Source of the DNA: Hellea sp.
Lineage (GTDB): Bacteria; Pseudomonadota; Alphaproteobacteria; Caulobacterales; Maricaulaceae
DNA length: 64,000 nucleotides
NCBI GenBank assembly: GCA_020629545.1
Contig: JAHDDC010000001.1
Span: 62,001 to 126,000, forward strand
Direction: 5' to 3'
Shown here: in pieces, positions 1-64,000 of the stretch
Numbering within the stretch: the stretch's first letter is position 1
Layout of the letters: each line of letters starts with the position of its first letter
Translations under genes and position numbers: made by a program
The notes under the pieces: generated by a model
What the model saw: the letters and a program-made list of their open reading frames with translations, nothing else
The model's database searches: none
Told to the model about the DNA's origin: nothing

Positions 1-1
1 T

Positions 2-1611
<1,610 letters not shown>

Positions 1612-1614
1612 TGA

Positions 1615-1986
1615 TTATTGAGACTTCATCTTTTTTATGACTTGATTGTATTCCCATCGTTGTATCTCAATCATGATTTGACTAATCGCATTTTCCATTT
1701 TCTCGGCAATAACGTCCCTTGAGCCTGGTCGATTACCCTCACCGATCAAGGCTTCTGCATTCTCGCAAATTTTGCCAAAATTTACAGCTCCAATTGCCTT
1801 AGCTGTCCCCTTCAGCGAGTGTGCCATCATATACCATGTGTCATCATCGATGTCGGGATTAATACTACTCGCCCACATATCGACTTGATTTTTAAATAAT
1901 CCAAAGACTTCAGCGGTCAGATCAGCGTCGTCGCCGACATAACGTTTGAGGTGCTCAAAATCGATTTCCGCGCCTATAAATTCCAT
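1615..1986 (-). CDS. HPt domain histidine phosphotransfer protein
   Basis: 123 residues, essentially a single HPt four-helix bundle. The motif AHSLKGTAKAIGA carries the phosphorylatable His56, followed by the conserved Lys and Gly of the HPt signature. Such proteins relay phosphate between the receiver of a hybrid kinase and a response regulator. No kinase or regulator gene is adjacent, so its partners are unknown. It is a different family from ChpT, which is dimeric and kinase-like. It probably heads a two-gene operon with the downstream hydrolase. Confidence 0.85.
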   Translation of the reverse strand: MEFIGAEIDFEHLKRYVGDDADLTAEVFGLFKNQVDMWASSINPDIDDDTWYMMAHSLKGTAKAIGAVNFGKICENAEALIGEGNRPGSRDVIAEKMENAISQIMIEIQRWEYNQVIKKMKSQ

Positions 1987-2055
1987 AAGAATTTATTAGA
2001 AATTGTTGTGCTCAAAGTCTATCACTTAATCATTGATTCAGGGGAAAGAGAGCAA

Positions 2056-3219
2056 ATGTTCAAAGCAGGCGAAAGATATTTCGAAGAAACAAAGATCGGC
2101 GAGTCCCGTTTATGGAGCTGGGCTATTGTATTTTGGTTCACAATTGTCGGAGCTGTCATCGCACAGAATATCGTCGTGGGACCAATACCTACCATCATAA
2201 AAGAGTCGAACCCGGAGCTATTTTTCAGATTCAACGAAACAGCGATGTCTGTTTTTTCGGATCCGGAAATCGCATTAAAAATGGGCGCCTTCATGGGCGG
2301 AAGTATGTTGGCGGCAATATTAACGGTTGTATTTTGGATCATAAACCGTGTGACATCAGGCTCCACTCGAATTTTTATGGGATGGCTAACGGCTATATTT
2401 GCAGTTCTCACATTAGTGCTAGGCGGCATAATTCTACCGGAAATGAATGACGTGGAATTGAATGCCGTTTTTCTAGAAATGATTGGCGAAAATGTATTTG
2501 CCTATTTTCTCATGTTGTTGTCGTTTCCAGCTATTTTAATCGCATTGTTTCTGGGTCAAAAATTCATCCACAAGCGCACAATAACCAGCATGTTCACCTA
2601 TGCGGCCCGTATTGATTGGAGCAGAATTTTATTTGCAATCATTGTAACTTGGGTAATCTATGGGATTTTTACGGCGGTTATGCATTTTACGGGTATTAGC
2701 AAAGTTACCTATATGTTCGATTCAAAGCGCTTCTTCAGCTACGCGCTCGTCAGCCTACTATTGATACCCCTACAAAGCGGGACAGAGGAGATAATCTTCC
2801 GAGGATACTTGAACCAAGGATTTAGCCATATTTTGAAAAATAACTGGGTAGCTTTTTTCATAACGAGTTGCCTGTTTGCATCTATGCATTTGGCAAATCC
2901 TGAGTCCGTTTCGGGCGCAGAAGGCGGCAGCCTAAACCATCTATTGGTTATGAGCGGATATTTCTTGTTTGGATTTATCCTCTGCGTCATAGTCTACTTT
3001 GAAGGCGGACTTGAAGCCGTAATCGGTGTCCACGCTGCCAACAATATGTTCGCCGCAATATTCGTTAATTATGAGGGATCAGTTTTACCGACACCATCTC
3101 TATTCTTGAGCAAAGCCCCCGAGGCATCAGATAATTTTTACCTCGTTCTAATTCTAGGAATAGTGGCTTTCGTCTTATTCAAAACGCGCCGAAAGGACCT
3201 AACCTCTGAAAATCTTTAG
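2056..3219 (+). CDS. CPBP family intramembrane metalloprotease
   Basis: 387 residues from ATG 2056, which follows a purine-rich GGGGAAAGAGAG ribosome site. The frame is open back to 1951, but that earlier start would run into the divergent HPt gene and has no such site. About eight hydrophobic segments are visible. Motif 1 is TEEIIFRGYLNQ (EExxxR), motif 2 is ASMHLANP, and HAANN lies near the C-terminus, giving the Glu/His catalytic set of the CPBP (Rce1-like) family. Bacterial members act as membrane proteases or immunity proteins. No bacteriocin-like gene is nearby, so the substrate is unknown. The stop overlaps the next convergent gene by 4 bp. Confidence 0.88.
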   Translation: MFKAGERYFEETKIGESRLWSWAIVFWFTIVGAVIAQNIVVGPIPTIIKESNPELFFRFNETAMSVFSDPEIALKMGAFMGGSMLAAILTVVFWIINRVTSGSTRIFMGWLTAIFAVLTLVLGGIILPEMNDVELNAVFLEMIGENVFAYFLMLLSFPAILIALFLGQKFIHKRTITSMFTYAARIDWSRILFAIIVTWVIYGIFTAVMHFTGISKVTYMFDSKRFFSYALVSLLLIPLQSGTEEIIFRGYLNQGFSHILKNNWVAFFITSCLFASMHLANPESVSGAEGGSLNHLLVMSGYFLFGFILCVIVYFEGGLEAVIGVHAANNMFAAIFVNYEGSVLPTPSLFLSKAPEASDNFYLVLILGIVAFVLFKTRRKDLTSENL

Positions 3220-3458
3220 AGAACCGATCTACGGCCTTGATCGGTTAGTCGGCAAACAAGCCAATCTGGCTTCATTGGATTGGCAAACCATCTTTCCGCC
3301 AAGCCTTTTTCGATGCATTTTTTAATAATAGATGGCGGGATTGTTTGACCTGATTGATCGAATATCGGGAGCTTTCCACCGGATTGTCGAAGCCCCAGTC
3401 TCAGATAGGCTTTTTCACCCGCCGTTACATTAACTCTTGTTTTTTCTTTCGTGTTCAT
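3216..3458 (-). CDS. small conserved hypothetical protein
   Basis: 80 residues, with no signal peptide or membrane segment. The middle and C-terminal part (GKLPIFDQSGQTIPP, then ERWFANPMKPDWLVCRLT) resembles a short protein I recall from other alphaproteobacteria, where the NPxKPDWLVCRLT string is recurrent. The alternation of charged helices and a terminal strand would fit a small winged-helix-like fold, but that is inference. It lies alone on the minus strand, tail to tail with the CPBP gene. Function unknown. Confidence 0.65.
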   Translation of the reverse strand: MNTKEKTRVNVTAGEKAYLRLGLRQSGGKLPIFDQSGQTIPPSIIKKCIEKGLAERWFANPMKPDWLVCRLTDQGRRSVL

Positions 3459-3581
3459 TTTGTTACCAATTCGCTTATGACGTTAATCAAATAACGACTT
3501 TTCCCATTCACTTAGCCATAGTACAGTAAATTGACGTAAATTCGGTTAATTGGCAAAATACCGAAAATTAAGAGATTCTAA

Positions 3582-5810
3582 TTGTCCCGTATTCGTAATA
3601 AAATCAGTAGCATAGAAGCCGATGATGATGTTGTATCAAAGGCTCTCGGTCTTCATCCTGTCGACGATTCTAAACCCATAGAACGGATCGCTCCACCCGA
3701 ATATGATAAAAACGAGCCTATCGCAAAAGCCTCCGTTGACGAAGAGCCCCTTCCAACTATAGCCTCAAGAGAACTCAGCGCGAAGGACACCTACGCAGAA
3801 CCAAAATCTGGAAAACCGGTTTTAATTTTCGGTCTTCTCGCGGCCGCTTGGTTAATCGGCTCAATTGTTACGTCCTTAAGCTTATTTAAAATTTCTTCCA
3901 TCGCATCATTCACGCCGGCTCAAATGGGCGGCCTTGCGTTTTTCATATTATTTCCTCTTTTATTGCTGTTTCTAATTAGGACCCTACTTCGGAGTCTTTT
4001 TCAGCTCGATGCAAAAGCTGATCAATTAAGCGAAACAGCTGATGCTTTAATGCGCGTCGACGAAACGGTTGTGAGGCGCGCAACCGAAATGTCGGGAGTG
4101 GTTAAAGGCGAAATTGCCAATTTAAACTCCGGAATTGACACAGCCTTGACCCGAGCCGCAACGTTACAAGGTGTTCTTGATGAGCAGACGGAAAAGCTGG
4201 GGCAGACAAGCCTAGCAGTTGAAGACAAGACACAAAAAATAACGGATCGTTTGACATCCGAAAGAGAGGCCCTTTGGTCAATTTCAAACGCGTTTGAAGA
4301 ACAAATGAAAGTTCTTTCCGAGACATTGGATACGCAAACCGAAAAACTCAATTCATCGACCAAAACCGCCGAGCAAAAAATTCAAGAAGCGCGCGTAAGT
4401 GTTGAAGGTACAGCATCCAAAATTAATCAGACATCGGATTTAGTACGTAACAATACGATGGAAGCGGCTTCGACCTTGACTGACAATCAAACAGAAATAC
4501 TCCGGTTATCCGAGCAACTCAAAACACGTGCCGAAGAATTAGATCAAATCTATCAGAAACATAGTCACGATCTTAATGCAATGATTGGACAATTGAAAAA
4601 TGAGCAAGAAGTCCTAAGTCAAACATTAGAAGAGCGCCTATCAAAAATGCGGGATGTATCGCTCTCCGCCCAAGTCAGCGCGGAACGTCTAACCGAGGCT
4701 AGCGAAGCAGGACGACGTACAGTTACGTCGCTATCAGAAGCAGCAAAACTTTCTGATAGTGCTATCCAGCAGAGATTTAGCGAACTTGAAGAAATGGTGA
4801 AATATTCAAACGCGAAAGCTGAGACCATAAGCGAACAAGCATCTCGGCGAGTTCAAGACAGCCTGTCGCAAACCCGCAAGGAAATTTCACGTATTGAAGA
4901 TGATATGATGAAGCTTCAGGAAAAACTCTCTGCTACAGCCGATATGGATGCCGATAGTGCTCGAAATCCGGGAAAACCTAATCCAGCGGCATTTACGCCT
5001 GAAGAACCAAAGCAATCTGATGTACCAGCAAAAACAAAACGGGGCATACTCAATATAAGGCCTGTTGACGTAGACGAAGAAACGACCAAGCCCGTTTCAG
5101 CAGAACCTGTTTCGCGAGGGCTTGTTGCTGGATTAAGGCCTGCACCTAGTACTGAACGTGAAATACTTATTGATGCAGACGTCACACCACCTGAATTACC
5201 AGCAAAGTCAAGTGACGCTAATCTGGATCTTCGGATCGAAGACGGTTTAATCCGGCCTGTTACTCCTGAGGACGACGATATCCCTATGCGAGCTGACGAA
5301 ACGATCTCTCGAACGCTGGAACAAACACCGCCATCTGGTTCTTGGTGGCGCGGAATATTCGGAAATCCGAAAGCTGGCGCGTCAGCCGCCGTAACATCCG
5401 CAAATAAGATTGATGATGACCGGACAAGATCTAATATACAGCACAATGAGTCATCGATCGAAAATCAAGTCTTGTCTCACAGCGAGTTTTTAGAGATTTT
5501 GAACGCCAATGGATTATCACCTAATGCGATCATTGATGATGGCACGATACTATCAGCGATAGACGCTCGGATTGACAAAGGCACAAAACAAATGTCGATA
5601 ACCGTGATCAACCGTATTGGCGAACCCATTCATCATTTTGACAAACTCATCAATACGAATGAAGATCTGAAAGCTCACGCTGTGAACTTTGCTGTAAAAT
5701 TCCATCATAGCCTCAGCACTATTTCCGAAAATGCTTTGGCCATGCGTCAAAAGTTCGAAAGTGAAGATGGACGGCTTTTCCTAATGTGCGACGCGGCGCT
5801 TAATAATTAG
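3582..5810 (+). CDS. large membrane-anchored coiled-coil protein, TipN-like architecture
   Basis: 742 residues from a TTG start with AAGAG about 8 bases upstream; no ATG occurs near the N-terminus. An acidic N-terminus (1-78) is followed by two membrane helices (about 80-102 and 115-138) and a long heptad-rich coiled coil (about 140-460, with many Ser/Thr/Glu/Gln repeats). Next come a Pro-rich linker (about 460-650) and a compact C-terminal domain (about 655-742). Two N-terminal membrane spans plus a long cytoplasmic coiled coil is the layout of the Caulobacter polarity protein TipN, but I cannot confirm homology from the sequence alone. It is a single gene. A GANTC site (GATTC, 3574-3578) lies just before the start. 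Confidence 0.6.
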   Translation: MSRIRNKISSIEADDDVVSKALGLHPVDDSKPIERIAPPEYDKNEPIAKASVDEEPLPTIASRELSAKDTYAEPKSGKPVLIFGLLAAAWLIGSIVTSLSLFKISSIASFTPAQMGGLAFFILFPLLLLFLIRTLLRSLFQLDAKADQLSETADALMRVDETVVRRATEMSGVVKGEIANLNSGIDTALTRAATLQGVLDEQTEKLGQTSLAVEDKTQKITDRLTSEREALWSISNAFEEQMKVLSETLDTQTEKLNSSTKTAEQKIQEARVSVEGTASKINQTSDLVRNNTMEAASTLTDNQTEILRLSEQLKTRAEELDQIYQKHSHDLNAMIGQLKNEQEVLSQTLEERLSKMRDVSLSAQVSAERLTEASEAGRRTVTSLSEAAKLSDSAIQQRFSELEEMVKYSNAKAETISEQASRRVQDSLSQTRKEISRIEDDMMKLQEKLSATADMDADSARNPGKPNPAAFTPEEPKQSDVPAKTKRGILNIRPVDVDEETTKPVSAEPVSRGLVAGLRPAPSTEREILIDADVTPPELPAKSSDANLDLRIEDGLIRPVTPEDDDIPMRADETISRTLEQTPPSGSWWRGIFGNPKAGASAAVTSANKIDDDRTRSNIQHNESSIENQVLSHSEFLEILNANGLSPNAIIDDGTILSAIDARIDKGTKQMSITVINRIGEPIHHFDKLINTNEDLKAHAVNFAVKFHHSLSTISENALAMRQKFESEDGRLFLMCDAALNN

Positions 5811-5826
5811 GTGCGAAATTGTTAAA

Positions 5827-6444
5827 CTAATTTTTTAGATTTAACCCACTTACCCAATCCGCAATTTCAGAAAGTGCTGTTTTATTAGCGCTATCCATAC
5901 TGGCTACGATTGATGAAACCGATGCTTGATCGGCTCGAACTGACTTCGTGACTTGTTTGGTACCGATCAGATTTCGGGTTGAAGATTCAGAAAACGTAGC
6001 TGAATATCCAATAATGATAAGCGGTGCGTTCTCTTTTCCGTTATCAAACCGTGCCTCAAAGTTATCGATGTTGATGTGAACGCGGTAATTAGTCCTTGCA
6101 CCAGAAATTGGCATCACACCGATGACCTCTGGCTTGGCTCCCAGAATATCTAAAAAAGACTGTTGAATGAGCTTTGGCAAGACATCAGCCCACTCTGCAT
6201 TTCCGGCCACAGCTACTCTCTTGGCGTCAGGCGAGACTATTATTTGTCGCCCCCCAATCAAGCGTGAGGCCGAGGGGGTATCAATTCGGACCACCGGCGC
6301 CCCTGAATTCGGGGTCACGGGTGAAACATCGGTTGTCAATCGATACACAGTCCCGGCAGGCTCTGGGTCAGGTAACACACTCAAACATCCCGAAAAGAAC
6401 ATCGAACCCAAGCATAGACAGGTAACATGAAGCTTGTTCATCAT
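5827..6444 (-). CDS. ABC-type transport auxiliary lipoprotein (PqiC/YmbA-like)
   Basis: 205 residues. The signal peptide ends in a lipobox (FFSGC, Cys20), so a lipid-anchored periplasmic protein is expected. The family (ABC_trans_aux, formerly DUF330) accompanies MCE-type lipid transporters and probably links the MlaD-like ring to the outer membrane. The start ATG overlaps the TGA stop of the upstream MlaD gene (ATGA). A second ATG follows immediately and could also be used. It is the last gene of the four-gene Mla-type operon. Confidence 0.85.
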   Translation of the reverse strand: MMNKLHVTCLCLGSMFFSGCLSVLPDPEPAGTVYRLTTDVSPVTPNSGAPVVRIDTPSASRLIGGRQIIVSPDAKRVAVAGNAEWADVLPKLIQQSFLDILGAKPEVIGVMPISGARTNYRVHINIDNFEARFDNGKENAPLIIIGYSATFSESSTRNLIGTKQVTKSVRADQASVSSIVASMDSANKTALSEIADWVSGLNLKN

Positions 6445-7430
6445 TGCGGTAACTCCATGACTTCGCGATCTTCACCTGCGATAAATTGTGCTGGGCTTCT
6501 TTCCAACTGATCGGCAATATTGCTCAGTGTAATCATCAAGTCACGAAGAGCGTCAGTCGTCTCTTCCAGATCTGCTAGCCCTGAATTTGACAATCGATTA
6601 ATGGCATCCCGCATATCTTGCGCTGCCAAGGTTGATGAATCTGCAAGATCAGAATAACCGGAAAGCGTGAGATTTAGCTGATCCAATGAAGATTGAGCCT
6701 TAACAACCATTGGAGAAACATCATTCGATATCAGCGGCGAAATATCATTGGCTAGGAGCATATCAAAGTTCTTTGCTGACGCCTCGATTGCGAGCGCGGC
6801 ACTCGACGTGTCTTTAGCCGCCTGTTCCATCGCTTTTAACATATCCGTAACAACATCGGTGTCGATATCGGCATCTTTTAAATTTGACGAAATATTATTC
6901 AAATTTTTCAAAATGCTATGAAAATCCTTGAGAGCGTCTTCACTCATTAAGACATTTACCCGCCGGATAGCCATAGTTGCGCCATCAATAATATTTTCAC
7001 CTCCAACCAAAAAATTATCAAATTGGCTCATCTTTCCAGGAAGTTTTTCGGTTATTGGATTCAAACGCCCCATAGACATCGTACCCGGATTAATTTGAAC
7101 ATAATTCAGTCCCGTTAAACCCTGCGGTTCCAATTGGGCAAAGCCATCTTTAAATATTGGCGTTCCGTCGATGACTTCAACAGTGACTAATACCGAATTT
7201 GGATCATCATTATCAAAAGCCAATCTGGAAACTTCGCCAACGCTCAATCCATTTAAACGAACCTCGCTACCGCGCGTTAAACCCCGTACAGGTCCGGTGA
7301 ACTCGACGACATATTCGTCACGATCAACGTCATTTTGCCGGCCAGACAACCATAATGCAAACGAAAGCATGGCAAACAAAGCCAAAAGAACAAACGTTCC
7401 AATCAAAGCATAATGTGCTTTATTTTCCAT
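6441..7430 (-). CDS. MlaD family (MCE domain) lipid transport protein
   Basis: 329 residues. One N-terminal membrane helix (about residues 7-29) is followed by an MCE domain (about 40-120, with VRGLTRGSEVRLNGLSVGEV and LTGLNYVQINPG). After that comes a long helical region predicted to form the hydrophobic channel or needle. MCE proteins form hexameric rings in the periplasm that carry phospholipids between membranes. The gene starts directly after the ATPase stop and overlaps the lipoprotein start, so it is in the same operon. Confidence 0.9.
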   Translation of the reverse strand: MENKAHYALIGTFVLLALFAMLSFALWLSGRQNDVDRDEYVVEFTGPVRGLTRGSEVRLNGLSVGEVSRLAFDNDDPNSVLVTVEVIDGTPIFKDGFAQLEPQGLTGLNYVQINPGTMSMGRLNPITEKLPGKMSQFDNFLVGGENIIDGATMAIRRVNVLMSEDALKDFHSILKNLNNISSNLKDADIDTDVVTDMLKAMEQAAKDTSSAALAIEASAKNFDMLLANDISPLISNDVSPMVVKAQSSLDQLNLTLSGYSDLADSSTLAAQDMRDAINRLSNSGLADLEETTDALRDLMITLSNIADQLERSPAQFIAGEDREVMELPQ

Positions 7431-8216
7431 CTATTCGTTCGCTCCCGCTGCAAGCGCAGCACGTGATCTTGGGCCGCCAAAATATTCTTGAATCCAAGCG
7501 TGTTTCGATTTTAGCACTTTAGGTAAAGTGTCGGCAATCGCAATATGTTTGTCGACTAATACAGCGACCCTGTCGCAAGTCGTGAAAAGCGTATCCAAAT
7601 CATGTGTAATGATCAAAACCGTCAAATCCATTGCGTCTCTCAACTCCAAAATTAGCTGATCGAAAGCTGACGCGCCTATTGGATCAAGTCCTGCTGTGGG
7701 CTCATCAAGGAACAGTAATTTTGGGTCCAGTGCGAGAGACCTAGCCAAGCCAGCTCTTTTGCGCATTCCCCCCGACAGATCAGACGGGTAGAGTGTAGCT
7801 GCATGAGGCGGAAGACCAACCAGATGGACTTTCATGTCCGCAAGCTCTCGCATTAAAGACACAGACAGATCCGTGTGCTCTCGGAGAGGAACCATGATGT
7901 TCTCGCGCACTGTCATTGAAGAAAAAAGGGCGCCGCCTTGAAATAAGACACCCATCTGATTATTCAAAGACTGGATTTCGGCTGGCAACAGGTTCTTACG
8001 ATTTTGCCCAAAATAGTAAACATCACCGCCATCAGCTGACTTGAGACCGAGCAATGTATTCATGAGAACAGTCTTACCTGTCCCAGAGCCTCCAACAAGA
8101 CCGACAATCTCTTGCCCCTTCATTGTAAAATTGAGGTTTTCGTGAACCACATTCTCGCCAAATTGCGTTCTGAGTCCTTTGACCTCCATAGGGGGTAATG
8201 AGAAATCAAATTCCAT
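7431..8216 (-). CDS. ABC transporter ATP-binding protein, MlaF-like
   Basis: 261 residues. Walker A is GGSGTGKTVLMN, the signature is LSGGMRKRAGLARSLA, Walker B is LLFLDEPTAGLDP, and the H-loop is ITHDLDTL. The SGGMRKR signature is typical of the MlaF branch. It powers MlaE-dependent lipid movement from the cytoplasmic side of the inner membrane. It begins 2 bp after the permease stop and ends where MlaD begins. Confidence 0.92.
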   Translation of the reverse strand: MEFDFSLPPMEVKGLRTQFGENVVHENLNFTMKGQEIVGLVGGSGTGKTVLMNTLLGLKSADGGDVYYFGQNRKNLLPAEIQSLNNQMGVLFQGGALFSSMTVRENIMVPLREHTDLSVSLMRELADMKVHLVGLPPHAATLYPSDLSGGMRKRAGLARSLALDPKLLFLDEPTAGLDPIGASAFDQLILELRDAMDLTVLIITHDLDTLFTTCDRVAVLVDKHIAIADTLPKVLKSKHAWIQEYFGGPRSRAALAAGANE

Positions 8217-8218
8217 TT

Positions 8219-9373
8219 TTAGATTTCCATTTTGTAAAAAAGAACCGCGAACATCGCATCAATGGCGATAACACAAAAAATCGCTTGAACGACACTTTTG
8301 GTCGTTCGTGTTCCGAGCGACTCCACACTTCCGGTGACAGCCAACCCCTGTCGGCAGCCAATGACAGCGATAATTAATGCGAAGAATGGAGCCTTAAACA
8401 ACCCAACCCAAAAATGATTAATACTGACAGTTTCCGTCATACGTTCAAAGAATAGGGTGGGAGATACTCCTGTAACACCAAGCCATGCAACCAGAAGGCC
8501 GCCGCCTATACCGGAAATCATCGCTAAAAATGTAAGGATTGGCGCTGAGATTAGGCATGCCAGAGCCCGCGGCACGACTAAGGTTTCATATCGGTCCAGC
8601 CCTATCACTTGCATGGCGTCTATTTCTTGTCGCATCTTCATTGCACCTATTTGCGCAGTAAATGCGGAGTCTGATCGCCCGGCTAACAAAATAGCCGTTA
8701 TAATCACGGCAAATTCACGTAAAACCGAGATTCCGATAAGCTCGACCATGAAAACCTGAAACCCGAGCGAGGCCAGCAAATTGGCTCCCATATAGGCAAT
8801 GACAGCACCAACAAAGAAGCTTAGCGTCATAATGATCGGGGCAGCATTTAATCCCACATCCTCGACATGTGCGACGACCGACTTCCAACGTATCGTATGA
8901 GGACGCATTAATTGCCGGAATAGTACAGTCATAAATTTACCCAGAAAGGCAAACGTATCGTAGGCCTCGAGGAAAAAACGGTGCGTGGCTTCACCCATCC
9001 GAACAAGTGTTCCGTACCATTGACGAGAATCATCAGGAGCGCGCCCCATAGACGCATCGGCAGCTTCTCGCATCAATACTTCGTAACCTTTAGATTTAGC
9101 GTCCAATGTATAGGGAAAGCACAAATCCGGCGTACATCGAATTGCGCGTGCCAATATATATGCGCCTGACGTATCCAGCTTTGTTATCGCGCTCATATCA
9201 TAATGAACATTCTCATAATCGAGCTTATCCAAAGCTTCTCGCAAACGGGACTCTATTCGTCCAATTGTCATCAGAGACCAATCACCTGACACAGATAATG
9301 TGAGGTCTTTATCTGCCAATGAAATAGAAAAATCACTTGGCTCGGAGGAATCTATCATTGCCGAATTGGTCAT
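8219..9373 (-). CDS. MlaE family lipid ABC permease with N-terminal STAS domain
   Basis: About 384 residues from ATG 9373. An open TTG at 9409 or an ATG at 9358 are alternatives; the TTG start would leave only 14 bp to the divergent gene. Residues about 10-110 form a STAS domain (LDTSGAYILARAI), the role played by separate MlaB in E. coli. The rest is the MlaE permease with five to six membrane helices and the conserved LREFAVIITAILLAGRSDSAF coupling region. This fused form is common in alphaproteobacteria. It is first in the operon with mlaF, mlaD and the lipoprotein. No MlaA or MlaC gene is present nearby. Confidence 0.88.
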   Translation of the reverse strand: MTNSAMIDSSEPSDFSISLADKDLTLSVSGDWSLMTIGRIESRLREALDKLDYENVHYDMSAITKLDTSGAYILARAIRCTPDLCFPYTLDAKSKGYEVLMREAADASMGRAPDDSRQWYGTLVRMGEATHRFFLEAYDTFAFLGKFMTVLFRQLMRPHTIRWKSVVAHVEDVGLNAAPIIMTLSFFVGAVIAYMGANLLASLGFQVFMVELIGISVLREFAVIITAILLAGRSDSAFTAQIGAMKMRQEIDAMQVIGLDRYETLVVPRALACLISAPILTFLAMISGIGGGLLVAWLGVTGVSPTLFFERMTETVSINHFWVGLFKAPFFALIIAVIGCRQGLAVTGSVESLGTRTTKSVVQAIFCVIAIDAMFAVLFYKMEI

Positions 9374-9423
9374 TGCCTCTAAGGTGACCTTGTAATGGCC
9401 GAGGGTCAAGTCGAGGATTCAAA

Positions 9424-10410
9424 TTGCGTCACTTAAACCATAGAATCGTAAAATGGCCCGCGAAAGGAAGCTTTCGAATTTCTAGAGGAAGCCTGTCGGA
9501 ATTCATTACGGTACAGGTCCAAATAACTGAGAATGGCTTTTCTGGTGTCGCTGAATGCCGTCCCTATTCTCGCTATAACGAAACGGCTGAAAGTGTTATT
9601 GATCAAATAAAAGCGGTCGCAAACGAAATTGAGTCGGGGGCCGATAATATAGCGCTTTTGAATTTGTTGCCGTCTGGCGCAGCGCGTAATGCCTTAGATT
9701 GCGCGCTTTGGGACCTTAAGGCAAAAACCCAGAACCGGCGTATTTGGGAATTGCTTGGGCTTCCTAACCCAAGGTCCCGGATAACAGCCTTCACCTTATC
9801 TCTCGACTCACCTGAAAACATGCGAACTGCCGCCCAAAAAGCTTCCAATTTTTCTGTGCTAAAAATTAAGATTGGTCGAGACGGTGGATTAGAACGATGT
9901 CAAGCTGTCCTGGAGGCCAGGCCAGATGCAAAGCTGATCATAGATGCAAATGAAGCTTGGGATTTGAGTGAGGTGGCCAAACTCAGCCAATTGAAACGAG
10001 CACTGAATATTGTGCTGATTGAACAGCCACTTCCGGCTAGGCAAGACAAATCAGGATTATATGATCAGTTCCAAAATCTCACAATATGTGCAGATGAAAG
10101 CCTTCACACGTCAAAAAACCTAAAGTCAATCTGGGAGGCTGGCTACCGTGCGGTCAATGTAAAGCTCGACAAAACTGGCGGACTGACGGAAGCTTTAGAA
10201 ACGATGAAAAGCGCAAAAAACATGGGCTTTAAGGTCATGGCGGGCTGTATGGTTGGTTCATCTCTAGCTATGGCACCAATGTTTGTTTTGGAGAGTTTCG
10301 CAGATTACATAGACTTAGATGGCCCCCTACTCCTCAGCAAAGATAGCAAACATCCAATTCAATATATCGATGAATTTATGCAGCCGCCTAGTTCTCAGCT
10401 CTGGGGCTAG
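9424..10410 (+). CDS. dipeptide epimerase (L-Ala-D/L-Glu or related), enolase superfamily
   Basis: 328 residues from TTG 9424; there is no in-frame ATG near the N-terminus and the residues that follow (FRISRGS) are the normal beginning of this family. The first catalytic Lys is in LKIKIG, the metal ligands are in IIDANEAW, EQP and ADESLH, and the second catalytic Lys is in VNVKLDKTGG, as in muconate-lactonizing-type enzymes. Such epimerases interconvert L-Ala-D-Glu and L-Ala-L-Glu during peptidoglycan recycling; family specificity varies. It may link to the nagZ recycling gene elsewhere in the window. The name DgcA used in some genomes is possible but not certain. Confidence 0.85.
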   Translation: MRHLNHRIVKWPAKGSFRISRGSLSEFITVQVQITENGFSGVAECRPYSRYNETAESVIDQIKAVANEIESGADNIALLNLLPSGAARNALDCALWDLKAKTQNRRIWELLGLPNPRSRITAFTLSLDSPENMRTAAQKASNFSVLKIKIGRDGGLERCQAVLEARPDAKLIIDANEAWDLSEVAKLSQLKRALNIVLIEQPLPARQDKSGLYDQFQNLTICADESLHTSKNLKSIWEAGYRAVNVKLDKTGGLTEALETMKSAKNMGFKVMAGCMVGSSLAMAPMFVLESFADYIDLDGPLLLSKDSKHPIQYIDEFMQPPSSQLWG

Positions 10411-10411
10411 C

Positions 10412-11011
10412 TTAATTTATCGGTTGCCCTGTTAAAGCCGAATTATTCTTTCTAACCGCATAGCCTAGTAAATCGGTGGATATTTGCAGTTTTTGAGAGG
10501 CTGAATTGAGCGCTGACAACTCCGAACCAATTTCGACTTGATGGACCTTGGCCGCATATTCGAAAGTTTGTTCTGCCTGACGACAATCCAATAAAGCCTT
10601 TTCAAGCTTCTTCAGATCCGGAGTCAAATCCGTATCTGCTGTTACATATTCCAAATATACATCAGCGGCTTTGTGTGTTTGTTGTGCCAGATAAGTGGCT
10701 TCGACAACATCCGACTTTAAATCACTGGGTGATATTTTTTCCGCATAAATAGTTTGTGCTGTCTTCGTTGGACTTGCCGAATTACCGCGGAGAAGCGCCA
10801 TTGCGGCTGATTTCATTTTGAAAGCGGTTTTTTCGACCCAGCCTTTTTCGGAAAACCGGCTACTTAGTCTATCAGATGCTTTTAGGACTACGTTGGGCTG
10901 AGAATTGATAGCCGTGGACTGGGTCGCGTTCTCGAGCTCTGTCATATTGACAGTCGCGCAGGCCGACAAAGACAGCCCGATCATCAACGCTATGCCCAAA
11001 CGGACTTTCAT
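10412..11011 (-). CDS. lipoprotein of unknown function
   Basis: 199 residues. A short signal peptide ends in LSAC (Cys18), a clear lipobox. The mature part is almost entirely helical, with no recognisable catalytic motif, and a C-terminal coiled-coil-like stretch. I do not recognise the family. It is a single gene, preceded by the hairpin-rich gap behind the transporter, and its stop is one base from the stop of the convergent epimerase gene. Confidence 0.8.
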   Translation of the reverse strand: MKVRLGIALMIGLSLSACATVNMTELENATQSTAINSQPNVVLKASDRLSSRFSEKGWVEKTAFKMKSAAMALLRGNSASPTKTAQTIYAEKISPSDLKSDVVEATYLAQQTHKAADVYLEYVTADTDLTPDLKKLEKALLDCRQAEQTFEYAAKVHQVEIGSELSALNSASQKLQISTDLLGYAVRKNNSALTGQPIN

Positions 11012-11086
11012 AGTTCCCCCAAATTCATTGGTTAGTAAGGTCGTTTTTTAACAGAAATTGCTGAACCAACCGTGAATTAAATAACG

Positions 11087-11142
11087 CCTTACTGCATTTT
11101 AATCATGCAGCAAGGCCTAATCATCGATTATGGCGATGATTT
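11087..11142 (-). terminator. tandem hairpins, probable terminator of the Na+-dependent transporter gene
   Basis: Two inverted repeats follow the transporter stop. The first is an 8-bp perfect stem with a 7-base loop (11120-11127 with 11135-11142). The second is a 12-bp stem (11087-11098 with 11106-11117) whose single mismatch becomes a G-U pair in minus-strand RNA. A T-rich but interrupted run follows, so it may be a terminator or an RNA-stabilising structure. Confidence 0.5.
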
Positions 11143-11156
11143 AATGTTTCGAATTG

Positions 11157-12506
11157 TTAACCGCTGAAAAACCGTGAGTAAATTCCACTTATCAGAACAA
11201 CCGTCATAAATATCGGGGCTACATATTTAACGAAAAACATCAGGAATGTTCCTAAGAGCTTACTGTCCTCACCCAATTCTTGTGCCAAAATATTTTTATC
11301 TAATCGCCAGCCCGTGAATAAGGTCACCAGAAGAGCGGACAATGGAGCTACAATGGGCCCAACAATATCTTGATCAATCAATACAAAAAATCTTTCATGG
11401 AAGATACACCCTAATCCGACACAAACCATCGCGAGCGCAGTGCTCCAAGCCGCCTTTGCTTTTGAAATCCCAAATCTCTCCGACACCCAGGCCACACTCG
11501 GCTCTAGTAACGAGACAGATGACGTAATCGCAGCGAAAAAGGCTAGGAAGAAAAATGCCGCACCAATTAAATTCCCTGCTGGCGCGTTTGACAATGCCGT
11601 TGGGAGTGTCTTGAAGAATATTCCAGAACCCGCATCAAAGTCGAGACCATTAGCAAAAACAATTGGGAAAATTGCAAAACCAGCGATAAGCGCAACTAGT
11701 GTATCCGTAACGCCGACCGTTACGGCGGCTCTAGGAATATTCACAGATCTTGGAAGATAAGAGCCATAGGTAATCATAATAGCATTACCGATACCTAAAG
11801 AGAAGCATGCCTGACCCAGCGCACTATTTGCAACGTCGCCATTGATTTTTGAAAAATCAGGCGTGAACATAAACTTGAATGCTTGTTGCGCTCCACCTGA
11901 AGGTGCGCTGGAAATTATGGAATAGCCAGCCAAACCTATAAGCAAGATAAAAAACAGCGGCATCAAATATTTTGCCGCAATCTCGATCCCCTTATTTACA
12001 CCTCTGGATACAAGAAATGCTGTCAAAAAGGCAAAAAACAAAAAGAATGGAATTACTTTTAATGGGCTTGCGTACAAAACATCAAATTGATTTGCAATTT
12101 GATCAGGTGTTTGACCCTCAAATGCACCTGTTAGAAACTTTGGAATATAGGCCAAAACCCATGCTGCAACCATACAATAAAAACTAACAATCAGGAACGA
12201 TGCGATCATGCCTAGCCAGCCGCCTGAACTCCAAGCTTTAGACACGGAACTACGATCTGAAAGATCATTCATGCTATTCACCGCACTCGCAGCCTGTCCT
12301 GCACGGCCAATGATATATTCGCTCATCAGGACCGGCAGACCTACAAACGCAATACAAAGCAAGTAGATCAGAATAAATGCGCCGCCCCCATTGGTTCCGG
12401 CTTCAGCAGAAAATCTCCAGAGATTCCCCAGCCCGACTGACGAACCTACCGCCGCCATAATGAATGCAAAACGCGAAGACCATTGAGCCGTACCAGCAGC
12501 CGCCAT
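11157..12506 (-). CDS. sodium-dependent transporter, neurotransmitter:sodium symporter (SNF) family
   Basis: 449 residues with about 11-12 membrane helices. The hallmark N-terminal helix 1 is visible (SSVGLGNLWRFS, then GTNGGGAFILIYLL), which contains the unwound Na+/substrate site. ATG 12506 has AGGGGAATAG upstream. Members import amino acids or related amines with Na+, and the substrate cannot be read from sequence. It is a single gene between the lipoprotein and the rod operon. Confidence 0.9.
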   Translation of the reverse strand: MAAAGTAQWSSRFAFIMAAVGSSVGLGNLWRFSAEAGTNGGGAFILIYLLCIAFVGLPVLMSEYIIGRAGQAASAVNSMNDLSDRSSVSKAWSSGGWLGMIASFLIVSFYCMVAAWVLAYIPKFLTGAFEGQTPDQIANQFDVLYASPLKVIPFFLFFAFLTAFLVSRGVNKGIEIAAKYLMPLFFILLIGLAGYSIISSAPSGGAQQAFKFMFTPDFSKINGDVANSALGQACFSLGIGNAIMITYGSYLPRSVNIPRAAVTVGVTDTLVALIAGFAIFPIVFANGLDFDAGSGIFFKTLPTALSNAPAGNLIGAAFFFLAFFAAITSSVSLLEPSVAWVSERFGISKAKAAWSTALAMVCVGLGCIFHERFFVLIDQDIVGPIVAPLSALLVTLFTGWRLDKNILAQELGEDSKLLGTFLMFFVKYVAPIFMTVVLISGIYSRFFSG

Positions 12507-12600
12507 ATCTATTCCCCTAAATCTATTATTACCGAGCGTTTACAAGGGAATCTAAGGCAAAGGTCAAGTTAAACTCTATCTATTTTGAGAAATAATTTGC

Positions 12601-13722
12601 CTAACGACCACCGCGGGGAAGTTCGCTTTGACGATAAAGATGCGCCGAAAGCATGAGGCCAAAACCGGACATAACCGTCAAAATTACGGTACCGCCATAT
12701 GAAATAAGCGGGAGCGGAACTCCAACAACTGGCGCCAATCCTGTTACCATTGCCAAATTGATAATAACGTAGAGAGAAAATGTCGCCGTCAAACCTAATA
12801 CAACGAGCTTGGAAAACAAATGTCGGCACTGTAACGCCATCCAAATACAAAGACCAATTAGCGCAATATATAGACCAATGGTCATGAGTCCCCCTATCAA
12901 ACCAAATTCTTCCCCGATTACGGTAAAAATAAAGTCTGTGCGATTTTCAGGCACATATTCAAGTTGTCGCTGAGTTCCCTTCATAAATCCCTTACCCGAA
13001 ACTCCTCCGCTGCCGAGGGCTATTTTCGATTGCGTTATGTGATAACCGGCTCCGGTTGGATCTATTGATGGATCAAAAAAGGTCAAAATTCGTTTGCGCT
13101 GATAGGCCTTCAAACCAAACATAACAAATAGCGGAACAGCGACCGCGGCGGTAACCAAACCAGTGGCTATCACACGCCAGTTAATTCCCGCGAGATAAAC
13201 AATAACAAGCGAGGTCATCGTCAACAATAAAGTTGTTCCAAGATCTGGTTGGCGAAGAATAAATTGTGCCGGAATTGCGATGATAAAAAGCGCCCCCATT
13301 AATCCAAAAACATGAGAAACACGATTTCTATCAAGATCGTGATAATAACGAGCTAGAGCCAATACAATCGCAAGCTTCATGATCTCAGATGGCTGAATAT
13401 CTGTCACGCCGAGATCAAGCCACCTTTGAGACCCATTGCGCGTTACGCCAAAATAGTCCACGGCAGCCAATAGAGCCAGGCTCGCCAGATATATGGGATA
13501 AGCCAAATGATACCAAATTCGGATATTGACAAACGCAATTCCCAACATAATCGCGCTAGCTGCCACTAGTCTAAATAAATGCTGCTTAGCACCGTGTTCC
13601 CAGACCCCATCTGTCGCCGCATAAATCATCGCGACGCCGACAAGTCCGACTATGAAAATAAGCGCCGGCAAAAGCCAATTGATCTCATATACTTTGCTTT
13701 TAACATTCGTCCATGTGCTCAT
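12601..13722 (-). CDS. rodA: RodA, peptidoglycan glycosyltransferase of the elongasome
   Basis: 373 residues, ten predicted membrane helices. The SEDS signature is clear: ALGSGGVSGKGFMKGTQ, PENRTDFIFTVIGEEFG and, near the C-terminus, PLISYGGT. RodA polymerises lipid II strands together with PBP2 during lateral wall growth. The start overlaps the stop of mrdA (ATGA), and it is the last gene of the mreBCD-mrdA-rodA operon. Confidence 0.95.
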   Translation of the reverse strand: MSTWTNVKSKVYEINWLLPALIFIVGLVGVAMIYAATDGVWEHGAKQHLFRLVAASAIMLGIAFVNIRIWYHLAYPIYLASLALLAAVDYFGVTRNGSQRWLDLGVTDIQPSEIMKLAIVLALARYYHDLDRNRVSHVFGLMGALFIIAIPAQFILRQPDLGTTLLLTMTSLVIVYLAGINWRVIATGLVTAAVAVPLFVMFGLKAYQRKRILTFFDPSIDPTGAGYHITQSKIALGSGGVSGKGFMKGTQRQLEYVPENRTDFIFTVIGEEFGLIGGLMTIGLYIALIGLCIWMALQCRHLFSKLVVLGLTATFSLYVIINLAMVTGLAPVVGVPLPLISYGGTVILTVMSGFGLMLSAHLYRQSELPRGGR

Positions 13723-15587
13723 AGATTTTGACCCGCGAGCGCTTCATCTGCAGCTATTTCATCAGGTGCAATAAATCCATCCCTCTCAAGCGCGCGGCGG
13801 AGTAAACCTCTGGTGATATCCGCGGCTCGGCCGGCTCCAGATTGGCCGTGTTCCACAATAGTGCCTACAGCAAAACGAGGCTGATTAAACGGCGCATATC
13901 CAACAAAAATCGAATGATCTCGAAGTTTCCAAGGCAATTGACGATTGCTTCGAACCCCGGAAATTCGCTCGCTTTGCGAGATTCCTCGCACTTGTCCTGT
14001 TCCTGTTTTTCCAGCCATTTCAAGACCGTTAACCCCTAAGGGCATATTTCTAAAGGCTGTTCCGCCCGGTTCCTCGCACACACTTCGCATTGCCCTTTGA
14101 ATGATTCCCAAATGACTTTCATCGATCCCAAGGGTATCAAATTGTGGTGTTTCATTTCCGATAATCAAATGGGGCGTTACTGCCTTTTTGCCATTTGCCA
14201 AACGCGCGGCCATAACTGCCAATTGTAATGGCGTAGCTAAAACAAATCCTTGACCGATGAAAGCGTTGAGAGAGTCTCCCGTCCGCCACCCTTGACCAAG
14301 CCTCCTGGACTTCCAGCTTTCGGTTGGAATAATGCCGCTAGTTTGACCCGATATTCCCAGATCGTATTTCTGACCAAGCCCCAGCTTTCTTGCTGCTTGC
14401 TCAACTAGGTCGATCCCCATTTTTTGCGCCAAGTCATAATAGTAAACATCGCAGGAGTATTTTAGAGACTCTTTCAAGTTTACCGGACCATGTCCACGGC
14501 GCTTCCAACAATGAAAATTCCGGTTCCCGACGCGTACTTTCCCTGTACACAAAACTTTTTCAGACGGGTTAACCAGATTATTTTCAAGCGCCGCCAGCAT
14601 GACACACATTTTAAAGGTTGAAGCAGGCGGATAACCTCCACCAATTACCTTGTTAAACTGCGGCCTTTTCTCATCATTGTTCAGCCGTTTCATGTCTTCT
14701 TGAGTTAATCCGGAAACAAATTGGTTTCCGTCATAAATGGGCATCGAAAGGAGCGTTCTGACCTCCCCCGTCATAACATCAATAACAGCTACTCCGCCGC
14801 TATCTTCCTGAAACAAATCGGCTGCGTAAGTCTGTAGCCCTGCGTCAAGTGTTAGAGAAACATCATTCCCAGACACAGCGCGATTTCCATCATCAGGCCA
14901 TTCCCGCACAATACGCCCGACGGAATTAACTTCGACCTTCAAACGCCCGGATTTGCCTCGTAGACGTTGCTCGGCAGCTGCCTCTACGCCCGTCTTTCCG
15001 ATACGAAAGGTTGGTTGCCGCAACAGCGGGTCTTTGTCGTTTTCAACATCTTTGGGGCCGGCCTGTCCAACATAACCCAAAACATGGGCAAATGTTCCTT
15101 TATGCGGATAAAGTCTTCCTTCCCCGACTTTCGGAATAACTCCGGGTAATTCAGGAGCACGAATATTTAATGCGGCAAACTCCTCCCAGGACAAGTGATC
15201 CTCTATTAGAATAGGGACAAATTTGGCGTGTTTCTTGATATCTTTCTTTATACGGCTTTTGGATCCAGGAGATAGCGGCACGACTTCACTGATTTTTTCT
15301 AAGGTGAAATCCAAATCCTTTACCCTTTCTGGTATCATCTCAACACGATAGTCTTGTCGATTAATAGCCAGAAACTCCCCATTCCGATCAAGAATTTTCC
15401 CACGAGACGGCACAACGATGTTGAAATTAAAACGGTTCTTTTCAGAAAGGGATTGATAATCTTGGGATTTCACGACCTGTAGGAAATAGAGCCGGGCAGC
15501 CAAAGACCCAAAAACCGTAAGACCGCCAGCGCTTAACAAAAGTGTTCGGCGAGTCAAAGACTGGTTTTCCGCAGTTGTATCTCTCAT
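13719..15587 (-). CDS. mrdA: penicillin-binding protein 2 (peptidoglycan transpeptidase)
   Basis: 622 residues. One N-terminal membrane helix (about 17-38), a PBP dimerisation/pedestal region (about 55-230), then the transpeptidase domain. The active site motifs are STFK (Ser323, Lys326), SCD in KYSCDVYYYD, and KTGTGQ. It crosslinks new peptidoglycan with RodA under MreB/MreC guidance. It overlaps mreD by 4 bp at the front and rodA by 4 bp at the end. Length and motifs are complete. Confidence 0.96.
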   Translation of the reverse strand: MRDTTAENQSLTRRTLLLSAGGLTVFGSLAARLYFLQVVKSQDYQSLSEKNRFNFNIVVPSRGKILDRNGEFLAINRQDYRVEMIPERVKDLDFTLEKISEVVPLSPGSKSRIKKDIKKHAKFVPILIEDHLSWEEFAALNIRAPELPGVIPKVGEGRLYPHKGTFAHVLGYVGQAGPKDVENDKDPLLRQPTFRIGKTGVEAAAEQRLRGKSGRLKVEVNSVGRIVREWPDDGNRAVSGNDVSLTLDAGLQTYAADLFQEDSGGVAVIDVMTGEVRTLLSMPIYDGNQFVSGLTQEDMKRLNNDEKRPQFNKVIGGGYPPASTFKMCVMLAALENNLVNPSEKVLCTGKVRVGNRNFHCWKRRGHGPVNLKESLKYSCDVYYYDLAQKMGIDLVEQAARKLGLGQKYDLGISGQTSGIIPTESWKSRRLGQGWRTGDSLNAFIGQGFVLATPLQLAVMAARLANGKKAVTPHLIIGNETPQFDTLGIDESHLGIIQRAMRSVCEEPGGTAFRNMPLGVNGLEMAGKTGTGQVRGISQSERISGVRSNRQLPWKLRDHSIFVGYAPFNQPRFAVGTIVEHGQSGAGRAADITRGLLRRALERDGFIAPDEIAADEALAGQNL

Positions 15588-16099
15588 CCGTAATCTTCTT
15601 CAACGAAGTACGCACGAACCAAACGGCGAGCGTAGTAGAATCCTGGGAATATAACGATATTGATTACCAGCATCAGGGCAAGTGGAAACAATGCGATTTG
15701 GTCGTCTACAACTAACGACAGAACAAAAAATACACTTACCATTACCAACATCCACATCGTAAAATTTAACCACCACTCAGCCAGGCTAAGTTCTGGGCCT
15801 CTTTGATCCGGACGGGTGGTCATAAAACCCAATAAAAAAATAATGGCCCACAGCCCAATCGCGCCGCCGGATAGAATATCAAGAAGAATTCCGGAAATAA
15901 AAATCAGAAGATAAGTCAGAAACAAATCTGCTTCTTTCGGCCATAGATAAACAGCTATGAGAGGCATAAACAAAAAAGAAAGTGTGTAACCAAACAGATT
16001 CACATTTGTAACAGAGAGCAAAACAGCAACCAGTAAAACCAGTCCCGCCTGGATAGAAAACGCTCTGGCCTTTGATGCTGTTATCGTTTCAACTATCAT
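15584..16099 (-). CDS. mreD: rod shape-determining protein MreD
   Basis: 171 residues, five to six membrane helices and little else, as expected for MreD. The position between mreC and mrdA, with 4-bp overlaps on both sides, makes the assignment firm even though the sequence is weakly conserved. It is part of the elongasome membrane core. Confidence 0.9.
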   Translation of the reverse strand: MIVETITASKARAFSIQAGLVLLVAVLLSVTNVNLFGYTLSFLFMPLIAVYLWPKEADLFLTYLLIFISGILLDILSGGAIGLWAIIFLLGFMTTRPDQRGPELSLAEWWLNFTMWMLVMVSVFFVLSLVVDDQIALFPLALMLVINIVIFPGFYYARRLVRAYFVEEDYG

Positions 16100-17079
16100 T
16101 GTGGTCTATTCGCTTCGGTACTGTTAGGCGCAGGATCAGTAGCTTGTGTGGGTGCAAAATTTTGATCTGAAGGACTTTGAACCGTTTCGCCATCTGAAAC
16201 TCCGGAGCTACCAGCACTCGAATTATCATCGATCGGGTTTTCCTCTGGCGTTGCTATTTTTTCATATGGGTAAACCCAGACCCAGTCGACATAACTTTGC
16301 CGAGAATATAGGATCACATTATAGTCTCCGTCATCAGATATAGTCACTGTTCCAATAGGCAGACCAGTCGGCAGTAAACCGTCATCCCCGGACGTAATAA
16401 CCACATCACCGTCGGACCAGTTGGATGCACCTGAAATGAAAGACAATTGTGGGAAACGTGTATTTCGCCCGACCATAATCGCGCGAGCTTGAGATTCCTT
16501 TGACATGACGGCGATCCTGCTGTTCAGATCCTCTAGTTTCAAAATACGTGCCGATCGTTTTCCGACCCGAATGACATGACCAAGCAATCCATCAATCGTC
16601 ATAACGGCGTTTCCTTCCGTTACACCTGAGTTTGCGCCAACATTTAACAAGGCCGATCGTACAAATGGTCCATCAATTTCACTGACAACACGCGCTGCGA
16701 TTTTTCGCTCAGGGATTCCAGATCCAGCGTCCACGCCAAAAATTTTTTCAAATCGTGCCAGCTTAATCGCGAGAGCGTTCGCCCGGGCTTCTACATCGCT
16801 TAACCGAGATATTTCTTGTCTTAATGCTTCGTTTTCAGAATGCGCTCGAAACCTTTTACGAACATCTGACGAAAAGTTCTCGAATCCCCGTATCGGCAAG
16901 GTGGTATAACTAAGAACAGTTGCCCCCAGCCCCTCTATCTCGGTTCGACTTTTCCGAAATCCATCATCATAGCCGCGGCTACCCAGAAAAAGAACAATAG
17001 ACAAAAGGAGCAGAACAACAAAGGTCAGGCGGGAATTGCGCCGTTTCACTCTGAATGATTTGCCACGGCTACCAACCAT
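16096..17079 (-). CDS. mreC: rod shape-determining protein MreC
   Basis: 327 residues. A short basic cytoplasmic N-terminus, one membrane helix (about 20-38), a coiled coil (about 65-110), then the beta-rich MreC domain (with VNVGANSGVTEGNAVMT, and GDVVITSGDDGLLPTGLPIG). The C-terminal 50 residues are Pro/Ser/Asn-rich and likely disordered. MreC activates the PBP2-RodA synthase from the periplasm. It starts 23 bp after mreB and overlaps mreD. Confidence 0.95.
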   Translation of the reverse strand: MVGSRGKSFRVKRRNSRLTFVVLLLLSIVLFLGSRGYDDGFRKSRTEIEGLGATVLSYTTLPIRGFENFSSDVRKRFRAHSENEALRQEISRLSDVEARANALAIKLARFEKIFGVDAGSGIPERKIAARVVSEIDGPFVRSALLNVGANSGVTEGNAVMTIDGLLGHVIRVGKRSARILKLEDLNSRIAVMSKESQARAIMVGRNTRFPQLSFISGASNWSDGDVVITSGDDGLLPTGLPIGTVTISDDGDYNVILYSRQSYVDWVWVYPYEKIATPEENPIDDNSSAGSSGVSDGETVQSPSDQNFAPTQATDPAPNSTEANRPQ

Positions 17080-17102
17080 AATTTAAATGCGTGATACGGC
17101 TG

Positions 17103-18155
<1,053 letters not shown>

Positions 18156-18160
18156 TTAGT

Positions 18161-18178
18161 AAAAGCCGCATTCGCGGC
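18161..18178 (-). terminator. short hairpin with T tract between the TVP38 gene and mreB
   Basis: On the minus strand a perfect 5-bp GC stem (18165-18169 with 18174-18178, four-base loop) is followed at once by TTTT. It could be a weak terminator behind the TVP38-family gene or an attenuator/leader structure of mreB. The stem is short, so confidence is low. Confidence 0.3.
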
Positions 18179-18284
18179 GGAGTTTATTCTTTGAATTCAA
18201 CGATTCCAGAAAGATCACTTCTCTTTGCAGATAGTTGCAAAAAAAAGCAAGACTTCTAGGTGCTCATTTGGCAGAAATGACTGA

Positions 18285-18986
18285 TTATTTTTCATCATCG
18301 GTTCTGATAAACTTTCGCAGGTAATTGCGAGATAAAAGCATTACCAAAATCAACGTAACCGCCAAACCAATCAGCCCCATTCGAATCCAATCGCTCTGCT
18401 CATTCGAAACAACCCCGGTTGTGATAAGGGTGACAATCAGAATTTTAGGAATAGTTCCTATACCCGTCCCTGAGAAAAACTGCGCAAACTTCATTCCGGA
18501 AACCCCAGCGGCCATGTTGACCAATATGAATGGACCTGTTGGAACCCATCGTACGAGCATGCTTGCGATAAAGCCATTACGCCGGACAATGTGGACGATT
18601 CTGCCAATCAGATCACCTCCATATTTCTCGACTCGGTCCGCACCAATCCAGCGTGCCAGCCAAAAGTTCAAAGATGCAGAAATCATTGTTGAAACCCAAG
18701 CCGCAAAACCACCCCAGAGGCCGCCAAAAGCCACGACGACTCCTGCGATCATCGCCCATTGAGGAACCCCGATAAATGCACCGATCACAAAAGTCAGCAA
18801 AATTATAAGTAAAGCCCAGTTAGACTCACGAAAATATTCGAACCACCTCAAATATTCGTTGTCATCCAGATTAAGGGATGCTTTCCCCAAAATTGCTAAC
18901 AGCCCAACCAAAACAAACATGCTGATAACAACAATTATTGCCCTGCTGGCTTGCTTATCCATATGCCTAAAAAAGCGTGATATCAT
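18285..18986 (-). CDS. TVP38/TMEM64 (DedA-like, VTT domain) membrane protein
   Basis: 233 residues, five to six membrane helices. The VTT/SNARE-associated region is recognisable in GVPQWAMIAGVVVAFGGLWGG and in VRWVPTGPFILVNMAAGVSGM with the conserved G-x-F-x-x-x-N-x-x-A-G pattern. DedA/TVP38 proteins are thought to move or scramble lipids, and some flip undecaprenyl phosphate. Placement just before the rod operon is suggestive but not proof of such a role. Its upstream region holds the 17-codon ORF and terminator that follow miaA. Confidence 0.85.
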   Translation of the reverse strand: MISRFFRHMDKQASRAIIVVISMFVLVGLLAILGKASLNLDDNEYLRWFEYFRESNWALLIILLTFVIGAFIGVPQWAMIAGVVVAFGGLWGGFAAWVSTMISASLNFWLARWIGADRVEKYGGDLIGRIVHIVRRNGFIASMLVRWVPTGPFILVNMAAGVSGMKFAQFFSGTGIGTIPKILIVTLITTGVVSNEQSDWIRMGLIGLAVTLILVMLLSRNYLRKFIRTDDEK

Positions 18987-19069
18987 TCAAGCTCCAATAA
19001 ATATGTTCGTCGCTTTAGATCAATAATTTGAGGCGTGAAAGCTAAGCCTCCATAAAATGCGGTAACAAA

Positions 19070-19123
19070 TCAAAAAAAAGGCACTCCGAGGAGTGCCGCA
19101 CCAAAAAAGGTAAGTTTGCGCAT
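19070..19123 (-). CDS. possible 17-residue leader peptide overlapping a terminator
   Basis: ATG at 19123 is preceded at a 5-base spacing by GGAG, a strong ribosome site. The product is MRKLTFFGAALLGVPFF: basic start, then entirely hydrophobic, like a truncated signal peptide. Its last codons lie inside the hairpin and T tract of the terminator behind miaA, and the stop is the base triplet right after the T tract. A ribosome reaching that stop would cover the hairpin. No homologue is known to me, and it may be chance. Confidence 0.3.
   Translation of the reverse strand: MRKLTFFGAALLGVPFF
19072..19097 (-). terminator. Rho-independent terminator downstream of miaA
   Basis: On the minus strand a perfect 8-bp GC-rich stem (19080-19087 with 19090-19097; effective loop of 4 bases) is followed immediately by eight T (19079 down to 19072). 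This is the clearest intrinsic terminator in the window. Confidence 0.85.
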
Positions 19124-19173
19124 GACTGCTCCAACTAGGAGCCTCTGAACAATATTTTACCTTATCACACTCG

Positions 19174-20109
19174 TCAAATACTCATTTGAGAAATTTTTTG
19201 CCTAAATACTGCCTCATCAGTGGCATTTTTTACGCAATACCAATGCTTGGTCTGCCCCCTAAACCATGTAAATTGCCTTTTTGCAAAACGTCGCGTGTCA
19301 CGTTTTGCCTCATTTATAGCGTTCTCGTAGGATAATTTACCATCCAAATATCGAAGAAGTGGCGGCAATCCTATTGCCTTCATAGCCGGGAGGTCCGTAT
19401 CAAGAGCGAGCTTTTGAATATTTTTGGCCTCTTCTAATCCGCCATTCTCAATCATTTTCACATACCGATCATTGATTCTTTCGTAGAGCTCTTCTCTTTC
19501 TCGCAAAAGCACGCCACCCAGCCAATAACCTTGCGGAATTATGGGACGTGTATTTCTTTGCCAATCACTTAGTATTTTGTCGGTTCCATAAGCTACGCTG
19601 ACGATACGGGTTAAGCGTTGCGGATCGTCACCCAGAACTCGGGAAGCCGCAACAGGATCTACAAGCTCCGCAGCATTTCGTAATTTTTGGATTCCATCGG
19701 CTAGAAGACTATTGGCCTTATTGATACCTGTCTGATTGGGAGATGGGATCGCCGCTAATCCTTCCGTCAAAGCCTTGAAGTACAGACCCGTGCCGCCCAC
19801 GAGAATCGGGGTCTTTCCTCTGGTCAGGCAATCCAAAATTACCGGCACAACATCTCGCAACCACATTCCAGTCGAGTACCTGACTGATGGGTGGATAAAG
19901 CCAAATAAGTGATGCGGAACTGTCGCGATTTCTTTTTGGCTTGGACGAGCTGATAAAATGTGCAGGATTTCGTATACCTGCATTGAATCTGCATTTATTA
20001 TCTCCCCGTCCACAGATTGCGCCAGCTCGATCGCCCAAGCACTCTTGCCCGACGCCGTAGGCCCTGCAATACAGACCACAGGTTTTAAATTATCTGGAAG
20101 CTTCGTCAT
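19174..20109 (-). CDS. miaA: tRNA dimethylallyltransferase
   Basis: 311 residues. The P-loop is GPTASGKS (residues 16-23), followed by INADSMQVY, SARPSQKE (the family DxxQ / ARPs region), and VGGTGLYFKAL. MiaA transfers the isopentenyl group to A37 of tRNAs that read U-starting codons. Its ATG is one base away from the divergent serB ATG, so its promoter must lie within serB. A strong terminator follows. Confidence 0.96.
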   Translation of the reverse strand: MTKLPDNLKPVVCIAGPTASGKSAWAIELAQSVDGEIINADSMQVYEILHILSARPSQKEIATVPHHLFGFIHPSVRYSTGMWLRDVVPVILDCLTRGKTPILVGGTGLYFKALTEGLAAIPSPNQTGINKANSLLADGIQKLRNAAELVDPVAASRVLGDDPQRLTRIVSVAYGTDKILSDWQRNTRPIIPQGYWLGGVLLREREELYERINDRYVKMIENGGLEEAKNIQKLALDTDLPAMKAIGLPPLLRYLDGKLSYENAINEAKRDTRRFAKRQFTWFRGQTKHWYCVKNATDEAVFRQKISQMSI

Positions 20110-20110
20110 A

Positions 20111-20992
20111 ATGGCCTCTTTATCTCACTGCTTGACCATTGTCCTCACCAAAAGAGATTTAAAAGAATTCGATACAGTGTTAAGCACACTTCCCTCTGAT
20201 GAGTTTGAAGTCCTTTCAGAAAATCAGGCGCTTGATATATATAGTAACGACCCTCTAACGCTCAAAAATATCACTGCCACTCTCGATCAAGTCGGTTTGA
20301 AATATGATTACTGCATTCAGGAAAATTCCAACCGCCGCAAACAACTTCTCATTTGCGACATGGACTCAACACTGATTGGTCAGGAATGCATCAATGAACT
20401 TGCCGATTTCGCGGGCGTTAAAACACATGTTGCAGAAATTACCGAACGTGCGATGCGAGGTGAAATCGGATTTGATGGCGCTCTCCGAGAACGAGTCGCC
20501 CTTCTGAAAGGCCTTCCGATATCAGTGCTGCAAGAATGTTTTGAATCTCGCATTTCACTTAACACTGGCGCTGATATTCTAGCGCGTACAATGAAAGCCC
20601 ACGGTGCAAGGACAGTAATCGTTTCGGGGGGATTTACATTTTTTAGCGAACGCGTTGCGAAAGCCGCTGGCTTTGAACATCATCAGGCGAATATTCTGAT
20701 TGATGACGGTAGCCACCTTACAGGAACTGTAGCTGATCCGATTTTAGGGCGCGCAGCAAAGCAAACGGCGCTCGAAAATCATGCGGCAGGACTTGGCGGG
20801 ACAAAAAATGCAATAGCGATTGGTGACGGAGCCAATGATCTTGCGATGATAACGGCCTCGGGGCTTGGAATAGCCTTTTATGCCAAACCCGCTGTTGCCG
20901 CCGCAGCGCATTGCGCAATCAATCACACTGACTTAACAACAGCCCTTTATTTTCAGGGGTTTAAACAAGAAAACTTTGTGGAAAATTCCTAG
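20111..20992 (+). CDS. serB: phosphoserine phosphatase SerB
   Basis: 293 residues from ATG 20111. The frame is open back to 19958, but that stretch is antisense to miaA. An N-terminal regulatory region of about 70 residues is followed by a HAD phosphatase: DMDSTLIGQECINE (DxDxT nucleophile), SGGFTFF and GDGANDLAM (motif III/IV). It makes serine from phosphoserine in the last step of the phosphorylated pathway; cysE elsewhere in the window uses the product. The stop shares CTAG with the stop of degP. Confidence 0.95.
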   Translation: MASLSHCLTIVLTKRDLKEFDTVLSTLPSDEFEVLSENQALDIYSNDPLTLKNITATLDQVGLKYDYCIQENSNRRKQLLICDMDSTLIGQECINELADFAGVKTHVAEITERAMRGEIGFDGALRERVALLKGLPISVLQECFESRISLNTGADILARTMKAHGARTVIVSGGFTFFSERVAKAAGFEHHQANILIDDGSHLTGTVADPILGRAAKQTALENHAAGLGGTKNAIAIGDGANDLAMITASGLGIAFYAKPAVAAAAHCAINHTDLTTALYFQGFKQENFVENS

Positions 20993-22404
20993 GAAACCTC
21001 AAAAGAATAGAAAATAAAGTTTCCATCTCGGTTGATCATGAATGTAACATCCAAGCCATTTTCATCGGCGTCGGATATCGCATCTTCAAATGCTTGAGGT
21101 GTCACAACATCTTCAAAGTTGACTTGTTCGATAATGTCTCCAGGTAGAAGTTTACCCGCAGCAGGGCTCTTTGAGCTAACTCGAGTGACACGAACGCCCT
21201 GAGTTTCAGATTTCACTTTATGATCTTTACGGACAGCGTCAGATAAGGCTTCAACTGAGATACCCATAACGTCCTTATCCGCCATATCTGGGTCTTCTTT
21301 ATCCCCTTTGAGATTATCCTTGGTCACTTTTTCTTTCAAGCGATCAGGTGTTACTGATACGATCTTAGTTCGTTTCTTTCGCAAGACCTCGATGTCGACG
21401 GCTTCGCCAATTTTAGTCTCAGCTATTATCCGAAACAGAGCGCGTTCACTGGGAACATCAGTATCTCCGACTTTCAGAATAACGTCACCGACTTTCAGCC
21501 CGCCTTTATCCGCTGGTGTATCTTTTTTTACCCGCGTTATGATAGCGCCTTTGGGAGCGTCAAATTTCAGGGTCTTGGCTAGTTTACGATCAACCTCTTG
21601 AACCCGAATACCAATAGTTGCGCGGCGTGTCTCTCCGTACTCACGAAGCTGATCAATGACCGACTCTGCCAGGTCAGCCGGAATTGAAAAACTAATACCA
21701 ACACTTCCGCCGGTCGGTGATAAAATTGCTGTATTAACACCTATGACTTCGCCGTCCATATTAAACATTGGACCGCCAGAATTCCCTTTATTGATCGCTA
21801 CGTCTGTTTGAATAAAATCATCATATGCGCCGTGATTGATTGATCTGTTTCGAGCTGAAACGATCCCTGCAGATACCGACCCACCATAACCAAAGGGATT
21901 CCCGATCGCCATCACCCACTCACCGACTTCAATCGCATCGGAATCACCAAAATTTACAGATGGAAACGGTTCCTCATCCTCAATTTTTAAGAGCGCCAGG
22001 TCGGTTGAAGGATCACGCCCCAAAAGCTCGGCATCAAAAGTTTCACCGTCGGGGAAAATCACTTCGATAACATCCGCGCCTTCTATGACGTGATTATTGG
22101 TTACAACATAGCCTTCGCCGTCAATAACAAAACCAGACCCGAGAGACTTTGAGACCCGGCTTTGCCCATTATCTTTGTTGAAAAAATCGTTGAAACCCTC
22201 AAGAGGAGATCCCTCTGGATAAAGGGGAACAACGGATGACACCTCAATATTTTGAGCTGTAGAGATATTTACGACTGCTGGACTTAGCGCCTTGGTTAGC
22301 TCCGTAAACCCATCTGGAACGCCACGTGCATCTGCGACTTGGAAGGATAAAAGGTATCCGGCGGCAAAGACCGGGAGAAAAAATGCTTTTAGAGACGGCT
22401 TCAT
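20989..22404 (-). CDS. degP: Do family periplasmic serine protease (DegP/HtrA)
   Basis: 471 residues. A signal peptide (about 1-26) is followed by a trypsin-like domain with His105 (TNNHVIEGA), Asp135 (STDLALLKI) and Ser209 (GNSGGPMF), then two PDZ domains (about 240-340 and 375-465). It degrades or refolds damaged envelope proteins. It is last in the hflK-hflC-DUF2065-degP cluster, a common alphaproteobacterial arrangement. A 79-bp gap precedes it, so it may also have its own promoter. Confidence 0.93.
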   Translation of the reverse strand: MKPSLKAFFLPVFAAGYLLSFQVADARGVPDGFTELTKALSPAVVNISTAQNIEVSSVVPLYPEGSPLEGFNDFFNKDNGQSRVSKSLGSGFVIDGEGYVVTNNHVIEGADVIEVIFPDGETFDAELLGRDPSTDLALLKIEDEEPFPSVNFGDSDAIEVGEWVMAIGNPFGYGGSVSAGIVSARNRSINHGAYDDFIQTDVAINKGNSGGPMFNMDGEVIGVNTAILSPTGGSVGISFSIPADLAESVIDQLREYGETRRATIGIRVQEVDRKLAKTLKFDAPKGAIITRVKKDTPADKGGLKVGDVILKVGDTDVPSERALFRIIAETKIGEAVDIEVLRKKRTKIVSVTPDRLKEKVTKDNLKGDKEDPDMADKDVMGISVEALSDAVRKDHKVKSETQGVRVTRVSSKSPAAGKLLPGDIIEQVNFEDVVTPQAFEDAISDADENGLDVTFMINRDGNFIFYSFEVS

Positions 22405-22483
22405 ATGGCTTTAATATCCTGTTTCGAGCGCTTTCAAAAGCACATTACTATGAAAAGTCTTTCACATATATTGCGAAGCTCAC

Positions 22484-22690
22484 CTAAAGCGCAGATATTT
22501 TTATGCCGGCTACAATCATAACCACGCCGAGCGCGACTGAAAACAGACCGGCTTTATGTAATGTGCCGTCTGGCATGGAAAATATCTGCCTGTACATTTC
22601 TCGCATTTGAGAGGGGTAAACAGCCCAGATGGCGCCTTCAAGAGCGAAAGCACCACCTATTGCGATCAATGAAATCGTGGCCAGATTCAC
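22484..22690 (-). CDS. DUF2065 family small membrane protein
   Basis: 68 residues with two membrane helices (about 5-25 and 45-65) around a short SQMREMYRQIFSMPD loop, the recognisable pattern of DUF2065 (YjeT-like). It begins 8 bp after hflC and is probably co-transcribed. The function is unknown; constant linkage with hflKC suggests a role around that complex. Confidence 0.85.
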   Translation of the reverse strand: MNLATISLIAIGGAFALEGAIWAVYPSQMREMYRQIFSMPDGTLHKAGLFSVALGVVMIVAGIKISAL

Positions 22691-22698
22691 TAGCTAGC

Positions 22699-23583
22699 CT
22701 ATTGATCCTTATCCAGATAGCCTAGAAGATCACCTTCGGAAGACATGACATAAGTTGAGTTTTTCCCAAATCCCTTTTTAAGAGCTTCCATCGAGCGATA
22801 AAATTCGAAAAAATCAGGATCTTGGTTATAGGCGTCAGCATATATTCGGTTTCGTTCTCCGTCGCCTTCACCTTTTGTTTTCTCAGCCTCTTCTCTTGCC
22901 TTAGCAACGATAACAGTTGCACGTCGTACAGCATCGTTTTCAATTTTGCGTGCTTCTTCTCGCCCCTGCTCCCTTAACAGAGCGGCTTCTTTCATCCGGT
23001 CAGCTTCCATTCTACCAAAAACAGATTGCGCGACCTCTTGCGGATAGTCAGCACGCTTGATACGGACATCAATGACTTCAATCCCATAGTCTTCATCAAT
23101 AGCTTTCTTATTGGCAGCATCTTGGATTTCTTGCATTAACTCAGCACGACGACCCGCAACGATCGTTTGTGTGTCCACTTTACCCAATGAGTCACGCAGC
23201 GACGATTCCACAACCGGCTTATACCGGTCACGAAGGCGATCTTCCGTTCGGAAAGTCTTGTAGAACTGCAATGGATCTGTGATCCGGTAACGAACAAAAG
23301 CATCGACGAGAAGTGGATTTGAATCGATATCCCGGATCCGAACCGGATCAAAGTCTAGATCAAGGTTACGTCGCTCTAGCCGAACTACACTTTCCCAAGG
23401 CAGTTTGAACTTTAACCCAGCTTCGGCACCTTTGGGAGTTCCGTCCCATTGATTAACGGTCCGTTTATACTCACCGAATTGAAGGATTAGAGCTTGCTCA
23501 CGTTCATCAACAATATAGGTACAAAGGATGGCTATGAACGCAAAAATTGCGATAATTATTCCAGGAATAATGGGCTTTTTCAT
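22699..23583 (-). CDS. hflC: protease modulator HflC
   Basis: 294 residues. One N-terminal membrane helix (about 5-24), an SPFH/band-7 domain (VDEREQALILQFGE onward), then a charged coiled coil (KAREEAEKTKGEG) and the NQDPDFFEFYRSMEAL region typical of HflC. With HflK it forms a cage in the membrane around FtsH and modulates its proteolysis. It starts 9 bp after hflK. Confidence 0.95.
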   Translation of the reverse strand: MKKPIIPGIIIAIFAFIAILCTYIVDEREQALILQFGEYKRTVNQWDGTPKGAEAGLKFKLPWESVVRLERRNLDLDFDPVRIRDIDSNPLLVDAFVRYRITDPLQFYKTFRTEDRLRDRYKPVVESSLRDSLGKVDTQTIVAGRRAELMQEIQDAANKKAIDEDYGIEVIDVRIKRADYPQEVAQSVFGRMEADRMKEAALLREQGREEARKIENDAVRRATVIVAKAREEAEKTKGEGDGERNRIYADAYNQDPDFFEFYRSMEALKKGFGKNSTYVMSSEGDLLGYLDKDQ

Positions 23584-23592
23584 CGTCGACTC

Positions 23593-24717
23593 CTACTGCT
23601 TCTTCTTCAGTTGATCGAGCGGAAGATAGGGCACAACGCCTGATCCACTTGAATCATCCAGAATAATTTTCTCGGCATCGCCGTAAACTTCTTCCATAGT
23701 TTCCAAATACATGCGCTGACGCGTCACGCGCGGCGCGCGTTTGTACTCTTCATAAATTGACGTAAAGCGCGATGCATCACCTGCAGAGTCCGCAATCACT
23801 TTTTCTTTATAACCACGAGCCTCTTGAATTAGTTTGTCAGCGTCAGCATTGGCTTTTGGGATTAGTTGATTCTCTTTCTCTCGGGCTTTCAAAATAGCTT
23901 GCTCCGCTTCCTGCTTGGCGGCAACAACGGCCAAGAAGGCTGCTTCTACCTGTTTTGGCTCCTGCGATTCCTTAATCTCGACTTGAGACACTGTAACACC
24001 GGCTTCATATTCATCGAGCATTTGTTGCATCAAGGCCTGAACCTGCGCAGCGACAGCGTCACGTTCATCAGTGATCAGCGGTTCAAGTTCAGTTTTACCA
24101 ACGACTTCGCGCATTGCACTTTCAGCCACATCGCTAACCGCCTGTGGCACATTTTCGAGGTTAAAGAGGTAGTCGGATGAGTTCTTAACCCGCCAAAGAA
24201 TGTTATATGCTATACGAACAATATTCTCGTCACTGGTCAGCATCAGGTTTTCTTTGCGCGCGCCAATAGTGATATTTCTTTCATCGGTAACATCGACCAG
24301 CTCTTTACGCTCGATCGGATCCGGCAATTTCAAATGGATACCCGGAGCTGACGTTCGAGAATACTCGCCGAAACGAAGTACAACAGCTTCCTGGTTCTGA
24401 TCGACCGTGTAAAAACAGGAGAATAATAACATTAATAGCCCGACGATTACGAACAGTCCAAAAGGCCCTACGCGGCCCAAGGATCCGCCGCCTCTGCCCC
24501 CGCGGCCTGGGCCGCCTGAACCTCTTTTGGAACCTCCCGCACCAAATCGGTCTTTAAAATCCTGAATGACTTTTTCTGAGTTAGTCGCACCAGAAGGACG
24601 CGGGCGCGGACCTTGGTTTCCCTGGTTGCCTTGACCCCAAGGTGACTTGCCGCCACCTGAACCGCCATTTCCGGAACCTCCGGAGCCGCTACCCCATGGG
24701 CTCTTATTCTTTGACAT
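23593..24717 (-). CDS. hflK: FtsH protease activity modulator HflK
   Basis: 374 residues. The first 80 residues are Gly/Ser/Pro-rich (several GGSGG-like repeats), followed by a membrane helix (about 86-106), the SPFH domain (YTVDQNQEAVVLRFGEYS) and a coiled coil rich in Ala, Glu and Lys. It is the partner of HflC. ATG 24717 has GGAG upstream at a 5-base spacing. The first gene of the cluster, it follows folA by 63 bp. Confidence 0.95.
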   Translation of the reverse strand: MSKNKSPWGSGSGGSGNGGSGGGKSPWGQGNQGNQGPRPRPSGATNSEKVIQDFKDRFGAGGSKRGSGGPGRGGRGGGSLGRVGPFGLFVIVGLLMLLFSCFYTVDQNQEAVVLRFGEYSRTSAPGIHLKLPDPIERKELVDVTDERNITIGARKENLMLTSDENIVRIAYNILWRVKNSSDYLFNLENVPQAVSDVAESAMREVVGKTELEPLITDERDAVAAQVQALMQQMLDEYEAGVTVSQVEIKESQEPKQVEAAFLAVVAAKQEAEQAILKAREKENQLIPKANADADKLIQEARGYKEKVIADSAGDASRFTSIYEEYKRAPRVTRQRMYLETMEEVYGDAEKIILDDSSGSGVVPYLPLDQLKKKQ

Positions 24718-24780
24718 AATGTCTCCGCTAAACTGATTTTCTCTAATGTGGCGTGACCCCGCCTTTATATCAAGAGCTAG

Positions 24781-25314
24781 TTATGCAATTCGCTTCAAAT
24801 TCATTCGATCATAAATTCGAATTGTGTAATCAAAATCGTCCTTGGGGCCAGCAACAACGAATTTCTCCTCAGACAACTTCCAAGCATCCGGACTAATTTC
24901 AGGAAAATATGCGTCGCCTTTTAGGTCCACATGAACATCTGTCACATAAAGCCTGTCGCAATAGGGCATAAGCGTTTCATATAATCCGGCTCCGCCGGTT
25001 ACCATGACCTCTTTGACATCAGTTTCTCCGGCAATTTCAAATCCTCGCCCCACAAGCTCACGTATTGAATTGAATATTTCAGCTGGCGGTGACATATAAT
25101 TTTCGTTCCGGCTCAGAACTAAATTGGGTCGGCCAGGCAATGGAAAGGGCAATCCTTCCCAAGTCACGCGCCCCATTAACACCGGTTTGTTCAACGTCGT
25201 TTTTTTAAAAAACTGAAGATCAGAAGAGATATGCCAAGGCAAGCCGCCGTCAATGCCAATCACATTATTCCGGGACTTCGCCACTATGGCTGATAATTTA
25301 GGGAATCTACGCAT
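24781..25314 (-). CDS. folA: dihydrofolate reductase
   Basis: 177 residues. The family landmarks are present: IAKS/VIGIDGGLPWHISSDLQFF (substrate and Met20-loop region), VLMGRVTWEGL, LPGRPNLVLSR (NADPH site) and VTGGAGLYETLMPYCDRLYVT. It reduces dihydrofolate to tetrahydrofolate. It lies upstream of hflK on the same strand. In several alphaproteobacteria folA neighbours hflK or thyA; no thyA is seen here. Its start faces a divergent membrane gene closely. Confidence 0.94.
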   Translation of the reverse strand: MRRFPKLSAIVAKSRNNVIGIDGGLPWHISSDLQFFKKTTLNKPVLMGRVTWEGLPFPLPGRPNLVLSRNENYMSPPAEIFNSIRELVGRGFEIAGETDVKEVMVTGGAGLYETLMPYCDRLYVTDVHVDLKGDAYFPEISPDAWKLSEEKFVVAGPKDDFDYTIRIYDRMNLKRIA

Positions 25315-25360
25315 AAGGATTATGGGTTACACAAGCAAATCGAATTCGTATAGTCGTGAC

Positions 25361-25894
25361 ATGACTCAAACCACTCAAAACCCATCTTTTCGGCTAACTC
25401 CGTGGGCTATTTTCATTACGCTTTTCTATGTATTGCTTATACCTTTCATAAATTGGTCATTTACATGGGCCCCAATGTGGGAAGTTTTCCCAGATTGGGC
25501 CTTTAACCCTGTAACAATCGTAACGGGGTTAGTCCTTGTCGTTCGCGATTTTGCACAGCGCGCGATTGGTCATTGGGTTTTACTCGCGATGTTAATCGCC
25601 CTTGTATTAACAGCTTGGCTCGCTGGACCAGAGCTCGCCATGGCCAGCGGGTTGGCATTTTTCATCTCGGAAATAGTGGATTGGGCAATGTTCACATTCA
25701 CCAAATACAGGCTTTCGACGCGCGTATTATTGTCGTCCGCATTTGCGGCTCCAATAGATACCTCAGTCTTTCTAGCTATGGCTGAGAAAATCAGACCCGA
25801 TCATTTTACTATGCCAAATGTGACGATGTCGATCATCGGTAAAATGACTGGAGCTTTGGTTATTTGGTACTTGCTTCGGCTGTCGAAGCGATAG
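25361..25894 (+). CDS. VUT family transporter (probable queuosine precursor transporter)
   Basis: 177 residues from ATG 25361. An ATG at 25322 is an alternative, with AAGGA only two bases before it; neither start has an ideal ribosome site. Five to six membrane helices are visible, with FFISEIVDWAMFTF and FAAPIDTSVFLAM, resembling the VUT/YhhQ family, which in E. coli brings preQ0/preQ1 into the cell. The presence of queF 13 kb away supports a queuosine link, but that is inference. The 3' end overlaps the convergent tatC by 35 bp. Confidence 0.78.
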   Translation: MTQTTQNPSFRLTPWAIFITLFYVLLIPFINWSFTWAPMWEVFPDWAFNPVTIVTGLVLVVRDFAQRAIGHWVLLAMLIALVLTAWLAGPELAMASGLAFFISEIVDWAMFTFTKYRLSTRVLLSSAFAAPIDTSVFLAMAEKIRPDHFTMPNVTMSIIGKMTGALVIWYLLRLSKR

Positions 25895-26699
25895 TCTTAT
25901 CTGACTTTTTCTCAAGCAATGAAACAGATATTATTGAAATTTCATATAAGAGATAGATAGCACCGCCCAGAACGATTTGAGTCACAGGGTCAGGCGGCGT
26001 AACAAAAGCTGCAAATAAAGCTATACCGACAATCGCGTATCGACGGCCTTTTCGAAGGGTATTTGACCCAACAATTCCAGCTCGCCCCAATAAAGACAAA
26101 ATCACTGGAAGCTGAAACGACAGACCAAAGGCGATAAATAACGTCATGGCCAGTTTCAAAAACTCGCTAATCCTCGGGAGTAATTGCACATCACTGTTAA
26201 CGGTCATACCGAATGCAAAGCTCAATACATATGGAAATATAAACTTGAACACCATTGCGGCACCCAATGAAAAAAGTATCGGAGAGATGATTAGGTAAGG
26301 TAGAAAAGCCCCACGTTCATTTTTGTAAAGTCCTGGGGCGATAAATTTGTACAATTGATAAGCAAAGACAGGAAATGACAAAATAATTCCGCCAAAAATA
26401 GCCAGCCGTATTTTAACAAAAAACTGTTCGAGGGGCTGTGTCGCGATCACTTGCGTTTCAATCAAAGGCTTTCCGGTTTCAGCAAGCTCTGCATTAATCT
26501 TGGCAACTGATTCATATAGTGGCGAAAGCAGAAACGACTCGATCCAAGGTAAAAAGGGAATAACAATAACGCATCCCACGATCAGACCGATAAGGCATTT
26601 AATTAACCGAGACCGTAGCTCATTAAGATGCTCAAGCAAGGGCGCTTTGCTTTGTTCTATTTCATCTGCTTCAGATGTTATCTTCGGTGTTTCGGTCAC
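25860..26699 (-). CDS. tatC: Sec-independent protein translocase TatC
   Basis: 279 residues, six membrane helices. The N-terminal LLEHLNELRSRLIKC (HLxELRxR) motif and the FVTPPDPVTQIVLGG region are diagnostic. TatC recognises twin-arginine signal peptides of folded proteins. The start overlaps tatB by 4 bp, and it is the last gene of the long SPOR-to-tatC operon. Confidence 0.96.
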   Translation of the reverse strand: MTETPKITSEADEIEQSKAPLLEHLNELRSRLIKCLIGLIVGCVIVIPFLPWIESFLLSPLYESVAKINAELAETGKPLIETQVIATQPLEQFFVKIRLAIFGGIILSFPVFAYQLYKFIAPGLYKNERGAFLPYLIISPILFSLGAAMVFKFIFPYVLSFAFGMTVNSDVQLLPRISEFLKLAMTLFIAFGLSFQLPVILSLLGRAGIVGSNTLRKGRRYAIVGIALFAAFVTPPDPVTQIVLGGAIYLLYEISIISVSLLEKKSDKTIASTAEASTK

Positions 26700-27052
26700 G
26701 TCTCGTCCTTCAAGACGTTATCATTCCCAGAATCTGACTTGGGATTATTCAACGTTGTACCTTCGCGAATCTCCTCATCCAGTCGTCTCATATCTTCCTC
26801 AAATGCCTCATCAGACAAATTGGAAAGCTTACCCATTTTTTTTAATTCTTCAATTTCGCGCTTAAGCTCAGACATCTCAGCCGCCTCGCCCATTTCGTCA
26901 AATGCCGACTTGAATTCCTGACTCATAGCGCGAATTTGCGCCATAAAGCGTCCGACACGCTTCATAAGCTTGGGCAGATCTTTTGGGCCAACGACGATAA
27001 TGGCCAAAAAGGCCAGAATAATCATTTCCGCAAATCCTAATTGAGGGATCAT
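26696..27052 (-). CDS. tatB: Sec-independent protein translocase TatB
   Basis: 118 residues. A short N-terminal membrane helix (GFAEMIILAFLAIIVVGPKDLPKL) with the FxE and VxGPKxLP features of TatB is followed by an amphipathic helix and a charged, likely disordered tail. It lies 22 bp after tatA and overlaps tatC. Confidence 0.94.
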   Translation of the reverse strand: MIPQLGFAEMIILAFLAIIVVGPKDLPKLMKRVGRFMAQIRAMSQEFKSAFDEMGEAAEMSELKREIEELKKMGKLSNLSDEAFEEDMRRLDEEIREGTTLNNPKSDSGNDNVLKDET

Positions 27053-27074
27053 GGGTTACCCCAACGAAACTGGC

Positions 27075-27281
27075 TTAGCCTTTTTCGTCCTTCTTGGGTG
27101 TTACGTCGATAGCTTCGTCAACTGCATCTTTAGCGTCATCAACTTCATCTTTAAGACCTTTACGAAAACTCGTAATACCTTTCCCCATATCTCCCATGAT
27201 CGAAGATATTTTTCCTCGACCGCCAAAAAGCAATAAAAACAATGCTAATACGATCAATAGTTGCCATGGACTAGCAAACAT
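27075..27281 (-). CDS. tatA: Sec-independent protein translocase TatA
   Basis: 68 residues. The N-terminal helix ([21 protein letters not shown]), followed by an amphipathic helix with [15 protein letters not shown], is the standard TatA pattern. It oligomerises into the export path for folded proteins. It starts 68 bp after scpB. Confidence 0.95.
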
Positions 27282-27349
27282 AAAACTTCCTCACAATTTC
27301 GCAGCTTTCGTACCTCGCGAAGGGGCTCTATACAAGCTGCAATATCAAA

Positions 27350-28081
27350 TCACTCGGCTTCCTCATCTCCCAGAAAGTCTTCAAAGAACTCAGGTTCGTC
27401 GCTATCGTCAAGCGGATCCTCGTCTTCCGTTAGCTCATCTGGCATAATCGGGGACGGCATTTCAAAGTCTTTTGGCAGACGCGGATCCAATAGCCCCGCG
27501 GCCTTAAGATCATCTCTACCCGGTAAATCTGTAATATTTTCTAAATTGAAGTGTGCTAAAAAGTCATCAGTCGTTCCATAGGTCACAGGTCTACCCGGCG
27601 TACGGCGACGGCCTCGCAGTCTAACCCAGCCTAGTTCCATCAAAACATCAAGTGTCCCCTTGGAAACGGCAACCCCTCTAACATCTTCAATTTCGGCGCG
27701 CGTAACCGGTTGGTGATAGGCAATAATCGCTAATGTTTCGAGCGCCGCTCGCGACAATTTTCGCGGGGTTTCTTTGATATCAACTAAATGTGGTTCGAGA
27801 TCAGACGCTGTTTGAAACCGCCATCGCTTTGCAACATTAACCAGATTGACGCCCCGGCCCGCATAATCCCGTTGCAAACGCGCCAACAAAGCTGAAACAT
27901 CTGCATCATCGGGCATGCGTTCTCTAAGCGTTTCTATATCAATTGGCTCAACAGCGGCAAATAACAGGGCCTCCAACAAGCGCAACTCCTGTTCGATTTC
28001 CGTTTTGCCTTTTAAACGTTCTGTCAAATCAACGACATCAGCCTCAATTCCTGCCGCTGCTTTTTCAACCCGATTGGTCAT
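27350..28081 (-). CDS. scpB: segregation and condensation protein ScpB
   Basis: 243 residues. Two winged-helix domains are present (about 20-180), with RAALETLAIIAYHQPVTRAEIE, GRRRTPGRPVTYGTT and DFLAHFNLENITDLPG, all typical of ScpB. An acidic C-terminal tail of about 35 residues follows. It binds ScpA and SMC to condense chromosomes. It begins 7 bp after scpA. Confidence 0.95.
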   Translation of the reverse strand: MTNRVEKAAAGIEADVVDLTERLKGKTEIEQELRLLEALLFAAVEPIDIETLRERMPDDADVSALLARLQRDYAGRGVNLVNVAKRWRFQTASDLEPHLVDIKETPRKLSRAALETLAIIAYHQPVTRAEIEDVRGVAVSKGTLDVLMELGWVRLRGRRRTPGRPVTYGTTDDFLAHFNLENITDLPGRDDLKAAGLLDPRLPKDFEMPSPIMPDELTEDEDPLDDSDEPEFFEDFLGDEEAE

Positions 28082-28088
28082 AACTCGC

Positions 28089-28931
28089 CTATTCTTCCTC
28101 TGTCAGATCGGTATTTCGCGATCCTGTGGTTTTGCGCACATAAATTGGTTTAAATGTTCCGGATTGCCTAATTTCCAGCTCCCCTAACTTGGCTAGCTCC
28201 AGCCCAGCGACCAGAGAGCTGGCCCGGATTGAAGATGACGGAATATCTTCTGTCAACTCACCTTTAGAGGGCAAAATAGATTCAAGCGATGTCCAGTCTG
28301 ATGGACTGTCGATACCAACATTCAATAATGCCCGCCTCAGCCGTATACGCGCTTCATCCAAAGACATCACAAGAGGTTTTGGAACCTTAATATTTCGAAT
28401 TGCCGCCTTTGAGCGGCTTTGGCCATAAGCCTGCAATATGTCAAATATGGTAGCTTCCCAAAGCGGCGTCGTCCTGGACCGTAGGCCTTCAGGGTTTCCG
28501 CGTTTGAACACTTGCTGACCCACTTGTGGCAAGCGAAACAATCCATCAGCAGCGCGACGCATACCTTCAAGTCTTTGGAGACGAAATGCCAAATGAGCTG
28601 CCAGCTCGTCCGCTTCGGGCATCATTTCTTCACCCTCTTCGCGCGGCAAAATCAACCGAGACTTCAAGTAAGCAAGCCAAGCCGCCATCACCAGATAATC
28701 AGCAGCCAGTTCAATGCGAAGGTCCGTCGCGGATTTGATAAAGGCTAAATATTGCTCTGATAGCTCCAAAATTGAAATTCGGGCTATATCAACCTTTTGC
28801 TGACGCGCCAGTTCGAGCAAAAGGTGTAGTGGTCCTTCATACCCAGTAATATCCAGAATCAATCCCGAGCCAATATCAGCGGCATCGTCAGCAGCCTCGA
28901 ACCTTAGGTCTTCTGCAAAATCATCGCTCAT
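28089..28931 (-). CDS. scpA: segregation and condensation protein ScpA
   Basis: 280 residues. The kleisin N-terminus (GYEGPLHLLLELARQQKVDI), the YLVMAAWLAYLKSRLILP helix and the C-terminal winged helix are visible. It bridges the SMC heads with ScpB. It overlaps nagZ by 4 bp (ATGA). Confidence 0.95.
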   Translation of the reverse strand: MSDDFAEDLRFEAADDAADIGSGLILDITGYEGPLHLLLELARQQKVDIARISILELSEQYLAFIKSATDLRIELAADYLVMAAWLAYLKSRLILPREEGEEMMPEADELAAHLAFRLQRLEGMRRAADGLFRLPQVGQQVFKRGNPEGLRSRTTPLWEATIFDILQAYGQSRSKAAIRNIKVPKPLVMSLDEARIRLRRALLNVGIDSPSDWTSLESILPSKGELTEDIPSSSIRASSLVAGLELAKLGELEIRQSGTFKPIYVRKTTGSRNTDLTEEE

Positions 28932-29947
28932 GCCGCGCGGCTTCCCAGATCAATTAATTCGAGATATTCATTAAACGCAGCATCATAATCGAATTCTCTC
29001 GGGTCCTCAGCGCAGAGTTCGGCCATTCTGGCGCGTTGTAACGGCTTTCCATCTAGATACCGGCTTCCTTTGGCGACTTCTACCATGGCGGGCAATTTCC
29101 CAGAACATTGCAAAGCAATATCGCACCCTGCTGTCAGTGCTTTTCTTGTAATCGTCGTCAGATCGCCTGACAACGCTTTCATGTCCAAATCATCGCTCAT
29201 CAACAACCCGTCATAATTCATCCGGTTGCGAATAAAACTGATACATTTTTTTGAAAGGGTCACCGGGGTTTTGCTATCAATGCTTTCGACTATCAAGTGA
29301 GCTGTCATCGCCATCGGAGCGTGGTTGAGTTCGATAAAGGGTTTAAAGTCTGATGCCAGAAGTTTTGGAAGCCAATTTGTTATGAAAGGTAAGGCTTTGT
29401 GACTATCAACCGTTGCTCGGCCATGCCCAGGAATATGCTTTATGACCGGTGCAACACCTCCGGTCATAAGCCCCGCCATTGCTGGCTGCGCCAAGTCAAT
29501 AACGTCTTTCGCCGAGCTACCAAGCGCTCGATCGGAAATTATCGGATCAGCACCCTCCACAGGTATGTCCAAAACCGGAGAACAATTTGCTGTTATTCCA
29601 AGCGCTCTTAAGTCCGCAGCAATCAATCGATGATGCAAAAATACCGCACGTCTGATTTTCTTTGGACTTATATGGAACTGCGAAGTTACATGTCCAAGAC
29701 TTGGGTAATTATGCCAATGCGGCGGCTTCAACCGCTGTACTCGCCCGCCTTCTTGATCAATAAAAATCAAACAATTGCGCCCGACTACCTCTCTAAGAGA
29801 CTGCGTTAAAGCTGAAACCTGAGATGGCGTTTCAATGTTTCTGGAAAATAAAATAAAACCCCAAGGACGCGCATCCCGGAAAAATGTTTTTTCGGCAGCC
29901 GTCAGCTTCGGGCCTTGAAGACCATATATGACCGCCAAACTTCTCAT
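28928..29947 (-). CDS. nagZ: beta-N-acetylhexosaminidase NagZ
   Basis: 339 residues, GH3 family. IDQEGGRVQRLKPP is the substrate-binding strand, KHIPGHGRATVDSHKALP the loop with the catalytic His, and SDDLDMKAL carries the nucleophile Asp. The usual KHFPGHG has Ile for Phe here. It removes GlcNAc from anhydro-muropeptides in the cytoplasm for wall recycling. It overlaps scpA and the SPOR gene by 4 bp each. Confidence 0.94.
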   Translation of the reverse strand: MRSLAVIYGLQGPKLTAAEKTFFRDARPWGFILFSRNIETPSQVSALTQSLREVVGRNCLIFIDQEGGRVQRLKPPHWHNYPSLGHVTSQFHISPKKIRRAVFLHHRLIAADLRALGITANCSPVLDIPVEGADPIISDRALGSSAKDVIDLAQPAMAGLMTGGVAPVIKHIPGHGRATVDSHKALPFITNWLPKLLASDFKPFIELNHAPMAMTAHLIVESIDSKTPVTLSKKCISFIRNRMNYDGLLMSDDLDMKALSGDLTTITRKALTAGCDIALQCSGKLPAMVEVAKGSRYLDGKPLQRARMAELCAEDPREFDYDAAFNEYLELIDLGSRAA

Positions 29948-30678
29948 TTGGTCGCGATAAAACAGGTCTGATTGCGAGTTTTCAATTTTTCACAAATACG
30001 CGTCGCTGTTGCTTTGTCCGCGAGCCCCGCGAGGCGAAGGCGATAGAAAATACCTTTATTAGCTACTTCCGCCCGTTTTATATCGGCGTAGCTGCCGCGC
30101 GGCAAAATCGCCCCATGTGACTTTTGAATATTTGCCCAAGTGTCTTGGGCAGCAATCTGACTACGAAGAGATGCCAGCTGAATGACGTGTCGGCTATCGC
30201 CAACGGCGTTGGTTACCGGTGCGGGCGTAGGACGGGGATCCGGAACAGCAGTCGGCACAGGCCTAGACGTTTGATCCTGAGTGCTTGGCGCGGAGTCTTT
30301 GACTTCAATCGCCACTTCTCCAGGCCGCTTCAATGGCTTTTCCGCGCTTTCAACGATTTCTGCTGATCCATCTCCAGACTTACCGTTCATAGCTTCAAAG
30401 ATTTCCAAATCCTGATTTGGTGTTACCTCACCGCCGGCGTTATCGGGCTCTACTTTATATGGCGTGTTTTCCGCAATTATTTTTGGTGCGTCCGATCTAT
30501 CGCGAACTCCGGGTTGGTAAACCTTCAACAGAAAAATAAGCGCTGCGATCAAAAGAAGGACCAAAAGACCGAGAAGCCAGAGGCCTTTCCGGCTGGAATA
30601 ATCCTGAACATCAAACGGCACCAATTCCTCATCCGCATGCGGATCTGGACGGTAATAGTCATTCGGCTCTTGTGACAT
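29944..30678 (-). CDS. SPOR domain membrane protein
   Basis: 244 residues. A cytoplasmic N-terminus (1-31), one membrane helix (about 32-52), a Pro/Thr-rich periplasmic linker and a C-terminal SPOR domain (about 165-244; HVIQLASLRSQIAAQDTWANI and YRLRLAGLADKATATRICE). SPOR domains bind denuded glycan strands at the division septum. It is the first gene of the SPOR-nagZ-scpA-scpB-tatABC operon, and a CtrA-like box lies about 100 bp upstream. Confidence 0.9.
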   Translation of the reverse strand: MSQEPNDYYRPDPHADEELVPFDVQDYSSRKGLWLLGLLVLLLIAALIFLLKVYQPGVRDRSDAPKIIAENTPYKVEPDNAGGEVTPNQDLEIFEAMNGKSGDGSAEIVESAEKPLKRPGEVAIEVKDSAPSTQDQTSRPVPTAVPDPRPTPAPVTNAVGDSRHVIQLASLRSQIAAQDTWANIQKSHGAILPRGSYADIKRAEVANKGIFYRLRLAGLADKATATRICEKLKTRNQTCFIATK

Positions 30679-30778
30679 GACAATCCTCTATATGGCTACT
30701 GACACGAATCATAAGCCCGTGGCGTAGACTTCAATAATTTTGAGACAATTTCCAGTGACAGACGGTAACTTATGCCAG

Positions 30779-30793
30779 TTAACCCATCATTAA
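30779..30793. promoter_or_regulatory. CtrA-like box upstream of the SPOR-nagZ-scpAB-tat operon
   Basis: The sequence TTAACCCATCATTAA fits TTAA-N7-TTAA exactly and is followed by CC on the plus strand. It lies about 100 bases before the SPOR gene start and overlaps the dgt stop codon. CtrA binds this motif in Caulobacter relatives. Binding is inferred. Confidence 0.5.
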
Positions 30794-31989
30794 CCCTCAA
30801 GATAACCTGTAACCGAAAACAACTTACGATGCTCAGCTATTGCAAAGGAGTCGGTCATACCTGCGATATAGTCACACACAACACGGGCCGTGAGATGATC
30901 ATTCGGCCCATTACAGTCCTTCCTAATCTCAGTTGGCAAAATATCCGGGTCCTCAATAAATAGTTCGAACAATTCTTGAACAACCCGCGATGCTTGTCCC
31001 ATCATACGATTGACTTTGTAATGTCTATACATGTTTTTGTAGAGAAATTTGCGCAAAGGCTTTTCAAATTCTCTGAATCCATCAGAAAAGTCGATAACGG
31101 CATGATCAAGCGCTCGAATGTCATCGGCTGATTGCGGATTTACCGCCTCTAAGCGACGACCGGCCTCGTCAAGTACATCTTTGATCATATAACCGATCAA
31201 ATCTCTAATAACCTCATGAATTGCCCGGTTTTCACTTGTATCTGGAAATCTTTTCCAGACGTCTTCAAACGCGTCTTTGACTAATGGTACCTGTTCCGAA
31301 ATTTCGTCAACCGTAAATAACCCCGCGCGCAGTCCGTCATCAATGTCGTGATTATTGTAAGCTATATCATCGGCTATCGCCGCTACCTGGGCTTCGGGTC
31401 CAGCATAGGTCATCAATTCGAGTCGCTCCCAATTTTCAAGTGCCCGAAGAGCCCATGGGAGATCGTCCGAATTATCGCCAGCTTTTAAAACCGGTCCATT
31501 GTGCTTGGCAATGCCTTCCAAGGTCTCCCAGGTTAGATTAAGACCATCAAAAGACGCATAACGATGCTCGAGGGACTCAACGATACGCAATGTTTGGGCA
31601 TTATGGTCAAAGCCTCCGTAAGGCTTCATACATTCTGCTAATGCCTCCTCGCCGGAATGCCCAAATGGCGGATGTCCCAAATCATGCGCCAGAGCCAGAC
31701 ATTCAGACAAATCTTCATCAACCCCAAGCACCCTGGCAATTGATCTTGCGATTTGGGCCACCTCTAATGAATGCGTCAGCCGAGTACGATAGTAGTCCCC
31801 TTCGTGAGATACAAAAACCTGAGTTTTCCCTTTCAGCCGGCGAAAGGCGCTACAGTGAATAATCCTGTCCTTATCGCGTTGATAGGGGCTGCGTTCTGAA
31901 GATGGCGGCTGAGAAATTCGACGCCCACGACTATTATACGGATCAGAGGCAAAAACTGCTCGTTTTCGTATGGATAAAAAACTTTCCAC
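30790..31989 (-). CDS. deoxyguanosinetriphosphate triphosphohydrolase-like protein
   Basis: 399 residues, HD superfamily. KTQVFVSHEGDYYRTRLTHS gives the first metal His, ALAHDLGHPPFGHSGEE gives the HD pair, and DDIAYNNHDIDDG the later Asp. The family hydrolyses dNTPs to nucleoside and triphosphate and controls dNTP pools; the type-2 subfamily is found in alphaproteobacteria. It is divergent from erpA with a 67-bp shared promoter region containing a GANTC site. Confidence 0.92.
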   Translation of the reverse strand: MESFLSIRKRAVFASDPYNSRGRRISQPPSSERSPYQRDKDRIIHCSAFRRLKGKTQVFVSHEGDYYRTRLTHSLEVAQIARSIARVLGVDEDLSECLALAHDLGHPPFGHSGEEALAECMKPYGGFDHNAQTLRIVESLEHRYASFDGLNLTWETLEGIAKHNGPVLKAGDNSDDLPWALRALENWERLELMTYAGPEAQVAAIADDIAYNNHDIDDGLRAGLFTVDEISEQVPLVKDAFEDVWKRFPDTSENRAIHEVIRDLIGYMIKDVLDEAGRRLEAVNPQSADDIRALDHAVIDFSDGFREFEKPLRKFLYKNMYRHYKVNRMMGQASRVVQELFELFIEDPDILPTEIRKDCNGPNDHLTARVVCDYIAGMTDSFAIAEHRKLFSVTGYLEG

Positions 31990-32056
31990 AATAGCTCCGC
32001 TATTTGATTCTTAAGGTTCACCCCTTATATAAAGGTAAGTCGAAAAGGATAGCCCA

Positions 32057-32389
32057 ATGCCAGACGTATCTGTTACATTAAGTTCTTCCGCCGCTGAGCA
32101 GATTAAGGCCATTATGTTGAAAAGTGACGATGGTCCTTATTTGCGTGTGGCTGTAGAAGGCGGTGGATGTTCTGGTTTCCAATACAAATTTGATTTTGCG
32201 AAATCTCCCGAAGATGATGATATTGTCATTGAACGGGACGGAGCAAAAGTCCTCATTGACATGGTTAGCCTGGACTTTCTAAGCGGGTCAGAAATTCATT
32301 ATGCCAAGGAATTGATTGGATCTGCCTTCAAAATCAGAAACCCCAACGCGGTTGCCGCCTGTGGATGCGGAACAAGTTTCGCCATTTAA
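32057..32389 (+). CDS. erpA: iron-sulfur cluster insertion protein ErpA (A-type carrier)
   Basis: 110 residues. The three cluster-ligand cysteines are Cys38 (GGGCSGFQY), Cys102 and Cys104 (ACGCGTSF). It carries Fe-S clusters to apoproteins, including enzymes of isoprenoid synthesis. ATG 32057 has AAGGA at a good spacing. It is divergent to dgt, an arrangement I recall from Caulobacter relatives. Confidence 0.93.
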   Translation: MPDVSVTLSSSAAEQIKAIMLKSDDGPYLRVAVEGGGCSGFQYKFDFAKSPEDDDIVIERDGAKVLIDMVSLDFLSGSEIHYAKELIGSAFKIRNPNAVAACGCGTSFAI

Positions 32390-32443
32390 AAACTTTATTT
32401 TATTCATTTAGCCGCTAGGAATGACGCGTTATTAAGGCTGAAT

Positions 32444-33433
32444 ATGCGACTTGAAACCACCTTAAATCCCGAAACAGGACTGTCTCGGCCGCCCATAGGT
32501 CTTGCACTTGGCGGCGGTGTTGCCAGGGGATGGGCCCATATTGGCGCTTTAAAAGCTCTAATTGAAGCGGATATCAAGCCAGACATCATCGCTGGAACCT
32601 CTATCGGAGCTCTTGTTGGCGGCGTGTATCTCGCCGGGAAACTAGATGTTCTTGAAAATTGGGCCCGATCACTCAACCGCCGACGGATGATGAGCTATAT
32701 GGATATTCGCTGGGGCGGCCCCGGTTTGATGCGTGGCGACCGCCTGGCCCGAGTCCTCAAGCATTATTTGGGCGGATTGAATATCGAAGATTTAGACAGG
32801 AAATATACAGCTGTCGCCTGCGACCTGCGCACAGGGTACGAAGTATGGCTTCAAAAAGGTCCTCTTATCCCTGCAGTGCGAGCATCTTATGCATTGCCGG
32901 GCGCATTCGACCCTGTCAAAATTGATGGTCGTTATATGATCGATGGGGCTTTGGTGAATCCAGTGCCAGTTTCAGCTTGCCGTGCCCTTGGAGCTCATAT
33001 GGTTATTGCTGTCAGTTTGAACGGTGATGCTTTTGGACCAATCGGAAGCTCTCATGAACTTGATGTTGATGATGATCAACCTGAAAAAGTCGACCCCTTT
33101 AATCTCGCGAGCCAGTCGTTGAATAAATTGAGACCTGACAGGCTGTTGTTAAAGAGCATGATGGGGGCAACTGGAGAAGGAAATTCACCTAAACTTGGCT
33201 CTGTTATGATGAGCACTTTGAATATTGTTATGGATCGGATTTCCCGCTCGCGACTTGCTGGTGACCCGCCAGATGTCTTTGTAGCTCCGAGAATTGGTCA
33301 CATTGGTATGATGGAATTTACCAAAGCTGACGAACTTATAGAGCGAGGCTATCGGGCTATGCAGCACGAGATTCCACTAATACAATCCGTAATAGAAGTT
33401 TTAAGTCAGATTCCGTCAGGAAATAGCGCCTAA
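32444..33433 (+). CDS. patatin-like phospholipase
   Basis: 329 residues. LALGGGVARGWAHIGAL is the oxyanion loop, GTSIGAL carries nucleophile Ser53, and MIDGALVNPVP carries the Asp of the Ser-Asp dyad. It resembles the RssA group of bacterial patatins with no signal peptide, so a cytoplasmic or membrane-surface lipid acyl hydrolase is likely. AAGG precedes the ATG. It is 54 bp downstream of erpA and could be co-transcribed. Confidence 0.9.
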   Translation: MRLETTLNPETGLSRPPIGLALGGGVARGWAHIGALKALIEADIKPDIIAGTSIGALVGGVYLAGKLDVLENWARSLNRRRMMSYMDIRWGGPGLMRGDRLARVLKHYLGGLNIEDLDRKYTAVACDLRTGYEVWLQKGPLIPAVRASYALPGAFDPVKIDGRYMIDGALVNPVPVSACRALGAHMVIAVSLNGDAFGPIGSSHELDVDDDQPEKVDPFNLASQSLNKLRPDRLLLKSMMGATGEGNSPKLGSVMMSTLNIVMDRISRSRLAGDPPDVFVAPRIGHIGMMEFTKADELIERGYRAMQHEIPLIQSVIEVLSQIPSGNSA

Positions 33434-33516
33434 GGCGAATATCCAAAAAATTCGATTTTTTTCGCGTGAGAGGAGCAAACTCTGTCCCGATCACGGAAAG
33501 TCGCTAGAAAATACGG

Positions 33517-34917
33517 ATGTCTTCGGATGAGCACATACGGGCATATGTTGCTAATGATAATGTTCCCCCAGAAAACATCCCTCGCGGGGATGCTGTGGGC
33601 TTTAACGCGATCTTGCGTGAACGACAAATAGCACGCCGACGAGCCGAAAGTCTGGTTAAGCCGGACACGGAACCCAGCCGAGTCGGGTTATGGGTTTCTA
33701 TTATTGTATGGGCCGCGTTCTCCATTGGTCTTTTTTGGTCATTTTATTCAAGTCAAACCGTTGGAATAAGAATTGTCGCCGCAATTGGTCTCGTTTGGTC
33801 AAGCCTATGGACTCGGTTCTGTGCCCTTGATCAACATATGACGCGATTAGCAGAGATATGTGTGTTGGTCGCCTTTGCTGCTTTTGTCAGCCTTCTAACG
33901 ACCGCGTCGACACAACTTGGTTATCCACTTTCACTCGAAACCGGCTTATTCTTCTCCGTTGTTGCGGCCCTTATAGTGTCCTTCCTAAACGGGTCTAAAG
34001 TAGCACTCATGTGCGCCATAGGATGTGGATTGATTTGGGCGGCGTTACATCTGGACGGATATATCGACTCTGGTAATGTCACTGCAACAATACCGGCACT
34101 ATGGGCAACAATGATTTGGCAATCCATACGCCTAAAGTCACGTTCCGGTGCATTGATCAGCCTTTTAGTTGGCTATGTCTGGCTAACAGGGAACGCATTT
34201 CAGGCTTTAAACGATGGCCGTCTTTCATTGTTATACCTAGCTGCGGGTACAACTGTTATTGGCACCCTTCATTATAGGGCCGCAAAGGCTGCAGGAGATG
34301 AAGGCATGAAAGGCACGACCCCGCACGTCATTATAGGTTTTTTAATCGCAAACTTTGGGCTTCTTTTGATCGGGAAATTCGCGCTCGATCCCAGTATCGA
34401 CATCTGGCGCAACTCACATGCTAACGATGCGATAATTCGTTTGTCATGGCTCGCCATTAGTGGAGCCGCACTTTTCTTTTCATTCTTAGCTGGCTTGATA
34501 CGGCGCAAACACAATCGGATGAAACTTGCGGGCGTTGTAATGAACACACTTCTCCTCGGCCTTATACCTGTGGGAGTTTGGTTTGAGCCTGTTCTTGACC
34601 CCCTTTCGCAGTCTACATTCAACATCAGCGTATACCCGGCGATTGGTCTATTCATTTTTGGAGTTGTTACTGCCAATTTAATCTTCTTTATTGCCAATGC
34701 ATTTCGCCGGGCAAAATACTGGCAAGTATTAGCGGCCATTTTATTCTCACCCGCCCTCCTGACACTTTCGAGGGGTATAGATCTGGTTGATCAAGAAAAT
34801 TGGGTTTTGTGGTTATTGGGTTTTCTCGCCGGACTGGTTGTGATTCTTCTCGCCGTAGAACCTCAGCTCGACACATCTGAAACTGCTGATTTCCGTCAAA
34901 GCGTGAGTAGCTCATGA
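33517..34917 (+). CDS. multi-spanning membrane protein (DUF2157-like)
   Basis: 466 residues. A soluble N-terminus of about 60 residues (VANDNVPPEN, RERQIARRRAES) is followed by about twelve closely spaced membrane helices. I do not recognise it firmly. The size, topology and the downstream partner match the DUF2157/DUF4401 membrane protein that is usually encoded next to a GDYXXLXY protein. The ATG overlaps the next gene by 4 bp (ATGA). Function unknown. Confidence 0.7.
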   Translation: MSSDEHIRAYVANDNVPPENIPRGDAVGFNAILRERQIARRRAESLVKPDTEPSRVGLWVSIIVWAAFSIGLFWSFYSSQTVGIRIVAAIGLVWSSLWTRFCALDQHMTRLAEICVLVAFAAFVSLLTTASTQLGYPLSLETGLFFSVVAALIVSFLNGSKVALMCAIGCGLIWAALHLDGYIDSGNVTATIPALWATMIWQSIRLKSRSGALISLLVGYVWLTGNAFQALNDGRLSLLYLAAGTTVIGTLHYRAAKAAGDEGMKGTTPHVIIGFLIANFGLLLIGKFALDPSIDIWRNSHANDAIIRLSWLAISGAALFFSFLAGLIRRKHNRMKLAGVVMNTLLLGLIPVGVWFEPVLDPLSQSTFNISVYPAIGLFIFGVVTANLIFFIANAFRRAKYWQVLAAILFSPALLTLSRGIDLVDQENWVLWLLGFLAGLVVILLAVEPQLDTSETADFRQSVSSS

Positions 34918-35483
34918 ACAAGAGACGTACATTTTTCGCCAGTTTGTTAACTGGCGTTGTCCTCGCTGGCTTTCCGCTTATCGCAATAGCCCGGCACAGT
35001 TATGTTCAGGATCAGGATATACATTTTGAGGTCAGCTCGACAATTTCGCCAAGATCGGACGTTGAAAATTTTGATATCTGGTCTGATATCAATATGCTCG
35101 ATTTAGCCAAATTATCTGGAAGTAATAATTTCTTACGCGGGCAAACGGTCTTTGTGCATATGTCAAAAGGGCCAAATAATATTGCTTATCCATTTGCAGT
35201 AACGTCAAACCGTCCTGAGAACACCGACAAGTCTGTATTTACAATTCGCGGAAAAGTTACGGGTCGCGATCAAACGACATTGATCGTCAGATATAATTTT
35301 GAAACGTTTTTGCCCTCGAAACCTATCCAAAAAGTTGTCAGATCAGATCCGTCCCGGGAAGCAAAAGCCGTATTGGCAATCAATGACAAAGGACTAGCCA
35401 GGCTTGTGAGCGTCGAGATTGAAGGTAAATCTTATCCTTATCGAAAGATAGATTTACCTGCGCTAGATGGTTTAACCCAGTAA
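34914..35483 (+). CDS. diverged GDYXXLXY-type periplasmic protein
   Basis: 189 residues. An N-terminal helix (about 7-27) serves as signal anchor. The layout SPRSDVENFDIWSDINMLDL, then QTVFVHMSKG, then NYNFETFLPS and a C-terminal AVLAINDKGLARLVSVEIEGKSY strand follows the GDYXXLXY family, but the naming motif is here SDINMLDL. It overlaps the upstream membrane gene by 4 bp, so the two probably form a complex. Its 3' end overlaps the rhomboid gene by 46 bp on the other strand. Function unknown. Confidence 0.65.
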   Translation: MNKRRTFFASLLTGVVLAGFPLIAIARHSYVQDQDIHFEVSSTISPRSDVENFDIWSDINMLDLAKLSGSNNFLRGQTVFVHMSKGPNNIAYPFAVTSNRPENTDKSVFTIRGKVTGRDQTTLIVRYNFETFLPSKPIQKVVRSDPSREAKAVLAINDKGLARLVSVEIEGKSYPYRKIDLPALDGLTQ

Positions 35484-36079
35484 GGGGACAATAAAGCCCC
35501 CATAATAAATCCGCCTATATTAGCGACCCAGTAAATCGAACCAAATATAGATGATAAAGCTGCTAATCCAATATTCAACACAAGCCAGATAAGTCCAAAA
35601 ACGATCAGCCTGTCTTTTCCGCCTATCGACCATCCTGCTGCCGCAAAAAATGCCGACCCGCCTGCAGATGCGCCGAGTACTATTCCCATACTTGTTTGGG
35701 TCGCTGCCCACCAACCCCATTGCATTAATCCGCCGAAAAATGTTCCCAAAACAAACATAAGCCAAAACCGAAGGGGCACAGATAATCTGTCCGTTTTTTC
35801 ACGAATGCCGCGATAAGCAATAATTCCAAAAATCAAAACCAGCATTACTCCAACCAAGAGATGACTGGAACTCGCGTGAAAGAAACCGTGACCGAACAAA
35901 CTTAATATCTGACGAATTGGACTAAAAGACTCTGCTTGCATTGGAACCAACCCGAACAATCCAAAGGCTAAAAGTTTAAAAGTAGGCACCAATGTTAGAA
36001 CATAAAACGCCAACAATATGCCTATCAAATGCAGGACTGGTTTCTCAGAAAGATTGAAAACGGGTTCTTTGTCAGACAT
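35438..36079 (-). CDS. rhomboid-family membrane protein, probably inactive
   Basis: 213 residues, six membrane helices with rhomboid spacing. The helix-2 histidines (HGFFHASSSHLL) and the serine strand GASAGG (Ser138) are present. The position of the catalytic histidine in helix 6 reads ANIGG (Asn187 instead of His), and the Gly after the serine is Ala. So it is likely a rhomboid pseudoprotease rather than an active intramembrane protease. It could also be a variant whose alignment I misjudge. It is a single gene with two GANTC sites upstream. Confidence 0.72.
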   Translation of the reverse strand: MSDKEPVFNLSEKPVLHLIGILLAFYVLTLVPTFKLLAFGLFGLVPMQAESFSPIRQILSLFGHGFFHASSSHLLVGVMLVLIFGIIAYRGIREKTDRLSVPLRFWLMFVLGTFFGGLMQWGWWAATQTSMGIVLGASAGGSAFFAAAGWSIGGKDRLIVFGLIWLVLNIGLAALSSIFGSIYWVANIGGFIMGALLSPYWVKPSSAGKSIFR

Positions 36080-36199
36080 GTGGTTGCATACTGAATCGTA
36101 AACCCATCGACAACGCCAAAATAGATAATTTAATTTTACCCAAAAGACGCTACAATATATTGCCTAGAATCGCATCTGTAGTTAAGCGTTTCTGGCAAT

Positions 36200-36204
36200 G
36201 AGGT
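36200..36204 (+). promoter_or_regulatory. ribosome binding site that suggests an ATC start for the GYF gene
   Basis: GAGGT at 36200-36204 stands seven bases before ATC 36212 in the frame of the GYF-domain protein. No ATG, GTG or TTG occurs in this frame between the upstream stop at 36179 and GTG 36257. Confidence 0.4.
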
Positions 36205-36211
36205 AAGTGGT

Positions 36212-36760
36212 ATCGTCTATTTCAATCAAAATGACACCCTACCCTGGTTTGTTCAGGTGCAGGGACAAGTCTATGGACCGTATTCGCACGAGCAGATGGC
36301 TAGTTTTGTTACCGAAGGACGGGTCATTGAGACGTCTTTAATAACCCAAAATCCAAATTCCGAATTCAAACTTGCGCGTGAAACTATATTTTTCGCGGGT
36401 GAAAGCCCTGTTGCTTTTGGGAAGCGAAGTTCCGTGCCTAGCGCCCTAACTCCTAGTCACCAACCTCAAACGGAGATCATTCCGACATCGGTTTACTTAA
36501 TTATGGCCGAGATCGGATCAGATCAAGCGATGCGATTTCTCCATCTTATTCAAAAGCTAGGGACTGCTCAACGAATCGGAGATTCAGTTTGGCTCCTGAA
36601 GAGCGAAATTTCGATAGAGTCACTAAAACTGCAATTATCATCCACACTTAGCCGGCAGGATCGTCTATTTATCCTCGATAGCTATAAAAATAAAACGGCT
36701 TGGCATAACATTGGAGCAGACATGGGAGAACGGATCGACGAATTGTGGGGTAACCACTAG
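36212..36760 (+). CDS. GYF_2 (DUF4339) domain protein with unresolved start
   Basis: About 182 residues if begun at ATC 36212. The GYF_2 domain runs WFVQVQGQVYGPYSHEQM and its first strand (WFVQV) lies before the first canonical start, GTG 36257, which would give 167 residues with no ribosome site. An ATG at 36231 is in another frame and would fit only with one extra base. The second half (about 85-182) is helical, with no motif I recognise. A true rare start, a frameshift or a base error are all possible. It converges with the gamma-carbonic-anhydrase gene at an 11-bp gap. Confidence 0.6.
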   Translation: MVYFNQNDTLPWFVQVQGQVYGPYSHEQMASFVTEGRVIETSLITQNPNSEFKLARETIFFAGESPVAFGKRSSVPSALTPSHQPQTEIIPTSVYLIMAEIGSDQAMRFLHLIQKLGTAQRIGDSVWLLKSEISIESLKLQLSSTLSRQDRLFILDSYKNKTAWHNIGADMGERIDELWGNH

Positions 36761-36771
36761 GCCCGGATTTT

Positions 36772-37296
36772 TTAACCAATCGCCTCCAGGTCTTTTGCAA
36801 AACGTTCCGCGTTCTTAACATAGACTTCGGCATTCATTTTCAACATGGAAATCTGATTTTCAGTAAGTGTTTTGACAACTTTTCCGGGCGACCCAATAAC
36901 CATTGAATTATCCGGAATAACCTTCCCTTCCGTTATCAAGGCGTGGGCACCGATCAAACAGTTTTTGCCTATTTTCACCCCATTTAAAACAGTCGCTCCG
37001 ATACCGATGAGCGAATTGTCGCCGATAGTACACCCATGTAACATAACCTGATGTCCAATAATGACGCCTTCGCCTATTACGAGCGGAAAACCGGGGTCCG
37101 TATGCAAGACAGAATTGTCCTGAACATTAGATCGCGGGCCAATCAAGATGTTCTCATTGTCGCCACGCAAAACCGCGCCAAACCATACTGACGAATTTTT
37201 CGCGAGTGTCACATTTCCCATGACGGCGGCTGTTGGAGCCACCCAGGCTGTTGGATCGATTTCGGGGGACTTATCTCCAAGTTTGAAAACAGACAC
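36772..37296 (-). CDS. gamma-carbonic anhydrase family protein (left-handed beta helix)
   Basis: 174 residues with the hexapeptide repeats of a left-handed beta helix. The three zinc histidines are recognisable in [21 protein letters not shown]. The family includes CaiE/PaaY-like and YrdA-like proteins; carbonic anhydrase activity varies among members, so only the family is assigned. It starts on the last base of the DUF3126 gene. Confidence 0.9.
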
Positions 37297-37511
37297 TAAC
37301 TTCCGTCCAAATCCTGCTGGAGAATGGATATGTTCAAATCGTAGGAGATATCTTCAGGATCTTCGTCGTCTATATAGAGAAGTCCTAAAATTTCATCGTT
37401 TAAATAAACTTCCACACTATCGGCAACTTTACGTGGCTTGATAGAAATAGCTTCGGTGCCAAACCTAGCACAAAGATAGTTGCGTACAGAAACGATTTGT
37501 TCCGGTGTCAT
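37296..37511 (-). CDS. DUF3126 family protein
   Basis: 71 residues, soluble. The pattern [41 protein letters not shown] matches DUF3126, a short alphaproteobacterial family of unknown function. It overlaps cysE by 4 bp in front and abuts the carbonic-anhydrase-like gene, so cysE-DUF3126-gCA form one transcript. Confidence 0.85.
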
Positions 37512-38323
37512 AGATGATCTCCAAGTGTTTGATCCATTGTTTCAGTTGGGCTTGTTTTACATGGGCCGGCCACAGGCTTTGCTGGCACACCTGCGACTGT
37601 ACATTTGGCACCGACAGCCTTCAACACCACAGAACCGGCTGCGATCTTAGCATCGTCCCCAACAATAATATTTCCAAGTACACTCGCCCCGGCACCGATT
37701 AAAACACGGTTCCCGATCTTTGGGTGTCTATCCTCATCAGCCTTACCTGTTCCTCCAAGTGTGACGCCTTGCAAAATGGAACAATCGTCACCGACAACAG
37801 CGGTTTCGCCCATTACAAAGCCTGTTGCATGATCGAGCATAATCCCGGAGCCAATTTTAGCCGCTGGGTTAATATCCACTCCGAATTGCTCGGAGGCTCG
37901 ATTTTGGAGGTGAAAAGCGATCAGATCACGTCCCTGATTGAATAAGGCATGAGCTAACCGATGCGTTTGAATGGCCATATATCCTTTGAAATAAAGAAAG
38001 GCCTGCAGGCATGTTCGACAAGCCGGATCTCGATCCATAACGGCCAACAAATCTCTGGCAGCTGCATCAACGATTGAATCATCAGACTCGACAGCTTCGG
38101 TTAAAACACGTCGGAGTTTTAACGTTGTGAAGTCAGTGGTAGATAACTTATCAGACAAATGATTAACGAGCGCCGTCCCTAGTGTTTCCTGCTCAAGAAT
38201 CGTCGCGTGCAAAAAAGACGACAATGCAGGCTCTTTGGTTGCATAGGTTGCCGCCTCCTTTCGCAGGCAAGACCATGCGCAAACATCATTCTGAACATCG
38301 GAAGCTATATTGAGTCTACCCAT
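37508..38323 (-). CDS. cysE: serine O-acetyltransferase
   Basis: 271 residues. An alpha-helical N-terminal SATase domain (about 1-145) is followed by left-handed beta-helix repeats with the catalytic region DINPAAKIGSGIMLDHATGFVMGET and GVTLGGTGK. It makes O-acetylserine from serine and acetyl-CoA for cysteine synthesis. It heads the three-gene operon. Confidence 0.95.
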   Translation of the reverse strand: MGRLNIASDVQNDVCAWSCLRKEAATYATKEPALSSFLHATILEQETLGTALVNHLSDKLSTTDFTTLKLRRVLTEAVESDDSIVDAAARDLLAVMDRDPACRTCLQAFLYFKGYMAIQTHRLAHALFNQGRDLIAFHLQNRASEQFGVDINPAAKIGSGIMLDHATGFVMGETAVVGDDCSILQGVTLGGTGKADEDRHPKIGNRVLIGAGASVLGNIIVGDDAKIAAGSVVLKAVGAKCTVAGVPAKPVAGPCKTSPTETMDQTLGDHL

Positions 38324-38391
38324 GGAAGTCTCCTTTATTCAGACAGAGATAGTAAGCCTTGTTAAAAAAGCAAAGCAATTTTAAAAATAAT

Positions 38392-38853
38392 TTAGCCTCG
38401 ACCCCGATATGGCGGAACGCCTTGTTCCGGTATCCAAAGACCTTCAGGTGCTTGTCCAAACTGGTAAAAGACATCAATGGGAATACCGCCCCGCGGATAC
38501 CAGTAGCCCCCAATTCTAAGCCATTTGGGATCAAGCTCTTTCACTAGTCGTTGCCCAATGCCAGTGGTGCACGCTTCGTGAAAATCGCCGTGATTTCGAA
38601 AACTCCCAAGATAGAGTTTGAACGACTTTGACTCCACTATCCATTGATCTGGACAATAATCTATCATCAAATGCGCAAAATCTGGTTGACCCGTTACAGG
38701 ACAAATTGAGGTAAACTCAGGGCAAGTTAGTCGAATCAAGTATGGCTCGCCAGTCGGGTTTGCTACACGCTCTAAAATCGCGTCATTCGGCGAGGACGGC
38801 AAAGGCGTATCACCACCTAACTGATCTAACTTTTCATAACGCTTTTCTGTCAT
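38392..38853 (-). CDS. queF: NADPH-dependent 7-cyano-7-deazaguanine reductase QueF (type I)
   Basis: 153 residues, the short (type I) form. The covalent cysteine is Cys51 in [10 protein letters not shown], with Asp58. [23 protein letters not shown] is the NADPH/substrate signature. It reduces preQ0 to preQ1 for queuosine in tRNA. No other que gene is in the window, but a VUT-family transporter lies at 25.4 kb. Confidence 0.95.
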
Positions 38854-38884
38854 GCCGCGCCACTAGCCCTAAAATCTACCAGTT

Positions 38885-40069
38885 TCAAGACTTAGATAGG
38901 ATTTCGCGTCTCGGGCGACCCGTGAGAAAAGACGTCCCAAGAATAAACTTCATTCCCTTAACCTCGACGTATTTTTGTGTGAGGTGGGACAAGGTAAAAA
39001 CAACGGCCAGATATGGAACCAGTAACAGATCACCATTTATCCCCTGCAAAAACCATTCAGAAGGAACAAGTTTGGATATTACGGCATAAAATATTACAGC
39101 AATAATCATGTGAACCATATAGATTGAGTAGGAAATTTTTGCGAGATACTTGAATACTCCGGTCATCATAACGCGCGACACGATTCCTTTATCGAATGCA
39201 AAAGTGAGAACAAACATCAACAGAATCGGTCCGACAAAAAACTGAAGTTTGCCTGGGCAATAAATCACAAATGCTGTGCTCATCGACAAAATCAGAATTT
39301 CAATAAAACTTGCCGTTCCGAACCCCATATTTTCAATCGCGCTATTAGATTTGATTCTCCGATAAATTTCTGAGCCTATCACGCCCGTATAAAATCCCGC
39401 TAAACACCTAAAAAATGCTAGATCGTATGTGATATTCATATCCGGCTTCAATACCGCTAACATGGCGTAAATGCTTAAAACAACGCACCCGAGAAAGAGG
39501 AAATGCCCCGTCTTCTTAAGCGGAAACCAGATTAGCATAGCGACAAACGTGAAGTAGGCAAAGAATTCGACACTTATCGTCCAGCTAGGGACATTAAAAG
39601 ACAGAGTATCGTGCAACCCCATGGATTGTAGCAGAAATATATTTGAAACTAACGTACCCACACTTTCACTAGCGCCATTTTGAAACGGTAAAATTTCGCC
39701 GGGATCCAGTGACGCAATGCCTACAAAATGTAAGAATACCCGCGCGCAGGCGAACAAGAGGAAAACGAATAACATGAATAAATGTAACGGATAAAGCCGG
39801 GCAAATCTTTTCTTGATAAAGACCAGGCCTTGTTCTGCGTTTGTAATCCGATTGGAGTAAAGCGTGAACAATAAAAAACCAGAGAAAACAAAAAATAGGT
39901 CAATTATGATTGGGCCGTTTTCCAAAAAGGCCGAACGGTTAAACCAACTCGGCCAGTAGGTATGATAGATCGCGACGAAGATCGCCAACAATCCCCTAAA
40001 TCCATCCAACGCTCCAAAAAATGGGCTGGATGCCCTAGCTTGAATGTCCTGTTTTGAAACAGATACCAC
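38885..40069 (-). CDS. acyltransferase 3 family membrane protein (OafA/YrhL-like)
   Basis: 394 residues, about ten membrane helices. The N-terminal LDGFRGLLAIFVAIYHTYWP with the conserved Arg and His is typical of Acyl_transf_3. GTG 40069 has AGGAG at a 6-base spacing. Such enzymes O-acetylate surface glycans, lipids or peptidoglycan. The substrate is unknown and no glycan operon is adjacent. Confidence 0.88.
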   Translation of the reverse strand: MVSVSKQDIQARASSPFFGALDGFRGLLAIFVAIYHTYWPSWFNRSAFLENGPIIIDLFFVFSGFLLFTLYSNRITNAEQGLVFIKKRFARLYPLHLFMLFVFLLFACARVFLHFVGIASLDPGEILPFQNGASESVGTLVSNIFLLQSMGLHDTLSFNVPSWTISVEFFAYFTFVAMLIWFPLKKTGHFLFLGCVVLSIYAMLAVLKPDMNITYDLAFFRCLAGFYTGVIGSEIYRRIKSNSAIENMGFGTASFIEILILSMSTAFVIYCPGKLQFFVGPILLMFVLTFAFDKGIVSRVMMTGVFKYLAKISYSIYMVHMIIAVIFYAVISKLVPSEWFLQGINGDLLLVPYLAVVFTLSHLTQKYVEVKGMKFILGTSFLTGRPRREILSKS

Positions 40070-40166
40070 GACGATCTCCTAATTGAGCTACATTCATTTC
40101 AAGAATGATGCCCAATTCGCCTGGAAGGAGAGCTTTCGGGTAAGAATACATTAACTAAACAGTATT

Positions 40167-41354
40167 TTAGAAAAAGGCTTGAATGCCGGTTTGTGCCCGC
40201 CCCAATATCAACGCGTGAATGTCATGCGTACCTTCATAAGTATTCACTGTTTCCAAGTTCATGGCATGGCGCAAGATATGGTATTCTTCGGAAATTCCGT
40301 TACCGCCATGGATATCACGGGCTACGCGGGCGATATCGAGAGCTTTTCCGCAATTATTCCGTTTCATGAGACTGATCGATTCTGGCGCCCAGGCTCCGTC
40401 ATCAAGCGCTCGACCCAATGCAAGAGATCCCTGCAGTCCCAAAGCAATTTCGGTTTGCATATCGGCAAGTTTCTTCTGAACAATCTGAGTAGCCGCAATC
40501 GGTTTTCCAAAAACAATTCTTTCCAGCGCATAGTCTCTGGCCGCGTGCCAGCAAAATTCAGCTGACCCCATGGCTCCCCAGCTAATGCCATACCGCGCTT
40601 TATTTAAGCAGGAGAATGGTCCCCGTAGGCCCGAAACATTCGGTAAAATGTTAGCTTCGGGCACAAAACAATCTTCCATAGCGATCTCGCCAGTAATCGA
40701 CGCACGTAAAGAGAGTTTTCCTTTTATCTCAGGGGCCGAAAAGCCTTTCATACCTTTTTCAAGGATAAATCCTCTGATCTTACCATCCAGCTTAGCCCAA
40801 ACTACGGCGACATCGGCAACAGGGGAATTGGTAATCCACATTTTTGTGCCATTTAATATGTATCCGCCCTCTGATGCCTTAGCGACACATCGCATCGCTC
40901 CGGGATCAGAGCCGCCATCTGACTCGGTTAACCCAAAGCACCCAATCCATTCGCCTGAAGCCATTTTAGGAAGATATTTTTTCTTCTGCGCTTCCGATCC
41001 AAAGGCTTCGATGGGATACATCGCCAGTGAACTCTGGACAGACATCATTGAGCGATATCCACTATCGACGCGCTCCACCTCTCGGGCAACCAGGCCGTAA
41101 ACAACATGGCTGGCACCAATGCCGCCATACTCTTCCGCAACCATCGCTCCCAATAGTCCAAGCTCACCCATCTCTGTGAAAATTTCACGATCAAACCGCT
41201 CTTCTCGGTTGGCTGAAATCACACGGGGCATTAACTTATCCTGGCAATAAGACCGCGCGGTATCCCGGATCATTCTTTCTTCTTCAGTCAACTGCGTTTC
41301 GAGGAAAAGCGGGTCATCCCATTGGTGTTTTAATTCTGAGGTTTTATCAGCCAT
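40167..41354 (-). CDS. acyl-CoA dehydrogenase, glutaryl-CoA dehydrogenase type
   Basis: 395 residues. FAD/substrate motifs [13 protein letters not shown] and [11 protein letters not shown], then [18 protein letters not shown] and [16 protein letters not shown], which includes the catalytic Glu; the latter is characteristic of GcdH. It oxidises and decarboxylates glutaryl-CoA to crotonyl-CoA in lysine/tryptophan breakdown. It stands alone, next to astA on the same strand. Confidence 0.9.
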
Positions 41355-41415
41355 GCGTGCCGTCCTTTATTCTCTGCTTTAGATGTCTTTATCGTTCAAT
41401 TTTTTTGACGAATAG

Positions 41416-42459
41416 TTATAAATGCGCTTTCACAGGGCTTTTCCGAGTATTCACCAATGCTGAGTCGGCAGCCCAATATCCCACCGACTGACCGGGATTT
41501 AAGTTGAGTTGCGTATAATCGACTTCATGTATCAGAATGTCATTACCAGAAACTTTCGCCGGACATAAAACAGCTCTGAAGTCTGATACTTTTCCGGCGC
41601 TGACCAGATGAATCGAGCCACCGGATACAGAGCTTACCGCCTCAGCAGCACCTATTCTACGATTCATTATCGTACGAATAGTATCTCGATAAGCATGTAC
41701 GATCGGGCCCGCATCAAAAAGATCAATGGTTCCAGAAAAAATAAATCCCTCTTTTTGAAGCATACGTAGAGCTGCAGCTCCTGACGGGTGAGGCTGTGCC
41801 ATAGATGCTCTAACATCAATTGGAAAACGAGAGACGTTCACACGCCCAATTGGGACAATATCGCCAAGTGCATTGGGATTTCGGTCAAAATATTCATTGT
41901 CAGCTTCTAGGAATGATTTCTCAAGCTTGTTTTTGAAAAGATAGTCGTAGAGCGGACTTCCATCAGCCCCGCAAATGCCCCTGAGCTCCGCAATAACGGT
42001 GTCTCCAAATCTCCAGGGCTCGGCGGCCATCAAAAGATATCGGACCTTCGCAAGATATTTTCCAAGGCCATAATTGCGGTAATCTGGATGTAAAAATAAT
42101 GATCCGACTTCCGTAGCGCCGGTAAAGCGAGACGATGCGACCAAGTACTGATCTAGACCATCCCCCACTATATCGAAATTTATAAAGGGGCTGTCGACAC
42201 CGATTTGGGTCTTAACCGCAGCACATCCAATCAGCCTGTCCGCATGGTACATCCCCAAGAGATATTTGTGGGGTATTTCTATGGGCTTTTCACCCGCAAA
42301 ACTTGTCTCTGATGACCGGATATAGTCCAGCAGGAATTCCCGCCGGGGCTGCAGGCTCGACAACCCACCGCTTGATCGGCGAACCATTTCTAACAAATCG
42401 TCAACATCCTTTGCTTGAACAGGATGAATATGAATGCCCTGGGGTATGTCCTTCTTCAT
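41416..42459 (-). CDS. astA: arginine N-succinyltransferase
   Basis: 347 residues, close to the 344 of E. coli AstA. GNAT fold with VGSLFLHPDYRNYGLGKYLAKVRYLLMA as the acetyl/succinyl-CoA loop, then AELRG, YLFKNKLEKSF and DLFDAGP conserved in the AstA family. It starts the arginine succinyltransferase pathway. The other ast genes are not in the window. It is divergent from an Lrp-type regulator that may control it. Confidence 0.92.
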   Translation of the reverse strand: MKKDIPQGIHIHPVQAKDVDDLLEMVRRSSGGLSSLQPRREFLLDYIRSSETSFAGEKPIEIPHKYLLGMYHADRLIGCAAVKTQIGVDSPFINFDIVGDGLDQYLVASSRFTGATEVGSLFLHPDYRNYGLGKYLAKVRYLLMAAEPWRFGDTVIAELRGICGADGSPLYDYLFKNKLEKSFLEADNEYFDRNPNALGDIVPIGRVNVSRFPIDVRASMAQPHPSGAAALRMLQKEGFIFSGTIDLFDAGPIVHAYRDTIRTIMNRRIGAAEAVSSVSGGSIHLVSAGKVSDFRAVLCPAKVSGNDILIHEVDYTQLNLNPGQSVGYWAADSALVNTRKSPVKAHL

Positions 42460-42601
42460 ACGATCCCTATTAATCGCGATGGATATTGATTCGGTTTACG
42501 AGTTAGGATGCAAAAAATATTTCGGTTATTGAAGTGACATAATGATCATTTTCATGTATCTTTTCTTACAATTTGATACTTTTCATTAGCATATTGATAA
42601 A

Positions 42602-43033
42602 ATGAGAATTACTTTTAAAGATCAACAATTATTGTCGGTTTTGCGAAATAATGCTCGCGCAAGCATTACAGATATAGCCAAGAGGCTCGGTGTATCGCGC
42701 TCAACCGCACAGAAAAGATTGGAAAGACTAGAACAATCTGGAGTCATCGCTGGCTATACGGTTCAAATGTCGGCCGCTTATCTTGACCGGGAAATCAAAG
42801 CCCATGTCTCAATCACCGTTATGCCCCGTATGACGGCCGAAATAATAGCAACTATGAAAAAAGTTCCAGAGGTCAGATCAATCTATTCAGTATCTGGGCC
42901 TTTTGATCTCGTTGCAGAAGTGGCTGCATTAGATGTCAATCGACTCGACGCAGTAATAGACGAGATAATTGCCATAGACGGCGTGGAGCGAACTGAAAGC
43001 TCTGTAATTTTATCAACACGCTTGAAACGATAA
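42602..43033 (+). CDS. Lrp/AsnC family transcriptional regulator
   Basis: 143 residues. An N-terminal helix-turn-helix (DIAKRLGVSRSTAQKRLERLEQSGVIAGYT) is followed by a RAM/ligand domain (about 65-140). These regulators sense amino acids. The divergent placement opposite astA with a 142-bp AT-rich shared region suggests it controls arginine breakdown. Confidence 0.93.
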   Translation: MRITFKDQQLLSVLRNNARASITDIAKRLGVSRSTAQKRLERLEQSGVIAGYTVQMSAAYLDREIKAHVSITVMPRMTAEIIATMKKVPEVRSIYSVSGPFDLVAEVAALDVNRLDAVIDEIIAIDGVERTESSVILSTRLKR

Positions 43034-43134
43034 CGCTCATCTTAGTTATCATTCACTTCTAAGTAGCCATTGAGCGTTGAAGAGAACGGACATTCAGACT
43101 AAGCTAAGACGGCAAAACGTTCTAAAGAAGAGAC

Positions 43135-46014
43135 ATGATGACCCTGCGCAAGAAATTAATTCAGACTTCAGCCTTTTTAGCCTGCTTTACGGCTTTAGCG
43201 GCCTGCAAGGCCCAAACAACCCTAGACAACCCGTCTGAGACACCAACGAAAGTACCGGCTGCTTCAGCCTCTATGTCCATCGATTTTGAGAAATACACGC
43301 TCGACAATGGTTTAGATGTTGTCTTACACGTTGATCGTTCCGATCCAGTTGTTGCAATTAATATTGCTGCACATGTTGGGTCAGCACGAGAGACTGAAGG
43401 CCGAACAGGTTTTGCTCATCTCTTTGAGCATCTCCTATTTCTCGATAGCGAAAACCTGAAATATGGCGGATTGGACGAGATGAATACCCGCATCGGCGGC
43501 GAAGGGACAAATGGATTTACCACCCATGATATGACCCAATATTTCCAGGCTGTTCCCAAAGATGCACTTGAGAAAGTCATTTGGGCAGAAGCCGATAAGC
43601 TTTGCTGTTTTATAAAAACAGTCTCACAAAATGTCATCGACAATGAAAAGCAAGTCGTCAAAAACGAAAAACGTCAAAGAGTTGATAATCAGCCCTATGG
43701 GCATAACCTCTATATCATCAATAAAGCCCTCTATCCCAAAGACCATCCGTATAATTGGCAGGTTATCGGATCGCTTGCTGACTTGGACGCAGCATCTCTT
43801 CAAGACACACAGGATTTTTACAAAAAATGGTATGTCCCCAATAATGTCACCCTCACTCTCACAGGCGATTTTGACATGGCTGAGGCAAAATCCCTGATCA
43901 GTAAGTATTTTGGAGACATTCGTCGAGGAGATGAGATTAAGCCCTATGAGGCCAGGCCCAGCGATTTGACTGAAACCAAGAGCCTTTATCACGAAGACAG
44001 TTTCGCAACTGTACCGCAACTTACCTTGGTCTGGCCATCTGTACCGCAATATCATCCGGACAGTTATGCGCTCAATATTTTGCTTGAATATCTGACAGAC
44101 GGAAAGCGAGCGCCCATGTCTGAAGTATTAGTCGATGAAGAAAAACTCACGAGCAGCGTTAGCGCGTTTAATTATGCCAAGGAAATCGCAGGTGAATCCT
44201 ATGTTTTCGTGACGGCAAATGAAGGTCAGGACCTTGACCCGATAGTTCCAGCTATTGGAAAAGCCTTTGCACGTTTCGAATCAAACGGCATATCTCAAGC
44301 TGATCTAGATCGAATCAAAGCCGGACTGGAAGTTAGTTTTTACAATGAAATGCAAAGCGCGCTCGGCAAAGCTATTTCCCTGAGTGAGTATAATCTGTTC
44401 ACGGACGACCCTGGTTTTATCTCAAAGGACATAGCCGGAATGCAAGGTGTCTCAACAGCCGATGTTATGCGGGTTTATAATAAATATATAAAGGATAAGC
44501 CTCACCTTCTGACAAGTTTCGTTCCAACAGGCAAACTGGATCTGGCGCTAGAAGGATCAATTAAGGCAGAAGTTGTAGAAGAAAAAGTGGTCGCCGGCGA
44601 AGGTGCACCAGTCGATTTTGATCCTGCCGCACGTGTTATCGCTGATCCAACACCGTCAAGCTTTGACCGAACGATCGAGCCTGACTTTGGAGAAAGCTAT
44701 ACGTTACCATCGCCAAATGTTTGGAGAGACTCCCTGCCCAATGGTATCGAAATATATGGCATGCATAGTGACGAAACGCCTTTGATCTATTTTTCTTTAA
44801 AAATTGATGCCGGCAATTCTCGCGGCGACTTTGACAAACCAGCTATTCCCGACATGGTTTCAGCTATGCTCAAAAAAGGCACTGCCAATAAAACGACGGC
44901 TGAACTTGAAGACGCGATCAAGTCACTTGGATCTACGATTTCAATTTCTACAAGCTCTAACGGAACGTTTCTGACCGGTAACACGCTCGCTCGAAATTTT
45001 AATGCGACGATGGAGCTCGCTCAGGAAATACTGTTGGAGCCAAGGTGGGACGCGGAAGAATTCGATCTTTTAAAGCGTAAACTTGCGTCTGACATTGATC
45101 AGGCTGCCGCGAATCCAAATGCAATCGCATCCCGGGAAATGGCAAAACTTCGATATCCGGAAGGTCACATTTTACGGTATGCCTATTATGGCCCTAAGGA
45201 CAAACTCGAGACCGTAACCCTTGAAGACCTTAAAGCATTCTACGAAACCAATTACACCCAGAACAATGCTGTTCTTCGCATCGTTGGTGACATAAAAAAG
45301 ACAGATGTAAAGTCGGCGCTAAGCTCCTTATCAAATGGATGGGATAAACCGGCACCAGTGGACATCAAATTAGCTCAGCCTGCGCCTGTCTCAGAGTCTA
45401 AGATTTACTTTTACGACATCCCCGGCGCCAAGCAATCTGTATTGCGAATGGAGCGCCAATCGATGACCGCTCTCGACCCAGATTATCCACTTGTCGGCGC
45501 TATAAATTTTCCGCTTGGGGGAATCTACACATCAAAACTCAATACGGAACTTCGCGTCAATAAAGGCTATACTTACGGCATTCGGTCTGCGTTTAGCGGC
45601 GACAAAGATCGCGGCTTTTTTACCGTAAGCTCGTCCGTTAGGACCAATGTCACCAAAGAGTCCCTTGAACTCATCAATCAGATCGTCAGTGATTACGGCC
45701 CTGAATTTACAGAAGATGACTTGATTGGTTTGAAAGACGCTTTAAGCCGTGGCCAAGCGCTCAAAAACGAAACCCTAAGTGATAAACTTGGCATGCTAAA
45801 TCAGATTAGCACCTATGGCTATCCTGTTGATTATAAAGCACAAAACTCAGAAAAAATTCAAGCCCTGTCTCTAGAAGACTTCAAGCGACTAGCTAAAGAA
45901 AATTTGCGACCAGATGCCATGCGCTATTTAGTTGTTGGTGACGCGGCGAGCCAAGCGGACGGGCTCAAAGACCTTGGATTTGGGGATCCCATAATGCTTG
46001 AGGTGCAGAAATGA
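43135..46014 (+). CDS. M16 family zinc metallopeptidase, lipoprotein
   Basis: 959 residues. The signal peptide ends in a lipobox (LAAC, Cys24), so the enzyme is probably anchored in the periplasm. The inverted zinc motif HLFEH spans residues 95-99, with the distal Glu further on in VIDNEKQVVKNE. Two M16 halves are fused; the C-terminal half lacks HxxEH, as is usual. ATG 43135 and 43138 are tandem, the latter having the better ribosome-site spacing. It overlaps the DUF4349 gene by 4 bp. Confidence 0.93.
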   Translation: MMTLRKKLIQTSAFLACFTALAACKAQTTLDNPSETPTKVPAASASMSIDFEKYTLDNGLDVVLHVDRSDPVVAINIAAHVGSARETEGRTGFAHLFEHLLFLDSENLKYGGLDEMNTRIGGEGTNGFTTHDMTQYFQAVPKDALEKVIWAEADKLCCFIKTVSQNVIDNEKQVVKNEKRQRVDNQPYGHNLYIINKALYPKDHPYNWQVIGSLADLDAASLQDTQDFYKKWYVPNNVTLTLTGDFDMAEAKSLISKYFGDIRRGDEIKPYEARPSDLTETKSLYHEDSFATVPQLTLVWPSVPQYHPDSYALNILLEYLTDGKRAPMSEVLVDEEKLTSSVSAFNYAKEIAGESYVFVTANEGQDLDPIVPAIGKAFARFESNGISQADLDRIKAGLEVSFYNEMQSALGKAISLSEYNLFTDDPGFISKDIAGMQGVSTADVMRVYNKYIKDKPHLLTSFVPTGKLDLALEGSIKAEVVEEKVVAGEGAPVDFDPAARVIADPTPSSFDRTIEPDFGESYTLPSPNVWRDSLPNGIEIYGMHSDETPLIYFSLKIDAGNSRGDFDKPAIPDMVSAMLKKGTANKTTAELEDAIKSLGSTISISTSSNGTFLTGNTLARNFNATMELAQEILLEPRWDAEEFDLLKRKLASDIDQAAANPNAIASREMAKLRYPEGHILRYAYYGPKDKLETVTLEDLKAFYETNYTQNNAVLRIVGDIKKTDVKSALSSLSNGWDKPAPVDIKLAQPAPVSESKIYFYDIPGAKQSVLRMERQSMTALDPDYPLVGAINFPLGGIYTSKLNTELRVNKGYTYGIRSAFSGDKDRGFFTVSSSVRTNVTKESLELINQIVSDYGPEFTEDDLIGLKDALSRGQALKNETLSDKLGMLNQISTYGYPVDYKAQNSEKIQALSLEDFKRLAKENLRPDAMRYLVVGDAASQADGLKDLGFGDPIMLEVQK

Positions 46015-46943
46015 GACGACTATTACTTGCAGCTTCTCTGGCACTGAGTCTAACCGCTTGCAATGAGACTGGCTCCAATTATGCAGGGAGTCCTGAAATG
46101 GTGTCTGACAGCGCGATGATGGAAGTCATGCCGCAGATGTCAAAGCACAGCGCCGACTACGCAGCAGGCACTAGTGGAACGGGCGGAGCATCACCGACAA
46201 CGCCGCCTCCTGCTACCAATAGCGACAATCCGACTAGTCAAAGCTTCATGGCCTATCGATATATATATAGCTATTTTATGCCGACTAAGAATGTTGAGCC
46301 AATATCCAAAACACATGCTGATATGTGCCTCAACGCTGGCCCCGATGTTTGTCAGGTTTTGTCCTACGGGACACAAGCTCATTCTGATGATTTTGTGTCA
46401 GCGCATTTACGCATTCGCGGAACACCGAAATGGCTTGAAACCTACAAGGCAAATATTGCAGCCTCCGTCGATGAGGTTAAAGGGGAACTTAGAAACTCCT
46501 CAGTGAACGCAGAGGATCTGACCCGGGCCATATTGGATACCGGCGCAAGGCTAAAGGCTAAGAAAACTTTACGAACACGGCTTGAAAACCATCTGGAAAC
46601 CCGCGATGCCAAGCTGGGTGATCTATTATCGCTAGAGCGCGAGCTAGCACGAGTTCAAGGCGAAATAGAGAGCGCTACGTCAACCCTCAATGTTCTGCGA
46701 AAACGTGTCAGTATGTCAGTCGTGGAGATCAGCTATCAAAGTCGGTCCCAAGCTGTAACCCGCGGCACATTTACGCCGGTCATTGAGAGTTTAAGGGGGT
46801 TTTTGGGGAATATGGCCCAGGCCTTATCCTATGTAATCAATTTTATTGCCGTATTACTACCCTGGTTAATATTCGTCATTCTACCACTCATCTGGTTGCT
46901 GCGTTGGATTTTGCATCGGCGGCGCAGTAAGGCAAAATCATAG
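46011..46943 (+). CDS. DUF4349 family lipoprotein
   Basis: 310 residues. The signal peptide ends in LTAC (lipobox). The middle portion (about 120-260) carries RIRGTPKWLETYKANI and a charged coiled coil (DAKLGDLLSLERELARVQGEIES), and a membrane helix lies near the C-terminus (about 275-300), followed by RRRSKAKS. This is the DUF4349 layout. The function is unknown. It is the second gene of a three-gene operon. Confidence 0.85.
   Translation: MRRLLLAASLALSLTACNETGSNYAGSPEMVSDSAMMEVMPQMSKHSADYAAGTSGTGGASPTTPPPATNSDNPTSQSFMAYRYIYSYFMPTKNVEPISKTHADMCLNAGPDVCQVLSYGTQAHSDDFVSAHLRIRGTPKWLETYKANIAASVDEVKGELRNSSVNAEDLTRAILDTGARLKAKKTLRTRLENHLETRDAKLGDLLSLERELARVQGEIESATSTLNVLRKRVSMSVVEISYQSRSQAVTRGTFTPVIESLRGFLGNMAQALSYVINFIAVLLPWLIFVILPLIWLLRWILHRRRSKAKS
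46928..46932 (+). promoter_or_regulatory. ribosome binding site supporting an ATA start for rluA
   Basis: TAAGG lies seven bases before ATA 46940, which overlaps the upstream TAG stop as ATAG, the same geometry as the usual ATGA coupling. No ATG, GTG or TTG in the rluA frame precedes the conserved region. Confidence 0.45.
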
Positions 46944-47593
46944 ACCCATTTATCTATGATCCTCCAAAAGTACCGCTGGACATCATATACAAGGATGCAG
47001 ACCTTATTCTTGTAAACAAGCCTAGCGGCCTCTTAAGTGTGCCCGGCAAAGCCCTGAATCATCGTGATTGTCTTGAGACACGTTTGCGGGAACAATATTC
47101 GGATGCGTTGTTAGTTCACAGATTGGACATGTCGACATCCGGGATCATGATATTTGCCCGCAATAAGAATGCTCAGCGCCATTTAGGACTTCAGTTTGAA
47201 AAACGATACATTCAAAAAGCTTATCAGGCCGAAGTCTGGGGAATTGTTCATGCGCAAAGCGGACACATAAATTTACCCTTGATATGCGACTGGCCCAATC
47301 GACCCCGCCAAATTGTAGACTTTACAAGTGGCAAGTCTGCTCAAACCGACTGGGTAGTCCTCGAACAAAAGACGCTTACTACTCGGCTTTCGCTACTTCC
47401 AAGAACCGGTCGATCTCATCAACTAAGGGTACATTGCCAGGCGATCGGATATCCGATCATTGGAGATCGGTTTTATGCCCCTGATGATGTACTTAAAGCT
47501 TCTGAGCGACTTATGTTACACGCTGAGACGTTGAAGTTTAGGCATCCGCAAGACGGTAGGTGGTTGGAGTTATCCGCGCCCTGCCCGTTTTAA
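46940..47593 (+). CDS. rluA: RluA-type pseudouridine synthase, apparent AUA start
   Basis: 217 residues from ATA 46940, close to the 219 of E. coli RluA. NKPSGLLSVPGK, VHRLDMSTSGIMIFA (catalytic Asp), LPLICDWPNRPRQ and GRSHQLRVH are typical of RluA, which modifies 23S rRNA position 746 and tRNA position 32. The first canonical start, GTG 47039, would delete IYKDADLILVNKPSGLLS, which belongs to the fold. The start at ATA or the preceding ATC is my inference. The 3' end overlaps hdaA on the other strand by 24 bp. Confidence 0.8.
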   Translation: MDPFIYDPPKVPLDIIYKDADLILVNKPSGLLSVPGKALNHRDCLETRLREQYSDALLVHRLDMSTSGIMIFARNKNAQRHLGLQFEKRYIQKAYQAEVWGIVHAQSGHINLPLICDWPNRPRQIVDFTSGKSAQTDWVVLEQKTLTTRLSLLPRTGRSHQLRVHCQAIGYPIIGDRFYAPDDVLKASERLMLHAETLKFRHPQDGRWLELSAPCPF

Positions 47594-48190
47594 ATAAGTC
47601 GAAACGAATGTGCGCGTCACATCTTTTTTAACGGCTCGAGCCGCTTGATCAATCTCAGAGACAAGTGTTGAGACGGCCGGAACTGAACGGTCAAAATGGG
47701 TATAAATAAACTTTACGACATCCGCTTTTACCGATCGCCCCTGATCTTCAAATATCTTTCGAATAATAGGCTCCAGAATGTCCTCATCAGGCTCTGCCAT
47801 TGTAAAAACCGGTATGTAGTTCAACCTGGATCGCAAATCAGGTAGTGAAATAACCATCTCAGCCGGCAAATAACGACTTGTCATTAATAAAGCGGGTATT
47901 TCGCCATTTAAGGCTTTGTTGATCCAATTAAAAAGGTCTGTCTCTTCAATATCTTCAATATCATCCAAGAACACTTCCTGTCCCGACGACGAATTCAAAG
48001 CGTTTAACCAAGCAGACCCCAGATGAGTCTTGCCACATCCCTGTGGGCCGCAAATTAAGAGTACCGGAGCAGGCCAATCGGGATAGGCCTTAACCGCGCG
48101 AAGCGCTTCGACATTAGTTTTCCCAGCTAAAAACTGTTCGAAGGAATGCTGAGCCGAAGGTGTGAGGTCCAGAGGGTATTGATCAGGCAT
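47570..48190 (-). CDS. hdaA: DnaA regulatory inactivator, HdaA-like
   Basis: 206 residues, a truncated DnaA-like AAA+ ATPase. Walker A GPQGCGKT (residues 48-55), Walker B-like VFLDDIEDI, and a YTHFDRSVPAVSTLVSEID sensor II helix. It lacks the DNA-binding domain IV of DnaA. HdaA promotes hydrolysis of DnaA-ATP on the sliding clamp and limits re-initiation. N-terminal DLTPSAQHSFEQF likely includes the clamp-binding region. It follows the DUF2066 gene by 8 bp. Confidence 0.88.
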   Translation of the reverse strand: MPDQYPLDLTPSAQHSFEQFLAGKTNVEALRAVKAYPDWPAPVLLICGPQGCGKTHLGSAWLNALNSSSGQEVFLDDIEDIEETDLFNWINKALNGEIPALLMTSRYLPAEMVISLPDLRSRLNYIPVFTMAEPDEDILEPIIRKIFEDQGRSVKADVVKFIYTHFDRSVPAVSTLVSEIDQAARAVKKDVTRTFVSTYLKRAGRG

Positions 48191-48198
48191 ATAGTCGT

Positions 48199-49254
48199 TT
48201 AGTAACGACCTTTGCGGAACATGACTGTTCCAAGTTGTCCATCCTGCCGCATATCAACACCTTTGTAGCTTAGCTCATTGCGCAGGCGTTCCATGTCGCC
48301 ACCATACGTAATATTCATGAGCGCTCCATCTTTAGACAATGCATCCAATCGGGCCCCTTGAATTTGCGCCGAATTATTGATGATAGACTGCAACCAGATC
48401 CAATCACTATGACTGCGATACAGCACTGACACCGGCATCGAGACGGCGTTTTGAGCAAGAGTTGCAGATGCAGACTTCCAATCATCCTCTACCCGGCTCA
48501 TAACCGCCCAGGCTGCATCTTCGTAACTCGGGCTAGTAACTGATCCTAAGTCTTTTCGAAGACCGCTATCAATAGAAACGTCCGACATCCGAACCTGTAT
48601 ACCGCCAAGCGCAGGCTCTGCATTCACGACTAATACTTGCCGCGCCCCGAACAAACCACCAAGGCGCTTGAGAGCCGCAATATCGACATTTGCCGCCTGG
48701 GAACTGCTGATCAGGCTATCATTTCCACTTCCCAATGTAATGGGCTCAACGGGAGTCAATGAATTGGAAAAAGCACCAGTCGCCCAGACCGCATGCCAGT
48801 CGTTTGGTGTCCAAAGCCCGTTGCCTGAAAGAACAGGAACGATCAGACGTTTCTCGGCTTGGCTGGACATCATTGTCATGCCTTGAGCCTCTAGATAGCG
48901 TTTTACCTCTGACGGAACGAAGGAGACCGTTACATCTCCGAGATATCTCTGTGTAGATCGTTTCTCATTTGAAACCTGCAATGCGCGGATCATTCTCGCG
49001 ATTACTTCTGGACTGACATTTGAGAAATCTTTTCCAGCCCTTTGAGACGGGAGTGTTAAGCGATTGAGAAGTATTTCTGCGGCGCGAATTTGCCCTTCGG
49101 TATTCGCCGCGACCTGCGCTTCAATCGCATTGCTACCCGTGGCATCCACCTTTACCCCTGCAACAGTGAATGGGTCACCAGCGAATGCCGTAGAAACGCC
49201 CACCCAGAATAGAACGAAAGCGAAATATATACGTTTAATCATAGGATGATTCAC
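48199..49254 (-). CDS. DUF2066 domain protein, exported
   Basis: 351 residues. A signal peptide (about 1-25, ending AFAG) precedes the DUF2066 region (FTVAGVKVDATGSNAIEAQ, AEILLNRLTLPS). The function is unknown. The pairing of DUF2066 with hdaA on one transcript is widespread in alphaproteobacteria as I recall it. A GANTC site (49248-49252) overlaps the start region. Confidence 0.82.
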   Translation of the reverse strand: MNHPMIKRIYFAFVLFWVGVSTAFAGDPFTVAGVKVDATGSNAIEAQVAANTEGQIRAAEILLNRLTLPSQRAGKDFSNVSPEVIARMIRALQVSNEKRSTQRYLGDVTVSFVPSEVKRYLEAQGMTMMSSQAEKRLIVPVLSGNGLWTPNDWHAVWATGAFSNSLTPVEPITLGSGNDSLISSSQAANVDIAALKRLGGLFGARQVLVVNAEPALGGIQVRMSDVSIDSGLRKDLGSVTSPSYEDAAWAVMSRVEDDWKSASATLAQNAVSMPVSVLYRSHSDWIWLQSIINNSAQIQGARLDALSKDGALMNITYGGDMERLRNELSYKGVDMRQDGQLGTVMFRKGRY

Positions 49255-49378
49255 TAAACGGATTTTGGCCGATTTAAAAGAGGAATTGCATCTGTTTTGC
49301 AGTAAATTCCAATTGCCACTTGCACGCAGCGCCTTTTTAGGTTTGTAAGCGTTTCAGGAATTAGATGAGGAAATTTGC

Positions 49379-50407
49379 GTGACCGACAAAACATCATCCC
49401 AAGGTCTTACCTATGCAGATGCAGGTGTCAGTATCGAAAAAGGCGATGCCCTAATTGATCGTATTAAGCCTATGGCGAAATCGACGAGCAGACCTGGCGC
49501 AGATGTCGCTTTAGGCGGATTTGGTGGTGCTTTTGATCTCAAAGCCGCCGGTTTCAGTGATCCCGTCCTTGTTTCGGGAACTGACGGCGTTGGCACCAAG
49601 TTACGGATTGCCATTGATACTGACGTTCTGGATACGGTTGGCATCGATCTTGTGGCTATGTGCGTCAATGACGTCTTAGCCCAAGGCGCGGAGCCTCTTT
49701 ACTTTTTAGACTATTTTGCAACAGGGCATCTAGATAATGATAGGGCCGCATCTGTGATTTCAGGGATTGCGGAAGGCTGCCGCCAATCCAGATGTGCGTT
49801 GATCGGCGGGGAAACCGCCGAAATGCCCGGCATGTATGAAGGGAAAGACTTCGATTTAGCCGGCTTTGTTGTAGGCGCGGCAGAGCGTGACGGACTATTG
49901 CCGCTCAAAGATGAAATGGAAGCCGGAGACATGCTGGTTGGCATTATGTCAAGCGGACCACATTCAAACGGCTATTCACTTATAAGAAAAGTTGTTGAAC
50001 TTTCGGGACTGTCTTGGCAGGCCCCAGCTCCATTCGATCCAGAAAAAAATCTGGCGGAAGCCCTTTTAACTCCAACAAAAATCTATGTCCAATCCGTGCT
50101 ACCTCTGGTTCGCGAAGGATTGATCAAGGGTATCGCCCATATAACCGGCGGCGGGCTGACCGAAAACACACCGCGCATGTTGCCAGACCATTTAACACCG
50201 AAATATGACATGTCGAGCTGGGAAAGGCCGGCTGTCTTCAAGTGGCTACAAGAAACCGGAAATATCGCTGAAGCCGAAATGCAGCGGGCATTTAATTGTG
50301 GCATTGGTATGGTTCTCGCTGTGTCTAGCGATAAAGCCGATCTTGTTGTTGAGAAGCTGATGGAAAACAGCGAAACCGCGATGATCATTGGTAAGTTAAA
50401 CGCCTGA
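49379..50407 (+). CDS. purM: phosphoribosylformylglycinamidine cyclo-ligase
   Basis: 342 residues from GTG 49379 with GAGGAAA upstream. [38 protein letters not shown] and [14 protein letters not shown] are conserved in PurM. It closes the imidazole ring (AIR synthesis) in purine synthesis. It is followed directly by purN (TGATG overlap). Confidence 0.96.
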
Positions 50408-51003
50408 TGCCGCGTCGCAAAGTCCGAACAGCCATTTTGATATCGGGCCGCGGTTCAAATATGTTGGCCCTTGCCAAAGCGGCGATGAATTCTAATTTCC
50501 CCGCCGAGATTGTACTCGTAATATCCAATAACCCCGAAGCACCTGGCCTGCAACTCGCGACAGATATGCACATTCCGGTTATCGCTATGGATCATTTACA
50601 AGTAAAATCACGAAAGAAATTTGATGCGAAAATGCACAAGCATCTTTTAGACCACCAGGTCGAACTAATCTGTTGCGCAGGCTATATGCGAATATTGTCA
50701 CCCTGGTTTGTATCGAAATGGCCTCGCCGCATCTTGAACATACATCCATCTCTTTTGCCTAAGTATAAAGGACTACATACTCATCAAAGAGTTTTGGAGG
50801 CCGGAGATACTCATCATGGATGTACTGTTCATTACGTCAATGAAGAACTGGATGGTGGCGATGTAATTTTACAAGCCAAAACAAAAGTTAATTCGGAAGA
50901 CACTACGGAAACGCTTTCCATGAAAGTTCAAAAACTTGAACACCCTCTTTATGTTAAATCCCTCGCAAAAGTTGCCAGTTCTTTTGATTTTTCAATATTG
51001 TAA
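50407..51003 (+). CDS. purN: phosphoribosylglycinamide formyltransferase
   Basis: 198 residues. ISGRGSNM (phosphate binding), CAGYMRILSPWFV, NIHPSLLPKYKGL (catalytic Asn and His) and ELDGGDVI (catalytic Asp) are present. It uses 10-formyl-THF to formylate GAR. It is in an operon with purM. Confidence 0.96.
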   Translation: MPRRKVRTAILISGRGSNMLALAKAAMNSNFPAEIVLVISNNPEAPGLQLATDMHIPVIAMDHLQVKSRKKFDAKMHKHLLDHQVELICCAGYMRILSPWFVSKWPRRILNIHPSLLPKYKGLHTHQRVLEAGDTHHGCTVHYVNEELDGGDVILQAKTKVNSEDTTETLSMKVQKLEHPLYVKSLAKVASSFDFSIL

Positions 51004-51108
51004 GGTTTCGCTAACCCTGAATTTTTACATCTTCACAACCACACATTTTGATCTTTAATTAGAATCTTCCGTGTAGTTTCTCAGCATAATCAATGACGCG
51101 GGGGAAAC

Positions 51109-52359
51109 ATGCTTAAGCGGTTTCTACAAGATGATGAGGGCGCAACAGCGATGATATTCGCGCTGGCCATGCCGCTTTTTATCGGCGGGATAGCTTTGGC
51201 GGTCGAACTTGGCCACTGGCATCAAAAGAAGTCAAAATTACAAGATATGGCTGACAATGCAGCTCTGGCTGCAGCTCACGAGGTTATGCTTTTGGGTGAA
51301 ACCGCAAATTACGTCTTCGCGGGAAAAGGGCACGCTCTAGAAAACGGGCATGATTTTAACTCCGGTAGTGTGGATGTCATCAGTCCCCCAACCGTGGGTG
51401 AATTTGCCGGAAAAAACGCTGTTGAGGTTACCGTTAATAAAAAGCAGGAACTGTATTTCACCAAATATTTTGGACAAAAATCGTTGACTTTGGAAACAAA
51501 GGCGACAGCGATGATAATCGATGGTGTTCCAGCTTGTGTGTTATCACTATCACCTGATGCGGGACCAGCATTAGCGTTAGGTGGGTCTGCGAATGTTGAT
51601 GTTCGTGGGTGTGGTGTGCATACGAATTCATCGGCAGCTAATTCAGTTGAAATCGGAAACAACAATTCATTTATGGCTGACTGTTTGAGCACAGTAGGTG
51701 GGATTTCAGCGGGGAATGGATTGAATTTGGGATGCGAAGATGGCGCCCAGGATTATTCTCGAACAGTTAGAGACCCTTATCGGAACACCACTATTCCTGA
51801 CAATGTATCCAGTCTCAGCTGCGCCAGCATTCAGCGGCAAGGTCAAAATAGATATATAAGTTTAAATGGTGCCTCTAGTGGGCGAGTATGCTCGCCTGTC
51901 ACAGCTGGCGGCCTTATCGAGTTTTTAGATCCTGGCACATATTACTTTGACGGGGAAGATTTGACGACCAATTCGTCTAACTCATTGATATTTGGCGAAG
52001 GCGTGACGCTGGTATTTATGAATGGCGCCACTTATAACGGAACGAATGGCGGCAGAATAAACTTGGTTGCCAATGATGAAGGACCATTTGCGGGTTTAGC
52101 TCTATTCTTCGACCCCCTTACAACCACCGACAGTTTTCTGAGAATAAACGGCAATCAAAATTCCCTGATAGAGGGTGTAATTTACGCGCCCACCATGAAC
52201 GTTCAGTTTAACGGTGGTGCCAATCAGAATAGTCGCTGTACACACTTAATCGCAAACACTGTCGACCTTAGAGGCAATTCAGGCTTTACGAATACTGCGT
52301 GTGATGAACTTGGTGCACGGCAAATAGGCGGCGAATCAGGCGTCGCGCTCGTTCAATAG
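51109..52359 (+). CDS. TadG-like pilus-associated protein
   Basis: 416 residues. The N-terminus is of the Tad type: basic start, DDEGATAMIFALAMPLFIGGIALAVELGH helix, then QKKSKLQDMADNAALAAAH. The remainder is a Gly/Asn/Ser-rich, secreted beta-type region, not a von Willebrand domain as in longer TadG. A GGGGGAAA ribosome site precedes the ATG. It is the first of three Tad-type genes with no tad machinery genes nearby. Confidence 0.85.
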   Translation: MLKRFLQDDEGATAMIFALAMPLFIGGIALAVELGHWHQKKSKLQDMADNAALAAAHEVMLLGETANYVFAGKGHALENGHDFNSGSVDVISPPTVGEFAGKNAVEVTVNKKQELYFTKYFGQKSLTLETKATAMIIDGVPACVLSLSPDAGPALALGGSANVDVRGCGVHTNSSAANSVEIGNNNSFMADCLSTVGGISAGNGLNLGCEDGAQDYSRTVRDPYRNTTIPDNVSSLSCASIQRQGQNRYISLNGASSGRVCSPVTAGGLIEFLDPGTYYFDGEDLTTNSSNSLIFGEGVTLVFMNGATYNGTNGGRINLVANDEGPFAGLALFFDPLTTTDSFLRINGNQNSLIEGVIYAPTMNVQFNGGANQNSRCTHLIANTVDLRGNSGFTNTACDELGARQIGGESGVALVQ

Positions 52360-52367
52360 AGGTTTTG

Positions 52368-53012
52368 ATGAAAACTATTTTTAGAAAACTAAAGAACGAC
52401 GACAGCGGTATCGTTTCTGTTGAATTCGCATTGATTGCGCCGATGATGATATTCGGGGCTTTGGTTGCAATAAACCTAGGCTATCAAGTTAATAAGCATC
52501 AAAAACTTGCATCGTCGATCACAGCCGGATCAAATTATCTTCAAAACTATGCATTTGAAGAAAATCTGAACGATATGCGACCAAACTGGAACAGCGATAC
52601 AGAAACAAAATCTGACAGCACTCCTGTTGAGACAGCTAAATTGGTGATTCAATCCGCCTATGGGGACGAGTTGAATTTAGATGAAATCAAAATAAACGCT
52701 TATTGCGGGTGCCCCAATAATAAGGTCCCTGACGAGTCTGGAACCGGAGATTCGGATCCCGATGGTTTTGAGTCTGCTTTAGAACAGCCCGAAACATCAA
52801 ATCGGGATTTTGATTTCACTAATCCAAAACAAGACTATTACACCAAGACGAGAGTATCCTTGTGGCGCAAAGGCGAACTCTGCGCATATGACTGTCCATC
52901 TCAAAGTGGTAGGGCCCGAGTATTGATGGATATCGACATCTACCACAACATGAAAGATCTTTTTGGAAAAGACATCGTTATTCACGAAAAACTAAAGGCG
53001 AGACTAAGATAA
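52368..53012 (+). CDS. TadE-like minor pilin
   Basis: 214 residues from ATG 52368, with AGAGG five bases upstream; the TTG just before is in frame but less likely. The DDSGIVSVEFALIAPMMIFGALVAI helix is the TadE type, including the Glu at +5 of a prepilin-like site. Four Cys residues occur in the secreted part (CGCPNN and CAYDCP). It follows the TadG gene by 8 bp. Confidence 0.85.
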   Translation: MKTIFRKLKNDDSGIVSVEFALIAPMMIFGALVAINLGYQVNKHQKLASSITAGSNYLQNYAFEENLNDMRPNWNSDTETKSDSTPVETAKLVIQSAYGDELNLDEIKINAYCGCPNNKVPDESGTGDSDPDGFESALEQPETSNRDFDFTNPKQDYYTKTRVSLWRKGELCAYDCPSQSGRARVLMDIDIYHNMKDLFGKDIVIHEKLKARLR

Positions 53013-53013
53013 A

Positions 53014-53418
53014 ATGCAAATCCTGCACAAATTCTTACGCAATAAAGACGGTGCAACCGCAGTTGAAGCCGCTATAATTTTTCCTATTTTGTTTATGTGC
53101 TTGTTTGGAATATTTGGTATCGGAAGCTTTATGTACGGGTCGCATCAGGCGCAAAGAACCGTCGAAGCAACGGCAAGGCTAGCCTGGGTGGAACATGAGC
53201 CAACGCGTGACGATCTGTTAGCCTTATTGAATGAAAATATGCAAAATGCGCCGTTCGGCACTTATACCCCGAGTGTGCAGTTGTTGACTCAACACGGCGG
53301 CGAGTATGCAGAACTTTTGGTAGATTACGAATTTACGTTTGATTTCCCGTTTATAAATCAGTTTGAGTTTAATTCGACAGCTAAAACCCAAGTCAAAATC
53401 CGTTCCATGCCGGTCTAA
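53014..53418 (+). CDS. TadE-like minor pilin
   Basis: 134 residues. KDGATAVEAAIIFPILFMCLFGIFGI is the pilin-like N-terminal helix of TadE. The start is two bases after the preceding gene's stop. The remainder is a small secreted domain. It is the last of the TadG-TadE-TadE cluster and is followed by a hairpin shared with ndk. Confidence 0.85.
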   Translation: MQILHKFLRNKDGATAVEAAIIFPILFMCLFGIFGIGSFMYGSHQAQRTVEATARLAWVEHEPTRDDLLALLNENMQNAPFGTYTPSVQLLTQHGGEYAELLVDYEFTFDFPFINQFEFNSTAKTQVKIRSMPV

Positions 53419-53422
53419 AAAT

Positions 53423-53449
53423 AAAAATGGCCGAGCGATTGCCCGGCCA
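53423..53449 (-). terminator. terminator of ndk, also between convergent tadE and ndk
   Basis: A 6-bp stem (53428-53433 with 53444-53449, ten-base loop) is followed on the minus strand by TTTTTATTTTTA. The T tract indicates ndk as the main user; the plus side is A/T-rich but has no T run. Confidence 0.6.
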
Positions 53450-53474
53450 AATAATTCCTACGGTCTAAGACAAA

Positions 53475-53897
53475 TTATCCGACAATCTCATCTTCTGCGA
53501 AAAAGAAGGCGATTTCTTCAACGGCAGTTTCCGGCGCATCGGAACCATGTACCGTATTGGCATCAATCGACTTGGCATACTCTGCCCGGATTGTTCCCGC
53601 ATCAGCCTCGGCCGGGTTTGTCGCACCCATAATTTCGCGGTAACGCACAATCGCATTCTCACCTTCAAGAACCTGAACAACGACGGGGCCAGACATCATG
53701 AACTCTACCAGATCGTTGTAAAATGGACGTTCCTTATGCACGGCGTAAAATCCGCCAGCCTGTTCTTTTGAAAGTCGCAGACGTTTCTGAGCAATAATAC
53801 GAAGACCGGCTTCTTCGATTTTGGCATTTACAAGACCTGTGATGTTACGCTCTGTTGCATCAGGCTTGATGATAGAAAAAGTACGTTGTACGGCCAT
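53475..53897 (-). CDS. ndk: nucleoside diphosphate kinase
   Basis: 140 residues. [10 protein letters not shown] at the N-terminus and [10 protein letters not shown] with the phosphorylated His117 are diagnostic. It balances nucleoside triphosphates. It is a single gene. Confidence 0.97.
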
Positions 53898-54021
53898 GGA
53901 AATCTCCTATGTCAGGCGCTAAATACAAATTTTAGAATATGAATTCGGGCGCTCTATAACGGGCGTTTGACTATATGTGAAGTCATGATAGTCACCCTTT
54001 TTTGCTAATTTTGATAATATT

Positions 54022-59628
<5,607 letters not shown>

Positions 59629-59637
59629 GCTATTATC

Positions 59638-60483
59638 CTAGAATAAGCGTTCTCTGAGACGACGGAAATATCCAGGATCGCGCGCGCGTTTAACTTCGTC
59701 GTCCAAATTTATGCCAAAGTTATCGAGGAGATCGTAGCTATCCTTATACCACTCGCTTTGAGGGTAATTATATCCTAAAACAGACCCAACAAGTTTGGCT
59801 TCCTCAATAATTCCGATCGAGACATAGGACTCCACTAGTCTATGCATCGCTTCCTCGACATGTGATGTCGTATCGAAATCTGATACGACTGTTTTGAAGC
59901 GGCCTATAGCTGCCAAATGCTGATTTTCTTTCAGATAATAGCGGCCAACAGCCATTTCTTTTCCTGCAAGATGATCATGTGTAAGCTCCAGCTTTAACCG
60001 GGCGTCCCGCGCGTAATCGCTTTCTGGATATCGCCTAACAACCTGCTGCAGCGCAGCCTCCGCACTTGTCGTTGTCGCCTGATCCCGTCCAACATCATAA
60101 ATTTGATCATAATAGGACATAGCCACAAGATAATATGCGTAAGGTGTACTTTCGTTACCTGGATGAAGGCTGATAAAACGCTGCGCGGTTGAAACAGCCT
60201 CTTCATAATCAGCGGATAGATAATTCGCGTAAGCCGTCATCAACATTGAACGCCGGGCCCATTTGGAAAATGGATGTTGACGTTCGACCTCTTGAAAAAA
60301 CAACTTCGCTTTTGCGAGGTCATTTTTTTCCATAAAATCCATTCCGGAATTATAAATATTTTCAGCTGGCCGCTCCACATATGCCAACTTCTCTTTCTTA
60401 GATCCGCCCAATGTCGAACAGGCTGATATGGTCAGCAAAACAAGCAAGCCGACCGACAATTTCGAACATAATTTTTGTGGCAT
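59638..60483 (-). CDS. bamD: outer membrane protein assembly factor BamD
   Basis: 281 residues. Lipobox ISAC, then five TPR-like repeats (AKLFFQEVERQHPFSKWARRS and others) and the RYLFLKENQ/YYLKENQHLAAIGRF region. It is the lipoprotein that activates BamA. It follows lpxC by 81 bp, the usual alphaproteobacterial order. Confidence 0.93.
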   Translation of the reverse strand: MPQKLCSKLSVGLLVLLTISACSTLGGSKKEKLAYVERPAENIYNSGMDFMEKNDLAKAKLFFQEVERQHPFSKWARRSMLMTAYANYLSADYEEAVSTAQRFISLHPGNESTPYAYYLVAMSYYDQIYDVGRDQATTTSAEAALQQVVRRYPESDYARDARLKLELTHDHLAGKEMAVGRYYLKENQHLAAIGRFKTVVSDFDTTSHVEEAMHRLVESYVSIGIIEEAKLVGSVLGYNYPQSEWYKDSYDLLDNFGINLDDEVKRARDPGYFRRLRERLF

Positions 60484-60564
60484 GAAAAGCTCTTACTTGA
60501 TTCTAAAGAATGTATTGAGGAGGCTTGTAACTGAGAAACTCAGCGGGGAAAAGTGAGAATAATG

Positions 60565-61473
60565 TTAGGCTAGGACTGAATCGCAGCCTATTTCATTCTT
60601 TTCTGAGGGTAATGTGATAAATCGCCAGGCTGTAGGGTCCGCAAAAAATGCGGTCAGCAACTCATGATTTAGTCCATGCCCCCCTCTGACTGTCGTTATC
60701 TTTCCTAAAACCGGACCAGCCAGGTAAAGGTCTCCCATCAAATCCAAAGCCTTGTGCCGCACAAATTCGTCGTTATATCGCAAGCCGCCGGGATTAAGAA
60801 CCTTGTCTCCATCAACGACGATCGCATTCTCATAAGACCCACCTTTACTAAGGCCGGCTTCGCGAAGCGCGGCGACCTCGTGAGCTCTCGCAAAGGTGCG
60901 CGCCGATGCGAGGCGATCCCTGAACGATCTCGTATCAGGTTCAATTTCCATGCGCTGTCTTCCAATCGCGGCATCTTTGAAATCAATGGTAACATCAAGA
61001 TAAAGAGACTTGTATGGCTCGATACGGCCGAACTTACTACCGTCGTTAATCTCAACCGCCTTCAGAACCTCCACATATCGTCTTGGCGCAGGCTGTTTCA
61101 AAATACCAACTTGCTCAATCAACTTTAAAAACGGTTCACTACTTCCATCAAGAGCAGGTAATTCCTGACCATCCATATCTACAATTAAATTATCTATTCC
61201 AACTGACGCCAATGCAGCCATCAAATGTTCAATTGTCGAGATTTTAACCCCCGCCTTATTGGATAAGGTTGTACAATTTTTCACACTCGTCACCGCGTCC
61301 GGCTTAACGGCAACTCTATTGTCTCGATCTGTGATGTCGGTTCGGACAAACACAATTCCCGTCCCGACCGGCGCAGGCTTTAATGCCACGCGCGTATGTT
61401 CGCCGCCATGCAGCTCAACGCCTGCAAATAATGTCGGAGCTTTGATCGTGGATTGTCGCCTAACAGGAACCAA
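60565..61473 (-). CDS. lpxC: UDP-3-O-acyl-N-acetylglucosamine deacetylase
   Basis: 302 residues from TTG 61473, with AAAAGG eight bases upstream; there is no ATG near. Zinc ligands are in ISTIEHLMAALASVGIDN and in FVRHKALDLMGDLYLAG; the final His is in HGLNHEL. It commits the cell to lipid A synthesis. It stands between ftsZ and bamD, separated from ftsZ by a terminator. Confidence 0.96.
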   Translation of the reverse strand: MVPVRRQSTIKAPTLFAGVELHGGEHTRVALKPAPVGTGIVFVRTDITDRDNRVAVKPDAVTSVKNCTTLSNKAGVKISTIEHLMAALASVGIDNLIVDMDGQELPALDGSSEPFLKLIEQVGILKQPAPRRYVEVLKAVEINDGSKFGRIEPYKSLYLDVTIDFKDAAIGRQRMEIEPDTRSFRDRLASARTFARAHEVAALREAGLSKGGSYENAIVVDGDKVLNPGGLRYNDEFVRHKALDLMGDLYLAGPVLGKITTVRGGHGLNHELLTAFFADPTAWRFITLPSEKNEIGCDSVLA

Positions 61474-61614
61474 TTTATATACCTTTTTATGTCCCCGTTA
61501 ACTACGGCGTGAAGCCATCGCCCACAATAAAAGACCTGTTTCCAATTGTTTCGCAAGATGACAATACAGTCATTCAGCAGTCATAATCATTCCAATTATC
61601 AGCCTTTCAGCCAT

Positions 61615-61639
61615 AAAAAAAGCCCCGCTTATGCAGGGC
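61615..61639 (-). terminator. Rho-independent terminator downstream of ftsZ
   Basis: A 7-bp GC-rich stem (61622-61628 with 61633-61639, four-base loop) has one mismatch that becomes a G-U pair in minus-strand RNA. Seven T follow (61621 down to 61615). Confidence 0.8.
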
Positions 61640-61659
61640 CTTATTAATTCTTGGTCAGA

Positions 61660-63105
61660 TTAGCGTGACTGACGCCTGAGAAATGCTGGTATTTCTAACT
61701 CATCATCGACATCATCACCAAAGAGATCTCCGGTATTTTGTTTCTTTGGGCGCGAGGGGGGCTTAGTGGAGACCGGTATAGCTTTTTTCCGTCCGAAAAA
61801 TCCAAATGGCCGTTTTACGACTGTTTGAGGTTGCGGATCGGCAACGGGTTCAGCCTGCACGTGTTGTCGCGAAGGAGCTGGTGTAGGGGCCGGAACCGGT
61901 GCAGGTTCTGTTATAGGCATAGGCGGCGGCACGATATCTGTAGGCGTTGTCGCGCGCGACGTATTTGCCTGGGCAATATATGCAGGCTCGATATCGGCTT
62001 CTATTTCCTCTAGCGACGGAATATCATCCTCATCAATTATAGCGACAGGCTCTTGTGTAGCTCTCAAAGACCCTGCACTTTCTCGCAAACGGGAAATATT
62101 AGCGTCCAAACTAGACTGGACAACTGGCGAAACGCCCTCATATGCTCCGACACCTGTCGCAACAACTGACACTCGAACGATACCATCAAGATCGGGATCA
62201 AGCGCCGAACCAATGATAATATTGGCATCTTGGTCAACTTGCGAACGGATAAGGCTTGCCGCCTCATCTACTTCGTAAAGCGTCAGATCCTTACCGCCAG
62301 TAATATTTATGAGTACGCCGCGAGCGCCCTTCAAAGAAACGTCATCTAATAGCGGGTTGGAAATGGCACTTTCAGCGGCTTCCACGGCTCGGCGCTCACC
62401 AGTTGCTTCGCCAGTTCCCATCATGGCTTTGCCCATTTCATCCATAATTGTACGGACGTCATTAAAATCAAGATTTATAAGCCCTGGGACAACCATCAGA
62501 TCAGTAATTCCGCGAACGCCAGAGTTTAACACTTCGTCAGCCATCGCGAACGCGTCCGTCATGGTCGTTTGTTCGGTCGCAATTCTAAACAAATTCTGAT
62601 TTGGGATCACAATCAGAGTATCAACGGCATCAGAAAGGCGATCAATGCCTTCTTCCGCTATTGTCATCCGGCGTGAACCTTCGAACTGAAATGGCTTGGT
62701 TACAATTGCAACGGTTAAAATGCCTTTGTCTCGGGCAGCGCGCGCGATTACGGGCGCAGCCCCTGTACCTGTACCGCCGCCCATACCGGCCGCAACGAAT
62801 AACATATGAGCGCCTTCGAGCTGTTCAAGAATTTCGCCCATAGAGTCCTCAGCAGATTGCTCGCCTACCTCAGGCTTCATACCTGCGCCGAGTCCTTGCG
62901 TAATACCGCTGCCCATTTGGATACGTCTATCTGCTTTAGAGAAAGCTAGCGCTTGAGCGTCCGTATTTGCAACAACGAACTCAACGCCCTCAAGTCCGGA
63001 GGAAATCATATTATTAACTGCATTCCCGCCTGCTCCGCCAACGCCGATCACGACGATACGGGGTTTAATTTCAACAGACTTGGGAAGCGAAAGATTTATG
63101 CTCAT
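61660..63105 (-). CDS. ftsZ: cell division protein FtsZ
   Basis: 481 residues. [13 protein letters not shown] (GTP binding), [13 protein letters not shown] (tubulin signature), [11 protein letters not shown] (T7 loop) and a Pro-rich linker of about 110 residues ending in the [13 protein letters not shown] tail that binds FtsA. Its long linker resembles that of Caulobacterales. AAGGG precedes the ATG at a 6-base spacing. A CtrA-like box lies 53-67 bases upstream. Confidence 0.98.
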
Positions 63106-63157
63106 GACTCGCCCTTAAATTATGGTTTGCATTTCGTTAATTTGTGCCTGAAATCTG

Positions 63158-63172
63158 TTAAACAGGTCTTAA
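63158..63172. promoter_or_regulatory. CtrA-like box between ftsA and ftsZ
   Basis: TTAAACAGGTCTTAA fits TTAA-N7-TTAA exactly; on the minus (coding) strand the second half-site is TTAAC. It lies 53-67 bases before the ftsZ start. In Caulobacter CtrA represses ftsZ in swarmer cells. Function here is inferred. Confidence 0.5.
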
Positions 63173-63208
63173 TAAACTCGAATGAAACCTTAAATAATGT
63201 GCAATATC

Positions 63209-64000
63209 TTAGAAATTTTCTCTAAGCCATTGTATTGAACGACCTAGGCTGCCACCCGCATATCGCTTCCGCAAATATCGCCGTCCCGTAAGGTCGGGCG
63301 GGCCTGAGATTACTTCTTTTTCGTTCAAAAACTGATACTTAAGAAGACCTGTTGCAACGGCAAAATCCGGGCCGGAAAGGCTATCTTTTAGTCCCAGGAC
63401 ACCGTGTGGACGTCCAATCCGAACACGCTTATTAAAAACGAATTCCGCGAGCTCTCTTACTCCGTTCAGCTGCGCACCGCCACCTGTCAAAACGATTCGT
63501 CGTCCAGAGTAATTATCTAACCCCTTTTGACTCATGCGGTCCCGTAAAATTTCAAACGTCTCCTCTACCCGACTTCTAATAACGCCAGTCAGCATGGACT
63601 TTGGTTCGTTATGAAGTGTGTCTTGCGCTCCCATAGGTGGACAAGGAATATTAACACGATCATCGTCGGCTCCGTGCAAGGCCGATCCATACAACATTTT
63701 AATTCGTTCAGCAGCTTCTGGCGGCGTCATAAGTCCCCGAGCAATATCTTTGGTAACAGTCTGGCCACCAACAGAAAGAGCCTCAACATGAACGAGAGAA
63801 TTGTCTCTAAAAATTGACGCTGAAGTTACGCCGCCGCCCATATCGATAAGCGTCACGCCCAAATCCTTCTCATCCTCTGTCAACACGGATAGGCCGGCTG
63901 CATAAGGTGAGGCACTGACCGATTTTATGTTAAGATGGCAGCGTTCAATACAATGAGCGAGATTACGAAGAGGTCCAACCCCGGCCATGACAAAATGCAT
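63209..64000 (-). CDS. ftsA: cell division protein FtsA, C-terminal part (5' end outside window)
   Basis: 263 residues visible; the frame continues beyond the right edge and the ATG at 64000 is probably an internal Met. Actin-fold motifs LIDMGGGVTSASIF (phosphate 2), RRIVLTGGGAQLNG (adenosine) are present, and the C-terminal amphipathic membrane-targeting helix IQWLREN ends the protein. FtsA anchors FtsZ to the membrane. 103 bp separate it from ftsZ. Confidence 0.93.
   Translation of the reverse strand: MHFVMAGVGPLRNLAHCIERCHLNIKSVSASPYAAGLSVLTEDEKDLGVTLIDMGGGVTSASIFRDNSLVHVEALSVGGQTVTKDIARGLMTPPEAAERIKMLYGSALHGADDDRVNIPCPPMGAQDTLHNEPKSMLTGVIRSRVEETFEILRDRMSQKGLDNYSGRRIVLTGGGAQLNGVRELAEFVFNKRVRIGRPHGVLGLKDSLSGPDFAVATGLLKYQFLNEKEVISGPPDLTGRRYLRKRYAGGSLGRSIQWLRENF

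Follow-up and report, generated by a model that had tools for sequence, protein, structure and literature searches.

A probable AUA start codon, overlapping the upstream stop codon, for an RluA-type pseudouridine synthase gene in Hellea

The gene for IF3, infC, commonly carries a rare start codon under the control of IF3, and in Escherichia coli it begins at AUU and is autoregulated. AUA starts are already known elsewhere, namely those of infC, ccpN and citZ in Staphylococcus aureus (PMC13009471), and the rluA gene discussed here probably adds to them. The available text of that report describes conserved use of AUA for infC and ccpN, mentions autoregulation of infC, shows by reporters a lowered output for ccpN and citZ, and places AUA reporters at ~10% of AUG, the ccpN value rising to as much as 30% in rich medium. 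For overlapping genes, coupling by reinitiation is described for 14 pairs in Haloferax and E. coli in the accessible part of a second paper (PMC6728339), and a third, likewise available in part, describes IF3 as accepting strong third-base pairs while excluding weaker ones (PMC10158994). Nothing on rluA was found in the available portions of these three papers. A light search of titles and abstracts found no AUA start of rluA, and no paper on IF3 and AUA start codons in alphaproteobacteria was found.

The rluA locus and its product

The window, which is the whole stretch of 64,000 nucleotides of Hellea DNA analysed here, holds three tandem plus-strand genes in the order M16-like, DUF4349 and rluA. 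The features that matter for the start of rluA are as follows.

43135 to 46014, plus strand: M16-like peptidase gene, a 959-codon open reading frame named from its sequence
46011 to 46943, plus strand: DUF4349 gene (PF14257, E 2.8e-35)
46928 to 46932, plus strand: TAAGG, a Shine-Dalgarno-like motif 7 bases before the ATA, including an in-frame TAA
46940 to 46942, plus strand: ATA, the probable start codon of rluA; the homologous codon is ATA in 5/9 and TTG in 2/9 same-genus loci
46941 to 46943, plus strand: TAG, the stop of DUF4349, with two bases in common with the ATA
46940 to 47593, plus strand: rluA, RluA-type pseudouridine synthase, 217 codons plus stop (last sense codon ending at 47590)
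47039 to 47041, plus strand: GTG, the first in-frame ATG, GTG or TTG of rluA, rejected as the start; it lies after YDPPKVPLDIIYKDADLILVNKPSGLLS

The M16-like and DUF4349 genes overlap as ATGA (46011-46014), and since DUF4349 ends with the TAG at 46941-46943, its overlap with the rluA start reads ATAG. The original prediction had likened these two junctions to one another, and its coordinates for both are confirmed, as is its placement of TAAGG seven bases ahead of the ATA. It had also held that no ATG, GTG or TTG lies between the upstream stop and the N-terminal region of RluA, and this is indeed the case: the TAA at 46928-46930 closes the rluA frame, only GGC AAA ATC follows before the ATA at 46940, and the first canonical codon, GTG 47039, already falls within the conserved fold. 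A gene caller restricted to ATG, GTG and TTG would start the protein at that GTG, with the loss of 33 residues of the conserved region. At the other end of rluA, a DnaA/Hda-like gene lies on the minus strand (47570-48190), facing rluA and covering its final 24 bases (47570-47593). A search with ARAGORN gave no tRNA in the window.

By its sequence, the product is an RluA-type enzyme. It contains PseudoU_synth_2 (PF00849; 104.3 bits against a cut-off of 26.8, E 9e-30) and passes the cut-off of TIGR00005 (194.4 against 192.7). The best NCBIfam family is PRK10158 (RluA), whose equivalog is the tRNA Psi32 / 23S Psi746 synthase, and because the score of 233.6 bits lies below the equivalog cut-off of 286, we call the product RluA-type without assigning it a substrate. 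Among solved structures, E. coli RluA (2i82, E 1.9e-63) matches best. The alignment with 2i82 begins at residue 6 of the ATA-started protein, with Y-D-P-P against Y-N-P-P, and includes the conserved stretch that precedes GTG 47039. The predicted length of 217 had been equated with that of known RluA proteins, and this agrees with the 217 residues of the 2i82 chain and the 219 positions of the PRK10158 profile.

The start codon among relatives

All ten genomes searched within the genus match the query, and nine rluA loci were counted, since one genome (G003) has only weaker matches that resemble other pseudouridine synthases (best E 1.1e-19). The proteins of the same-genus loci are 53-68% identical to RluA of the window, and one copy (G009) is partial, ending at the end of its contig. 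The codon homologous to ATA 46940 is ATA in five genomes (G000, which is that of the window, and G002, G004, G008 and G009) and TTG in two (G001 and G007); the original prediction had proposed asking whether close relatives have ATG at this place, and 0/9 do. In the window, G008 and G009, the interval from the upstream stop to the ATA holds no ATG, GTG or TTG and also no CTG. In G002 and G004 the rluA frame is open into DUF4349 and holds canonical codons there, so an upstream start is possible and these two loci are insufficient proof by themselves. The remaining two loci make no use of the homologous codon, which counts against the AUA reading: G006 has AAG, with an ATG nine codons upstream, and G005 has CAT, with a GTG two codons upstream. 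On balance, we put the probability that rluA starts at AUA 46940 at roughly 0.87. The proposal that the gene begins there is thus supported by the same-genus comparison, and the retention of so odd a start in several related species suggests that it is real.

Three other codons might serve instead, given that ATC 46937 (immediately before the ATA), CTG 46976 and GTG 47039 all exist in frame. Initiation at one of these is improbable, however: the ATC is present only in the window and G008, its place being taken by CAT in G002, AAC in G004 and TAC in G009; the CTG is CTA in G008 and GTA in G009; and the GTG lies past the conserved N-terminal strand, such that its use would remove the part that aligns with the solved RluA.

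The sequence context of the ATA is less consistent. AAGG stands at the window's spacing in G004 and G009, and AAAG in G002, and no AAGG-like motif was found at that spacing before the ATA of G008. The Shine-Dalgarno-like AAGG of rluA is weak as a motif, and this counts against an AUA start. Predicted folding energies around nine starts range from -4.9 to -16.3 kcal/mol, with -12.5 in the window, and so give no support for an unusually open start region there.

Substitution rates were compared in the 28 pairs formed by eight rluA sequences, the partial G009 copy being omitted. The dS is undefined through saturation in 25/28 pairs and 3.8-5.9 in the other 3, dN is 0.11-0.32, and dN/dS is 0.023-0.071 in the 3/28 pairs with a computable dS. 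With dS saturated and dN low, it follows that the ATA codon has persisted for a long time and that purifying selection acts on rluA. ATA makes up 20/84 of the Ile codons after the start in these genes, and if an Ile codon drifted freely, finding ATA five times in five would have a probability of ~0.001 for independent rows, although the rows here are not entirely independent. The window genome is a draft of 155 contigs with an estimated contamination of 7.46%, which might raise the suspicion that the ATA is an assembly error or that rluA has decayed. Either is hardly credible, as the same codon is found in five separate genomes, the 217-codon frame is intact, and dN is far below dS. A base error that hides an ATG, which had been named as a possible refutation, is practically excluded because separate species have the same codon.

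The history of the codon can be read only in outline. A tree of RluA alone is mostly unresolved, with 10/14 inner branches open. An unrooted tree of M16 and RluA combined was made for the nine genus members, three outgroup loci being dropped where M16 was absent from the stretch; it groups G001, G005, G007 and G008 (99.2/97, SH-aLRT/ultrafast bootstrap), with G000, G002, G004, G006 and G009 on the other side in a poorly supported inner order. Within the first group, G007 (TTG) and G008 (ATA) are sisters at 100/100. Given this topology, ATA is either old and later changed to TTG, or was gained repeatedly.

Beyond the genus, a RluA match at E 1e-40 was found in 75/137 genomes of the family (76 with G009), and among the matches listed entire genera (g6, for example) show none, a pattern that suggests rluA has been lost repeatedly. 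A single rule was applied to 71 family loci (9 from this genus and 62 from elsewhere in the family, with G033, G034, G035, G036 and G039 left out), namely whether a canonical start occurs anywhere from the upstream stop to the start of the conserved I-Y-K-D strand. Three of the 71 have none, and these are the window, G008 and G009, all with ATA at the same codon; the corresponding counts are thus 3/9 in this genus versus 0/62 in other genera of the family, and in other lineages 0/80 rluA loci lack a canonical start. Outside the genus, ATA occupies the aligned codon in 1/62 loci (L155), where an ATG immediately precedes it. Four of the 11 loci examined in genus g17 have a canonical codon at the aligned place, ATG at L037, GTG at L138 and TTG at L143 and L144, with other codons in 7/11; judged from the alignment, these canonical codons mark the position as a start in g17.

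The stop/start overlap and the rarity of such starts

M16-like homologues stand upstream of rluA in 9/9 same-genus loci. DUF4349 lies between the M16-like gene and rluA in 4/10 genomes (window 46011-46943; L006, L007 and L199), which are also the only genomes of the genus, several of them incomplete, in which it was found. The remaining five rluA loci have the M16-like gene immediately ahead of rluA, and DUF4349 has therefore been gained or lost at this position. Wherever DUF4349 is present (4/4), its stop overlaps the ATA by four bases, as ATAG in the window and as ATAA in G002, G004 and G009. In G008, which has no DUF4349 in front, the M16 stop lies 7 bases before the ATA.

The overlap places its own demands on the codon. 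Because the third base of the overlapped start doubles as the middle base of the stop, only A or G can stand there, and the permitted pairs are ATG with TGA and ATA with TAA or TAG; with AUA as the rluA start, the stop is accordingly UAA or UAG and not UGA. This constraint from TAA or TAG accounts for part of the conservation of ATA in the four overlapped loci; it leaves unexplained why all four have A, and why G008 has ATA. In the window, a change of the start to AUG would give ATGG and abolish the upstream stop, and the rare start may thus be locked in by the AUAG overlap.

The same geometry invites the thought that rluA has no start of its own, and that -1 frameshifting before the DUF4349 stop yields a DUF4349-RluA fusion. 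In favour of this, the overlap brings together frames that differ by -1, and a short A run (GCA AAA) occurs in the window two codons ahead of the DUF4349 stop. Yet by eye the final codons of the four overlapped loci show no slippery heptamer in common, G008 has the ATA and lacks a canonical start without having DUF4349 in front, and a fusion would not account for ATA or TTG at the codon in 7/9 loci. We therefore consider frameshifting very improbable and retain separate initiation at the AUA as the preferred reading.

How unusual such a start is was assessed by a scan for missing starts, which set 812 kb of the window genome (3.59 Mb in total) against 967 kb of G004 (a genome of ~2.6 Mb) plus another 278 kb of DNA from the genus. 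Open reading frames conserved ahead of their first canonical codon were flagged, and the flags were judged by eye. Among 325 conserved frames evaluated, 20 were flagged, and the convincing one is rluA; the other 19 appear by eye to be fragments, antisense shadows or alignments that extend beyond a canonical start close by. When the scan was run in reverse from G004, 310 frames were evaluated and 20 flagged, of which the convincing one is infC; rluA of G004 was also flagged, owing to its frame being open into DUF4349. By design, the scan misses genes that keep an upstream canonical codon, such as infC of the window genome (TTG). Starts of this kind are rare in the scanned genome parts.

The scanned part of the window genome showed no general loosening of start-codon use.

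Two conserved short frames among those flagged, L277 (G004:C13) and L221 (G000:C35:20001-40000), start within conserved sequence and have a broken or mis-assembled look; by eye, one of the pair is HemB-like and the other rhomboid-like.

In this respect infC is a classic rare-start gene. Its ATA stands behind AGGAG in 9/9 loci of the genus (L177-L185; L181 is that of the window genome, G000:C39 ~8029), and in 4/9 the interval from the upstream stop to the ATA is free of ATG, GTG and TTG. No infC match was found in G008. Thirty further infC loci of the order, which are the best-scoring ones and not a random draw, have ATA in 16, ATC in 3, and CCT or CCG, with ATT next, in the other 11; at several of the ATC and ATT loci an ATG occurs a few codons downstream, so the start may lie there instead.

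A possible mechanism and comparison with known systems

From these features we infer that rluA is likely translated by termination-reinitiation at an AUAR overlap, with weak, IF3-sensitive initiation. Ribosomes ending DUF4349 at UAG 46941 would sit over the AUAG, step back one base and restart on the AUA with initiator fMet-tRNA, and the UAAGG seven bases upstream may assist in this. Because the third base of the codon mismatches the initiator anticodon CAU, the AUA should initiate only weakly and be held in check by IF3, presumably by the rule thought to govern infC, which is also AUA-started in the genus. The outcome would be a low supply of RluA, coupled to upstream translation and sensitive to IF3, and the AUA start may help to hold RluA at this low level. 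One can imagine going further, such that rluA and infC form a small IF3-responsive set of AUA-started genes in the genus, RluA tracks free IF3 and upstream translation, and the conflict within AUAR keeps rluA weak, with AUAG locking it in the window; we regard this larger picture as speculative and rather unlikely. In the AUAA and AUAG geometry the start and the stop share the deciding base, and this makes the relation between start strength and stop choice directly testable.

If the assignment is right, rluA would provide a natural, conserved case of an AUA start in a gene other than infC. Within the genus, the rare-start infC is the nearest likeness, having the same AUA codon in 9/9 loci; it differs in carrying AGGAG upstream in all nine and in coding for IF3 itself, whereas rluA has a weaker Shine-Dalgarno-like motif and a stop/start overlap. 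Relative to the ATGA pairs, as set out in the available part of their description (PMC6728339), rluA shares the 4-base stop/start overlap and, in at least 3/4 overlapped loci, an upstream Shine-Dalgarno-like motif; unlike them, its start is AUA and its coupling is proposed from the arrangement of the genes. Lastly, rluA resembles infC, ccpN and citZ of S. aureus in the use of AUA as a natural start, read here from sequence. The gene and the lineage differ, and the S. aureus starts, in the accessible text of the report (PMC13009471), have an extended Shine-Dalgarno sequence and were mapped by initiation profiling, whereas that of rluA has a short one and overlaps the upstream stop.
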